Source of the DNA: Candidatus Zixiibacteriota bacterium
Lineage (GTDB): Bacteria > Zixibacteria > MSB-5A5 > GN15 > JAAZOE01
NCBI GenBank assembly: GCA_030668485.1
Contig: DAOUTW010000029.1
Span: 1-50,857, forward strand
Direction of reading: 5' to 3'
Length of the DNA: 50,857 nucleotides
Positions 1-50,857 of this stretch are shown here, in pieces. The stretch's first letter is position 1; the number at the start of each line of letters is the position of its first letter. The position numbers were made by a program, and so were the translations under genes. The notes below the pieces were generated by a model. It ran no database searches. It had not been told where the DNA came from and was given only the letters and a program-made list of their open reading frames with translations.

Positions 1-1263
1 GTCTGTTTCCGTCATATATACGGAAGGTTTTAGGAAATAGTTAATAATTTTTTGACCTCTGGTACCCCAGTCAATTCCGAGATGAGCCACATGGGGAATA
101 AAGCCGAGATAAACAGCCCTCTTTTCCATCAGCCTGCAGGTTCCCCCCGGCTCCAAAGGAGCCATCATTATCACGGCGTCGGAGGGAGTATTCTCTTCCA
201 GCCAGCGGCCGGCCTCGGCATATTCACTATCAATAATAGGTATGAAATTTCCCTGACGAGAATCGTATTTGTCGGTTGCACCGATAGCAAATCCTGCCAG
301 CATCAGCGCAGCCAGGACAACCGATGCCAGGCTGAATTTTGGCCGTTTGGCTACGATCTCCGCCGCCGCCCATCCGGCCGCATAATATAGAATGAAAACC
401 GGGAAAAACGGATTGTAGTGAAACAAGAAGCCAAAGATGAAGGCGATCAGATACAGGACATAGAGATGCCTTCGATTAGCGAGATTTACCAGGATTAAAG
501 CCGGCAGGGCATGCATCCAGAGATTTGTCAAATCCGGCCCAAACCCCTCAACGAATGGAAAATAAAACGGCTTGTCTGCCACCCCGAGGGTGATCGCCGC
601 CGCGGAAAGCAAACCGATCAGGCACAGGCCGGCATCGATGATCGATCGGCGCTTGAATTTTTCGGTGATTACAATCCCGGCAAAATACAAAAAGGCGAGC
701 ATCCCGGAGAATGAATGCAGCCAGCCCAAAGAGATGAGACAGGCGTATTTCAGCCAAACTTTGTCTCGCTCAAACAGCGCGACGGTGAGAGCGATAAAAA
801 ACGGAAAATGATTAAACCCACGGGCAATTAAGTCTATGCCCAGCGAGTTGATTAAACCGAAACCGACCGACCCGGTTGTGATCAGGGCCAGCCCGACGCC
901 CCATCCTTTCGGGAAATAGCGGCGCAGGAGATAAGCCATCAGCAGCAGATAGATGACATTCATGATCCGCATCGCCTGATAAGGGTTGACAATCAGTGCC
1001 AGGGCGGCGGTGGGATAATACTGTACAAACGACTGGCTCAGCGGGACGCCGCCGAAAGCCGGATTCTGGGGCGGGAAGGAATGCTGCATCTGTTCGATGA
1101 TGCCGGCATAATACAGAAAATCGATATCGGCCGGAGCATCGAAATGAAACGAATCATCAGACGGCAGGTAGCTGCCGATCAACCCCTGTCCGATGATATA
1201 AAACAGGAGTACAATAATAAAAAAGGCATAATCCAGACGGGTATGATATTTCAAGGTGCGCAT
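1..1263 (-). CDS. Polytopic membrane protein, possibly GT-C glycosyltransferase-like (3' end outside window)
   Basis: An uninterrupted leftward frame of 421 codons begins at ATG 1263 and runs off the left edge without a stop. An in-frame TGA lies just upstream of the ATG. The product starts MRTLKYHTRLDYAFFIIVLL and has roughly eight or more hydrophobic segments separated by short basic or aromatic loops. Then comes a soluble-looking stretch with 'EAGRWLEENTPSDAVIM' near residue 365, which resembles the region after the last membrane helices of YfhO/PMT-like or archaeal-type GT-C transferases, where residence in the periplasm is usual. The first loop has acidic residues (SDDSFHFDAPADIDF) that could correspond to a catalytic Asp. 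The family is a guess; the membrane topology is clear. No Shine-Dalgarno is obvious. Confidence 0.75.
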   Translation of the reverse strand, partial: MRTLKYHTRLDYAFFIIVLLFYIIGQGLIGSYLPSDDSFHFDAPADIDFLYYAGIIEQMQHSFPPQNPAFGGVPLSQSFVQYYPTAALALIVNPYQAMRIMNVIYLLLMAYLLRRYFPKGWGVGLALITTGSVGFGLINSLGIDLIARGFNHFPFFIALTVALFERDKVWLKYACLISLGWLHSFSGMLAFLYFAGIVITEKFKRRSIIDAGLCLIGLLSAAAITLGVADKPFYFPFVEGFGPDLTNLWMHALPALILVNLANRRHLYVLYLIAFIFGFLFHYNPFFPVFILYYAAGWAAAEIVAKRPKFSLASVVLAALMLAGFAIGATDKYDSRQGNFIPIIDSEYAEAGRWLEENTPSDAVIMMAPLEPGGTCRLMEKRAVYLGFIPHVAHLGIDWGTRGQKIINYFLKPSVYMTETD

Positions 1264-1351
1264 AATTCAATATAGGTTTTTATGCTTACCGAGGTAAATC
1301 TAAAAATTAGGGACGGCATGAGTCGTATCGTTTGATCCGACTCGGCCGGGA

Positions 1352-1705
1352 TCAGCCCCGTGATTCCTGAACAACCACTGGCGTGGCTTTTTTATTAAGC
1401 TCCATCTGGACAATTACCCAGACAACCGGACAAAAAACTATCCAGAGAATGAACAGAATCCAGCGGTTGAAATGCTCGTCAGAAATTTTCTCGAAAAGCT
1501 GACCATGTTTATAATAGGAATACAGGCCGGCAAAAGGAATAAACAGCAGGATAGTCCACAGGACCGGTTCCGCATCATGATCATCGGCCAGCGACGCCAT
1601 CTCACGACATGTTTGATAGTACCAGTAGACGCTGTATAAACCCAGAGTCACAATAAAGATTAACACCTGAAGAAACATATTCCGGTACTTGACAGGACGA
1701 TTCAT
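1352..1705 (-). CDS. DUF4234-type small membrane protein
   Basis: This 117-residue protein has three hydrophobic segments (about residues 10-28, 48-66 and 80-102). It has the YSVYWYYQTCREM and LLFIPFAGLYSYYKHGQ patterns typical of DUF4234 inner-membrane proteins: an aromatic-rich first hairpin and a second helix followed by a basic loop. A good Shine-Dalgarno (AAAAGGAG) lies 5-6 bases upstream of the ATG at 1705. It sits alone between two leftward genes with about 90-140 bp gaps, so it is probably its own unit. DUF4234 proteins have no established function. Confidence 0.8.
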   Translation of the reverse strand: MNRPVKYRNMFLQVLIFIVTLGLYSVYWYYQTCREMASLADDHDAEPVLWTILLFIPFAGLYSYYKHGQLFEKISDEHFNRWILFILWIVFCPVVWVIVQMELNKKATPVVVQESRG

Positions 1706-1843
1706 GTTTACTCCTTTTCTTTTCCAGTCAAAATTCGATGACTGCTGTTAATCGTTGTCTGCTTTTTTAAATGTATGCTATAAGTTCGCCTTTTATTCAG
1801 TATTTCTTTCCGAAAGAACGTCGGCAATCGTGTCGTAATATCG

Positions 1844-2593
1844 TTACCTCGCCTTACGCCCATACCATATCTGGCGTGGAGCATCTATGGTCAGCGGGCT
1901 GCCGTCATAATCACCCAGAATTCCATCGGTGGTCAAACCCGCTTTCCTGACCAGATTTCCAAATTTCTCGGGCCGGTATAGTCGCACACTCTCCTCATAT
2001 CTCCTGATCCCGGCCGAATCGGAAATAATCATTGTTTTTCTAACGCGGCCGCCATTGATTAGGCGTTTCTCGGCGATTTTGGCTTTTCCGTTGGGTCCGC
2101 GGCGGACTCGTTCCGAGAATGGCACCAGATGCGCTTCGAGGTAGACCGGGTTCGGCAGGTCAATCCACCACCAGCCCTCCGGTTTTAAGGCTGTCGCCAA
2201 GCCGTTTATAACCTTCTGATCTTCGGATACGGTGGGGAAATATCCGATCGATGTAAACCATATCGTGGCGCCGTCGAATTTAGCCCGATAGCTTAATTCC
2301 CGCATATCACCGCAACGTACAACCGCTTTCATCCCCTCATCCCGGAATCTCTGGCGCGCAATCGTCAACAGTGGTTTCGACAGATCGATCCCGGTCATCC
2401 GTGCTCCGGCATGGGCGAATGCCAGCATATGGCGTCCCGCTCCGCAGGCGATATCAATGATTTGCTGCCCCGGTTTAAAAGGTAATAGACTCCTGGCGAC
2501 TTTTACCTGGCTTCTCGCCTCCTTTTCGCTGCGATGCGAATACAGCCAGAGGTAATCCTCGGCAAATGCCTTTCGATACCAGTCCTTATCCAA
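1844..2593 (-). CDS. Class I SAM-dependent methyltransferase
   Basis: The 249-residue protein has a clear Rossmann methyltransferase core. Motif I IDIACGAGRHMLAFA spans residues 46-60, the ribose-binding acidic residue is in GIDLS (Asp70), and VRCGDMREL near residue 96 is the adenine-contacting motif. The middle (IWFTSIGYFPTVSEDQKVI) and C-terminus fit the Methyltransf_25/11 superfamily. The start is TTG 2593, preceded by GCGGGA. The substrate cannot be told from sequence; small-molecule methylation is likelier than protein or RNA because no extra binding domain is present. It is divergent from the tricorn gene with a ~210-bp AT-rich gap between them. Confidence 0.85.
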   Translation of the reverse strand: MDKDWYRKAFAEDYLWLYSHRSEKEARSQVKVARSLLPFKPGQQIIDIACGAGRHMLAFAHAGARMTGIDLSKPLLTIARQRFRDEGMKAVVRCGDMRELSYRAKFDGATIWFTSIGYFPTVSEDQKVINGLATALKPEGWWWIDLPNPVYLEAHLVPFSERVRRGPNGKAKIAEKRLINGGRVRKTMIISDSAGIRRYEESVRLYRPEKFGNLVRKAGLTTDGILGDYDGSPLTIDAPRQIWYGRKAR

Positions 2594-2802
2594 TCCAAAT
2601 CCCGCTTTATATTAGGTATATGTTAATTCATTGAAATCTGCGATCAATCACTACCCAATATATGACTCGAACCGATCCGGTCAATTATAAACTACCCGGC
2701 AATTATTGTATAATTTTTTCGTTTCGTCGGATATTTTGTTAGACTATTCTCGTATATACATTCAATAGTGATCCTTGAAGAAAAAACGCCAACCTCGAGG
2801 CC

Positions 2803-5800
2803 ATGATGAAATCACTTACCGTTTTCATGCTATCCGTTGTCTTTTGTACCTTATTGATGTTCGCACCTCTGGCCGCGTCCGATCGCGATGCATCCGAAAC
2901 GCAGTTGGGTTACTATCGCTATCCTGCTCTGCATGGCGATATTATAGTCTTCTCGGCCGAAGGCGATCTGTGGAAAGTCGGCCTCGATGGCGGTATCGCG
3001 CGGCGTTTGACCAGCCATCACGGACGCGAAATCAACCCGGCCATATCCCCCGACGGCTCAATGATAGCTTTCACAGCCCAGTACGAAGGGCCATATGAAG
3101 TCTATACCATGCCGATTGACGGGGGACTGCCGATCCGAAGAACCTTCGAGGGCGGCTGGACGAGAGTTGTCGGATGGTCCCCAGACGGCAAACCACTTTT
3201 TGCGGCCAGCCGCTACTCCACTCTGCCGAATGTGCAAATAGCAACGATTGACCTGACCGACAATCAAACCGAGATGATTCCCCTCAGTCAGGCATCCGAG
3301 GGAACCTATGATGGCGAGGGCCAAACGCTTTATTTCACTCGACAGCCTTTCCAGGGAAGTTACACCAAACGTTACAAGGGTGGTACGGCGCAGAATATCT
3401 GGAAATTCGCTCCCGGAGACCAGGAAGCTTCGCCGTTGACCTCCGATTATTCCGGCACCAGCAAAAACCCGATGTGGTGGAACAGCCGGATTTACATTAT
3501 CAGTGACCGCGACGGAACCATGAATCTTTGGTCGATGGATGAAAGCGGCAGCGACCTCAAACAGCATACCAGGCACAGCGGCTGGGATATCAAATCGGCA
3601 TCGTTATCACAGGAGAAAATCGCTTATCAAATGGGAGCCGATATTTATTTGTTCGATATCTCCACCGGCGAGGATAAAATAGTACCGATTCGGCTGGTCT
3701 CCGATTTTGACCAGATGCGGGAGAAATGGATAAAAAAACCCTTCGATTACCTGACTGCCGTGCACCTCTCCCCTGACGGTGATCGTATCGTGCTGACCGC
3801 CAGAGGACAGGTTTTCACAGCTCCATCCGGACAGGGCAGGATAGTCAGAAATACATGGAACGACGGCGTACGATATCGCCAGGCCCGATTTATGCCCGAT
3901 GGTGAAAACCTCCTGGCCCTGTCGGATGAATCAGGTGAGGTTGAATTTTGGAAAATCCCGGCCAACGGTCTCGGCCAGCCGGAGCAGACAACTGATAATG
4001 GCGGCATCTTGCGCTTCGACGGTATCCCCTCGCCCGATGGAAAAATGATCGCCTATGTCGAAAAGGACAACCGTCTTTGGATTTATAACATTGACAAAAA
4101 ATCCAATACGCAAATCGAGACAATCGGCGAAGGTCGTATTTCCGGATTGAGCTGGTCACCGGATAACCGCTGGCTGGCCTATACCGAACCGGCTGAAAAC
4201 TGGTTTGGGGTAATGAAGGTTTATAATATCAAGAACAAAACCATAGACGATCTGACTACCGATCGTTATGAATGTCATTCACCGACGTGGAGTCCCGACG
4301 GCAAATCGATATACTTCCTTTCCGACCGCAACCTGGTACCCCAGCCGATTCACCCCTGGGTTCTCCGGCAGGCTGAACCTTACTTTGATCGTCAAACCAA
4401 AATTTATATGATCCCCCTCGTGAAAGACCACCGCTCGCCGTTCGCCCCGGAAAATGAATTGGTCAGGGAGAAAGATAAGAAAAAGGAAGCGGATAAGAAG
4501 AAAGACAAGGACAAAGACGAAGAGAAAGCCGCCGACTCGATCATTGTAGAAATTGATACCGATGGGATAAAGCAAAGATTGCTTGAGGTTCCTCTTCCGG
4601 CGGGCAACTATTCCAATCTTTCGGTTACCGACAAGCACCTCTACTGGATTTCACGAGCTTCATTGCCGGATAAAACCCGGACATTGATGGCCGCCAAAAT
4701 CGCCGCCAAAGATGTCAAGCCCGATACTCTGATATCCAAAATCAAATCTTATGAATTCTCGCTGGACCGGAAAAAAATGCTGATCCGCAAGAAAGAGGCG
4801 GTGTATGTTCTCGCCACCGACGGCGCCAAACCATCCGATTTTGAAAAATCTCGTGTCAATCTCAGCGGCTGGACTTTCCCTCTCGATCCCCGACAGGAAT
4901 GGCGGCAAATGTTTGTCGAGGCGTGGCGGCTGGAGCGCGATTATTTCTACGACCAAAACATGCATGGTGTCGACTGGCCGGCCATGCTCGAAAAATACCT
5001 GCCGCTGGTCGACCGGATCACCGATCGCAGCGAATTGAGCGACCTTCTCGGCGAACTTATCGGCGAACTGTCGGCCCTGCATATGTATGTCCAGGGTGGC
5101 GATATGCGAAAGGGGGACGATCAGATTTATCCCGCTTCTCTGGGAGCCGTTCTCGAGCGCGATGAAAAATCGGGCGGGTACCGGATTGAACATATCTATC
5201 GTTCCGATCCCGACGAACCTCATCTCCTCTCCCCGCTGGCACTTCCCGATCTGAAAATCAATGACGGCGATATTATCACCTCAATCAACGGCGTCGCGAC
5301 TCTGTCGGTGGATCATCCCGGTTTGTTGCTGCGCAAACAGGAAGGCAAACAGGTCCTGCTCGAAATCAAACCGGGTTCATCCGGAGATGCCAGAAAAGTC
5401 ATCGTAACGCCGATAACTCAGAGTCGCGAACGGGATCTGCGGTATTGCGAATGGGAGTACACTCGCCGGCTTATGGTCGAAGAGAATGGGGACGGAGATA
5501 TCGGCTATGTCCATCTGCGGGCGATGAATGCCCGTGATTATGCGCAATGGGCCCGCGACTTCTACCCGGTTTACATGAAAAAGGGACTGATAATCGATGC
5601 CCGTCATAATTATGGCGGCAATATCGAAAGCTGGATTCTTGAAAAGCTGATGAGAAAAGCCTGGGCCTACTGGATATCGCGAACCGGCAAGCCATATTCC
5701 AACATGCAGTATGCTTTCAACGGCCATATGGTGGTCTTGTGTGATGAAAACACTTATTCCGATGGCGAACTGTTTGCCGAAGGTTTTCGGCGCCTTGGTC

Positions 5801-6108
5801 TCGGCAAAGTAATCGGAACCCGCACATGGGGCGGTGAGATCTGGCTTTCCTTCGGAAATACATTGGTCGACCGGGGTATTGCCAGTGCGGCGGAATCCGG
5901 GATTTTCGGACCTGAGGGAGAATGGCTGATCGAGGGTCATGGTGTCGAACCTGATATTGTCGTCGATAACCTGCCGCATGCCACCTTCAAAGGAGGCGAC
6001 GCTCAGCTCGATGCCGCCATAGCACATCTCAAAGAGCAGATTCGACTGCACCCGATGGATACGCCGCCGGCGCCACCGTATCCGGATAAGTCATTCGATT
6101 ATAAGTGA
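2803..6108 (+). CDS. Secreted tricorn-type protease (S41 family)
   Basis: The protein has 1,101 residues. Residues 1-26 are a signal peptide, so it acts outside the cytoplasm, unlike the cytosolic Thermoplasma enzyme. Order: six-bladed then seven-bladed propeller (about 35-690, many SPDG repeats), tricorn C1/S41 core from about 705, PDZ around 775-860, and catalytic core to the end. By alignment with tricorn (His746, Ser965, Glu1023) I place the catalytic residues at His760 (SALHMY), Ser986 (YSDGE) and Glu1044 (IEGHGVEPD). The Ser-Glu spacing is 58 in both. Tricorn's Ser745 is Leu759 here. A very lysine/aspartate-rich insert (about residues 555-578) interrupts the second propeller. ATG 2803 and ATG 2806 are both possible; GAGG at 2797-2800 favours 2806. 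Expected role: trimming oligopeptides. Confidence 0.93.
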   Translation: MMKSLTVFMLSVVFCTLLMFAPLAASDRDASETQLGYYRYPALHGDIIVFSAEGDLWKVGLDGGIARRLTSHHGREINPAISPDGSMIAFTAQYEGPYEVYTMPIDGGLPIRRTFEGGWTRVVGWSPDGKPLFAASRYSTLPNVQIATIDLTDNQTEMIPLSQASEGTYDGEGQTLYFTRQPFQGSYTKRYKGGTAQNIWKFAPGDQEASPLTSDYSGTSKNPMWWNSRIYIISDRDGTMNLWSMDESGSDLKQHTRHSGWDIKSASLSQEKIAYQMGADIYLFDISTGEDKIVPIRLVSDFDQMREKWIKKPFDYLTAVHLSPDGDRIVLTARGQVFTAPSGQGRIVRNTWNDGVRYRQARFMPDGENLLALSDESGEVEFWKIPANGLGQPEQTTDNGGILRFDGIPSPDGKMIAYVEKDNRLWIYNIDKKSNTQIETIGEGRISGLSWSPDNRWLAYTEPAENWFGVMKVYNIKNKTIDDLTTDRYECHSPTWSPDGKSIYFLSDRNLVPQPIHPWVLRQAEPYFDRQTKIYMIPLVKDHRSPFAPENELVREKDKKKEADKKKDKDKDEEKAADSIIVEIDTDGIKQRLLEVPLPAGNYSNLSVTDKHLYWISRASLPDKTRTLMAAKIAAKDVKPDTLISKIKSYEFSLDRKKMLIRKKEAVYVLATDGAKPSDFEKSRVNLSGWTFPLDPRQEWRQMFVEAWRLERDYFYDQNMHGVDWPAMLEKYLPLVDRITDRSELSDLLGELIGELSALHMYVQGGDMRKGDDQIYPASLGAVLERDEKSGGYRIEHIYRSDPDEPHLLSPLALPDLKINDGDIITSINGVATLSVDHPGLLLRKQEGKQVLLEIKPGSSGDARKVIVTPITQSRERDLRYCEWEYTRRLMVEENGDGDIGYVHLRAMNARDYAQWARDFYPVYMKKGLIIDARHNYGGNIESWILEKLMRKAWAYWISRTGKPYSNMQYAFNGHMVVLCDENTYSDGELFAEGFRRLGLGKVIGTRTWGGEIWLSFGNTLVDRGIASAAESGIFGPEGEWLIEGHGVEPDIVVDNLPHATFKGGDAQLDAAIAHLKEQIRLHPMDTPPAPPYPDKSFDYK

Positions 6109-6142
6109 TATGTGCCCTCGCCATTATTGCATAATTTCTTTT

Positions 6143-6176
6143 AAGGCCGCGGCTGACACAAATTGTTCGCGGCCTT
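6143..6176 (+). terminator. Rho-independent-like terminator after tricorn gene
   Basis: A perfect 9-bp stem (AAGGCCGCG / CGCGGCCTT) with a 16-base loop lies 35 bp past the tricorn stop. Only a short T run follows (CTTTCC). Confidence 0.6.
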
Positions 6177-6353
6177 TCCAATTACCGTCAACAGCCGTTT
6201 GACGGGATTTTCAAATGTCGATAGTTTTAGTCGCGTATTCAGAGAAGAAAAGAGATGGGAAGTTTTTTTGCTGTTCAGATGTGATACAGTCGATAAAAAC
6301 TGCCGATAAGAAATACTATAGGCTGAGTTTAGTAAAAGGCTAACGAGGTTAAT

Positions 6354-6845
6354 ATGTCAAATGAAATCAAACGCAATAATTGGTCGCGTTTTTTGAAGAA
6401 ATTCAATTCCGCCAACCAGTATCGCCACACCGCACTCAGTGTCCGGCACGACAAAAACAAAGCCGACAGCATCGAGATGGGACCTTTTATAGGTGTCACA
6501 TTGAGTAAAAAGGGGCGATTTATCGACGGCATTCAGTTCCTCACCGGAGGCTGGGATATCAACGCCGTCGCCAAACCGGTCATAACGATCAAGGACCCGT
6601 CCCAAATCGTGCTCGAAAAAGACAAGGACGGGCGCGATTATCATCTGCGCGTCCGGTCCAACGATGGTACAGAGGCCAGGCTGCAATTGAATGGCGAACC
6701 GCAAATCGAACAGGGCCGCACGGTGGTTGAAAAGGTGGCTTATTCGATGTTTGAAAACCGCGGCTATGGTCATGGCGACGATATGAGTGACTGGTACGAG
6801 GCAGAACAGAAAGTCAGGCAGGTGGAAATTAGCCTGACCCGGTAA
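6354..6845 (+). CDS. DUF5335-like domain fused to DUF2934-like tail
   Basis: This is a 163-residue soluble protein. Residues about 3-112 resemble DUF5335: an N-terminal 'W..FLKKFN' helix, a beta-rich core, and a final segment ending with 'VRSNDGTEARLQL'. Residues about 118-155 match the short DUF2934 pattern: VEKVAYSMFENRGYGHGDDMSDWYEAEQKV-like, with the AY...(E)xRG...DW..AE signature. The Shine-Dalgarno is CGAGG, 6 bases before the ATG. It stands alone between tricorn and the DUF899 gene. Neither domain has an established biochemical role; DUF2934 often sits on stress-type small proteins. The combination is assigned by eye. Confidence 0.7.
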   Translation: MSNEIKRNNWSRFLKKFNSANQYRHTALSVRHDKNKADSIEMGPFIGVTLSKKGRFIDGIQFLTGGWDINAVAKPVITIKDPSQIVLEKDKDGRDYHLRVRSNDGTEARLQLNGEPQIEQGRTVVEKVAYSMFENRGYGHGDDMSDWYEAEQKVRQVEISLTR

Positions 6846-7024
6846 TCATCTTGCATTGCATATCGACGAATTGAGCGAAAGTTACAGAGATAAATATCAA
6901 GGGGTGTTCCCAACCGCGGGCGCCCATTTCTCACCTTTTTTAAATATCTATTAAATATTTTATTTCACAAGTCTGGAGTTATCTTTCCGTACAGATATTA
7001 AAACAAGTTTGCGGAGAGATGTTT

Positions 7025-7606
7025 ATGTCCCAAGAAAAATCCGAACTGAGAATACAAATTGAGCAGCTCGAAAAGGAAATCCTGGAAAAGAAGAAAGAAC
7101 TGGTCGGACTAAAACAGAGCCTTCCCGCGCAGGAAGTGGAGAACTATGGTTTCACAGCCTGGAATGGCAGCGAAAAAACTCTGGTCGAACTGTTCGGCGA
7201 TCGTGATGAATTGATTCTCGTCCATAACATGGGCAAGAGATGCCCATACTGCACCTTGTGGGCCGATGGTTTGAATGGCTTATTGGGTCATCTGGAAAAC
7301 CGGGCCGCCTTTGTTGTCGTTTCGCCTGACGCGCCCGATGAACAAAAAAACTTCGCCGAAAGCCGGGGATGGCGATTTAAAATGGTCTCTTACGGTGATA
7401 ATGATTTTGCGAAAGAAATGCAATTTCTCGGTGAGAAAAAAGAATGGTGGCCCGGCGTGTCAACCTTCACCAAAGCGGAAAACGGCAAGATATACCGCTC
7501 GGCCTGGTCGTATTTCGGACCGGGAGATGATTTCTGTAGCGTCTGGCACCTGTTCGATTTGCTGGCCAATGGCCCCGACGGCTGGGAACCTCAATTCAGC
7601 TACTAA
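7025..7606 (+). CDS. DUF899 thioredoxin-like protein
   Basis: The protein has 193 residues from ATG 7025. The in-frame ATG at 7019 overlaps the GGAGAG at 7013-7018, which is correctly spaced only for 7025. An N-terminal coiled coil (residues 2-32, heptads of Glu/Lys/Leu) precedes a thioredoxin-fold domain with the DUF899 hallmark HNMGKRCPYCTLWADGLNGL and a C-terminal FGPGDDFCSVWHLFDLL. The CPYC pair is a CxxC motif and suggests thiol redox activity, though DUF899 proteins are not biochemically well defined. There is no signal peptide, so it is cytosolic. Confidence 0.85.
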   Translation: MSQEKSELRIQIEQLEKEILEKKKELVGLKQSLPAQEVENYGFTAWNGSEKTLVELFGDRDELILVHNMGKRCPYCTLWADGLNGLLGHLENRAAFVVVSPDAPDEQKNFAESRGWRFKMVSYGDNDFAKEMQFLGEKKEWWPGVSTFTKAENGKIYRSAWSYFGPGDDFCSVWHLFDLLANGPDGWEPQFSY

Positions 7607-7751
7607 TCGGCATGGAATGTATTTGTTAATCGGAGACCTCCCTCCGCGTATGTCCCATATCGGGAAACCATTCCTACAAACAGGTTGATTCAATGGTCTG
7701 ATCGACTTATCTTCCAATTCTCAGGGGTAAATGAATTGATGGAGGTTTCTC

Positions 7752-9617
7752 ATGCAGTCTTCGCAAATACAAGACTTTATTAAAGAGATAGAGCTGTTCA
7801 AAGGTTTGAATGATTCGGAACTGAGCCTTATCGCCGATAACATCGAGACCCGAGAATACGAACCGAATACTCCTCTCTTTTCCGAAAACAGCCCGCGCAA
7901 ACATGTCTATATCATCTACAAGGGAGAGGTCGAATTATACAAGACCTCGCCCTATGGTGAGGAAAAGAGATTGTCGTTTTTCAGAAAACAGGATTTCCTC
8001 AGCGAAGGCGCCCTGATGGACGACTACCCTCACTCCACTTCCGCTCGGGCTCTGATCGCTTCGACAGTCTTTCTGATCAACCGGGATCGATTCGAAGCGT
8101 TGTTCGAGAAAGATCCCCATCTGGCATCGAAGATACTGGTCCATGTGGCCCGGGTTATTTCCCGCAGGATGCGCCAGGCTTCCACTCGCGTAGTCGATGC
8201 GGCCGCCCAGTATATTTCGGGAAGCACTCGCAAAGAGCATGATCTTCTCGGCGACCGTGAGGTCCCGGACGAATATTATTATGGTGTCCAGACTCTTCGT
8301 GCCCTGGAAAATTTCAATATAAGCGGCATCTCGCTGACTCATTTCCCGGAACTGATCGAGGCTCTGGCAATGGTGAAAATGGCGGCGGCTCGCGCTAACC
8401 AGGAATTGGGTCTCATCTCCAAACCTATATGCGATGCCATTTGTCAGGCATGCCGGGAAATAATTAACGGCAAGATGCATACCCATTTCGTTGTCGATCT
8501 CATCCAGGGCGGCGCCGGAACCTCGACCAACATGAATGCCAACGAAGTTATCGCCAATCGCGCTCTGGAAATTCTCGGTTTTGAAAAGGGTCAATATACC
8601 AATTGTCATCCTCTGGATCATGTCAACCGATCGCAATCGACCAATGATGTTTACCCCACTTCGTTGAGTATCGCTATTATCAATTCAAATAAAAAACTGA
8701 TCGACATCTTGCAGGGATTGATCGATTCATTTCAAAGCAAAGCAAGAGAATTTAAAAAAGTCATAAAAATGGGTCGGACCCAGCTTCAGGATGCCGTTCC
8801 GATGACCCTGGGCCAGACTTTTGAGGCTTTCGCCTCTACCCTCGGCGAAGAAATCGACCGGCTTGGACAAAACGCCGAACTGTTCAAGGAAATCAATATG
8901 GGCGGCACAGCCATCGGCACCGGCATTAATGCCGATCCCGGTTTCCGCAAAAAAGTTGTCAAACATCTCTGCGATATTTCCGGCCTCAATCTCAGCCCGT
9001 CACCTGATCTTGTCGAAGCATCATCCGATACCGGGGCTTTCGTAATGTACTCTTCGGCCATGAAACGACTGGCGGTGAAGCTGTCAAAGATATGCAACGA
9101 CCTCCGCCTTCTGTCGTCGGGACCGCGGACCGGATTGAACGAAATAAATCTGCCTCAGATGCAGCCCGGATCTTCGATTATGCCGGGAAAGGTCAACCCG
9201 GTTATTCCCGAGGTTGTCAATCAGATCGCCTTCAAAGTGATCGGCAACGACCTGACCGTAACCCTTGCCGCCGAAGCTGGTCAATTGGAACTTAATGTCA
9301 TGGAACCGATCATCGCTCAGTCAATTTTCGAGTCGACCGAAATGCTTAAAAACGGCATGGCAACCCTGAAGCATCGCTGTATCGAGGGCATCACCGCCAA
9401 TGTCGACCATTGTCGGAATCAGATTTTTAACAGTATCGGCCTGGTTACCGCATTGGTTCCTACCCTGGGGTATGATATTTGTTCGAAACTGGCCAAGAGG
9501 GCGCTTGCCGAAAATGCCAGCGTTTATGATCTTGTCCTCGAAGAAAAGCTTTTATCTCAGGAGGAACTCGACCGCCTGCTCGATCCCGAAAATATGATCA
9601 ATCCGGATCGCTGTTGA
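7752..9617 (+). CDS. aspA: Aspartate ammonia-lyase fused to an N-terminal cyclic-nucleotide-binding-like domain
   Basis: The protein has 621 residues from ATG 7752, with GGAGG 6 bases upstream. Residues about 5-130 form a CRP-type cNMP-binding fold (PLFSENSPRKHVYIIYKGEV; cassette FLSEGALMDDYPHSTSARA). In the phosphate cassette Glu85 is kept, but the usual Gly is Ser84 and the phosphate-binding Arg is His94. A helix (about 131-155) links to a full-length aspartase (about 160-621, compared with 478 for E. coli AspA). It carries GGAGTSTNMNANEV, NRSQSTNDVYPTS, GRTQLQDAVPMTLGQ, GGTAIGTGINADP and the superfamily signature GSSIMPGKVNPVIPE, with the catalytic-loop Ser474 and Lys480. VIPE rather than the fumarase-type ending argues for aspartase: L-aspartate to fumarate plus ammonia. 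No frameshift separates the domains, so the fusion is real in this sequence. It is monocistronic. Confidence 0.93.
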   Translation: MQSSQIQDFIKEIELFKGLNDSELSLIADNIETREYEPNTPLFSENSPRKHVYIIYKGEVELYKTSPYGEEKRLSFFRKQDFLSEGALMDDYPHSTSARALIASTVFLINRDRFEALFEKDPHLASKILVHVARVISRRMRQASTRVVDAAAQYISGSTRKEHDLLGDREVPDEYYYGVQTLRALENFNISGISLTHFPELIEALAMVKMAAARANQELGLISKPICDAICQACREIINGKMHTHFVVDLIQGGAGTSTNMNANEVIANRALEILGFEKGQYTNCHPLDHVNRSQSTNDVYPTSLSIAIINSNKKLIDILQGLIDSFQSKAREFKKVIKMGRTQLQDAVPMTLGQTFEAFASTLGEEIDRLGQNAELFKEINMGGTAIGTGINADPGFRKKVVKHLCDISGLNLSPSPDLVEASSDTGAFVMYSSAMKRLAVKLSKICNDLRLLSSGPRTGLNEINLPQMQPGSSIMPGKVNPVIPEVVNQIAFKVIGNDLTVTLAAEAGQLELNVMEPIIAQSIFESTEMLKNGMATLKHRCIEGITANVDHCRNQIFNSIGLVTALVPTLGYDICSKLAKRALAENASVYDLVLEEKLLSQEELDRLLDPENMINPDRC

Positions 9618-9690
9618 GACTATCGAAAATAATTATGATTTAAAAGTCGAGCAGCCGCATCCTTACTAGAAAGAAACGGCTACTCTGGGT

Positions 9691-9766
9691 GGGGTCTTGC
9701 AAAGTTTAACAAGGCGTTCCGGGAAATCTGCTGTCCCGGTGCACTAAAGGTGGTCCGGGAACGCCT
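9691..9766. repeat. Hairpin repeat element, copy 1
   Basis: The arms AAGGCGTTCCGGG (9711-9723) and CCGGGAACGCCT (9755-9766) pair around a ~30-base loop. A second, diverged copy lies at 9936-10004 in the same orientation with the same length and with TGTCC at the same offset. This looks like a REP-type intergenic repeat. The 573-bp gap 9618-10190 holds no convincing ORF. Confidence 0.5.
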
Positions 9767-9935
9767 CAATCGTTTTCGGCCTCGATCTTCTGAGTTTCAA
9801 AGCTGTCATCAAGTATCGGACCTGAATTTGATTCCGATGAAATCCATTTCCTTACGGTTCCGTCTGTCGGAATCTCAGTCGAATCTCCTATTCGTCAGGC
9901 TCGATATCTTTCCTTAGTTGTCTCTCCAAAAATCG

Positions 9936-10004
9936 GGGCCATAAATTTTCAAGGCGCTCCGGCCCAAACCGTTGTCCGTTCCCGAAGCCTCTCTGGGAAC
10001 GCCT
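9936..10004. repeat. Hairpin repeat element, copy 2
   Basis: The arms are AAGGCGCTCC (9951-9960) and GGGAACGCCTT (9995-10005). The left flank (GGGGCCATAAATTTTCAAGG) resembles that of copy 1 (GGGGTCTTGCAAAGTTTAAC). The two copies are about 240 bp apart between the aspartase gene and sodA. Confidence 0.5.
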
Positions 10005-10190
10005 TGAGATTATCGGCTGACGATTTTGGAATCCCGTTGCTGTCCATGGTATATGGTCACTTTCGTGATCCTGTTGAAATTTCCAAAACCGGTCGCCGAT
10101 TAATATTTACCCGATGTAACACCTCCGGATCGGTTATGTTCCCTAAAAAACCGTGTCCCCGCCCGAAAAAGTACGATTCCGCTGAAATCA

Positions 10191-10796
10191 TTATTTCATG
10201 GCATTGGCGAAATGTTCGTCGACTTTCTTCCAGTCGATAACATTGAAGAAAGCGTCGATATAGTCCGGGCGTCGATTTTGATATTTCAGGTAATAAGCAT
10301 GTTCCCAGACGTCGATTCCCAGAATCGGGGTCTTGCCCTCGGTCAATGGGGAATCCTGATTCGCGGTTGACATTATTTCCAGCTCGCCATTATTGACTAC
10401 CAGCCATGCCCAGCCGCTTCCAAAACGAGTAGCGCCAGCGGCGGCAAACTGTTTCTTGAATTCGTCAAGAGTTCCGAATTTGGAGGTAATCGCGTCGGCT
10501 GCTTTACCCTCGAACGGAACGTCCTTCTTGAGAATCTGCCAGAAAAAGGAATGGTTGGCATGTCCTCCACCATTATTGCGAACAGCCATCCTGATTTTTT
10601 CCGGAACATTGCCCAGATCGGCAATGACATCTTCAATATTTTTGCCCTGCCAGTCGGAATGGCCTTCCAGCGCGGCATTGACGTTGTTGATATAAGCCTG
10701 ATGATGCTTGCCGTGATGGATTTCCATCGTCTGAGAGTCTATGTACGGTTCCAGCGCATCGTAATCGTATTGCAGTTTAGGTAATGTATAAGCCAT
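10191..10796 (-). CDS. sodA: Superoxide dismutase, Mn/Fe type
   Basis: The protein has 201 residues from ATG 10796; GGAG sits 7-8 bases upstream. A longer in-frame ATG at 10859 adds 21 non-homologous residues and is rejected. The metal ligands are in [15 protein letters not shown] (first His), [10 protein letters not shown] (second His), and [18 protein letters not shown] (Asp and His). The GGGHANH and WAWLV features are those of manganese or cambialistic enzymes rather than strict iron SODs. There is no signal peptide, so it is a cytosolic enzyme turning superoxide into peroxide and oxygen. Its presence indicates at least occasional exposure to oxygen. Confidence 0.95.
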
Positions 10797-11070
10797 TTTT
10801 ATCTCCAATCCTGTTAATGCCGGTTTTGTATTAAATTGATCACTACGGGAGTTTCTCATGACCCGGCATATTCATTATGGATGTAACCAGTCCATTATAA
10901 ATTTTGTTCCAAATACCTATCAGAAATTGGGAGTTTTCATGACATTCGATCTCTCCGACGAAAAAAATACAAACTTCGGTGTAACCAACCTTGACGGGAA
11001 CCTTCTGAGGTATTATCTCAGGTTATAGACAAGAGCCAGGCCGCCGAAAATAAAAATTTTTTGAGTAGAG

Positions 11071-11382
11071 ATGACTTATATGCTAAGCAATCAAGAATTT
11101 GAAAAAATACGACAGTATCTCGAAGATCTGACCGGGCAGAAAATCAGCGACAAAAAAATCAGAGCCCTGGGAGTTAATCCCCCCTACCATGGTCAGCCAA
11201 AGAGGCTGATCGAAGTCGGTAAATATTACGCCGATCTCGAACCGGAAGCTCCTTCCGAGCAGGTGGTTGCTATATATGAGTCAAAATCATTCTGTGTTTG
11301 TACACCCAATCGCGGCGCCGGCAAGGGCCTTCCGTATTTCTTCACCCGGGACACCGTCTACGTCGTTGATGAGATGGATTAA
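11071..11382 (+). CDS. Small unknown protein
   Basis: The protein has 103 residues, is soluble and mixed-charge, and I do not recognise it. An N-terminal helical part (FEKIRQYLEDLTGQKISDKKIRALG) is followed by a beta-rich part ending GLPYFFTRDTVYVVDEMD. It contains one CVC pair (SFCVCTPNRG). ATG 11071 directly abuts GAGTAGAG; ATG 11080 (MLSNQ) is better spaced and equally possible. An inverted repeat (CTGAG-N8-CTCAG, 11005-11022) lies about 50 bp upstream and could be an operator. The codon use matches its neighbours, so I believe it is real. Confidence 0.6.
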   Translation: MTYMLSNQEFEKIRQYLEDLTGQKISDKKIRALGVNPPYHGQPKRLIEVGKYYADLEPEAPSEQVVAIYESKSFCVCTPNRGAGKGLPYFFTRDTVYVVDEMD

Positions 11383-11405
11383 ATTTTTTTACGGGTATTT
11401 TTTGC

Positions 11406-11439
11406 AAAAAAAAGGCCCGCCGTGTTGCGACAGCGGGCC
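11406..11439 (-). terminator. Rho-independent terminator of the sigma-54 regulator gene
   Basis: On the minus strand GGCCCGC (11439-11433) pairs with GCGGGCC (11420-11414) and is followed by a run of eight T (11413-11406). It lies about 55 bp past the stop at 11495. Confidence 0.85.
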
Positions 11440-11494
11440 GAGGGGGATAATCATGCAAAACTCAATTGACATCGAGTCGTTTAGGATCAATATT

Positions 11495-14395
11495 TTACTG
11501 TTTAAGCTTGAGGCGCAGAGTAGATTCGGGAATATTCAATGAATCGGCCGCCCGTTTCTTGATTCCGCGCTGTTCTTTCAGAGCTTTGATGATAAACCGT
11601 TTTTCATATTCGCCCAGATATTCGTAAAGAGAGAATCCTTCCTTACTGAACATGGCATTTTCGTCGGGGTTGTCCTCGAAATCAACCTGATCTTCACCGA
11701 GGATACGAGACGAAACCAATGACGGGACAATCACCCCTTCATTATTGGTCAACAAAATCAGTTTCTTAACTTCATTTTCCAGTTCACGGACATTTCCCGG
11801 CCAGTCGTAATCGATTAGATATTTCATAGCATCGGGCGAAATCTGGCATTTGCTCCCTTCCAGGAAATGATCTACAAGAAGAGGAATATCCTCCCGGCGG
11901 TCGCGTAGCGGTGGGATATTGAAATTCAGGGCACACAGGCGATAATAGAGATCGCTTCGGAAGTTCTTTTCCTGCATCTCCATCTTGAGATCCTTGTTCG
12001 TCGCCGAAATCACCCGGACATCAACTTTTCTCGGTTTGGTATCGCCCAATCGGGTGATTTCCTGATTTTCAAGAACCCGAAGAATTTTGGCTTGAATTAA
12101 AAGCGGCATATCGGCGATCTCATCCAGGAAAAAAGTCCCTAAATCAGCTTCTTCGAATAAACCCGGTTTGTCACGATCGGCGCCTGTGAAAGCCCCTCTT
12201 TTGTAACCGAAGAGTTCCGATTCAAGCAGGGATTCCGGAAGAGCGGCGCAATTAACCGACACGAAACGCTTGTCGCGCCGGTTCGAATTGTAATGAATCG
12301 CTTTGGCCAGAAGATCTTTTCCGGTTCCGGTCTCGCCGGTAATAGAAATCGCCATATTAGAATTGGCCACCTGGCGCACACGCGCCATCGTTTCCATAAA
12401 CTGCCGCGATTGCGTGATGATGTTGGGGAAAACACATTTTTCAAGAAGCTGCGCCTTAAGACGGACATTATCCTCGAGTAGTTTCTCTTTCTGGTAATCG
12501 GCGGTCTTAAAGGCCGCCAGATCGGCAAAACCGACGGCAAAATCGACTTCTTTCTGCGTGAACGGATTGATACCTTTGCCATTATTATTGGAAAGGCGAT
12601 CGATATAGATGTAGCCGACGACATCGGCGCCAAGAATGAGAGGAAGCACGATCAAAGATGTCAGCGTACCTTCATCACTCTGCACCAGATCGGCAAAATC
12701 GGCCTCATTGGTGCAATCTAGAATCAATGTCGGCGAATCGGCTATGATCCTATCACTCAAAAGGTCCATAAACCCTTCGGTTATCGAATCGAATGAATCA
12801 TCAGTCATGCCGATGGCGGTTGTGATTTCAGGCTGCTCTCCCTTAACGACATTGATGATAAAAGCACGATCCGATCCGGTCCTCTTGACGAGTATTTCCA
12901 GAAGTCTGTCCAGCGGTCCGCTTTTAAGATTCCTGTATTCTGAATCGGAAATAAGATTTCCGAAAATCTTAAATTCGTTTTCGTCCGATAACGCCCTTTC
13001 AATGGCGCTTCGGGATAGAGATTGCAAAAACTCATTGATCTGGGTGACTCCGTCTTTTTCACCGATGGAACGGAACCCCTTGAGTGCTTCTTTGAGATGT
13101 TCCAGCGATTCACCGTTTTTACCGATTCGATGCAGAAAACGCCCTATTTCAAAATGACATTTGGCGAGATAGTAATCGTCACCCAAGAGAGTAAATATTT
13201 TCTCCGCCTCTTGAAGAAGCGGGAAAGTACGTCGATCGCTGAGGTTCATACCGGTCGGCGGGATCGCGCCGTAAGCTGCGATGGAACGGCCCAGCTCATA
13301 ATTATCACCGATTTCCCGGAGGATTTCGATCCCTTCCAGACCGTGCCGGCGGGCATCAGCGATTTCATTGCGGGCCAGGAAGATCGCTGAAATAACCCGA
13401 TGTGACAGGCCAATCTCGACTCGTTCGCCGATTTTTTGCGCCAATTCCAGCGATTTCTGAGCCATATGCATCGCCTTGTCCTGATGCTCAAGCGCGAGCT
13501 CGGCCTCGGCCAGGCGTCGCAAGGGCTGAAGTACCATTGCCGACTCGGGAGCCAGTTCAGTACCAATGTCAACGGCTTCTTCCAGATGTTCTTTGGCCGC
13601 GACGAAATCCTGCTTTTCAAGACATAATTCGCCGACATATTCCATGTAAATGGCGCGCATACGGCGATAATTATGCTCTTCGATTATTTCGTAGGCAATT
13701 TCGAATTCCGATTCGGCCAGGTGGAACTGACGGCGACGGAGATGAAGATAACCGAGCGACAGATGCTCATTCACCAAGAAGCTTGGAAGATTCTGGTCGT
13801 TTTCGATCTCAAGGGCGAGCCGCAGATTTTCCTCGGCCTTTTCCATATCGCCCGTGATCAAATAAATACGGCCCAGGTTGCCAAGCAACTGGGCCTTCTT
13901 GATCTGGTTTTCACCAGCGTGCTGGATCGCTTCATTGAGGTATTCGGCTGAGAGCGGATAATCGGATCTCAAGTAGTAAATGCGGGCCAAACCGTTATAG
14001 GCATTGACGATTCCATTGGTATCCTTGACCCGACGGAAGGACGCCAAAGAATCACGGACGGACAATTCCGCCGCTTTAAAATCACCCATGGTGACATAGG
14101 CTCTAAACATCAGATATTGTAAACGACCGATGCGGTAATTCAGACTGGTAGTACCGATCTCAGAAAAAGCATCCTGACACAACTCGATCGTTTTCTGATA
14201 CAAGCTGTCGGCGAAAGCCCTCCTGGCCGATAACAGAAGATAAAGGCCTCTATTGACTCCTACAGGCGAGTAACCTTCCTTCTCCAGCTTTTCCAGAGCC
14301 GCAATTGCCTGATTGAACTCCCGCTGCTGGAATAAATCTTCTATCTCCAGCAGCCTCTGGTTCAATTCCTGCGATTTATGTGAGGTAAAGCTCAT
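11495..14395 (-). CDS. TPR-GAF-sigma54-dependent transcriptional activator
   Basis: The protein has 966 residues. Residues about 15-450 are helical TPR-type repeats (for example KAQLLGNLGRIYLITGDMEKAEENL). Residues about 480-640 form a GAF domain, followed by a short coiled linker. The AAA+ core has Walker A GETGTGKD near 684-691, the sigma-54 contact loop GAFTGA near 732-737, and Walker B with FFLDEIADM near 755. A Fis-type helix-turn-helix closes the protein (KKRAADSLNIPESTLRLKLKQ). There is no receiver or kinase domain, so the input is presumably a peptide or protein bound by the TPRs and a ligand bound by GAF. The gene begins 33 bp after the stop of the small secreted protein gene, so the two are probably cotranscribed. 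It should drive -24/-12 promoters. Confidence 0.95.
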   Translation of the reverse strand: MSFTSHKSQELNQRLLEIEDLFQQREFNQAIAALEKLEKEGYSPVGVNRGLYLLLSARRAFADSLYQKTIELCQDAFSEIGTTSLNYRIGRLQYLMFRAYVTMGDFKAAELSVRDSLASFRRVKDTNGIVNAYNGLARIYYLRSDYPLSAEYLNEAIQHAGENQIKKAQLLGNLGRIYLITGDMEKAEENLRLALEIENDQNLPSFLVNEHLSLGYLHLRRRQFHLAESEFEIAYEIIEEHNYRRMRAIYMEYVGELCLEKQDFVAAKEHLEEAVDIGTELAPESAMVLQPLRRLAEAELALEHQDKAMHMAQKSLELAQKIGERVEIGLSHRVISAIFLARNEIADARRHGLEGIEILREIGDNYELGRSIAAYGAIPPTGMNLSDRRTFPLLQEAEKIFTLLGDDYYLAKCHFEIGRFLHRIGKNGESLEHLKEALKGFRSIGEKDGVTQINEFLQSLSRSAIERALSDENEFKIFGNLISDSEYRNLKSGPLDRLLEILVKRTGSDRAFIINVVKGEQPEITTAIGMTDDSFDSITEGFMDLLSDRIIADSPTLILDCTNEADFADLVQSDEGTLTSLIVLPLILGADVVGYIYIDRLSNNNGKGINPFTQKEVDFAVGFADLAAFKTADYQKEKLLEDNVRLKAQLLEKCVFPNIITQSRQFMETMARVRQVANSNMAISITGETGTGKDLLAKAIHYNSNRRDKRFVSVNCAALPESLLESELFGYKRGAFTGADRDKPGLFEEADLGTFFLDEIADMPLLIQAKILRVLENQEITRLGDTKPRKVDVRVISATNKDLKMEMQEKNFRSDLYYRLCALNFNIPPLRDRREDIPLLVDHFLEGSKCQISPDAMKYLIDYDWPGNVRELENEVKKLILLTNNEGVIVPSLVSSRILGEDQVDFEDNPDENAMFSKEGFSLYEYLGEYEKRFIIKALKEQRGIKKRAADSLNIPESTLRLKLKQ

Positions 14396-14428
14396 TTTTA
14401 TCCCGTCTGGAAGTTAGTCACTCGTTAA

Positions 14429-14761
14429 TCAGTGTGTTGATTCTCCTGCTGAATCCATACTAACGTCAGTACCGGTATCTGGCGTCGGGCTATCTGTCGT
14501 ATTAGTCGCGCCATCATCATCGGTTATTTCATCCCAAATAAGATCCAACCACCATAAAGACGTACCAAAGAATTCATCGGTCTCGTCAGGGTTTATGATA
14601 TTAGGATCATCAGGATTTGATCCACCGGTGTTGGGAACTCCACCTCCGTCTGGATTCTCGTCTTCGTTCCAAGGATGATCGCCAGCCATAACCGGCGTCA
14701 AAGCGAAACAAAGGGCCGCAAATACTGCTAAACTCCAAATCATTAATCTTGATACCTGCAT
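14429..14761 (-). CDS. Small acidic secreted protein
   Basis: The protein has 110 residues from ATG 14761, chosen because AGGAGG lies 8 bases upstream. The longer frame from 14815 has no such site. Residues 1-26 are a signal peptide (MQVSRLMIWSLAVFAALCFA ending VMA). The mature part is very acidic and rich in Asp, Asn, Pro, Gly and Thr, with no cysteine and one hydrophobic patch (FFGTSLWWLDLIW). No family is recognised. It directly precedes the TPR-GAF-sigma54 regulator gene, which makes a signalling or sensed-peptide role conceivable but unproven. Confidence 0.7.
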   Translation of the reverse strand: MQVSRLMIWSLAVFAALCFALTPVMAGDHPWNEDENPDGGGVPNTGGSNPDDPNIINPDETDEFFGTSLWWLDLIWDEITDDDGATNTTDSPTPDTGTDVSMDSAGESTH

Positions 14762-14781
14762 GGTATCCGCCTCCTGTATAA

Positions 14782-14924
14782 TACCAAACCTGGTAGGTAT
14801 GTTGACGAACGTCACATAGCAAACTACCTTAAAAAACGTTATCGCAGATTATGCTCTACCTTAAGTTACTAGTTATCAATGCAGTTGTCAAGTATTATTT
14901 CCCAATTCGCAAAATCTGCGAATT
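14782..14924 (-). promoter_or_regulatory. Upstream region of the secreted-peptide/regulator operon with three palindromes
   Basis: The 330-bp gap 14762-15091 has no gene. It holds TACCA-N4-TGGTA (14782-14795), TGACG-AA-CGTCA (14803-14814) and a perfect 8-bp inverted repeat AATTCGCA-N5-TGCGAATT (14904-14924). The last is the best operator candidate. I see no -24/-12 element here, so the operon does not obviously control itself through sigma-54. Confidence 0.4.
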
Positions 14925-15091
14925 GTTCTCCGGGGTCCTTCGCATGCTGGAAAACGCTCAAATCCGGCCTCACATTCTATAATTAATAACGATATTTAAT
15001 GCCTTCAGGTTCCGGGATTTCCGGTTGCGATTGCGAGCCAAATTGATTACTTTGCATTAATCTTAAAAAAAACCGAAAAATGAGGGATTTT

Positions 15092-15871
15092 ATGGACTGG
15101 GGACTACAACATCGCCTTTCGCGTATCTTCAAGCCGGACACCGGGAAAACGGTAATGCTGGCGATCGATCACGGCTATTTTCTGGGCCCGACCGGAGGAT
15201 TGGAAGTTCCGGGGAAAACCATCGAACCACTCCTGCCATTTGCCGATTCTCTGATGCTCACTCGCGGCATCCTCCGATCGTCAGTCCCGCCTGAGACCAA
15301 TATTCCGATCGTTTTACGCATGTCAGGCGGCAACAGCATTCTGACCGATGATCTTTCGAATGAGGAAATCACGGTCGGAATCGAGGACGCGATTCGATTG
15401 AATGCCAGCGCGATTACTTCATCGATCTTTGTCGGCACACCGCACGAGCATGAAACGATCATGGGGCTGGCCGATCTGGTTGACCACGGACAGGCGTTCG
15501 GCCTGCCGGTTCTGGCGGTTACGGCTGTTGGCCGCGAGATGAAACGCGACGCCAAATACCTTTCGCTGTGCTGCCGCATCGCCGCCGAGATGGGCGCTCA
15601 TTTCGTCAAAACCTATTTTGTCGAAGACTTCGAGAAGATTGTCGGAAGCTGCCCGGTGCCGATTGTCATCGCCGGCGGCAAAAAATTGCCGGAAAAAGAT
15701 GCCCTGCAAATGGCCTATGACGCTATATCGCGCGGCGCCTCCGGTGTCGATATGGGCCGTAATATCTTCCAATCGGACAATCCGGTCGGGATGATTCAAG
15801 CGGTCCGCGCCGTGGTTCACAAGGGCGCATCGGTTGATGATGCTTACGACATTTACAAAACGGTGAAATAG
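15092..15871 (+). CDS. lsrF: LsrF-like class I aldolase/thiolase
   Basis: The protein has 259 residues from ATG 15092, which has GAGGG 5 bases upstream; ATG 15080 has no site. It is a TIM barrel of the DhnA/LsrF group. It follows E. coli LsrF closely in [56 protein letters not shown] and [14 protein letters not shown]. The Schiff-base lysine is in [10 protein letters not shown]. LsrF cleaves 3-hydroxy-2,4-pentanedione-5-phosphate during autoinducer-2 breakdown, but no lsr transporter, kinase or LsrG is seen here, so the substrate may differ. It forms a two-gene unit with the zinc dehydrogenase 15 bp downstream. Confidence 0.85.
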
Positions 15872-15886
15872 ACAGCAGGCGAAAAT

Positions 15887-16912
15887 TTGAAAGCAGCCGT
15901 TTATTACAACAATCATGACGTCCGTCTCGAAGAGGTTCCCCACCCTGAGATCGGAGCGGGTGAACTTCTGGTCAAGGTCATCGCCAGCGGAATTTGCGGC
16001 AGCGATGTCATGGAATGGTATCGGATCAAGAAGGCCCCTCGGATACTGGGGCATGAAATCGCCGGTGAGGTAGTCGAGGTCGGCGGGGGCGTCAGCGAAT
16101 ATAAACCGGGCGACCGGGTTTTTGTGACCCATCATGTTCCCTGCAATGAATGTGACTATTGCAAAGCGGGCAACCATACCGCCTGCGACACTCTCCATTC
16201 GACCAATTTCGATCCCGGCGGTTTCGCCGAGTATCTTCGTGTCCCGGCCATCAATGTCCGAAACGGAACTATCAAACTGCCCGATGAGGTGTCGTTCGAC
16301 GAAGGAACTTTTGTCGAGCCGCTCGGGTGTGTCATCCGTGGGCAGAGGATTGCCGGTATCGTGCCAGGTGATAACGTTCTGGTGATCGGTTCCGGGATTT
16401 CCGGCCTGATGCATATCAGGCTGGCCAAAGCCAAAGGCGCGGCAAAAGTATTTGCCACCGATATCAATCCGTATCGGCTCGATTTCGCCCGGCGGTCGGG
16501 CGCCGATGCTGTCATCGATGCCACAGACGACGTGGCGGCCAAGGTCAAAGAGGCCAACGGCGGTCAATTGGTCAATAAGGTTATCGTTTGCACGACCGCT
16601 TTGCAGGCGTTTGAGCAGGCGTTTGCATCGGTGGAGCGAACCGGGACGCTGCTGCTGTTTGCGCCGACCGATCCTGAAGTGCGGATTCCTCTCCCCCTGT
16701 TTGATCTTTATTTCAAGCTGGTCAATATCATTTTCTCCTATGCCGCGGTCAGTGAGGATTTGGTGGAAGCGATCGAGTTGATCAAAACCAAACAGGTTGA
16801 GGTCACCGACATGATCACACATCGTTTCGGCCTCGCCGAAACGCAGCAGGGTTTTGACCTCGTTGCCCGCGCCGAACAGTCGATGAAAGTCATTATCGAA
16901 CCGCATCGGTAG
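15887..16912 (+). CDS. Zinc-dependent medium-chain alcohol dehydrogenase
   Basis: The protein has 341 residues from TTG 15887. It is a typical polyol/threonine-dehydrogenase-like MDR enzyme. Catalytic zinc ligands are in GICGSDVMEW and GHEIAGEV, and the structural zinc site is CNECDYCKAGNHTAC (four cysteines). The NAD(P)-binding Rossmann motif is VIGSGISGLM, followed by ATDINPYRLDFARRSGA. The acidic residue in ATDIN suggests NAD preference. It probably oxidises a sugar, polyol or hydroxy-acid whose product or precursor is handled by the LsrF-like enzyme encoded 15 bp upstream. The exact substrate is not inferable. Confidence 0.9.
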   Translation: MKAAVYYNNHDVRLEEVPHPEIGAGELLVKVIASGICGSDVMEWYRIKKAPRILGHEIAGEVVEVGGGVSEYKPGDRVFVTHHVPCNECDYCKAGNHTACDTLHSTNFDPGGFAEYLRVPAINVRNGTIKLPDEVSFDEGTFVEPLGCVIRGQRIAGIVPGDNVLVIGSGISGLMHIRLAKAKGAAKVFATDINPYRLDFARRSGADAVIDATDDVAAKVKEANGGQLVNKVIVCTTALQAFEQAFASVERTGTLLLFAPTDPEVRIPLPLFDLYFKLVNIIFSYAAVSEDLVEAIELIKTKQVEVTDMITHRFGLAETQQGFDLVARAEQSMKVIIEPHR

Positions 16913-17150
16913 TCAGATATGCCTTTTTGGGGCTGAATCCCGTATGTTGCATCGACTTACACCGAATTGGGTTCGTTTGCTCACTTTTTAACATAATTGG
17001 CGAATCCTCCTGCCCAACGGCCACATACCGGCCCTTTGCAATAGCTGGCAAATCCGCATTTAACAGCAAAGTTGTGATGAAATTGTCGGTGGGGGGTGTT
17101 GCACTTCGTTTGTGAATTTAGCGCATCCAGTAAATTGTTGCCAAGACTGG

Positions 17151-17170
17151 ATTCCCGCCTGCGCGAGAAT
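17151..17170. repeat. Short hairpin repeat of the ATTCCCGC..GCGGGAAT type
   Basis: ATTCCCGC-CTGC-GCGAGAAT, within 'ACTGGATTCCCGCCTGCGCG', is the short palindromic intergenic motif scattered through many bacterial genomes. One mismatch is in the stem. The rest of the 484-bp gap 16913-17396 shows no gene. Confidence 0.5.
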
Positions 17171-17289
17171 GACATCGCGCGTAGCCGCACGAGTTGGGGG
17201 GTGATATTTTCGACTTTTTCAACATGCCCTAAAGACGCAGGTCACCCACCTACTCTGTGACATCGGCCATTCATCTATCGTAATAACTA

Positions 17290-17319
17290 TTGACAATTTG
17301 CGCGGCAGCCCTATATTAT
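17290..17319 (+). promoter_or_regulatory. Putative sigma-70-type promoter
   Basis: TTGACA (17290-17295) and TATTAT (17314-17319) with 18 bases between, or TATATT (17312-17317) with 16. It lies about 80 bp ahead of the secreted TSP3 protein gene. Confidence 0.5.
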
Positions 17320-17396
17320 TGATATAATACATCGTCTTGCATTGGCCCTTTTTGAAGCAACCAAACTAAATCGTATCTGACCCGGGGAGGGTTAAT

Positions 17397-18560
17397 ATGA
17401 ATAATTTGATCAGGCGCATCGTCATCGCCGCAATCATCATTGCTCTGGCGTTTCCGGGCATTGCGGCCGGAAGGAATCTCGTCGAAGTGGATATCATATC
17501 ACCCCTGGACACTCTGTGGGGAGGTGTACCGGCGGCATTCGCCATCCTTGTAGAAAACGATGTTATTGCGGTGGGGCTCCAGTATGGTTTTGAAATCTAT
17601 AGCCCCGATGGGGCCGTATGGACCTGGGATGCTCAACCGAGCGGCATTGGAAATTCTCAGGCGGTAACCATCGTACCGGGAAGCCGGATGGACACCAACT
17701 GGGACCTGGTTAATACTACGACTGAATACAGCCTGGATGGAATATCACCGGACAGTCTGCAAATAGGCGCCGCTGTCATGATGGCTGAGGGAATGTTGCC
17801 CGGACCTCTGGAGCATCACTTATCCTGCCACTTTACTCCCGATGAAGGGAATCCAGGCGAAATACTAACTATTTGTATCGATTCCGCTATGATTCCACCT
17901 TCAGGTGATTTCATTTTTTACGATGGTATGCAGGCTCACCAGATCGACTTCTATGGTCCCTTTTGCTTTCCCGTAAAGTTGTGCGACCTTGATGATGATG
18001 GCGACGGCAGGTGTGATTACATCGACAATTGCCCCGGTCTTTATAATCCCGGACAAGAGGATGCCGACGACGACGGCATCGGCGATCTCTGTGATAATTG
18101 CCCCGATAATTTCAATCCGGATCAGACCGATTCGGATGATGACGGCGCCGGCGAAGATTGCGATAATTGCCCCAATACTCAAAATGCTGATCAGAGTGAT
18201 TCTGACGGCGATGGTTATGGCGATCTGTGCGATTATTGCCCCGATGTGCCTAACCTGGGTCAGGATGACACCGACGGCGACGGTCTCGGCGATTTATGCG
18301 ACAATTGCCCGGATCTTCCGAACCCGGATCAACTGGATGCCGACCATGACGACATCGGCAATATCTGCGACAACTGCCCGACCATTCCCAACGCCAGTCA
18401 GGAGGATTCTGATTTGGATGGAATCGGCGATGCCTGCGAGGGAATCAATCCGTTTCAATGCGGCGACAACAATGCCGATGGCTGGATTAATGTTGGCGAC
18501 GTGGTATATCTGATTAACTTCATATTTAAAGGGGGTGCGCCGCCCTGCGAGCCGGAATGA
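17397..18560 (+). CDS. Secreted protein with thrombospondin-type-3 repeats and a dockerin-like tail
   Basis: The protein has 387 residues; GGGAGGG lies 5 bases upstream of the ATG. Residues 1-24 are a signal peptide (ends PGIAAG). Residues about 28-195 are an unrecognised beta-rich domain. Residues about 197-350 hold six to seven calcium-binding TSP3 repeats of the form D.DGDG.GD.CDNCP...NPDQ.D. A single dockerin-like half repeat ends the protein ([20 protein letters not shown] then FKGGAPP). TSP3 stretches bind calcium and act as rigid spacers; dockerin-like tails may mediate anchoring or protein-protein contacts. No cohesin gene is in the window. Confidence 0.9.
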
Positions 18561-18570
18561 TGGATTGACG

Positions 18571-18696
18571 TAGGGCACAACAGGGCGAGGTTGCCCTATA
18601 AGTTATACCACACAGGCGATGCTTTTCATCGAAACGGGGAATATGACCGTAACACATTGTATGACAACCAACCACATCTCAACCGAGCAAGCTCGG
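18571..18696. repeat. Two intergenic stem-loops after the TSP3 protein gene
   Basis: TAGGGCACAAC (18571-18581) pairs with GTTGCCCTA (18590-18598) with one bulge, 11 bp past the stop, and may terminate transcription although no T run follows. CCGAGC-AA-GCTCGG (18683-18696) is a second perfect palindrome. The gap 18561-18954 has no gene. Confidence 0.4.
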
Positions 18697-18846
18697 ATGG
18701 GGCACCCTGACTGAATTACTTGAAAATCGCCGCTTTTGAGACAATCTCGGGACGTACATCAATCACGGGAATAGTTTCTGGCGGTCGATTTTTAGACAAT
18801 CGCTTCATTTTTATGAGTGATTTTTTGATCCTAACCATATTTGGAC

Positions 18847-18875
18847 TTGACCGCACGGACAAATTCTCCTAATCT
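18847..18875 (+). promoter_or_regulatory. Putative sigma-70-type promoter
   Basis: TTGACC (18847-18852), 17-base spacer, TAATCT (18870-18875), about 80 bp before the start of the 1,117-residue secreted protein. Confidence 0.4.
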
Positions 18876-18954
18876 ACTAATGGACATTGCCCATTTGGAT
18901 AGCATCCCATAACTACTCTTTAAAAATAGTCTTGTATAAATCAAGGAGGAATTT

Positions 18955-21900
18955 ATGCGTCGCACTTCCAAGATATTCCCAGTCTTTGTCTTATTGTTTT
19001 TTTCCCTGATCGCGACCTCACAAATCCTCGGCGCCAAAGATTCAGACATACCGCGGCAGGATCGAGGATTCACACCGGCTTACCTTGCCCCGGTATATAA
19101 CTTTGGCATTCCGACCGGACAAAGCCAGGCCTTCCTCAAGGCCAAAGACCACATATCGCTCGGCCTTGTAAAATCGAGAGCTGAGGGCGACCAGGTTAGT
19201 TCCACCAATTACGATCGGCAGCATATCTGTACAATGGGACGGCAGGTAGAACATCGTAGCTATTCACAGGTACATTTCGTATGGACCGGAGTCGATGATA
19301 ATCAGGCAATTTATTATCAGGCATACGAAACGGGTATGGCAAGTAATTTCGTGTATGTGGAGCCCCAAAGAGTAACACAGGCATCTAATATTGGCCTTTT
19401 TGCTTCCCTTGATGTCGATGGCGATAACGCATCCATACCGGCGGCGAACGAAGATATTAATTATCCATCTGATGAATGGCAGCCTCTTTCTTACTGGGAC
19501 GAGCTTGGCACGGGCATATTTTTCGCTGATTTACGCCTCACTGATACCGAGGGGGGATATCAAAACGGGATCAACCTCTGGCCCAAGATCGACTGGCATA
19601 TCGGAACTGAGACGGTTCTTCATATGGTTACTACCGAATACGGCGACAATGCCAGCGAGCCGATAACCTGTTCTTATTATCGCCGCGTTGGAGGATACGG
19701 TTCAACCAATGGGAATTGGGAAGGTCAGCGATTCATTGACTCCGTTACCAATATTAATGTCACGGTGGCGTCATCACCGGCATCAGACAATGTTGCCATC
19801 GTTTGGAACGCTCCATGCGATTATCTTGGGAATAATGATGACGATGACTGGAACCATTATGAAAACGATCTCTGGTATGCCATTTCCACCGATCAAGGCG
19901 CAAGTTTCATTAATGCTGCCGCCGGTTCAATCGGAGAGCATTTGGGTCAGAATATCACCATCTATACCCCGGATAGCGAATGGAAGGCATATTGTGATAT
20001 ATCGGCCCTTATTTCAACCGACGACAATTTGCATATTGCCTGGGGCTGTCGTCGCTGGAATGGTTCCAGCGTCCACCGGCGTCATTCGATGATCTTTCAC
20101 TGGTCGGAGGACCAGCCTAACATCCGTCCTGTCGTCGAAGCCAAATGGGATTCGGGCGGCAATTGTTACGGGCATCCCTGGGGCAGTGATGTCGGAAAAA
20201 TGTCCATTTCCGAGTGCGACAACAAATTGTATATCCTTTACACGCAATTCGGAAACAAGACCGATCCGTGTGCCGACACATGTAATGCTAACAGACTGAT
20301 TAACGGCGAACTTTACCTGACAACCTCCGCTGATTACGGGTATTGGTGGGACCTGCCCCAAAATCTCACCAACTCGGTTACGGATAATTGCGATCCCGGA
20401 TTCTGCGAAAGCGATTATTGGGCCTCGATAGCTCGCTATGGACGAATGGAAACGTGCGGCCCCCTGACGGGTCAGAACGTTCTGGATATTCTTTACATTA
20501 ACGACGTTTACCCCGGCGTACAAACCGACTACGCCAATCCTGTCATGTGGCTGCGGACGGTATGCCGTGAGACGGCTGACGAACCCCTATATGCCGATGA
20601 TGCCGAATGGGGTTACGGGAGAAATTATAGTGAAGAGAAATTATTGGTTAATAAGGTTAGTGACACAACCATTGAATTGCGGATATATAATCCCGGGTCC
20701 CTGGTCAATAATTTCACTATTGACTTTATATACGTCGATGGCTCAGACTGGGCAGAGGCCAATCCTCAGGATGGCAGTATCAATCAATTTTGGGACGATA
20801 CCGTAAATGTTCAACTCACCTTCAGCGCGCCCCCGGGGGCCGGTTATGGAGAGGCTTTCGAATGCACTGTCCAGGTAAATAATGATGCTTTTAATTCTCC
20901 CCGCAAAATTCCGATCGGGATGGAAATCAGTAAATCCAATCTTATGATCCGTGATTGCAGTTCGGATACGGGAGACATTCCTGATACACAATGTTATCGC
21001 CGATGGTGGAAAAGCCCCGATATCTGGATCGACAATAACGACGATGGCACTGCTGACGCCCCCGTATACGGCGAAATCAACCACCTTTATGTGCGCGGCT
21101 GGAATATCGGTGATACCGCCCTCGAAAACTCTACCATCAGGTGTTGGTACCGTAATCCATCAACCGGCTTGCGCTTTCCATACGAAGGGGCGGATTTGAT
21201 TATTGATGAGGTTAACGACGACTCGGTCAAAACTATTCCCGAAATCCTTATTGATGAAGAAGAGAGAGTCTATTTCAACTGGTTAATCCCGGATAGCCTA
21301 AAAAGCCGACACTTCTGCCTGGGATGCCTGATACTGCATGAGCGCGATCCCCAGATTTCGATCAATCCCTATCATGAAAACAACTGCGGGGTCATCAATA
21401 GCGGCCATCTGGCGAGCAAGAAGGGTTCCACACCCAAGGGTTCGGCAGATTCCAAGCAACCAATAACCACTTGGTTTGAGCAAACGATTTGGGTTGTTAA
21501 TCCTTATGGGGATTACTGCGATTTCATCATGCGCGTCGAGGATTTGTTGCCGGACTGGAATATCTTCCCCGATTCCGAGTTGGGTCTCGCCGACATGGAA
21601 GTCCACTTCTCGCTGGCTCCGGAAGAGGATACTTTCTTTGTCTATCGCATATTTAACGATGTCGGCAATCACCTCGATACCTCGCCGGTGAATTTCAACC
21701 TCTACAAATTCCCCCCGGATACTTCGGCCGGCGGGGTTCACTTCGACCTTATCATCGATGACTATCCGCCGGATTCGGTTACCGGATTTTCAGTAACTTA
21801 TAACTCGCAGATCTACACGATAACCTGGTACGAGCCAACCCAAGACATCCTTGGTGCTGATGAGACGATACGGTATTTCAAGATTCTTATTGCCGACGAT

Positions 21901-22308
21901 CCCAGCGATCTGGTACCTCCTTTGATGTCACCATTAGATTCGATAAAGACTCGGCTGGACGCCAACTCCGATCCCGGAGACGGCTATCAATACGAGTACA
22001 CTGAGCCGGAAGGTCAGCCCTATTACTTCACTATCGTCCCGGTCGATCTGGCTTACAATGAGGGAACGCCGGTATCTCCTCAGAGCGGAAGCCCGATAAT
22101 CTGTGGCGATGCGAATTCTGACGGAGCGGTTAATGTCGGCGACGCGGTTTTCCTGATCGGCTATGTATTCCAAGGCGGGGATGCCCCTAATCCGTATTGC
22201 ATTGGTGACGCCAACGGCGATGACGCAACCAATGTCGGTGATGCTGTATATCTCATCGGTTATATTTTTAAGGGCGGGCCTCCGCCGGTGGAGGATTGCT
22301 GTAATTGA
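18955..22308 (+). CDS. Large secreted protein with a C-terminal dockerin-like tail
   Basis: The protein has 1,117 residues, and AAGGAGG precedes the ATG. Residues 1-24 are a signal peptide (ends SQILGA). Residues about 80-520 contain repeated propeller-like strands (QVHFVWTGVDDNQAIYYQ; LHIAWGCRRW; LWYAISTDQGASF), resembling a BNR/sialidase-type beta-propeller without a recognisable active site. Residues about 560-920 look like Ig/CARDB-type beta sandwiches (IGDTALENSTIRCWYRNP). A fibronectin-like part (PPDSVTGFSVTYNSQIYTIT) follows near 940. Two dockerin-like repeats close it (GDANSDGAVNVGDAVFLIGY and GDANGDDATNVGDAVYLIGY). It is probably an extracellular or surface protein. Function unknown. 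Confidence 0.9.
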   Translation: MRRTSKIFPVFVLLFFSLIATSQILGAKDSDIPRQDRGFTPAYLAPVYNFGIPTGQSQAFLKAKDHISLGLVKSRAEGDQVSSTNYDRQHICTMGRQVEHRSYSQVHFVWTGVDDNQAIYYQAYETGMASNFVYVEPQRVTQASNIGLFASLDVDGDNASIPAANEDINYPSDEWQPLSYWDELGTGIFFADLRLTDTEGGYQNGINLWPKIDWHIGTETVLHMVTTEYGDNASEPITCSYYRRVGGYGSTNGNWEGQRFIDSVTNINVTVASSPASDNVAIVWNAPCDYLGNNDDDDWNHYENDLWYAISTDQGASFINAAAGSIGEHLGQNITIYTPDSEWKAYCDISALISTDDNLHIAWGCRRWNGSSVHRRHSMIFHWSEDQPNIRPVVEAKWDSGGNCYGHPWGSDVGKMSISECDNKLYILYTQFGNKTDPCADTCNANRLINGELYLTTSADYGYWWDLPQNLTNSVTDNCDPGFCESDYWASIARYGRMETCGPLTGQNVLDILYINDVYPGVQTDYANPVMWLRTVCRETADEPLYADDAEWGYGRNYSEEKLLVNKVSDTTIELRIYNPGSLVNNFTIDFIYVDGSDWAEANPQDGSINQFWDDTVNVQLTFSAPPGAGYGEAFECTVQVNNDAFNSPRKIPIGMEISKSNLMIRDCSSDTGDIPDTQCYRRWWKSPDIWIDNNDDGTADAPVYGEINHLYVRGWNIGDTALENSTIRCWYRNPSTGLRFPYEGADLIIDEVNDDSVKTIPEILIDEEERVYFNWLIPDSLKSRHFCLGCLILHERDPQISINPYHENNCGVINSGHLASKKGSTPKGSADSKQPITTWFEQTIWVVNPYGDYCDFIMRVEDLLPDWNIFPDSELGLADMEVHFSLAPEEDTFFVYRIFNDVGNHLDTSPVNFNLYKFPPDTSAGGVHFDLIIDDYPPDSVTGFSVTYNSQIYTITWYEPTQDILGADETIRYFKILIADDPSDLVPPLMSPLDSIKTRLDANSDPGDGYQYEYTEPEGQPYYFTIVPVDLAYNEGTPVSPQSGSPIICGDANSDGAVNVGDAVFLIGYVFQGGDAPNPYCIGDANGDDATNVGDAVYLIGYIFKGGPPPVEDCCN

Positions 22309-22410
22309 GAAAAACCGAGACTCGTGTACCCATAGGGCAAATCATATAAATGCGCGGGTTTCTATTAAGGCAGGACAATCGGATAGACTTGCCGGTAGCC
22401 GCTTGGCCGT

Positions 22411-22550
22411 GCTCTTGCCGGACAGTTGCTGATCACTGTATCTGCTCCTGGATTGATTATGGCTGGTGATGTGTAGAAGGTTATTGACAGGAGTTATTTA
22501 CCCGTCGGGAGTTTGTCCGCCGGCACGGATAAGACCCGACGGTACCAAAA
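22411..22550 (+). repeat. ~135-bp hairpin-bearing direct repeat, copy A
   Basis: It begins GCTCTTGCCGGACA and ends with a long stem-loop (22501-22542): CCGTCGGG ... TTTGTCCG / CGGATAAG ... CCCGACGG, followed by TACC. Copy B at 23893-24026 has the same order and spacing (about 90 versus 87 bases from the first block to the stem). The copies bracket the two-lipoprotein segment. The 360-bp gap 22309-22668 holds only this and the terminator. Confidence 0.65.
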
Positions 22551-22563
22551 GTTGATAAATAGA

Positions 22564-22598
22564 AAAAGAGGCAGGAGTCGGAAACTACTGCCTCTTTT
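22564..22598. terminator. Bidirectional rho-independent terminator
   Basis: An 11-bp perfect stem AAAAGAGGCAG / CTGCCTCTTTT with a 13-base loop has T-rich tails on both strands. It serves the rightward secreted-protein gene and the leftward lipoprotein genes. Confidence 0.8.
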
Positions 22599-22668
22599 AT
22601 TCAGTGCATATCTCACTCAGGTTAACGCGCGGCGTTCGCCTTAAACGAACATCCTGAGGGATAAAAAA

Positions 22669-23145
22669 CTATGGGTTAACCAAAAGCCCTTTGGCTTCAA
22701 TTTCTTCTAGTAATTCCGGAGGTAACTCAGAAGTTAGCTTTAGCTCATTATTTTCGCTATAAACTAAAATCGGTTTATTATCTATATCCAAACTCGCATG
22801 ACCACCGACTTTTTTCCATCCCGTGCCGCGTACTTCCATAGCCAAATAAAGACCAAAAAGCAATGAAATTCTAGTATCCTTTATTTCAGCATCTGTGAGA
22901 AATTCATATCCACCTTTCTCCAAGGCAAGATCAATTACTTCCATCGGATGAAGAATGTCGGTAGAGATAGGAAATATTAAGAACCAAACGAACTCATTTT
23001 TGACCTGAGTAAGATCACTCCTCTCATATGAGGCGGAATAGTCAATATTTCTGGTTCCAATTATTCCAAACTTCGCGGTTCGGGTGCATCCAGCGATTAG
23101 AAGAATTGATGATACCAGGATTAGTATTATTATTGACTTTTTCAT
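22669..23145 (-). CDS. Lipoprotein of unknown function (second of a pair)
   Basis: The protein has 158 residues. The signal peptide ends in lipobox LIAGC (Cys20), so it is a lipid-anchored envelope protein. The mature part has a helical/beta mix with 'LTDAEIKDTRISLLFGLYLAMEVRGTGWKKVGG', which resembles in layout the corresponding stretch of the neighbouring lipoprotein (FMTNVKVYFN...RVKVTIVGEGWTKKASG), so the two are likely paralogues. GGAGGT lies 9 bases upstream. The ATG overlaps the stop of the upstream gene (TAATG). The segment is visibly more AT-rich than its surroundings. No family is recognised with certainty. Confidence 0.75.
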   Translation of the reverse strand: MKKSIIILILVSSILLIAGCTRTAKFGIIGTRNIDYSASYERSDLTQVKNEFVWFLIFPISTDILHPMEVIDLALEKGGYEFLTDAEIKDTRISLLFGLYLAMEVRGTGWKKVGGHASLDIDNKPILVYSENNELKLTSELPPELLEEIEAKGLLVNP

Positions 23146-23600
23146 TATATCTTACCTCCATTGTCATCAAGACTGAATCCCAACTGCAACAATTCGTCTT
23201 GTAATTCACCCGAGGCTTTCTTTGTCCAGCCTTCCCCAACTATAGTAACTTTAACTCTACCATACAAATACGGAATCCCCCACATATTAAAATACACCTT
23301 TACATTTGTCATAAAATCGTAGTTGTTCTCTTCACATACTTTTTTGACAGCATTATCAATCATACCATAAACCAATTTCTGGTTATTTCCCGCCAGCGGT
23401 AAAAATGGGAACAAGAGTATTGAAAAAGCATCGTCGCTTTTTACTTCAGGTTCAACCATAGTATAGTCGGAGACAGAAAAAGTCGATCCCTGTATCGACT
23501 TGCCAGCTATATTCAGCTTGGGAATATGCTGCATTCTAGTCGTACAGCCGACCAGCAGAATCGCTGATATAGCAATAACCAATATTGTAATTTTTCTCAC
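23145..23600 (-). CDS. Lipoprotein of unknown function (first of a pair)
   Basis: The protein has 151 residues from GTG 23600, with GAAGGGA about 10 bases upstream. The lipobox is LLVGC (Cys19). The mature chain includes FSVSDYTMVEPEV, a hydrophobic ILLFPFLPLAG, a helix (MIDNAVKKVCEENNYDFMTNVKV) and a final beta strand set. It resembles small envelope lipoproteins of the DUF6567/TRL-like style, but I cannot name it. It is cotranscribed with the next lipoprotein. The pair lies inside a segment bracketed by direct repeats, which suggests acquisition or mobility. Confidence 0.75.
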   Translation of the reverse strand: MRKITILVIAISAILLVGCTTRMQHIPKLNIAGKSIQGSTFSVSDYTMVEPEVKSDDAFSILLFPFLPLAGNNQKLVYGMIDNAVKKVCEENNYDFMTNVKVYFNMWGIPYLYGRVKVTIVGEGWTKKASGELQDELLQLGFSLDDNGGKI

Positions 23601-23892
23601 TGTACCATCCCTTCTCTAAAGATTAAAATTCGAAGATTCAATTAATCACTTAGACCCAAGAAGTGACTAACTTCCCTGCAATTATTACTCAGTTCTGGTG
23701 AATATTGGCTTTATAGAGAATAGTCAGAAGATACCGCATTGTCAAGTAATATTAGGTAAACTTATGTATCGTTCCAAACTACAACTACAATAGGCGAATA
23801 TTATATTAAAGAATAATAACTTCCAGCATGAGCGGCTGCAATCAAAGATTGCGGCCTGTAAATACGCATTATCCCTTAGCAACGGGAGTAGA

Positions 23893-24026
23893 GCTCTTGC
23901 CCGACAAATGCAGATCCCGGTATACCGGGGATCAATTTAGACTGTCTGTGGGTATAATTTATCTAGAGAAGTTTTTATACCCGTCGGGTCTTTGTCCGCC
24001 GTCACGGATAAAACCCGACGGTACCG
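23893..24026 (+). repeat. ~135-bp hairpin-bearing direct repeat, copy B
   Basis: GCTCTTGCCCGACA at 23893 corresponds to the start of copy A. The stem-loop at 23981-24021 (CCGTCGGG, TTTGTCCG / CGGATAAA, CCCGACGG) differs from copy A at only a few bases. The 450-bp gap 23601-24050 otherwise holds AT-rich sequence with no gene. Confidence 0.65.
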
Positions 24027-24050
24027 AAAACGGAGTTTTTCAAACAACGT

Positions 24051-24824
24051 CTAGAAATACATCGACAACCCGAACCTGATATACGACGCATCGAGATGAA
24101 AACCATTATCGAATGTTTCCGTCTCGGTGATTATCCGGCCATGGTGGTCGTAATAGTCGAATTCCAGGAGGTACCATTCTTTCTGAAGGGCCAGGCCGTA
24201 TTCGGCCACCATACTCATGTTCTGACCCAGAAACCATTCGAATCCCAGCGATCCCTCGATCCCGAAAGAAACAAAGGTGCCGTCGTCATAATCAAGGATA
24301 TAGAGATCATCCGGAGGATCGCCATAGTAATTGACCAACACTCTGGGATTGGCATCTCTGATTCCCAACCGGGGACCGAATCCCCAGTATAGCCGCGGCT
24401 CCTTTTTGGGCGAACTGTAAAACATCCCCTGGAGTGACATCGTCACCCCGGTAATGTCGAACTCGTTATATTCTTCAAAAATGTAATCGGCGTCGCCGCG
24501 ACGGAATATTTTCTCATCGTCAAATCCGGTATTGCGGTCAGAGATTCCCAGATTAAACCTCAGAGCATTTTTCCCCGACAAAAAATGATTCACTGAAAAC
24601 TGAATACCGCTGTAATCATCGTCATCGTCAGTGATCCGTTCATCGAGGAATATCTGGAACGACCAGGGCGAGACATAATCCCTGGCGTCTGTGGTAGTGG
24701 TGGTTTTGCCCTTATGCTTGATACGGACTGCCTTGACCGGCGAAGCTACGCAAAAAACCAACGTCATAAATGAAAGGATCAGAAGGGTGACAGAAGGTTT
24801 GATTTTGCTGTTTAAGTTTCTCAT
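24051..24824 (-). CDS. Outer-membrane beta-barrel-like protein
   Basis: The protein has 257 residues, with CGGAGGCGGG upstream of the ATG. The signal peptide ends near PVKA (residue 32). The mature chain has alternating amphipathic strands (SGIQFSVNHFLSGKNALRFNLG; FGIEGSLGFEWFLG; ASYIRFGLSMYF) and ends with an aromatic Phe, as outer-membrane barrels recognised by BamA do. A short Thr run follows the signal (KTTTTTDARD). It is probably an 8-10-stranded barrel of the outer-membrane-beta-brl type. Ligand unknown. Confidence 0.75.
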   Translation of the reverse strand: MRNLNSKIKPSVTLLILSFMTLVFCVASPVKAVRIKHKGKTTTTTDARDYVSPWSFQIFLDERITDDDDDYSGIQFSVNHFLSGKNALRFNLGISDRNTGFDDEKIFRRGDADYIFEEYNEFDITGVTMSLQGMFYSSPKKEPRLYWGFGPRLGIRDANPRVLVNYYGDPPDDLYILDYDDGTFVSFGIEGSLGFEWFLGQNMSMVAEYGLALQKEWYLLEFDYYDHHGRIITETETFDNGFHLDASYIRFGLSMYF

Positions 24825-25265
24825 TTTCTTCCCGCCTCCGTTTTTTTGTTTTGGCAGTTGTCTATTTTGTATAACAAGAACCGTGCCCGTATCGGCAACG
24901 TGTTGTATTGTATTAATATAAGGCTAAGTTAGCGAGTCTGATCGACATGGCGGGCGCACAAAATATGTGCGACGACCGCTTGAAGGTCATGAGAGTTGTG
25001 CATGGATTCTAAAAAGAGAGCGATGTCGAGATATGACCCCTGCCGGGATTCGATTCAAAAACAGCCGGCTGGCTATTGACTTGTTTGAGCGAAAACGGTT
25101 TATTTGGGGTGGAGTAGAGTGCCTCGAAAACCGGGTTCCCCGATGATTGCCAATAAGATATCCCCAATCGGCAGACGCAGGCAAAAGCCTGTTTGAGGCA
25201 AGACATGTGAAATGTGATGAACGAACGAAACGGTCATACGTAGAAACAACGGGAGTTATGCGATA
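24825..25265. other. Intergenic region between divergent genes
   Basis: This 441-bp stretch holds no credible gene. It contains CAGGC-AAAA-GCCTG (25178-25191), a small perfect hairpin followed by TTTG, and must carry the promoters of the leftward barrel gene and the rightward cofactor operon. I could not fix either promoter. Confidence 0.5.
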
Positions 25266-26444
25266 ATGGTAAAAAAGCTGGTTTTGGAGAAAGCGGACAG
25301 ACTCTATCATTTGCCCCCGGTGCTGGATGATTTTCTGCCTAGGAGAAAAGGGAGCAAAAAAATGCTCGGGCGTGAAATTCTCGATCTGGCCCGTTTCGGA
25401 TGGCCGTCTATCCCGGACGGCGAGGTATCCGAGGAGATTATCCGCAAAGCTACCGAAGCTGAAATCGGCGAACTATGTGAGAAAACCGCCGCCTGGTATC
25501 GGAATCGCTATGGCGGCAAAATCAATCCGGCCAAGGAGATATTTATCGGCGGCAGTATCCGCCAGATTCTGAACCTGCTTTCCATGGCGTATTTCAATCC
25601 CGGTGAAATGATCTTAACCCCGGACCCGGGGGTATGGCATTATCGCGCTGCAGCCGTACTGGCCTCGGCCGAGACTATCCCCTATCATCTGAGCGAACGG
25701 AATAATTTCAAACCGGCCTTAAGCGCCATTTCCAGCAGTGTCGCTCGCACGGCGCGAGGCATGATTCTCAACACGCCGCATAACCCATCCGGAGCTGTCC
25801 TGAACAAGGATGATTTGGAAGAGATCCTCCATGTAGCCGGGCGAGAGAATACGCTTTTGATATTGGATCAGGCTTTTGATGCTTTTATAGATGGTGACCA
25901 TCCGGCTTCTCTCTTTGCTCTGCCGGGCGGCAGAAAAACTTCGATTGAACTTTATTCCTACGCGTATAATTTTGGGCGTCCACAACCGGCCTGCGCTTTT
26001 GCCGTGGCTCAACCTGCGATAATCATCGCCCTGAAACGCTTATCCCGCATTTTCGGTTATGACCTCGGCGGCTATCAGGTCAAAACAGCCGGTGAGGCCT
26101 GCGAAGGCTCCCGGTCCGAGATAGAAAAGTTGAAAAGCAAATACGCCCAAAATCGCATGCTGGTCGATCAGCTATGCGCCAAGTTACGCCTGGTGCCGAC
26201 GGAAAATCGTGTCGGGCCGTTCTACTGGGCAAAATTACCGGGGCGGAAACAGTCACGCCGTTTCTGCCGGCTGATGTATCTCAAGGGCGGCATACTGGCG
26301 GTACCCGGTTTAGCCTTCGGGGAAAACGGCGAGGGGTATATCCGATTCTCACTCACCGGCAAACCGGAAGTGTACAAGCAGGCGATTGAAGAAACCCGTA
26401 AGCTGTTCCAACCGCCCACATCAAGGAAGAGATCAGATGGATAG
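25266..26444 (+). CDS. Aminotransferase-fold protein lacking the PLP lysine (probable pseudoenzyme)
   Basis: The protein has 392 residues of fold-type I class I/II aminotransferase. Recognisable parts are IGGSIRQILNLLSMAYFNPG, PDPGVWHYRAA, LNTPHNPSGAV (168-178), LILDQAFDAF (198-207) and the C-terminal carboxylate-binding YIRFSL. The segment that should read S-x-S-K-x-Y-N-M-x-G-W-R-x-G is ELYSYAYNFGRPQPACAFAV. The Schiff-base Lys is Tyr232, the R-x-G is lost, and the Tyr equivalent to aspartate-aminotransferase Tyr225 is Phe204, while Asp201 (equivalent to Asp222) is kept. It is the first gene of a translationally coupled operon and overlaps folB by 8 bp. It probably no longer transaminates; it could be a structural or regulatory subunit, or use another chemistry. 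Confidence 0.88.
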   Translation: MVKKLVLEKADRLYHLPPVLDDFLPRRKGSKKMLGREILDLARFGWPSIPDGEVSEEIIRKATEAEIGELCEKTAAWYRNRYGGKINPAKEIFIGGSIRQILNLLSMAYFNPGEMILTPDPGVWHYRAAAVLASAETIPYHLSERNNFKPALSAISSSVARTARGMILNTPHNPSGAVLNKDDLEEILHVAGRENTLLILDQAFDAFIDGDHPASLFALPGGRKTSIELYSYAYNFGRPQPACAFAVAQPAIIIALKRLSRIFGYDLGGYQVKTAGEACEGSRSEIEKLKSKYAQNRMLVDQLCAKLRLVPTENRVGPFYWAKLPGRKQSRRFCRLMYLKGGILAVPGLAFGENGEGYIRFSLTGKPEVYKQAIEETRKLFQPPTSRKRSDG

Positions 26445-26835
26445 AATTCGGCTTGTCAATATGACCTTTTATGGTTATCATGGTGTCTCGGCGGCCGAGA
26501 AAGAAACCGGCCGCCGTTTTGAGGTTGATTGCGAACTGACCACCGATCTGGCCGAACCGGGAAAAACCGACCGTCTGACTGACACCATCGACTATGCCGC
26601 AATCTATGATCTCATCGCCGATATTGTACAGAATCGGTCGTTTTCTCTGCTGGAGGGCCTGGCGGTTAACCTGGCTACGGAGATTCTGGACGCCTTTGCC
26701 GTAATCGAGGTTACCATCAGGGTGCGCAAACTGGTTCCGCCGATAAACGGGAATATCGACTTTATAGAAGTAGAAGTCACACGACGCCAGACCGCGCCGG
26801 AAAAACTTTTGGTCTCGGAGGATACTGATGGGTGA
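26437..26835 (+). CDS. folB: Dihydroneopterin aldolase
   Basis: The protein has 132 residues from ATG 26437, with AAGGAAGAG just upstream; an in-frame ATG at 26386 lies inside the previous gene and adds unrelated residues. It is a FolB fold with MTFYGYHGVSAAEKETGRRFEVD, the pterin-anchoring DTIDYAAIYDLI, FSLLEGLAVNLA (the catalytic-region Glu) and VRKLVPPINGNIDFIEVEV, where Lys is the expected catalytic lysine. It converts 7,8-dihydroneopterin to 6-hydroxymethyl-dihydropterin and glycolaldehyde. The C-terminus runs slightly longer than usual. It overlaps its neighbours on both sides. Confidence 0.95.
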   Translation: MDRIRLVNMTFYGYHGVSAAEKETGRRFEVDCELTTDLAEPGKTDRLTDTIDYAAIYDLIADIVQNRSFSLLEGLAVNLATEILDAFAVIEVTIRVRKLVPPINGNIDFIEVEVTRRQTAPEKLLVSEDTDG

Positions 26836-27331
26836 AGTCGTTTATCTCTCGCTCGGCTCGAACCTGGGAAACCGTGAATCTTATCTTACTCGCGCCACCG
26901 AACGTCTGTCGCAGATGGTCGGTTTGAAGCTGCTGGCTGAATCATCCCTGTATCACTCCCGACCACTCGATTGCCCCGAGGATTGCCCCGATTTTTTGAA
27001 TAAGATTCTCAAACTCGATTGTTCCCTCAAGCCGGTACAGCTTTTGGATAATACCGAACGACTGGAAATAGAATTCGGGCGTACTGAAAAAAACGCGCGA
27101 GCCAACCGCGTCATCGATATCGATATCGTCCTTTTCGGAGATCGTATTTTCAAGAATGAACGTCTCGAAATCCCTCATCCGAGGATGGCCGAACGAGCCT
27201 TTGTGCTGATTCCGATGTATGAAATAGATCCTGAAATCGTCGATCCGAGAACGAAAAAGAAATTTTCCGATATGTTCGCCGCCGTCGGCGATCAGGGTGT
27301 GAAAATCGTTAAGGAAACCAACGTTGAGTAA
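26828..27331 (+). CDS. folK: HPPK, 2-amino-4-hydroxy-6-hydroxymethyldihydropteridine diphosphokinase
   Basis: The protein has 167 residues with GGAGG 6 bases upstream. It has the full HPPK pattern: YLSLGSNLGNRESYL, a loop with YHSRPLDCPEDCPDFLN, ARANRVIDIDIVLFGD (magnesium-binding Asp pair) and IPHPRMAERAFVLIPMYEI. It passes pyrophosphate from ATP to the FolB product. It overlaps folB by 8 bp and the kinase gene by 8 bp. folP is not next to it, so folate synthesis is split across the genome. Confidence 0.96.
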   Translation: MGEVVYLSLGSNLGNRESYLTRATERLSQMVGLKLLAESSLYHSRPLDCPEDCPDFLNKILKLDCSLKPVQLLDNTERLEIEFGRTEKNARANRVIDIDIVLFGDRIFKNERLEIPHPRMAERAFVLIPMYEIDPEIVDPRTKKKFSDMFAAVGDQGVKIVKETNVE

Positions 27332-27986
27332 CGAACTGCCCCAGTATATAGCGATTGAGGGTGTTATCGGGGTCGGTAAAACCAGCCTGGCAAGACTTCT
27401 GGCCAATCGTCTGGAGGCAGGTTTACTTTTGGAGGAAACATCCAACAACCCCTTCCTGACCGATTTCTACAAAAATCAAAAGCGATTCGCCTTTTCGACT
27501 CAGATGTTTTTCCTGATGTCCCGTTATCAGCATCAGCAACGGCTTCTGGAGCGGGACCTTTTCATCAACCGGATCATCACCGATTATCTTTTCGAGAAGG
27601 ACGCCCTGTTCGCTTCGGTGACATTATCCGACCGTGAACTGGAATTGTACAATAAGTTGTCCGCGGTTCTCAAGCATGATATCCCCAAGCCGGATATGGT
27701 CATCTACCTGCAAGCCTCGACGCCGATCATAATGAAGCGAATCCGGATGCGCAGCAAGGCAATCGAAAAACCGATCGACACCGATTACATCGATGCCCTC
27801 AACGATGCGTACAATTCCTTCTTTTTCAATTACAGTGAGGCGCCGCTTCTGGTCGTCAAAACCGATGAAATAGATTTTGTAAATAATCAGAAACATCTCG
27901 ATGATTTGGTGGAACAGATAAAAAGGCCGCAGCCGCATACCATGTATTATTCGCCGGCCGGCGATCTCGACAACCGCGTTTTATAG
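27324..27986 (+). CDS. Deoxynucleoside kinase (dGK/dAK family)
   Basis: The protein has 220 residues from TTG 27324. The P-loop is GVIGVGKTS at residues 13-21. The catalytic-region Glu is in LLEETSNNPFL, ITDYLFEKDALFA corresponds to the E/DRS-type region, and the lid arginines are in IIMKRIRMRSKAIEKPID. This fits the bacterial deoxyadenosine/deoxyguanosine kinase group that salvages purine deoxynucleosides. Placement directly after folK is common in Bacteroidetes-type genomes. Confidence 0.9.
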   Translation: MSNELPQYIAIEGVIGVGKTSLARLLANRLEAGLLLEETSNNPFLTDFYKNQKRFAFSTQMFFLMSRYQHQQRLLERDLFINRIITDYLFEKDALFASVTLSDRELELYNKLSAVLKHDIPKPDMVIYLQASTPIIMKRIRMRSKAIEKPIDTDYIDALNDAYNSFFFNYSEAPLLVVKTDEIDFVNNQKHLDDLVEQIKRPQPHTMYYSPAGDLDNRVL

Positions 27987-27995
27987 GGTGCCGAT

Positions 27996-28817
27996 ATGTC
28001 GACAACTCCGAAAATGAAAAAGATAACGACCCGCACTTTTCTGAAGAAGAAACAGAAGGGCGATAGAATCGTGGTGTTGACCGCGTACGATTATTATACC
28101 GCCCAGATTCTGGAAAAGAGCGGAGTCGACGCACTATTAGTAGGCGATTCTCTCAACATGGTTGTCTACGGTCATAATAATACGCTTTCGGCTGAGATGG
28201 ACAAAATGTTGTTTCATACTCGGGCCGTGGCCGACGCCGCCGCGCGGTCACTGGTGATAGCCGATATGCCTTTTATGTCGTATCAGTCTTCCACGGAAAC
28301 GGCGATTGTCAATGCCGGAAAGTTTTTAAAAGAATCCGGGGCCGAGGCGGTAAAACTTGAAGGTGGTATCGAGATGGCCCCGACTATCAAGCGCCTGATC
28401 GAACTCGGCATTCCGGTTATGGGGCACATCGGCCTGACACCACAGTCGGTGCATCGTTTCGGCGGCGCGCGAGTGCAGGGCCGTACCGAGGTGGGACGTA
28501 ATTATGTTATCGAATCGGCTCATGCCCTGGATGAGGCGGGATGCTTTTCATGTGTGCTGGAATTGATGACTGCGCCATTGGCCGAAAAAATAACCAAAGC
28601 GGTCAAGATGGCCACGATCGGAATCGGGGCCGGCACTCATTGCGACGGGCAAGTCTTGGTTATCAACGATATCATCGGTATGTATGATCAGATAACCCCG
28701 CGCTTTGTTCGAAGATATGCTAACGTCGCCGCTGAGATCGAGAAGGCGGCAAAACAGTTTTCAGAAGATGTCCGATCCGGAAGTTATCCCTCGGACGAGG
28801 AATCATTTTTGGAATAA
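27996..28817 (+). CDS. panB: 3-methyl-2-oxobutanoate hydroxymethyltransferase
   Basis: The protein has 273 residues, a normal PanB length. The motifs are LTAYDYYTAQILEKSGVDAL, LLVGDSLNMVVYGH (metal-binding Asp), EAVKLEGG, GHIGLTPQS, the catalytic Glu region LELMTAPLA, and TIGIGAGTHCDGQVLVINDI. It transfers a hydroxymethyl group from methylene-tetrahydrofolate to ketoisovalerate to give ketopantoate. It therefore depends on the folate whose genes sit just upstream. Its stop overlaps the panC start (TAATG). Confidence 0.97.
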   Translation: MSTTPKMKKITTRTFLKKKQKGDRIVVLTAYDYYTAQILEKSGVDALLVGDSLNMVVYGHNNTLSAEMDKMLFHTRAVADAAARSLVIADMPFMSYQSSTETAIVNAGKFLKESGAEAVKLEGGIEMAPTIKRLIELGIPVMGHIGLTPQSVHRFGGARVQGRTEVGRNYVIESAHALDEAGCFSCVLELMTAPLAEKITKAVKMATIGIGAGTHCDGQVLVINDIIGMYDQITPRFVRRYANVAAEIEKAAKQFSEDVRSGSYPSDEESFLE

Positions 28818-29668
28818 TGAAATTTACCGTAAACAAAACCATTTCCGCCCAGCAGAAACTGTCGCGCAAACTGGTCGCCTCCAAAAAGACGATCGCGATT
28901 GTGCCGACTATGGGTTCTCTGCATGACGGACACCGGTCGTTGATCAAACGCGCCCTGAAACTGGCCGACGTGGTCGTCACGACGATCTTTGTGAATCCGA
29001 CCCAGTTCGGGCCGGGTGAGGATTTCAAGCGTTACCCCCGCAGCGCCAAAAGCGATCTGGAACTGATTCAAAAAGCCGGCAGTAAGGTTGTTTTCATTCC
29101 CAAAGTTCAGGATATGTACACCGATGATTACCGGACTTATGTCTCGGTTCACAAACTGACCGATGATCTCGAAGGCGCATCACGCCCGAATCATCTCCGA
29201 GGGGTGACAACTGTCGTCACTAAATTATTTAATATCGTCCGGCCCGATTTCGCTGTTTTCGGAATGAAGGATTATCAGCAGGCGATGGTGCTCAAAAGAA
29301 TGGTGGCCGATCTAAACTGGCCGATCAAGATGGTGATCTGCCCCACCGTGCGGGAAAAAGATGGTCTGGCGCTGTCCACACGCAACGGTTACCTCTCCCC
29401 TATGCATCGGGAACAGGCGACCGCTTTGTATCAGGCGTTGCGGATTGCTCGAAAGTTGTGCATGGAGGGCGAAGAACGGATATCGGTTATCCTCCGCGAC
29501 ATGCGGCGCGAACTTCATGATCTGGCTCCGGCCGGAAAGGTCGATTATATCGCTTTCACCGATATGGAGACCCTCCGTCCCGTCACCCGGATCGAAAAGG
29601 ACACGGTAGTTTCCCTGGCCGTTCGGCTCGGCTCGATCCGCCTGATCGACAACATGAAGATTGGGTGA
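28817..29668 (+). CDS. panC: Pantothenate synthetase
   Basis: The protein has 283 residues. The nucleotidyltransferase-type motifs are PTMGSLHDGHRSLIKRA (HxGH), VVTTIFVNPTQFGPGEDF, the pantoate/beta-alanine region RPNHLRGVTTVVTKLFNIV, FGMKDYQQ and STRNGYLSP (KMSKS-like). It joins pantoate and beta-alanine using ATP. It is the last gene of the operon; a ~300-bp gap with no gene follows, and I see no classical terminator. No panD was seen in the window. Confidence 0.97.
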   Translation: MKFTVNKTISAQQKLSRKLVASKKTIAIVPTMGSLHDGHRSLIKRALKLADVVVTTIFVNPTQFGPGEDFKRYPRSAKSDLELIQKAGSKVVFIPKVQDMYTDDYRTYVSVHKLTDDLEGASRPNHLRGVTTVVTKLFNIVRPDFAVFGMKDYQQAMVLKRMVADLNWPIKMVICPTVREKDGLALSTRNGYLSPMHREQATALYQALRIARKLCMEGEERISVILRDMRRELHDLAPAGKVDYIAFTDMETLRPVTRIEKDTVVSLAVRLGSIRLIDNMKIG

Positions 29669-29964
29669 ACTGACCGGTCAATTGTCTCTAAACAAACCTG
29701 CGCCATTGCAATATCGGCATTCAACACCGGGCAAGCCAAAATCTATGATCCATCACTTCACGCGATGATCACTGTGCTCTAAGGTTCGGACTTGCCGATT
29801 ATATTCTATAGCAAACTTGCTTGTTTCTTAATTCCCATGCCCGGCTATGCTGCAAAGCGGATCAAGATAATAAACAATTCGTGCGCCGATGAAGTTGATA
29901 CCTTGCCTTTACTAATTCAATTTAGTCATATTGAATTATTTTGTCAAGTAAATAATTTTAAATT

Positions 29965-32520
29965 TTATTTTATTATCACCAGTTTTCCGATCTGGTCGCC
30001 CATCTCCGAGCGGACATGCCAGATATATATCCCGGTCACAATCGCCTGGGTGTTGCGGCTGACCATATTCCACTCTTCATGCTGCGCATCGGGATCACCT
30101 TCGGGACAATAATGCTTGATCTCACGCACCAAATCACCGGCCACGGTGTAAATGCGGATCGTGCAGATTTTTGGCAGGTTGGCGAAATGGATACGACGCG
30201 ACCATGCCGCCGCTTTGGTCCGGTCGCGGTTTTCATAGCCGGCGCGAGCATAACGATCGGTGATGCGATACGGATTGGGGTAAACGGTTACCTCGAGACC
30301 ACGATGCTCCACCGTGTCGACCGCTGGCAGGGCGTAAGCCTTGACCATGTTGGTCAGTGGCGATGTCTCCAACTGGCCAATCCCATACTGAAACGATCCA
30401 TAGTCAAAGGCGGTCACCGCGAACCAGTACGGAATCGATGGCTCCAGATTGTCGATAATATATTCATACTCATAGCAACGACGCCATCCCTCCTCCGTGA
30501 TATCGGTTAAATCATCTGGCGAGGCGTTGGGATACACTTTGTGAATGCCGAGCTGGTTCGACAGATCCGATTGATTCCAGTCCTGCCGCGTAAAATAATA
30601 TATCTCGCCGGTTTTATAATCGTGGAAATAGTGAAATTGATCGTAGTACTCATCAGCATCGAAATCATTGCCATGAACCTGCTTCAAGCTGTCATGCCTG
30701 GCCGAATTTGAGATTTTTCGCCACAACCGCAGATCGGTGTCGAAATGATACACGATATAATCATCGATATCATACGAGGCGAGCAGGACAAAGTCGGACA
30801 GCCGATCACCCTGACCGTAGTAGACCCGGTAGCCCTCAAAATCGACCACCCCCGAAAAGAAATCGGGCGTGGTCTCCGATTCCTGACCGTTCCATCGTAG
30901 GGTGATTTTGCCATAATCGGGATAGACGCGAACTTCCGGCGGCGGTGGCGGCATCATTGCTTTGAAATCGGGAATACTGTCGCCGGTGTAGTACTGCCTG
31001 ATCGAATCGACGACAAAGCTGTCGGATGGATCGTAATCGGTAGTGTCTCGCCAGGTGTATATCCAGCAGAATTCGCCGCTGTAGCCATCGTCATCAGTGT
31101 CGATACCGGGGTTGTCGTAGACCGCGCGGGCCCATTGTGAATTCCTCGCCAGGTCGGAGAAATCGAGCTTGTCGTAATATAGCTGGGGATGATAGGGGTC
31201 AAAGTAGTTTCTATAATCCCAGGGATTGACATGGAAATTCTCGCCGGCAATAAAGGCGAAGGTGAAGGGAATACTGTCGCCGGGATCAAGCGAATAGGGG
31301 CCTATCGACAATAAATAGGTTGTATTGAATCCGCCAGCCAATTCGGCGGCAAATCGCGGTTCGGGGGGCGGCAGGAATCCCTCATCGGTGTGGCCGATAG
31401 CCGTGAACATCTGGTCGTAGTCGACTTCGGGATGCGACATCATATAATACATATCCTTATCGGTCAGCGGAGTTCCCATGTAGTGATATGCGAATTCACG
31501 GAAAGGGTCATCATCGGTTGGGGCTCGGCGGGGTCCCCAGTTATATTTCGGGTCAATCTGACCGGAAAACCAATTGAAATTACAGCGTTTTCCACGACCC
31601 AGGGGGGATAGAATCTGAACCGCTATTACTGACCGCGGGGAGGTATATTCCCACTCCTGATATATATTGGACTTGCCATCGTTATCGGCGAACCATGCCA
31701 TAATAACCGAATCCACCGGCTGGCAGGATCCGGGGGGCGATTCGAGGGTTGACAGAAAACCGGTATTAATTAATCCGGTCGGGACGGAAACTGAAGTATG
31801 ACGAGGAAGACCACCGACCCAGAGAGCGATGTACATATCTTTGATCGGCATCGAACCGATATTGCTAATTTGGCAGTCGACAATAATGAAATCCTCAGCA
31901 TAAGGGATGCCCCAGGCATAGCTATTCTGATGAACGCTCAGATGCAAGGGAATATGAGGCCTGTTTTCAAATTGATTCTCATGGATAATTGCCGCATCGG
32001 TTAAGGTGTCGGTAAAGGTGCATATAAAATCCTGTTCGGATATGGCATCTTTATGATAATCATCACTGTGCCGAAGTAACGATCGACGAATTATGGCCCC
32101 GGACTCACCTTGATCGGGAGAAAATTCAAGAACAGACGCGAACCCCCGAGCGGAAACAAGAGTATCCCGACCTCTTATACCCCCGATCCATAATTGGCAA
32201 CCGCTCAGGTATTGAAATTCCGAATTTCGAGGGAACTCGGCAGTGGTATACCTGCCGGAATTACTAACCTGCATTCCCAGGTTGTTTACATCGTGTAGCA
32301 TACTCTCAAAGTAAGGGAATCCATCGGCATTTTTTTCATTCCGTTCCGGATCAGATATACTGACCGAATCGAGTGGTTTCCCAAACCCCGGTTTTAATAA
32401 TTCTGCGATACAAATGCCATTGCTGGCGATTAGCATCAGAAAGACGACCAAAAAACAGATTCCTATACATGGAAATGTTTTCGAAAAAAGACCGGATGCC
32501 CGACGCCTGCCTGAAATCAT
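29965..32520 (-). CDS. Large secreted protein with a FlgD/T9SS-like C-terminal sorting domain
   Basis: The protein has 851 residues from ATG 32520; GGAGG lies 9 bases upstream, whereas the longer frame from 32562 has none. A hydrophobic signal segment lies near residues 14-38. The bulk is aromatic- and Asp-rich beta structure without a recognised catalytic site. A fibronectin-III-like part appears (PPPEVRVYPDYGKITLRWNG ... VDFEGYRVYYGQGD). The last ~110 residues start with VYPNPYRITDRYA and end TGIYIWHVRSEMGDQIGKLV, the hallmark of FlgD-Ig/T9SS type-A-like sorting domains of FCB bacteria. It is probably exported to the surface. A similar tail remnant lies about 150 bp upstream of its start. 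Confidence 0.88.
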   Translation of the reverse strand: MISGRRRASGLFSKTFPCIGICFLVVFLMLIASNGICIAELLKPGFGKPLDSVSISDPERNEKNADGFPYFESMLHDVNNLGMQVSNSGRYTTAEFPRNSEFQYLSGCQLWIGGIRGRDTLVSARGFASVLEFSPDQGESGAIIRRSLLRHSDDYHKDAISEQDFICTFTDTLTDAAIIHENQFENRPHIPLHLSVHQNSYAWGIPYAEDFIIVDCQISNIGSMPIKDMYIALWVGGLPRHTSVSVPTGLINTGFLSTLESPPGSCQPVDSVIMAWFADNDGKSNIYQEWEYTSPRSVIAVQILSPLGRGKRCNFNWFSGQIDPKYNWGPRRAPTDDDPFREFAYHYMGTPLTDKDMYYMMSHPEVDYDQMFTAIGHTDEGFLPPPEPRFAAELAGGFNTTYLLSIGPYSLDPGDSIPFTFAFIAGENFHVNPWDYRNYFDPYHPQLYYDKLDFSDLARNSQWARAVYDNPGIDTDDDGYSGEFCWIYTWRDTTDYDPSDSFVVDSIRQYYTGDSIPDFKAMMPPPPPEVRVYPDYGKITLRWNGQESETTPDFFSGVVDFEGYRVYYGQGDRLSDFVLLASYDIDDYIVYHFDTDLRLWRKISNSARHDSLKQVHGNDFDADEYYDQFHYFHDYKTGEIYYFTRQDWNQSDLSNQLGIHKVYPNASPDDLTDITEEGWRRCYEYEYIIDNLEPSIPYWFAVTAFDYGSFQYGIGQLETSPLTNMVKAYALPAVDTVEHRGLEVTVYPNPYRITDRYARAGYENRDRTKAAAWSRRIHFANLPKICTIRIYTVAGDLVREIKHYCPEGDPDAQHEEWNMVSRNTQAIVTGIYIWHVRSEMGDQIGKLVIIK

Positions 32521-32672
32521 CACGCTCAACCTCCATATACAATATAAAAGAAACCGTATCAAATGCGATAATAAATTAATTCTTCTGGCATAATTATCAT
32601 AAGCCGGTGCGCCACGGTTGAGTGTACATTCACAGGGATATTAATTCATGACATTGCTAGTTTGGTATACGC

Positions 32673-32753
32673 TTATTTCATTATCACCAGTTTGCCCATC
32701 TGGTCGCCCATGTCCGAGCGGACATGCCAATGATGTCTGCCGGATGCAGTAAC
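32673..32753 (-). pseudogene. Orphan C-terminal sorting-tail fragment
   Basis: Read leftward, positions 32753-32673 encode VTASGRHHWHVRSDMGDQMG then KLVIMK and a stop. This closely matches the tail of the adjacent large secreted protein (WHVRSEMGDQIGKLVIIK). About 50 bases are nearly identical at DNA level (29971-30022 versus 32679-32730). No gene body precedes it, so it is a remnant of a duplicated or deleted gene. Confidence 0.75.
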
Positions 32754-32800
32754 TCTGAGACAGTCCTGAGGAATGAAGGGTCTGCCTGGCGTTTACGCAA

Positions 32801-32918
32801 GCACTGGTTATGGTCATCCGCGCGACAGCCGAAAAGCGGCCCCGGCTAATCGGCTCGCTTGTCCAGACGATAATTCATGCAGTAGTTATGGTCATCCGCG
32901 CGACAGCCCAAAAGTGGC
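32801..32918. repeat. Two direct 40-bp repeats
   Basis: 32801-32840 and 32879-32918 share the core GTTATGGTCATCCGCGCGAC and its extension AGCC.AAAAG.GGC, with about four differences in 40 bases and a period of 78 bp. They lie in the gene-free stretch 32754-32930, next to the tail remnant. Confidence 0.65.
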
Positions 32919-32930
32919 TTCTGCCACCGG

Positions 32931-34547
32931 TTATATTTTTATGTAGGGGGTGGGATTGGTGATCAGCCCGGTAAGGGCCGAGGCTGCAGCAGTGGCGGGC
33001 GAAACCTGATACATCTCGCCGTTGCCGCTCTCGAAATTGGTATCGAAATGAGTTGTCAGCCCCTTCTCCTCCTGAGCCAGAAGTGGCATCCTGCCGCCTA
33101 ACAGAGGACTTCCAGGATTGACAATGATCGCTCCGGCCTCGATGAAAACGCGGATCAACCCTTTTTTAAGGGCCTCCAGGTAAACCGCTCGCGAGGCGGG
33201 CTGGAGAATAAACCGGACCTCGGGGTTGACTCGTTTGCCCTTGAGGATATCGGCGACGATTTTCAAATCGTCGAAGCGGCCGTTGGTGATGCCGCCGATA
33301 AATACCTGTCTTATTGGAAAACCGTCGATTTCCTCGATCGGCGTTACCGCCTCGATTTTCTCCGGTCCGGCCGCCACCGGCCTCATGGTGTTGATTTCAA
33401 ATGAAAACTCGGCGGCATAATCAGCGTTACGGTCGGCCATCACCGGTGTGAACGGCCGGCGCGCTCGCGGATTGACATATCGGCGGGTGGTCGCATCAAA
33501 GGGGCATACGGCTGCTTTGGCGCCGGTCGCCGAAGACATATTGCACAGCGTAATTCTTTCCGAGATCGACATCTGGTCAATCCCGGTACCGTAATATTCG
33601 ATCACTCTCCCGTCGGCTTCGGAATCGGTCAAATGGGCGATGATATAGTGAATAACATCGCGGGCGAAGACTCCTCGCGGCAGGCGTCCGGAAATATTGA
33701 CGCGGATAGCCTCGGGAACTTCGATTTCCGCCTTGGCGGTGGCCCAGATATTCGACATCTCTTCGGGATCGACATCGAGCGACAGCGCCCCCATGCATCC
33801 CAGGGTGGTCGATCCATTGATATTGCCGAGGCTGAGCTGTCCCGGAAGAAGGAGGCCTTTTTCGATAACTATTTGCTGAGGATTACCCTCGCCGATATCG
33901 AAGAAATTTTTAATTTGCTGCCGCCGGACGAAATCCCTGACCGATTTATGGACTTCGGCCAGATCGGGGCTGTCGGACGTAGAAACGTTGTCGAGGGGGA
34001 TGACAATACGGTTCGGATTGCGGACATAGGTCATGCCGGTTTCATTGAAAAGCTGCAACACCTTTCCGCTGCCGCCGGGGACCAGCATCATATCCGGCTC
34101 AACTTCGACCTTCTCCCCCGGCTCGTTGCCATCGACACCAGCTCTCTGGGCCAGAAGTTTCTGGGCGAAAGTCTGACGACCGGTACCGGATAAACGCTGG
34201 CGCTTCCTGTCGCGAGTATGCAGTTCGAGGCTGAGTTGCTCAAGCTTGAGGGCATCCGGTTTTTTGATGATTTTATAACGCCGCCGCCAATTATAGAAGG
34301 CGGCCTTGGAAATACCAAGTTCCATTCCGGCGTGGAAGTCGTCGCCGAACCGGTCCCAGACCTCGCGGATGTCATTTTCGGAAAACTTGGGGAATGAGTA
34401 TTTGGGTATCCCTTTTTTACGACGCCAGTAGGCGACCAGATGTTCGGTGACACCATTGCCGAGAACTTCCGCAATCCGTTTATCGGTGCGATACAGCTTC
34501 TGCAGGCGCAACAGGTCGCCTTTGGTCGGTATCCGGCGAAGACTCAT
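32931..34547 (-). CDS. HTH-aconitase (LeuC-like) fusion lacking Fe-S and catalytic residues
   Basis: The protein has 538 residues. Residues about 10-48 (DKRIAEVLGNGVTEHLVAYW) and 56-92 (DDFHAGMELGISKAAFYNWR) look like two helix-turn-helix units, followed by a basic linker (about 111-135). Residues about 150-536 follow the LeuC/aconitase large-subunit fold: PLDNVSTSD, IRVNISGRLPRGVFARDVIH, SERITLCNMSSATGAKA, FIGGITNGRFDDLKI and a VSPATAAASALTG end. LeuC's Fe-S cysteines are all gone: IGSCTNGR became IGGITNGR (Ile420), and GCSMC became GSPLL (Ser480, Leu483). The active-site histidines are also lost (DSHT became NINGS; GI.H became GNPQ; DH became DN). It is therefore probably a DNA-binding regulator built on a dead dehydratase. 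The ATG overlaps the HIT gene stop by 4 bp. Confidence 0.85.
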   Translation of the reverse strand: MSLRRIPTKGDLLRLQKLYRTDKRIAEVLGNGVTEHLVAYWRRKKGIPKYSFPKFSENDIREVWDRFGDDFHAGMELGISKAAFYNWRRRYKIIKKPDALKLEQLSLELHTRDRKRQRLSGTGRQTFAQKLLAQRAGVDGNEPGEKVEVEPDMMLVPGGSGKVLQLFNETGMTYVRNPNRIVIPLDNVSTSDSPDLAEVHKSVRDFVRRQQIKNFFDIGEGNPQQIVIEKGLLLPGQLSLGNINGSTTLGCMGALSLDVDPEEMSNIWATAKAEIEVPEAIRVNISGRLPRGVFARDVIHYIIAHLTDSEADGRVIEYYGTGIDQMSISERITLCNMSSATGAKAAVCPFDATTRRYVNPRARRPFTPVMADRNADYAAEFSFEINTMRPVAAGPEKIEAVTPIEEIDGFPIRQVFIGGITNGRFDDLKIVADILKGKRVNPEVRFILQPASRAVYLEALKKGLIRVFIEAGAIIVNPGSPLLGGRMPLLAQEEKGLTTHFDTNFESGNGEMYQVSPATAAASALTGLITNPTPYIKI

Positions 34548-35035
34548 ACTTTGGCAAATCCCTCGGCCAGGGTTTTATAGATCAGTTCCATCGGAATCGA
34601 ATGGACTCTGGTTTTGCCGACGATCGGCATAAAGTTGGAATCGCCGGTCCAGCGAGGCACAATATGCATGTGCAAATGGCGGGGGATTCCGGCTCCGGCC
34701 GGACGGCCGAGATTCATGCCGAGGTTAAAGGCATTCGGTCTCAGACAGGATTTCATAACTTTAACCGCCAATTGGGATAATTTGATCAACTCAATCGATT
34801 CCTGTTCGGTCAGACGTTCCAGCACCCCGATATGACGGTTGGGCACAATAAGCAGATGCCCTCCGTTGTAGGGGAATTTATTCAAGACAATATACGACTT
34901 CTCGGTGCGATACAGGATCAGATTTTTAAGGCTTTTTTTCTTCGCCTTAACCAGTTTGCAAAAGACGCACCCCTTCTCCTTTTTGCCCAGAATAAACTCG
35001 GAGCGCCAGGGCGCGCGAATATTTTGTTCAGCCAT
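34544..35035 (-). CDS. HIT-family protein, Ap4A phosphorylase-like
   Basis: The protein has 163 residues. The zinc-knuckle-like CVFCKLVK at the N-terminus, LNKFPYNGGHLLIVPNRHIG, FNLGMNLGRPAGAGIPRHLH and the histidine triad HLHMHIVPRW followed by GDSNFMPIVGKT closely follow the actinobacterial Ap4A phosphorylase/ATP adenylyltransferase group (Rv2613c-like). The expected reaction is phosphorolysis of diadenosine tetraphosphate. The position usually holding Gln in HLHQH is Met. It is translationally coupled to the HTH-aconitase gene. No clear Shine-Dalgarno was seen; an AT-rich TATATTATAAG lies close to the ATG. Confidence 0.9.
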   Translation of the reverse strand: MAEQNIRAPWRSEFILGKKEKGCVFCKLVKAKKKSLKNLILYRTEKSYIVLNKFPYNGGHLLIVPNRHIGVLERLTEQESIELIKLSQLAVKVMKSCLRPNAFNLGMNLGRPAGAGIPRHLHMHIVPRWTGDSNFMPIVGKTRVHSIPMELIYKTLAEGFAKV

Positions 35036-35079
35036 AGGCTTATAATATAATGATTGGAAGAAGGAAATAAAGAGAAATT

Positions 35080-37200
35080 TTAGACTATGCCCGATGAGCT
35101 CGCAACCGCCTCGCTCTGTCCTAACTCAATCACACGGGAGTCGGCAACCAATTCTGCCTTCCTAACGCCGATAAAGATAATCTGGCGTTTCGCGACGATT
35201 TTTTGAAGCAGGTCGAAGAATCCTCTTTGCCGCTCCCGATCCATGCGGGTTTCGGCCTGATCGAGGATTATCGGCGGAGCGAATTCGGCCGATAGCAGCG
35301 CAACTCCGGCCATACGTAAAGCCAGATAAATACAATCGCGGGTCGATGATGAGAAAGTATCGGTAACTTCGAGCCATTGATCGGTGGAGGAAATTTTCAC
35401 CTCGAATCGATCCGGATCGCGGCGAAAGCGGAGCTGGTCGTACCGACCGTTCGTGAGGGAATCGAGAAATGCTGATGATGAGGCACTGAACGCTTCGAAG
35501 GTATCTTCGATCAACTGGTCGGCAGCACGATTGAGGGCCAGCCGGGTGATTCTCAGGACTTCCAGCCGTTCGGTGAGACCATTGTGTTTACTTTTCAGAA
35601 TATCAATCTGGCCTTCAACTTTGGACAGGCTTTCCTTCAGGGAGTCAAGAGCCGTACATCGTTCGGTGAGATGGGCCATGCGCTCACGGAGAGCGTTGGC
35701 GCGAACGCGCCGTGAAATCATTTCTTCTTTACAGTCGGGCAAATTAGCCGAAGAGGAAGCGAAAGCTGACAGGGGCGCCAGTTCCTCGTTGATTTGGGCT
35801 ACCTCGCCTTCGATTTGCTCTCTTATCCTGGTAAGATGATCCAGTCCTTTGTTTTCGGACAAGGCATCAATGGTATTTCGAAGATTTTCGGCGCTGATTT
35901 CCAACGCCTGCCTTCTCTGTACGATCTCTTGCAATGTCCTGATCGGATCGGCCGCCTGCTGACCATATTTCTGGTTGAGTTCGGCATAAAACTGATCCAT
36001 TTCGGTAACGCTGTCCCGGAATACTGCGGTTGCCTTTTTCTTGTTGAAATACTGAGACAGGTATACTCCCATCTGTGACAACCAGACAAGAGCCATGACC
36101 GGAATGGAATACGGGAAAATATCGGCCACCGGCCCAATCTGGATATATCCGTTTTGCTCGATAACATAAGTCAGGCAGAGAAGCACGAGCACCAGAGTGG
36201 CCGCTATGAATCCGCGATTGGCCTTCTTGCGTCGAGTAATCAGGTTATCCATCGCCTGTTTCGACTCATTCACCCGGTTGTTAAGTTCGTCGCTTTTATC
36301 GGAAATCCGGTCCATCTCCTCCGGATCGGGGGGGGCCAGACGATTCAATTCGGTTTCAACTCTGACCAGATCCTCAGCAACCTGAACGGCACGGGAATAA
36401 CTGCCAAGATGAACCTGCAGACGGTCTTCGAGATTAATCATCCTGCCATTGATTTCCTGATAAGCGACGGCTCCCTCGATTTCCTTTTCGAGATACTCTA
36501 TCCGCTGTTCATGTTCATCTACCTGGCCTCGGATTCCTTCAAGTTCCTGGCGATCTTTTTCGAGCGCCTCCCATCGCTTTTCAATATCCGACTTTTCCTG
36601 AAGACGGGCCGATATCTGATCGGCAACTTCGTCTAACTCGCGCTGACCATGAGCGCGGGGATTATCCAGCTTTTTTATTTCATCATCAAGGTAGCGGTCG
36701 GCCCGGCCTCGGTCAAATCCATAGAAAACCGGAATCTCTATCGCCGACTGCAATTTATTCCGGCTCAATTCCGGTGCGGCCGGATTATCAGATGAAAAAC
36801 AGAAAGTCGATTCAAAAAGGGTGCGATCGGCGACACCGAAATATTTTGAAAGTTTTTCTCCGATAACCTTGCCTTCGAAAATAATCCCATCGGAATCGGT
36901 CATAATATCCCGGTCGGCCTGATAATCCCTCAACAGGGTGAAAATCTTGTCACCGACTGAAAATTCCAGGGTCAGGCGAAAAGAACGATCTGAGGACCAG
37001 TTACTATTAGACGCGACTGCTTTTTTCTTGGTGGAACCATCTTCGAAAAGAATGGTGAACAAAGCTTTGATGATAGTCGATTTGCCGCTTTCATTTGGGC
37101 CGATAATCTGGTTGAATCCGGAGTCGAATTCAATTTTCCGGTCCCGGAAACACCCAAAGTTTTCGATGCGGAGGGACTTTATGATCGTTCTGCTATCCAT
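35080..37200 (-). CDS. YhaN/SbcC-like ATPase with membrane segments in the coiled coil
   Basis: The protein has 706 residues. Its N-terminal ABC-ATPase half has GPNESGKST (34-42). Long coiled coils (about 165-320 and 395-580) flank two hydrophobic membrane-spanning stretches near residues 330-385 (FIAATLVLVLLCLTYVI; YSIPVMALVWLSQMGVYL). The C-terminal half has the ABC signature region TFSSSTRDCIYLALRMAG, where the usual SSGT is SSST, and a Walker B region PPIILDQAETRMD, where the usual D-D/E pair is D-Q. B. subtilis YhaN has the same layout. It follows the SbcD/YhaO-type nuclease gene with no gap, so the two should form a Mre11-Rad50-like complex, here tethered to the membrane. Confidence 0.9.
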   Translation of the reverse strand: MDSRTIIKSLRIENFGCFRDRKIEFDSGFNQIIGPNESGKSTIIKALFTILFEDGSTKKKAVASNSNWSSDRSFRLTLEFSVGDKIFTLLRDYQADRDIMTDSDGIIFEGKVIGEKLSKYFGVADRTLFESTFCFSSDNPAAPELSRNKLQSAIEIPVFYGFDRGRADRYLDDEIKKLDNPRAHGQRELDEVADQISARLQEKSDIEKRWEALEKDRQELEGIRGQVDEHEQRIEYLEKEIEGAVAYQEINGRMINLEDRLQVHLGSYSRAVQVAEDLVRVETELNRLAPPDPEEMDRISDKSDELNNRVNESKQAMDNLITRRKKANRGFIAATLVLVLLCLTYVIEQNGYIQIGPVADIFPYSIPVMALVWLSQMGVYLSQYFNKKKATAVFRDSVTEMDQFYAELNQKYGQQAADPIRTLQEIVQRRQALEISAENLRNTIDALSENKGLDHLTRIREQIEGEVAQINEELAPLSAFASSSANLPDCKEEMISRRVRANALRERMAHLTERCTALDSLKESLSKVEGQIDILKSKHNGLTERLEVLRITRLALNRAADQLIEDTFEAFSASSSAFLDSLTNGRYDQLRFRRDPDRFEVKISSTDQWLEVTDTFSSSTRDCIYLALRMAGVALLSAEFAPPIILDQAETRMDRERQRGFFDLLQKIVAKRQIIFIGVRKAELVADSRVIELGQSEAVASSSGIV

Positions 37201-38313
37201 TTACTCCTCACCGGTAATAATTCGGGTTCCCAGGCTGGCGGCTTTTTCATACAATTCAGCATGTTCCGGGCTGTCAGCCTCTTTGAGATGATTCAATTCA
37301 GCTTTAAACGCCTTAATCAACAGCTCGTGGCCCTCTTCGGGAACACCTAACAAAGCCGGCTTTTCATCCGGTTTTTGATTATCGGATTGCATCAGTAAAA
37401 ACCTCGGTGACCACTTTTTTATAATTTTCTCGACTTCGAGCTTATCATTAAAATTATCGGAATATTGAAGCTTTAGCTTTACAATGGAGTTCGGATTGGC
37501 CGTTTTTTCCAGCAGTTGAGAAACCTCCAGAGGATGGTAAATAGTGGCTTCTATCTTCTTCAAAGTTATCCCCGAAGTGGTCACCGGGAGAGCTTCTACC
37601 GAACCACTATCTTCAAGTCTGACAACAAGTACCGATCCCGCCTCGGGGTCCGACCAGGAGATCGGTTGACTGGTGCCGGGGTAGGCGACGGTGGTCGGGC
37701 CATGCTTTTCTAATCGGCCATTGTGCCAGTGCCCCAGGGCAAGGTAGTCTAATCCGGTTTTCTTTATATCTTCTGGATAAATCGGGTAATCGTTTTTGAA
37801 GTCGAGCCCGCCGATTTGGAGGGATCCATGAGCTAATCCGATATGATATCCCGATTCGTTTTGCCGGATCATTCCGGTGATAGGCGAGGTTGACGAGCGA
37901 TTAGATTGATTGGGGCAAAAATAAAGATGGCAGTCGACGCCAGGGACCCGATGCGGCGAGGTTATGGTATTATCCAAAATGATGATATTATCACCGGTCC
38001 ATCTTTCCTTCCCCGGCCCGAATACTGAATTATCGCTCAAAAAGTCATGGGTGCCGGGAAGAATATAGACAGGCATATGGGAACAGGTTGAAAATATTTC
38101 AGATGTTCTCCGGACAATTCCAGGTGATGGGTTTCTCTGATCGAACAGATCGCCGCAAATTAGGACAAAGGCCGCCCGGTTATCGACGGCCTGCTGGAGC
38201 GTTATTTCAAGTGCCCGAAACTGTGCATCCTGCAGTCGCTCACGAGCAGTTCCGAAGCGATGCAGGTTGGCGCCAAGGTGAAAATCGGCGGCATGGATAA
38301 AAGTCAGAGGCAT
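37201..38313 (-). CDS. SbcD/YhaO-type DNA exonuclease (metallophosphoesterase)
   Basis: The protein has 370 residues. The metallophosphoesterase motifs in order are HAADFHLG (residues 5-12), CGDLFDQR, LPGTHD (GNHD-type with Thr for Asn), GLAHGS and LALGHWHNG. A C-terminal capping part follows (about 230-370). It is the Mre11-like partner of the YhaN-type ATPase encoded directly downstream. Together they are expected to process DNA ends or hairpins, probably at the membrane. Its ATG follows the DUF885 gene stop with no spacer (TAAATG). Confidence 0.92.
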   Translation of the reverse strand: MPLTFIHAADFHLGANLHRFGTARERLQDAQFRALEITLQQAVDNRAAFVLICGDLFDQRNPSPGIVRRTSEIFSTCSHMPVYILPGTHDFLSDNSVFGPGKERWTGDNIIILDNTITSPHRVPGVDCHLYFCPNQSNRSSTSPITGMIRQNESGYHIGLAHGSLQIGGLDFKNDYPIYPEDIKKTGLDYLALGHWHNGRLEKHGPTTVAYPGTSQPISWSDPEAGSVLVVRLEDSGSVEALPVTTSGITLKKIEATIYHPLEVSQLLEKTANPNSIVKLKLQYSDNFNDKLEVEKIIKKWSPRFLLMQSDNQKPDEKPALLGVPEEGHELLIKAFKAELNHLKEADSPEHAELYEKAASLGTRIITGEE

Positions 38314-40008
38314 TTATCTAAGCATCTTTTCCCGGATCAAAGATACCGGAATGGAGCCCTCGGCCAGCAGCCGGTCATGGAACGATTTTAGACTGAAGTT
38401 CTCTCCCTCACGGGCTTTAATGATTTCGCGCAATTCCATAATCGCCCGTTTACCCATCAGATAACTCATCGGCTGTCCCGGATCGACGGTATATCTCAAA
38501 ACTTCCCGCTTGATCCAACTGGTATCGGCATCCAGAGTCTCACTCATCCAGGTTACAGCCTGATCGTAGTCGAATTGTCCCGTTTGCAGTTTGACATCGA
38601 CCACAATCCTCGCCGCCCGGAACCGGACGCCTCCGAGGACTCGTCGATAAAAAGTCGGATTATCTTCATAAAGACCGGCCTCATAGATCATCTCTTCGCA
38701 ATAAAGAGCCCAACCCTCGATCAGGGCGTTGTTCATCTGCCATTTCCGGACATCGGAACCACCCCGCCCGGCCAGTTGCAACTGAAGATGATGACCGGGG
38801 TATGCCTCATGAGCCACCGAACCCCGGAAGCTGCGATTGTGCATCTTCAGATAATATTCTTTTTTCTGCTCGTCAGTCAGGTTTTCCGGAACCGGTCGGA
38901 CATAAAAATAGCCGGTTTGGGCCGAATCAAACGGCCCCGGCGGCTCATAGGCAATGCTTCCGATAACGCCACGGAGGAAGATCGGTGTCTCAACCGCTAC
39001 GCAGTTGCCGACATCCTCGGGAACGGTCAGCAGATCGCGGTCGATAATAAATTCCTTTACCGCGTTTATTTCCCAGTTGTAATAATCGAGAACATCCTGC
39101 CTGGTAATCGAGGCAGGAATGAAAATCGGAGCATCATCTCGACGGCCCTCTTCATTCATCTTCTCGACGTATTCATCATATGCTTTTTGTGATTCGGCCA
39201 GTAATTTTTCACCGATCTTCAGAAGCGAGTCGGCATCAAAATCAAAGAAATACTGATGCCTGAGCATGTAATCGAAATATTCTTTCCCGATGGCGAAAGA
39301 ACCGGGGTCACCCGGCGTCAGTCCGGCAAGGAACTGCTTGAAATGATTCAAGGCCGCAATCGCCTTCTTCGATGCCTCCTCCAGTTCGGCGGATCGATCG
39401 GGAAATTGGCTCGTCAACTGAGTGGTCACCGTATTATAGAATTCGATAACGTTATTGATGTTTTCACCGGCGTACTCAAGCCAGATCGGTGGCGGGGCGT
39501 TCAGATTTCTCTCTCCCCGTTGCAAAAATTGAGGCAAGGCATGCATACGCGCGATGATGTTATCGAGCCGATCCCTGAGCGGAATATAATCGCTGATCAG
39601 GATATAATAGATTCCATCGGCAGCATCGCCGATATAAAGGTTGGGATTTTTATTGTGATAACCAACCTCTATCAGACGAAGGTTGGCGATTTCACAATTG
39701 CCTCGCAGCAACCGGCGGTCGATATCCATATCATGTGGCAAGCGCACCGATTTGTATTTATAGAGTCGGGCCAGGAATTTCCGCAACTCTTTCCGTTTAT
39801 TCTCGACATTGCGCGGTGAGTAGTCGGCAAAGTGGTTATCATAGTCATGAATCCCCATCATGGTAGCCCGAACAGGCCAGAATTCCTGGAGATTCTGCAT
39901 AATTTCCGCCGATAGTTTCGCGAAATTTTTCTCAGCCTTGCTTTCGGCCGACAGGGGAGCGGCTGCAAGTACCAAGATTATCAACCCCCAGGCGAAATAC
40001 GCCCGCAT
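38314..40008 (-). CDS. Secreted DUF885 peptidase-like protein
   Basis: The protein has 564 residues, with AAGGAGGAG upstream. Residues 1-21 are a signal peptide (LAAAPLSA). It is an all-helical DUF885 protein with the zinc-binding HEAYPGHHLQ motif and a downstream EGWALYCEEM supplying the third ligand, as in gluzincin-type metallopeptidases of this family. It is therefore probably an envelope metallopeptidase. It is odd that a secreted peptidase gene is fused end to start with the nuclease/ATPase pair, since the genes have no known shared role. Confidence 0.92.
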   Translation of the reverse strand: MRAYFAWGLIILVLAAAPLSAESKAEKNFAKLSAEIMQNLQEFWPVRATMMGIHDYDNHFADYSPRNVENKRKELRKFLARLYKYKSVRLPHDMDIDRRLLRGNCEIANLRLIEVGYHNKNPNLYIGDAADGIYYILISDYIPLRDRLDNIIARMHALPQFLQRGERNLNAPPPIWLEYAGENINNVIEFYNTVTTQLTSQFPDRSAELEEASKKAIAALNHFKQFLAGLTPGDPGSFAIGKEYFDYMLRHQYFFDFDADSLLKIGEKLLAESQKAYDEYVEKMNEEGRRDDAPIFIPASITRQDVLDYYNWEINAVKEFIIDRDLLTVPEDVGNCVAVETPIFLRGVIGSIAYEPPGPFDSAQTGYFYVRPVPENLTDEQKKEYYLKMHNRSFRGSVAHEAYPGHHLQLQLAGRGGSDVRKWQMNNALIEGWALYCEEMIYEAGLYEDNPTFYRRVLGGVRFRAARIVVDVKLQTGQFDYDQAVTWMSETLDADTSWIKREVLRYTVDPGQPMSYLMGKRAIMELREIIKAREGENFSLKSFHDRLLAEGSIPVSLIREKMLR

Positions 40009-40066
40009 TTTTCACTCCTCCTTATTTATTGCCGAAAAGAGATTATAATTCCGGTTTTACAAGGCA

Positions 40067-41434
40067 TCAACCATTTTTTTCAAAACGGGATACCAGTTCG
40101 ATATGCATTGTATGAGGAAACATATCGAACGGAGTCACCTTATGAAGCGTGTATCCCGCCTCGACCAGTTCTTTGGCGTCACGGGCAAAGGTGGCCGGAT
40201 TGCATGATATATATATCAACCTCCGTGGATCAATTTCCAATAATCTTTTCATCGCCTTGGGGTGCATCCCGACTCGGGGGGGATCGATAATAACCGGGTT
40301 GAAATTCATACCTTGCAGTTCGTCGAGCATCATCACCTTGCGGGCCGGGCCGGCATAAAAATGGCAGTTTTCGAGATTGTTAATCCGGGCATTGACTCGG
40401 GCCGATTCTATAGCCTCCTCCTCGATATCAATGCCGACCACCGCCCTGGCCCGAGAAGCGGCACAAATCCCGATAGTTCCTGCTCCGCAGTATAGATCAA
40501 GAACGGTGTCGTCTTCGCCAATTTCGGCCAGATCAAGGGCGGCCCGGTAAAGGTTTTCGGTCTGACGGCTATTGGTCTGGAAAAACGATCCGGGGGTGAT
40601 CCGAAATTTGAGCCCGAGGATATCCTCCTCGATATGCCCGGGGCCGTGCAGAATTTCTCGGATTTCACCCTTGGCGATATTGGTGATGGTGGCGTTGACT
40701 ACCCAGATGATTGTGGTCAACTGCGGGAATTCTTCTTTGAGGGCTGTGACCAGCTTGTCTTTGCCGACGAATTCGCCCTCGCCCGATACCAGGGTCAGCA
40801 TCGATTGCCCGGAGTTCTTCCCTTCTCGGATGATAACAAATCTGAGGAAACCGTGGTGAGCGACCAGATCGTAAACAGGGATTGAGTATTCGACAACTTT
40901 TTCACGGATAAAATTGACCAATCGATTCGATTGCTCCGATTCGAGGTGGCATTCGACGACATCGAAAATTCGGTCAAAACGGCCCCGCTCGTGGAGGCCG
41001 AGAACAAATCCTCGGGTCGAAATATCGGGTGGACAGACATGAAAAGAAAATTCCATTTTGTTGCGATAGAAGAATTGATCCGGGGACGGTACTATCTCAT
41101 CGACCACAACATCATCCAATCCCCCAATATGTTGCAGTGAAGCGATCACCTGGTTTCGCTTGTAGAACAGTTGGCGGTCGTGAGTGAGATCCTGCCAGGT
41201 GCAGCCGCCGCATAATTCGTAGTGTCGGCAGACCGGATCGATCCGTTCATCCGAGCGAGTCAGGACCCGGATCAGCTTGGCCTGATTATAGCTTCTTTTC
41301 GATTTGACTATCCGGGCCTGGACCTTCTCGCCGGGCAATCCGCCATTGACGAAAGTTACCTTGCCATCCAGATATGCCACCGACTTGCCATTATAGGCAA
41401 GATTATCAATATCGAGTTCGACGATAGGCTTCAT
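40067..41434 (-). CDS. rlmD: 23S rRNA (uracil-5)-methyltransferase, RlmD/RumA type
   Basis: The protein has 455 residues. An N-terminal TRAM domain (about 1-58) is followed by the Fe-S cluster cysteines Cys69, Cys75 and Cys78 (PVCRHYELCGGC) plus Cys in VVECHLES. The methyltransferase core has GSFFQTN, LDLYCGAGTIGI, FNPVIIDPPRVGMH and the nucleophile region YISCNPATFARDA. It makes 5-methyluridine in 23S rRNA; which uridine is not decidable. It overlaps the CDF gene by 4 bp (ATGA). Confidence 0.95.
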   Translation of the reverse strand: MKPIVELDIDNLAYNGKSVAYLDGKVTFVNGGLPGEKVQARIVKSKRSYNQAKLIRVLTRSDERIDPVCRHYELCGGCTWQDLTHDRQLFYKRNQVIASLQHIGGLDDVVVDEIVPSPDQFFYRNKMEFSFHVCPPDISTRGFVLGLHERGRFDRIFDVVECHLESEQSNRLVNFIREKVVEYSIPVYDLVAHHGFLRFVIIREGKNSGQSMLTLVSGEGEFVGKDKLVTALKEEFPQLTTIIWVVNATITNIAKGEIREILHGPGHIEEDILGLKFRITPGSFFQTNSRQTENLYRAALDLAEIGEDDTVLDLYCGAGTIGICAASRARAVVGIDIEEEAIESARVNARINNLENCHFYAGPARKVMMLDELQGMNFNPVIIDPPRVGMHPKAMKRLLEIDPRRLIYISCNPATFARDAKELVEAGYTLHKVTPFDMFPHTMHIELVSRFEKNG

Positions 41435-42354
41435 TGGTTGTCACCGTTTTTCAAGGGTAGATCGGGCTGGACCTGTTGCTCCGGGCAGAAATCGGTCTCC
41501 GGCTGGATGGTGGCATGGCCGATTTCATGCTTTTCCAGCAACATGCTATTTATGGCGTTGATAATTTCCGGGATATGCGTGGTGTCAGCCTTGGCCACTC
41601 TGATATGACATGAAAGAGCCACCTGAGTGCTCGATATCGACCATATATGGATATGATGTGCCTCGCAAACACGGTCGACTTCTTCAATCGATCGCCGGAC
41701 CTTTTCCACATCTATTCCGCGGGGAACCGCCTCCATGAAAATCCCGGTCGCCTCCTTTAGTATATCCAGGCTGGACCACAGAATCATCATCGCGATCAGG
41801 ACCGACAGGATGAGGTCGAGGAGATACCAGCCGGAAAAAATGATAATGATTCCGCCGATTATCACCGCCACGGAAGAAACGGCGTCATATAACATATGCA
41901 GGAAGGCGGCACGGTTGTTGATGGTTTTATTACGGTCGCGGTGGAGAATCCAGACTGAAAAGAGATTTCCCAGCAATCCGATAAACGCCACCGACAACAT
42001 CACCGAGCCGTTGATTTCCTGGGGCTCGGAATATCGATGGAAAGCTTCGATAGTGATAAAGACCGATATGGCCACCAGTGTCAGGGCATTGATCAGCGCG
42101 GTGACGACCTCAAGTCGTTTGAAACCATAGGTCGAACGCGCCGTCGGCTTCATGGCCGACCCTTTGGCGCCAAAATAGGCCAGCACCAGAGCGATCACAT
42201 CGGACAAATTATGGCCGGCATCGGAAAGCAGCGCCAGCGACCCGGACAGAAGTCCGCCGATCACCTCGGCGACGGTGATAACTACATTGAGTAGTATCGT
42301 CCAGCCAAGCTTTTTGGCATCGCTGCCTTGCTGGTGAGGATGATGGTGCGCCAT
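41431..42354 (-). CDS. Cation diffusion facilitator (zinc/cobalt/cadmium efflux)
   Basis: The protein has 307 residues from ATG 42354 (MAHHHPHQQ, the usual His-rich CDF start). A longer frame opens at TTG 42447 but its first 31 residues are not CDF-like. It has six membrane helices; metal-site pairs are HN.SD (LLSDAGHNLSDV) in helix 2 and HMLYDAVSS in helix 5, the zinc-type HxxxD pattern. A cytosolic C-terminal domain has AHHIHIWSIS. The C-terminus carries a Cys/Pro tail (DFCPEQQ). It exports divalent metal ions by proton exchange. It is the first gene of the long leftward run. Confidence 0.93.
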   Translation of the reverse strand: MAHHHPHQQGSDAKKLGWTILLNVVITVAEVIGGLLSGSLALLSDAGHNLSDVIALVLAYFGAKGSAMKPTARSTYGFKRLEVVTALINALTLVAISVFITIEAFHRYSEPQEINGSVMLSVAFIGLLGNLFSVWILHRDRNKTINNRAAFLHMLYDAVSSVAVIIGGIIIIFSGWYLLDLILSVLIAMMILWSSLDILKEATGIFMEAVPRGIDVEKVRRSIEEVDRVCEAHHIHIWSISSTQVALSCHIRVAKADTTHIPEIINAINSMLLEKHEIGHATIQPETDFCPEQQVQPDLPLKNGDNQ

Positions 42355-42447
42355 TAATTCCAATCTTCGTCTAAACCATAGCTGCCGGAAACCGCGAAGG
42401 CCCGGATTTACTTCAACCATAGTATACGATTCCGGCACTTCTGACAA

Positions 42448-42500
42448 CAGTAATAAACATATAATTGTAAATTGACAATTTCACACAGTATTTCGATATT
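42448..42500. promoter_or_regulatory. Divergent promoters sharing an AATTGT-N6-ACAATT palindrome
   Basis: Rightward: TTGACA (42472-42477), 17 bases, GATATT (42495-42500). Leftward: TTGTCA, 17 bases, TATTAC. Both -35 regions lie in the inverted repeat AATTGT-AAATTG-ACAATT (42463-42480), which could be an operator. It separates the CDF transporter from the secreted propeller-like protein. Confidence 0.45.
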
Positions 42501-42574
42501 TATTATAGACTGTGGGAAATATCTCCAGCCAGGCATTTTTCTGGTTTGAAATAGTCAATCGGGATTGATGATTT

Positions 42575-43795
42575 ATGAAAAGCCGACTCTGTTGTGCGGT
42601 TGTTTTGCTTGCCGGCGGTTTATTTATATATTTACAACCATGTTTTGCAGATAACCTTCCCCCGGTCATCGAGGCTAAAGGTTTCGATATCAACACGGCA
42701 AACGCGGAACGAGCCGATTCGTTTATGTTTCTTCCCAGCCGCGGGCTGGTTGACCCCATTTATGAAGACAGCTCGCGACAACTTCATCCCTCGATTCTTG
42801 TTATCCCGGAAGGTTGGCCGATCGGTGATAAGACTGTCTTGCCGTGGAAACAATGGCTGGCGGTGACGCCGATGGCGACCTGCGATGCCGACGAAAATCC
42901 GCATCTGCTGGTTCGCAATAAACCTGACGATGAGTGGACTTACATTATCGGGAAAGATTCGGCCGATTCGATTATTAATCCTCTGTTCAATAAAGCGCAA
43001 TTCATTCTAGATACCGCCTATTGGTATTGTTGCGAGAGCGATACTTCATTTTATGACACCACCGATGGGAATCATGATTCGGTGACGGTCAATCATCGTT
43101 CGCATCATTTGTCCGACCCTGACTTGTTCATGGGTGATGACGATTATTTGTGGATAGCATTCAGGGTGTCCTGGTGTATTTCGGGAATCGATATGCATGC
43201 AATTTATGCCGCTCGCTCTCCGAATGGAAAAGACTGGTCGGAGGCTTTTCGGATAACACACCTGGGCCGATTCATGTGTCCGGCGGTAATCGGCAACAAT
43301 GACTCGTCTTTCACCATGTTCTGCACCGCTCAAAGCGACCGGGTGTCCGGGATAGCCGATGAAAAATGCGGCTATCGTTTCGAGGCTGTCAAACCAAATA
43401 CTATTTGGGATTATGAAGGAGTCTGTACCTTTGCCAACTCTCCTCGCCGCTTCGGTACCCCCTGGCATATCGATGTATTGGATGGATGCGCCGGTGAACT
43501 GGTGGGCATTATACAAACCTTAAGGAGATCCGCCCTGTGGCTGGCGATCAGCTATGACGATGGGCATGAATGGATCATCGCCGATAGGCCGTTGTTGAAA
43601 TCAATCGGCAACGACAGCACTATCTGGGACAATATACTTTATCGAGCCAGTGGATACTGGATGGATGAAGATTGCCATGAGATGGGGTTGTATTATTCGG
43701 CCTACTCTGTCCGCGACACCAACGGCACCTCTCCCGGCGGTGAAGTGACGGTCTGGCATACCGGATTTACGATTGTGGAATTTACGCAGAAATGA
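42575..43795 (+). CDS. Secreted sialidase-like propeller protein of unknown activity
   Basis: The protein has 406 residues. Residues 1-25 are a signal peptide (ends PCFA). The body alternates exposure-type strands and short Asp-box-like turns (RSPNGKDWSEAFRI, ISYDDGHEWIIADRP), as in BNR/sialidase-like propellers, with many Cys and Trp residues. No catalytic Arg triad or Asp/Glu pair can be assigned by eye. It has no dockerin or sorting tail, so it may be periplasmic or released. I do not recognise a closer family. Confidence 0.75.
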   Translation: MKSRLCCAVVLLAGGLFIYLQPCFADNLPPVIEAKGFDINTANAERADSFMFLPSRGLVDPIYEDSSRQLHPSILVIPEGWPIGDKTVLPWKQWLAVTPMATCDADENPHLLVRNKPDDEWTYIIGKDSADSIINPLFNKAQFILDTAYWYCCESDTSFYDTTDGNHDSVTVNHRSHHLSDPDLFMGDDDYLWIAFRVSWCISGIDMHAIYAARSPNGKDWSEAFRITHLGRFMCPAVIGNNDSSFTMFCTAQSDRVSGIADEKCGYRFEAVKPNTIWDYEGVCTFANSPRRFGTPWHIDVLDGCAGELVGIIQTLRRSALWLAISYDDGHEWIIADRPLLKSIGNDSTIWDNILYRASGYWMDEDCHEMGLYYSAYSVRDTNGTSPGGEVTVWHTGFTIVEFTQK

Positions 43796-43804
43796 TTTAT
43801 AAGA

Positions 43805-43829
43805 AACGGCTCCCTGATAGGGAGCCGTT
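43805..43829. terminator. Bidirectional terminator between convergent genes
   Basis: A 10-bp perfect stem AACGGCTCCC / GGGAGCCGTT with loop TGATA lies 10 bp past one stop and 26 bp past the other. The T content after the stem is modest on both strands. Confidence 0.7.
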
Positions 43830-43854
43830 ATATTCGAATGCGCAGCAGAGATGT

Positions 43855-44556
43855 TTACAAAAATCTCTTCCTTACAGCACCGAAGCTCATCAGCCCTAAA
43901 AAAACCAGAACCGCCGTCCCGGGTTCAGGAATGCTGTCGAGTGGTATCGAGAAATTTCCGCTGTGGAATTCTTTTTCATCGACAAAGAAATCGCGATACG
44001 ATCCGGTACCGTCGGGAAGAAAATAATGACCATTCCAATTGGCCCTGGCGAAATACGAAAAATCAAATGTTGCATCCGGTGCTCCGGTATAGGTGAAATC
44101 CCAGCCGAATTCCGACCCTATAAGAGTCTCCGCCGGCCCGCCTGCGGGGTAGTAACCGCCATACCAGTCGCCGGGCAATGAGTGGCCAGGCCAGTCTACT
44201 CCCGGAAGATGATTCACCGTAGGATTAAAGGCGGTGTACTCGCCGGGGCCGGGTGATATGGTTAGGCTGATGCTGAGACTATCGAGCACTCCGGGCGCAT
44301 ACATTGGAGGTGCAGGCAAGAGCGGAATGGATGGATCCATCTGGTGCTCCCACCAGTTGGCCGGATAATCGTATCCATATAGAAAAGGATCGACATTCCA
44401 GGCCACATCAACCCGAAATCGGTAAAGGTTTACGTCAAGTTGGCTGATACGCGGATTAGAGATTTGAAACCACGACAGGCTGCCCCACGCCGTACCGGAA
44501 TCGACTAAGACAATTAACACAACGGAAATCATAAGAAGACAATTACGACTTTTCAT
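43855..44556 (-). CDS. PEP-CTERM secreted protein
   Basis: The protein has 233 residues, and GGAGGG lies 5 bases ahead of the ATG. Residues 1-25 are a signal peptide. The mature part is rich in Trp, Pro, Gly and Asp (for example YPANWWEHQM, GDWYGGYYPAGGP) with no cysteine. Residues 209-233 are a classical PEP-CTERM tail: IPEPGTAVLVFLGLMSFGAV followed by RKRFL. Such tails are cut by exosortase (EpsH/XrtA type), which must be elsewhere in the genome. A consensus sigma-54 promoter sits 60 bp upstream. Confidence 0.9.
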   Translation of the reverse strand: MKSRNCLLMISVVLIVLVDSGTAWGSLSWFQISNPRISQLDVNLYRFRVDVAWNVDPFLYGYDYPANWWEHQMDPSIPLLPAPPMYAPGVLDSLSISLTISPGPGEYTAFNPTVNHLPGVDWPGHSLPGDWYGGYYPAGGPAETLIGSEFGWDFTYTGAPDATFDFSYFARANWNGHYFLPDGTGSYRDFFVDEKEFHSGNFSIPLDSIPEPGTAVLVFLGLMSFGAVRKRFL

Positions 44557-44615
44557 AATACCCTCCTGGTTGATTCCATATTTAAGATAGTGGTTAGATC
44601 GCCGACAATGACATA

Positions 44616-44631
44616 AGCAATATTCGTGCCA
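44616..44631 (-). promoter_or_regulatory. Consensus sigma-54 (-24/-12) promoter of the PEP-CTERM gene
   Basis: On the minus strand TGGCACG (44631-44625), AATA, TTGCT (44620-44616) is an exact match to TGGCACG-N4-TTGCW. The expected start point is near 44605, leaving a ~50-base leader before the ATG at 44556. The 368-bp gap 44557-44924 holds this and the neighbouring terminator; I see no gene in it. Confidence 0.85.
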
Positions 44632-44856
44632 TTATATATATACCTAAATAACAACAACTTACGATTACCTTGCAATGGAATAAATTCAATTGTGTCGCGA
44701 AAATTTACAAATAGCCTCCTTGCTATTATCTGAAAATCCCTTAACTTTTTACCAGCCTTATGTTTATATATTTCCCGAGAGGTGTTCATATTTTGCACAC
44801 TCCGACTTTCCGGTGATTCCCCCGGAGAAGAATAGCCACACGATTCTGGCCCCCAC

Positions 44857-44890
44857 AAAAAAAAAACGGCTCCTCGATAAGAAAAGCCGT
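44857..44890 (-). terminator. Rho-independent terminator of the NfeD-SPFH operon
   Basis: On the minus strand ACGGCT / AGCCGT (44890-44885 and 44871-44866) is followed by a run of about nine T (44866-44857), 35 bp after the SPFH gene stop. Confidence 0.75.
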
Positions 44891-44924
44891 CTCTTGAATA
44901 AGTAATTATCGGTCCGAAATCAGA

Positions 44925-45695
44925 TCATGTCAACTCCTGTTTGCTTCTGCTCTTGACAAAAGAATCGATCAAATCAATCGGCACCGGCAAAACAATCGTC
45001 GAATTCTTCTCGGTGGCAATCTCGGTTAACGTCTGCAAGAATCGCAATTGCATGGCCGACGGTTGTTTGGCGATTTCGTCAGCCGCCTGACGGAGTTTGC
45101 TCGCCGCCTGCATTTCACCCTCGGCATGGATGATCTTGGCCCGTCGCTCACGTTCGGCCTCGGCCTGTTTTGCTATAGCTCGCTGCATTTCTTGCGGCAG
45201 ATCTACATTTTTCACTTCGACCTTGGTCACTTTAATACCCCATGGCTCGGTATCTTCATCGATTATTATCTGAAGCTGTTCGTTGACCTTGTCGCGCTCG
45301 GAAAGCAGAGTATCCAGTTCTTCCTGGCCCAGCACCGCTCGCAGAGTCGTCTGTGAAATCATCGAGGTGGCATAAAGGAAATCCTCGACCGCCACCACCG
45401 CCTTGACCGGGTCCATGACCCGGAAATAAACGACGGCGTTGACCCGTACGGTGACATTGTCGCGGGTGATAACATCCTGTTCCGGAACGTCCATAGTAAC
45501 TACTCGCAAGGAGACCTTGACCATTTTATCGATGATAGGAATGAGCAAAATCAGTCCCGGTCCTTTGGCGCCGACCAGTCGGCCGAGCCGGAAAATAACA
45601 CCCCGTTCATATTCCCGCAGAACCCGTACCGCATAAGCGATCAGGATGACCGCAAAAAATATTAATGTCAGCACACCCGATCCGAAAATATTCAT
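44925..45695 (-). CDS. Slipin/stomatin-like SPFH (Band 7) membrane protein
   Basis: The protein has 256 residues. An N-terminal hairpin membrane segment (about 5-25) is followed by the SPFH domain ([69 protein letters not shown]). A charged Ala/Glu-rich helix ([20 protein letters not shown]) for oligomerisation comes next, then a C-terminal tail. These proteins form ring or cage assemblies on membranes. Its ATG overlaps the NfeD gene stop by 4 bp. Confidence 0.95.
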
Positions 45696-47023
45696 AATCC
45701 TCCTCCTGTTTTTTCAACTTTGAGGCGCATGCCATCGACAGCCTTTACCCGGACCTTATCTCCGGTTTGCAGAGGCTGTTGGCATTCGACGCGCCACAGT
45801 TCACCTTCTACGAAGACCATACCGCCCTCGCGGACTTCGCCTTCGGCCCCGATTATCCCTTCTCGACCGGTACTTACCTTGCGCCGGTGCGCCCGTATGG
45901 CGAAACCGAGTATAAAGAGAAAAAAGGCCGAGATTACAGCCACCGTGGTTATGATCACCACCAGTGAAATCTGGAGATAAGGGGCCGGGGAATCTATCAA
46001 GAGAAATGATCCTAAAAGCATTGAGATAACTCCTCCCACAGCCAGAACGCCATAGCTTTGTACTTTCACTTCAAATATAAATAAAATTACAGCGAATAAG
46101 ATCAGGGCCAGTCCGGCATAGTTTATCGGCAATTGCTGGAAGGCGAAAAAGGCCAGAATCAAACTGATTCCTCCCACCACGCCGGGGAAAATGAGGCCGG
46201 GATTATACAGTTCGATCATCAATCCGAGCCAGCCGATATTGAACAGAATAAAGGCAACCGTCGGATCGGTGATAATATTGAGGAAACGATCCTTGAAACC
46301 GATCGGGTATTCCTCGGTCGTTTCTCCGGCCACAAAGATAGTATCCGGTCCCGATGGCAAGTCGACCACTCGGCCGTCAATCTGTTCCAGCAATTCCTCA
46401 ATATCTTTGGCGAGAAAATCGATGATATTGGAATCAAGTGCCGCTTCGGCATCAATCGAAGCGCTTTCCAGCACCGCCAGTTTGGCCCATTCGATATTAC
46501 GGCCACGTTTTTTTGCGATTGATGTAATATAGGCGACCGCGTCGTTTTGTACTTTTTCCTGCATTACCGAATCTATCTCACCACCCATATTAACCACATG
46601 GGCGGCCCCGATATTGGTTCCCGGCGCCATGGCGGCAATATGCGCCGCATAAGCGATAAAAAGGCCGGCAGAGGCGGCTCGTGCTCCGGACGGAGCGACA
46701 TAGACAGCAACCGGGACGTCGGCATTGAGGAGCTTACGGCAGATCAGGCGCATCGATTTATCCAGCCCCCCGGGCGTATCTATTTCTATAATCAATAGCT
46801 CGCGGTCTTCCTCGAAAGCGCGATCGACAGCTTCATCGATAACCTTGAGTGCGATCGGACCGATAGCCATCTGGACTTTTACCCGGGCGACATCTCCGCC
46901 GGACACCGTGGATGCAAAAGCCATAGTTAAAACGGCAATAAGACCGAGGATAATAATCCCCAATTTATAATTGGTAGATTTGTCAGGGTGTGCTGATCTG
47001 GACAACGGGATACTGGATAACAT
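45692..47023 (-). CDS. nfeD: NfeD-type membrane-bound serine protease
   Basis: The protein has 443 residues from ATG 47023; GGGAGG at 47031-47036 is 7 bases away, while for ATG 47029 it is only 1 base. A signal/membrane segment (about 20-42) precedes a ClpP-like S49-type protease domain with EIDTPGG, the nucleophile loop [12 protein letters not shown] and the lysine of [11 protein letters not shown] (Ser-Lys dyad as in PH1510). Four to five membrane helices and a C-terminal OB-fold NfeD domain (about 375-443) follow. Pairing with a stomatin/slipin gene is a known conserved operon. Confidence 0.94.
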
Positions 47024-47146
47024 GACCATTCCTCCCGGATACGACCGGATCGATTATCAGGTCTAATTTATATACGTTCCGATGATTAATCGGTTTAAAC
47101 ATACGGTATTCCAAAACCGGGTGCAACAAAGATTTGACCGAAATTG

Positions 47147-47176
47147 TTGGCAATAGAAGGCTCTTTTGAGTATATA
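47147..47176 (+). promoter_or_regulatory. Putative promoter of the YtxJ-like gene
   Basis: TTGGCA (47147-47152), 18 bases, TATATA/TATAAT (47171-47178), about 40 bp before the start. Confidence 0.35.
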
Positions 47177-47215
47177 ATGAGAAGGTTATTTTACTATTTT
47201 CACCGCGGAGTTCTC

Positions 47216-47557
47216 ATGATCAAAGAATGCCGAACCGATGAAGATTTTCGCCAACTTCTAATCGAAAGCCATGAAAAGGCGGTCTTTCTTTTCAAACATT
47301 CGACTGCCTGCCCGGTATCACGAGGCGCCTGCAATAGAATGGAAGAATATGCCGAGTCCGAATCGCAAGCCGAATTCTGGCAAATACTCGTTCGTGAGAA
47401 CAAAGAACTTGCTCACGGGATTGCCGACGAAACCGGTGTCAATCACAAGTCGCCGCAGGTGATCCTGTTCCGGAACGGCAAGGCTGTCTGGGATTGCTCC
47501 CACCACGCCATCAACGAGCGAAATCTCAGCCGGCAATTGAAAGCCGGCGGCTCTTGA
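47216..47557 (+). CDS. ytxJ: YtxJ-like bacillithiol-system thioredoxin-fold protein
   Basis: The protein has 113 residues from ATG 47216, chosen because GCGGAG lies 6 bases upstream; the frame from 47144 covers promoter sequence. It has the DUF2847/YtxJ pattern: VFLFKHSTACPVSRGA (single active-site Cys in T-x-C-P-x-S), a helix, a strand ending ADETGVNHKSPQVILFRNGK, and VWDCSHHAINERNL. In Firmicutes YtxJ is a monothiol bacilliredoxin-type protein. Here it hints at bacillithiol or a similar small thiol. No bsh genes are in the window. Confidence 0.85.
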   Translation: MIKECRTDEDFRQLLIESHEKAVFLFKHSTACPVSRGACNRMEEYAESESQAEFWQILVRENKELAHGIADETGVNHKSPQVILFRNGKAVWDCSHHAINERNLSRQLKAGGS

Positions 47558-47741
47558 CCTGATTTACCGGATAATATCCGGCTCCTGCCCGAAGGCAGTC
47601 CAGAGGGCAATTTCTTCAACCTATTTTGTAATTGATTATATTCCAACAATATAGCCACAGTCCTTAAGTTTGACAGCATCCTCACATCTTGTATATGTGA
47701 TTGATTATCATATGCTTATCGGTATCGAATCCCTGTCTCCA

Positions 47742-50222
47742 TCACGGACAACACGGTTCCGACCCACCGCTGAATACATAGGCTATAAGATATACGGCGT
47801 CGCCGACATTCACTTGACCATCGCAGTTGGCATCACCGGCTTCCACGGGATTGGGAGCTGGCCCGCCTTTGAAGATGTAGTTTATGAGGAAAACGGCATC
47901 ACCGACATTTAGCTGATTATCGCCATTGGCATCGCCGCAACTGTTGAAGGGATCGCAAGCATCACCTATTCCGTCGATGTCTTCATCGCTTTGATCTTCA
48001 TTATCAATATCAGGACAATTATCACACTGATCGCCTACCCCATCGCCATCTGTATCTAAAGTCTGGTCAGAATTGTAAACTGTTGGACAATTGTCACATC
48101 CATCAGGATAGCCATCTTCATCAATGTCTAAATTATCATCATAACCGGGACAGATATCACAAACATCTCCGTTGCCATCGCCGTCGCTGTCGGTTTGGTC
48201 AATATTATAAACAGATGGACAATTATCGAGTTGGCAAAGGTTTTCGGGGTGATTGGGATCGCCATAGAGATCACCATCGGAATCGATACAGGTATAGGAA
48301 ACACCGGTGTGTACTAAAGAAGGATCTCCAAATAGACAGAAATCAAACAGATTTGCATATGTGTGCCAAGACGACCAGGATAAGTTATTCCAATAATATA
48401 GCTTCGAATCAAAAAGGGCTTGCCCAACCGATTCACCCTGGGTGATTAGATAATAAAAGAAATAGTAATCTAATGATGCATTCCCTCCCCATGATTCATC
48501 AGCCCAACCAACTCTATAGAGGGAACTCCTTGTGGATGCAACAATACTTACTGAACCACGTTTCAACAGTGCCTTAGCCAGGCAATTATATTCGGGCCAT
48601 CCATTAATGCACGCACAGGAGAATATGATTGATGGGTGACCATTGTCGAAACTGACGGTGTCTGTATCAACGATGAAATCCGGCGACTGCATCTCATCGG
48701 GAGATGCGGATTCCGGAACACCGTCACCATCATCCCATTCCCAGAATTTTCTACTAGAATTCGTTATTCCACCATGTGCACTCCAGTTAACGATGCCATA
48801 ACTATTCAGAGCCCAGTCACTTGAGACATTAGCGTGCGACAGAGGCAGATCGCAGGCGTAATCACTGATATGCAAGCCGGATTTCTCATACATCTTCTTA
48901 TAACTATATCCGGGAATTATTTCCGATATCATACGTTCCATCAAAACGGCATTGTCGGTTTCGGCCCAGCCGGAATTGTCTTCGTTGGCAAAATTATAGA
49001 AACCACCCAGAAGAAGCATGTTGTTTTTCCACAATGATTCATCTTTTTCGAAATCACATATTTTTCGGCAAATGGATGAGACGCTGGCTGAATCGCTGAA
49101 GGGTATGCGGCCTACATATACTTCCGGAATAATGTCGACATTATCCTGACCATACTCGCCAAAAAATCCATCACCGTCGGAATCCCAGTCACCTGTTAGA
49201 TCGGCATAGTAATGGTCAGTAGGGGGACAAAAGAATTCACTTGTACCATGATTAGAGGGATCAGGATAACAATACCGCATCGGTATAACATCAATATCGC
49301 CGACCAGAAGTAAGTCAATGATCCCCCAAGATAAGTATTTGTCTATGAGAAAGCTGCGAATTTTTTCCGGCAAATCGATGCCGTCGTAATTGGTGTTAAT
49401 CCATGAAGTAGTAACGATTTTTACTTTAAATCCAATTGCTTGCTTCCAGTGTACCAGGTGCGTTATGGCATTCAATAAACCATCGGTAGTAACTATCAGA
49501 TAATCATATGCTTCATCGGGGACCTTTTCCTCAGCCCGAGGCTGATACCATTGGGCAGCCTGAGAATAATTGACAAATAACTGAGATGCCAACTCGTCAT
49601 TTTTCCTATCCTGCATGGCAATTTCGACTTTCTGAGGATCAGGGACAGTCAGGGAATATTCAATCGAAATATTCACTGAAGATGTAAAAACCAATTTCCC
49701 GGACAGGGGACGATAGGAAAATGGGCAATAACCTATTCTAATAAAATCGTATTTTCGGAGTGCTCCCGTTCCCATATCCCGGCCCGGTTCTCTGGGGTAT
49801 ATTTGGTCTGAAGAATATATATAATCATAATTATTCTGCCATTCGTCCTGCATGCTCTTGGCAATCTCTTCATTATTATCTACGGGAAGAATCAGAGGTG
49901 TCGGGATTATTTTATATTGGCCTTCGAGCTCGGTGACGATAAGGGGCGTGAAATGGACGCCGGAGACCCGAGCACCGGGCGGTAGTGCCACCATAAAACC
50001 TTTTGAAGGTAACATCGGTTTCCCTGGTATCAAAAGGTTACCGAAGCCCTCCAGCTTTATAAACTGTTGCCCATCTTGCAGGTTAATAATCCGATAGGGG
50101 TCAAAATTAAGTGTTATAGAAAGGTTTTCCGCCTTAAGAACGGGCATTATGTTCAACAAAATAATCAGAGCAAACGCTGCTCTATTACAAAGCGAACATA
50201 TCTTGTTCTTCTTTACCTTCAA
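47742..50222 (-). CDS. Secreted C25 (gingipain-type) cysteine peptidase with TSP3 repeats and dockerin-like tail
   Basis: The protein has 826 residues with a signal peptide near residues 12-31. A propeptide-like N-terminal region (about 40-235) is followed by the C25 domain (about 240-640): YDYLIVTTDGL, LLLVGDIDVIPMRY, PEVYVGRIPFSD, NWSAHGG (His483) and FSCACING (Cys538), which fit the catalytic His-Gly and Cys-x-N-G motifs. Residues about 665-765 hold calcium-binding TSP3 repeats (CDNCP...). Two dockerin-like repeats end the chain (GDANGDNQLNVGDAVFLINY, GDANCDGQVNVGDAVYLIAY). It is probably an extracellular endopeptidase, possibly in amino-acid acquisition together with the tricorn-type and DUF885 peptidases. 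Confidence 0.92.
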   Translation of the reverse strand: MKVKKNKICSLCNRAAFALIILLNIMPVLKAENLSITLNFDPYRIINLQDGQQFIKLEGFGNLLIPGKPMLPSKGFMVALPPGARVSGVHFTPLIVTELEGQYKIIPTPLILPVDNNEEIAKSMQDEWQNNYDYIYSSDQIYPREPGRDMGTGALRKYDFIRIGYCPFSYRPLSGKLVFTSSVNISIEYSLTVPDPQKVEIAMQDRKNDELASQLFVNYSQAAQWYQPRAEEKVPDEAYDYLIVTTDGLLNAITHLVHWKQAIGFKVKIVTTSWINTNYDGIDLPEKIRSFLIDKYLSWGIIDLLLVGDIDVIPMRYCYPDPSNHGTSEFFCPPTDHYYADLTGDWDSDGDGFFGEYGQDNVDIIPEVYVGRIPFSDSASVSSICRKICDFEKDESLWKNNMLLLGGFYNFANEDNSGWAETDNAVLMERMISEIIPGYSYKKMYEKSGLHISDYACDLPLSHANVSSDWALNSYGIVNWSAHGGITNSSRKFWEWDDGDGVPESASPDEMQSPDFIVDTDTVSFDNGHPSIIFSCACINGWPEYNCLAKALLKRGSVSIVASTRSSLYRVGWADESWGGNASLDYYFFYYLITQGESVGQALFDSKLYYWNNLSWSSWHTYANLFDFCLFGDPSLVHTGVSYTCIDSDGDLYGDPNHPENLCQLDNCPSVYNIDQTDSDGDGNGDVCDICPGYDDNLDIDEDGYPDGCDNCPTVYNSDQTLDTDGDGVGDQCDNCPDIDNEDQSDEDIDGIGDACDPFNSCGDANGDNQLNVGDAVFLINYIFKGGPAPNPVEAGDANCDGQVNVGDAVYLIAYVFSGGSEPCCP

Positions 50223-50857
50223 GTTCTACCCAATATGACCTTTCCCCAGTTTTTGCGCGCACCTTTTAACCAAGATGCCTCACATAGGGGTTTCAAGAGT
50301 ATAATTCACCCTTTTCACCATTTGAATAATACCAAAATTCCCCCAAATGGTCAAGAATTTCCTCGTTTCCCTCAGTGATCGCTCCATTGAGTACAAGAAT
50401 GACGGCCTTTTGGTGTTCCCAGCCTTCCGGAAACCGTTTTTGGGCATATCCCTCCCCGTTTACCCCCTCAGAACAACATGTCTTGCTGTCTCTTCGTCCT
50501 TGACACTTCTGCTCAGGAAAATGGATAGTTCACAGCCTCGAGTATTATGGTGATAGGGTTGCAGGGGGTAAGTGTCAGCATGGTAAAAAATTAGCGAAAT
50601 CTGGCATCACGCCGCCACTATCCCGAAAGTTCGAAGATCATCAATAACCATCCCTGGAGGAGATCGCCCTTGAAGACGGTGATAAGAAAACGGATGTACA
50701 ATGAAATAACAAAATAGGACATTTCTATTTTGCTAAGAATAGGACATTTCTATTTTGCCTTGACATTATATGAACGTTGGTATGTTCCCGCAAAGTGATA
50801 ATGTCCTAAAAGAGCAAAGTAGAAATGTCCTGTTGAGAGGCTATAATAATCCTCAAA
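50223..50857. other. Gene-free right edge ending in IS-end-like repeats
   Basis: No credible gene is seen in 635 bp; the short frames here lack start signals or family similarity. From 50713 the sequence changes to repeated GGACATTTCTATTTTGC motifs, listed separately. Confidence 0.5.
50713..50831. mobile_element. Repeat cluster resembling an insertion-sequence end
   Basis: AATAGGACATTTCTATTTTGC occurs twice in tandem (50713-50733 and 50738-50758, 25-bp period). A diverged inverted copy GCAAAGTAGAAATGTCCT lies at 50814-50831. TTGACA at 50760-50765, ahead of TATGTT, could be an element promoter. Such GGACATTT repeats occur at ends of IS481-like integrase/transposase elements. The transposase would lie to the right, outside the window. 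Family assignment is from memory of similar ends. Confidence 0.45.

Follow-up and report, generated by a model that had tools for sequence, protein, structure and literature searches.

The gene analysed here lies on the minus strand at positions 32931..34547 of a 50,857-nucleotide stretch of contig DAOUTW010000029.1 from a Candidatus Zixiibacteriota bacterium, the whole of which is referred to as the window. It encodes a 538-AA product in which a helix-turn-helix (HTH) head precedes a domain of the aconitase/LeuC fold, and is called HTH-LeuC below. An earlier note on this DNA had described the product as such a fusion. The fusion proved to be a real minus-strand open reading frame of 538 codons, and a chance origin of the architecture can be ruled out because the same architecture is present in 120 genomes, orthologues being found in 120 of the 132 genomes of the phylum. 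The ATG start codon overlaps, as ATGA, the stop codon of the upstream gene (34544..35035, minus strand), whose product is a HIT-domain nucleotide hydrolase/transferase, Ap4A phosphorylase-like, with an intact HxHxH motif (PF01230, 4e-17). Further upstream, on the same strand, are genes for a Rad50/SbcC-like ATPase (35080..37200) and a Mre11/SbcD-like nuclease (37201..38313). A 564-AA open reading frame at 38314-40008 has no NCBIfam match. On the other side, between the HTH-LeuC stop codon and the next gene, we noted an imperfect 29-base direct repeat (32812-32840 and 32890-32918), GGTCATCCGCGCGACAGCC(G/C)AAAAG(C/T)GGC, with 0 expected in shuffles. An 865-AA open reading frame (29965-32562) has no Pfam or NCBIfam match; its C-terminus resembles, by eye, a secretion-sorting domain.

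AlphaFold2 modelling, with 29 sequences as input for the HTH head and 58 for the whole protein, bears out the suggestion that two HTH-like units precede the LeuC domain. Residues 1-105 are predicted to form two tandem, complete tri-helical HTH units with a pLDDT of about 90 or more. Unit 1 (residues 8-45; 34413..34526, minus strand) has predicted helices at residues 9-19, 22-29, and 35-44, the last of which, HLVAYWRRKK, is the putative recognition helix and includes the invariant Y40, W41, and K44. For unit 2 (residues 57-91; 34275..34379, minus strand), helices were predicted at 57-67, 70-77, and 81-90, with KAAFYNWRRR (residues 81-90) as the putative recognition helix. Compared by hhalign, unit 1 and unit 2 proved homologous (probability 95%, E=5e-8). 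Their third helices both end in a conserved W-R/K pattern (YWRRKK and NWRRRY), the W-R-R/K residues being invariant in each. The predicted structure and the conservation pattern together describe a complete tri-helical HTH with a conserved basic recognition helix. The units are followed by a conserved helix, KPxxLKLEQL (from residue 98), and a flexible linker (residues 102-121, pLDDT < 50), encoded at 34176..34256 on the minus strand.

No curated HTH family in Pfam was matched above its cut-off. A weak match to HTH_23, which in the window protein covers unit 2, was obtained for all 15 members scanned, with 16-21 bits (16 bits for the window protein) vs. the cut-off of 24.6 bits. Foldseek placed the isolated HTH pair nearest, though weakly (E > 0.1), to mariner Mos1 and SETMAR, in both cases to a bipartite DNA-binding domain; HTH domains are also found in transposases and other non-regulators. 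A sequence search of the PDB matched only adenosine deaminase, and these matches were rejected as spurious.

Profile, PDB, and Foldseek matches place residues 125-533 (32949..34175, minus strand) in the LeuC/HacA branch of the aconitase superfamily. The aconitase/LeuC fold proposed earlier was recovered in the profile search (PF00330, E=2.4e-57, 195 bits vs. a 28.7-bit cut-off), and the scores against two more specific models lie below their curated cut-offs: NF001614 (5e-102) at 341.6 bits vs. 385, and TIGR02086 (4e-98) at 328.7 bits vs. 410.15. The Methanocaldococcus jannaschii isopropylmalate (IPM) isomerase large subunit, LeuC (4nqy), was matched at 1.5e-65, and the predicted fold matched M. 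jannaschii LeuC 4kp1 with E=6e-48 and TMt 0.91 in Foldseek. The structural matches to the M. jannaschii LeuC/HacA large subunits show 33-34% identity over residues 125-533.

Mapping onto the M. jannaschii structure showed that the residues listed in the earlier note as evidence for loss of all Fe-S cysteines and active-site histidines had been read correctly. None of the three [4Fe-4S]-ligating cysteines is present (I420, S480, L482). In the alignment to MJ0499, Ile420 (33288..33290, minus strand) occupies the position of the first, in GSCTNGR, and Ser480 to Leu482 (33102..33110, minus strand) cover those of the second and third, in PxCxxC, the third corresponding to Leu482 or Leu483 depending on a one-residue alignment gap. 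The catalytic motif DSHT is replaced by Ile243-Asn244-Gly245-Ser246 (33810..33821, minus strand), the His of FDH by Asn187, and the His of GVCH by Gln224, which leaves the protein without the catalytic His/Asp/Ser set (N187, Q224, I243, N244, G245); both substrate arginines of NRNFxGR are absent as well. Asp186, Asn422, Arg424, and Ser452 are retained.

The fold superfamily matched in Foldseek is also that of IRP1 and IRP2 (2b3x, 3snp, 6vcd), and bacterial aconitases that bind RNA exist. An IRP1-like, post-transcriptional RNA-binding regulator in which the cluster is permanently absent would fit these likenesses, but we consider it unlikely. In IRP1 the RNA sits between domains 3 and 4. The window protein is a LeuC-type large subunit without the swivel domain of a four-domain aconitase, the domain model ending at residue 533 of 538, and the counterpart of domain 4 (LeuD) is apparently missing in the window's genome apart from two full-length aconitases. 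Moreover, the strongly conserved part of the protein is the HTH, a DNA-binding fold, and no conserved RNA element was found within the window with Rfam.

A role in leucine biosynthesis in the window's genome is ruled out by the absence of LeuA from this 99.95% complete genome together with the lost catalytic residues. The genome encodes two separate aconitases of ~650 AA, and its two matches to the LeuD model (best 1.2e-27) are presumably parts of these; neither a LeuD partner nor a leucine pathway was found in it. Compared with LeuC/HacA (M. jannaschii MJ0499 and MJ1003; TIGR02086, NF001614), the fold is shared, and intact sister proteins keep the catalytic residues and a LeuD neighbour, whereas the window protein carries an N-terminal double HTH and is without cluster cysteines, catalytic histidines, substrate arginines, and a LeuD neighbour. 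It is a member of the aconitase superfamily, but its function is not that of a LeuC: the cluster cysteines, the catalytic and substrate residues, the LeuD partner with its leucine pathway, and a score above the family cut-off, four features that define LeuC, are all missing.

Of the 132 genomes of the phylum, 120 have a match to the HTH profile, once per genome, as do 76 of the 78 of good quality. Among the 386 genomes searched, the fusion was not found in the 254 that lie outside the phylum, nor was it found in the plasmids or viral contigs searched; a single-sequence scan of genome contigs gave one relative, an 'FCB group bacterium' MAG. The fusion is thus apparently specific to the phylum, the cross-phylum absence having been measured on 254 genomes. 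The fusion proteins are monophyletic (support 0.94), and their neighbours in the tree are LeuC copies from this phylum that stand alone; all 25 of the latter that were sampled keep the three cluster cysteines.

The cysteine loss holds for the window's whole family, f1, in which the cluster and catalytic residues are gone, the loss being common to all six members sampled. It does not hold for the fusion family as a whole. Nine members, from families f6, f12, f13, and f14, have all cluster cysteines and catalytic residues, and LeuD is encoded directly downstream in each. Members of f3 keep the three cysteines with a broken DSHT motif, those of f15 and f16 keep some cysteines with broken histidines, and f4 shows mixed remains of the active site; almost nothing of it is left in f5, f9, f10, and f17-f19. 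In f2 (L046, L047, L048) the eroded LeuC domain carries a low-complexity Ser/Gln/Asn-rich insertion after the window-equivalent residue 390. The presence of intact members together with every intermediate state therefore points to a repeated conversion of enzyme to pseudoenzyme. On the HTH+HIT tree, loss of the cysteine triad required 13 events if only losses are allowed, or 7 changes under Fitch parsimony; with midpoint rooting and long branches in the tree, these figures are rough. The active-site residues would on this count have been lost in mosaic, repeatedly and independently, at least some 7-13 times.

The LeuD small subunit appears to co-decay beside most of the eroded members. Near eroded HTH-LeuC genes, its active-site loop GSSREQA was lost in 9/10 loci, the exception being L088, and the LeuD-like reading frames without this loop are still open (L105, L110, L113, L117, L123, L124, L127, L128, L142). 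In f12-f14, families that hold intact HTH-LeuC, LeuA-like matches were absent at E<=1e-40; stand-alone LeuC/LeuD copies are present there, one beside an isocitrate-dehydrogenase-like gene (identified by eye).

In the eroded members, constraint has shifted from the enzyme half to the HTH half. The enzyme domain is the better conserved part of the intact members (mean identity HTH/enzyme 0.70/0.76), while the corresponding values are 0.85/0.54 in f3, 0.88/0.47 in f4, and 0.82/0.47 in the window's family. Pairwise dN/dS values, which are simple NG86 estimates with some near saturation, ranged from 0.009-0.084 for the HTH and from 0.066-0.168 for the enzyme domain in the eroded pairs, the HTH having the lower value in 7/7 that were scorable; the order was reversed in both intact pairs that could be scored (HTH/enzyme 0.076/0.048 and 0.105/0.056). 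As every dN/dS is far below 1, both halves are maintained.

Homologues that keep the cysteines had been named in advance as a finding that would mark this copy as a decaying gene. Such homologues do exist, but the decay does not follow, the frame and both domains being under purifying selection. A decaying LeuC gene or pseudogene would account for the loss of active-site residues and for the in-frame stop of one relative (a TAA within the HTH-LeuC gene at G038:C69:2930-4537, which may be a true break or a sequencing error). Against this, the frame is open in nearly all genomes, dN/dS is far below 1 in both domains, the gene is retained in single copy in nearly all good-quality genomes, and the loss is shared by the six sampled f1 members. 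This explanation is extremely unlikely, and we regard it as refuted by the dN/dS values, the open frames, and the distribution.

Purifying selection on the enzyme domain (dN/dS 0.07-0.17), together with the retained Asp186, Asn422, Arg424, and Ser452, could also be expected of a protein that remains catalytic through some new chemistry without a cluster. We find this very unlikely, since the pattern in which cluster ligands, catalytic His/Asp/Ser, and substrate Arg were lost differs from lineage to lineage with no replacement motif, and since the most degenerate lineages have kept nothing of the site. A conserved change of residue that separates the eroded from the intact group is seen at only five positions (280, 348, 425, 466, and 523). 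The eroded domain retains its glycines, prolines, and packing residues, and the small number of new conserved motifs in the emptied domain argues for a scaffold or docking role over a new catalytic site.

The neighbourhood is conserved, as the search for homologues revealed: the HIT gene lies directly upstream of HTH-LeuC, on the same strand, in 60/60 loci, mostly overlapping it or a few bases apart. The HxHxH motif is kept in 61/61 HIT sequences, and the window protein is closest to the ATP adenylyltransferase (Ap4A phosphorylase) model, at 3.5e-41 but below the model cut-off. The gene arrangement indicates that the HIT protein is a translationally coupled partner of HTH-LeuC. The Mre11-SbcC-like genes immediately upstream of HIT, found in the window and in L005, with an SbcC-like homologue from the same cluster in 13/60 loci, raise the question of a chromosome-maintenance or DNA-repair accessory protein acting with these neighbours. 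Such a role seems quite unlikely, as the SbcC link is not universal, unlike that of HIT with its 60/60 loci, and in the intact members the linked gene is LeuD.

The search for an operator or regulon of HTH-LeuC yielded none. A single conserved element was found upstream of HIT; it resembles a core promoter, with TTTG..TATATT and an AAACC extension. An EM motif search in family f3 gave GAAACCRWTTG-N15-20-TATATT at a fixed place upstream of HIT (L123, L124, L125, L126, L132, L142). Genome-wide, the element also precedes gmd (five genomes), a phosphomannomutase-like gene, and tRNA-Leu (non-HIT loci L165, L176, L177, L187, L193, L168, L192), and it has the TTTG/TAnnTTTG look of FCB-group promoters. 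It was rejected as an operator of HTH-LeuC because it is promoter-like and precedes other genes too; from its sequence, it is probably an FCB-type core promoter class.

We think it likely that the window protein regulates transcription by binding DNA and that it evolved from the large subunit of a hydro-lyase of the isopropylmalate-isomerase/aconitase type. The ancestor would have been a bipartite HTH head fused to a working LeuC, encoded after the HIT hydrolase and before its own LeuD; such a protein, with catalysis and DNA binding on one chain, would be of the trigger-enzyme type. In most lineages, including that of the window, catalysis would then have been given up, with repeated loss of the cluster cysteines, catalytic histidines, and substrate arginines, and LeuD would have been lost or deprived of its own active site. 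The LeuC fold may have been kept as a scaffold, for dimerisation or for docking of an effector or a protein, that positions or switches the HTH head, and the HTH pair would bind DNA. The DNA binding, the regulatory role, and any ligand or partner of HTH-LeuC are our inference. The metabolite sensing suggested in the earlier note would have to work without the canonical substrate arginines and catalytic residues. A bolder version, in which the family is a phylum-wide and phylum-unique master regulator, a pseudoenzyme formed many times in parallel that would now respond to a novel signal, taken up by its emptied pocket or by the invariant HIT partner (e.g., a dinucleoside polyphosphate such as Ap4A), is speculative and unlikely.

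In line with the earlier note, which knew of no described family with this combination, we found no paper in the open-access literature that describes a fusion of an HTH with LeuC/aconitase. Several known systems resemble parts of it. With IRP1/cytosolic aconitase and the RNA-binding bacterial aconitases it shares the apparent use of an aconitase-superfamily protein as a regulator and the association of cluster loss with such a role. It differs from IRP1 in its dedicated HTH head, the permanent genetic loss of the cluster ligands, the single LeuC-type large subunit, and the presumed DNA target. Trigger enzymes with a DNA-binding domain, such as PutA, BirA, and NadR, are metabolic enzymes to which an HTH or RHH is fused, and to our knowledge none of these three belongs to the aconitase family. 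Intact HTH-LeuC, whose catalytic competence is read from its residues, would be of the same kind, whereas most HTH-LeuC members are pseudoenzymes. HTH repressors that descend from enzymes and whose catalytic domain is dead or repurposed include ROK (NagC/Mlc), MocR/GabR, and RpiR. The likeness to these lies in the joining of an HTH to what was once an enzyme and would now read an effector. HTH-LeuC is built on a different enzyme fold from theirs, and a single phylum contains both intact and eroded versions of it as orthologues.

Transcription factors that arose from enzymes are known, yet as a rule only the two end points of such a conversion can be seen. Here one phylum holds working-looking, partly eroded, and fully dead orthologues together, and the transfer of constraint between the two halves can be measured. 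If our reading is true, the aconitase fold would serve gene regulation here in a new way, one that parallels IRP1 but presumably acts on DNA, and an uncultured phylum would have a conserved, single-copy, and apparently phylum-specific candidate regulator.
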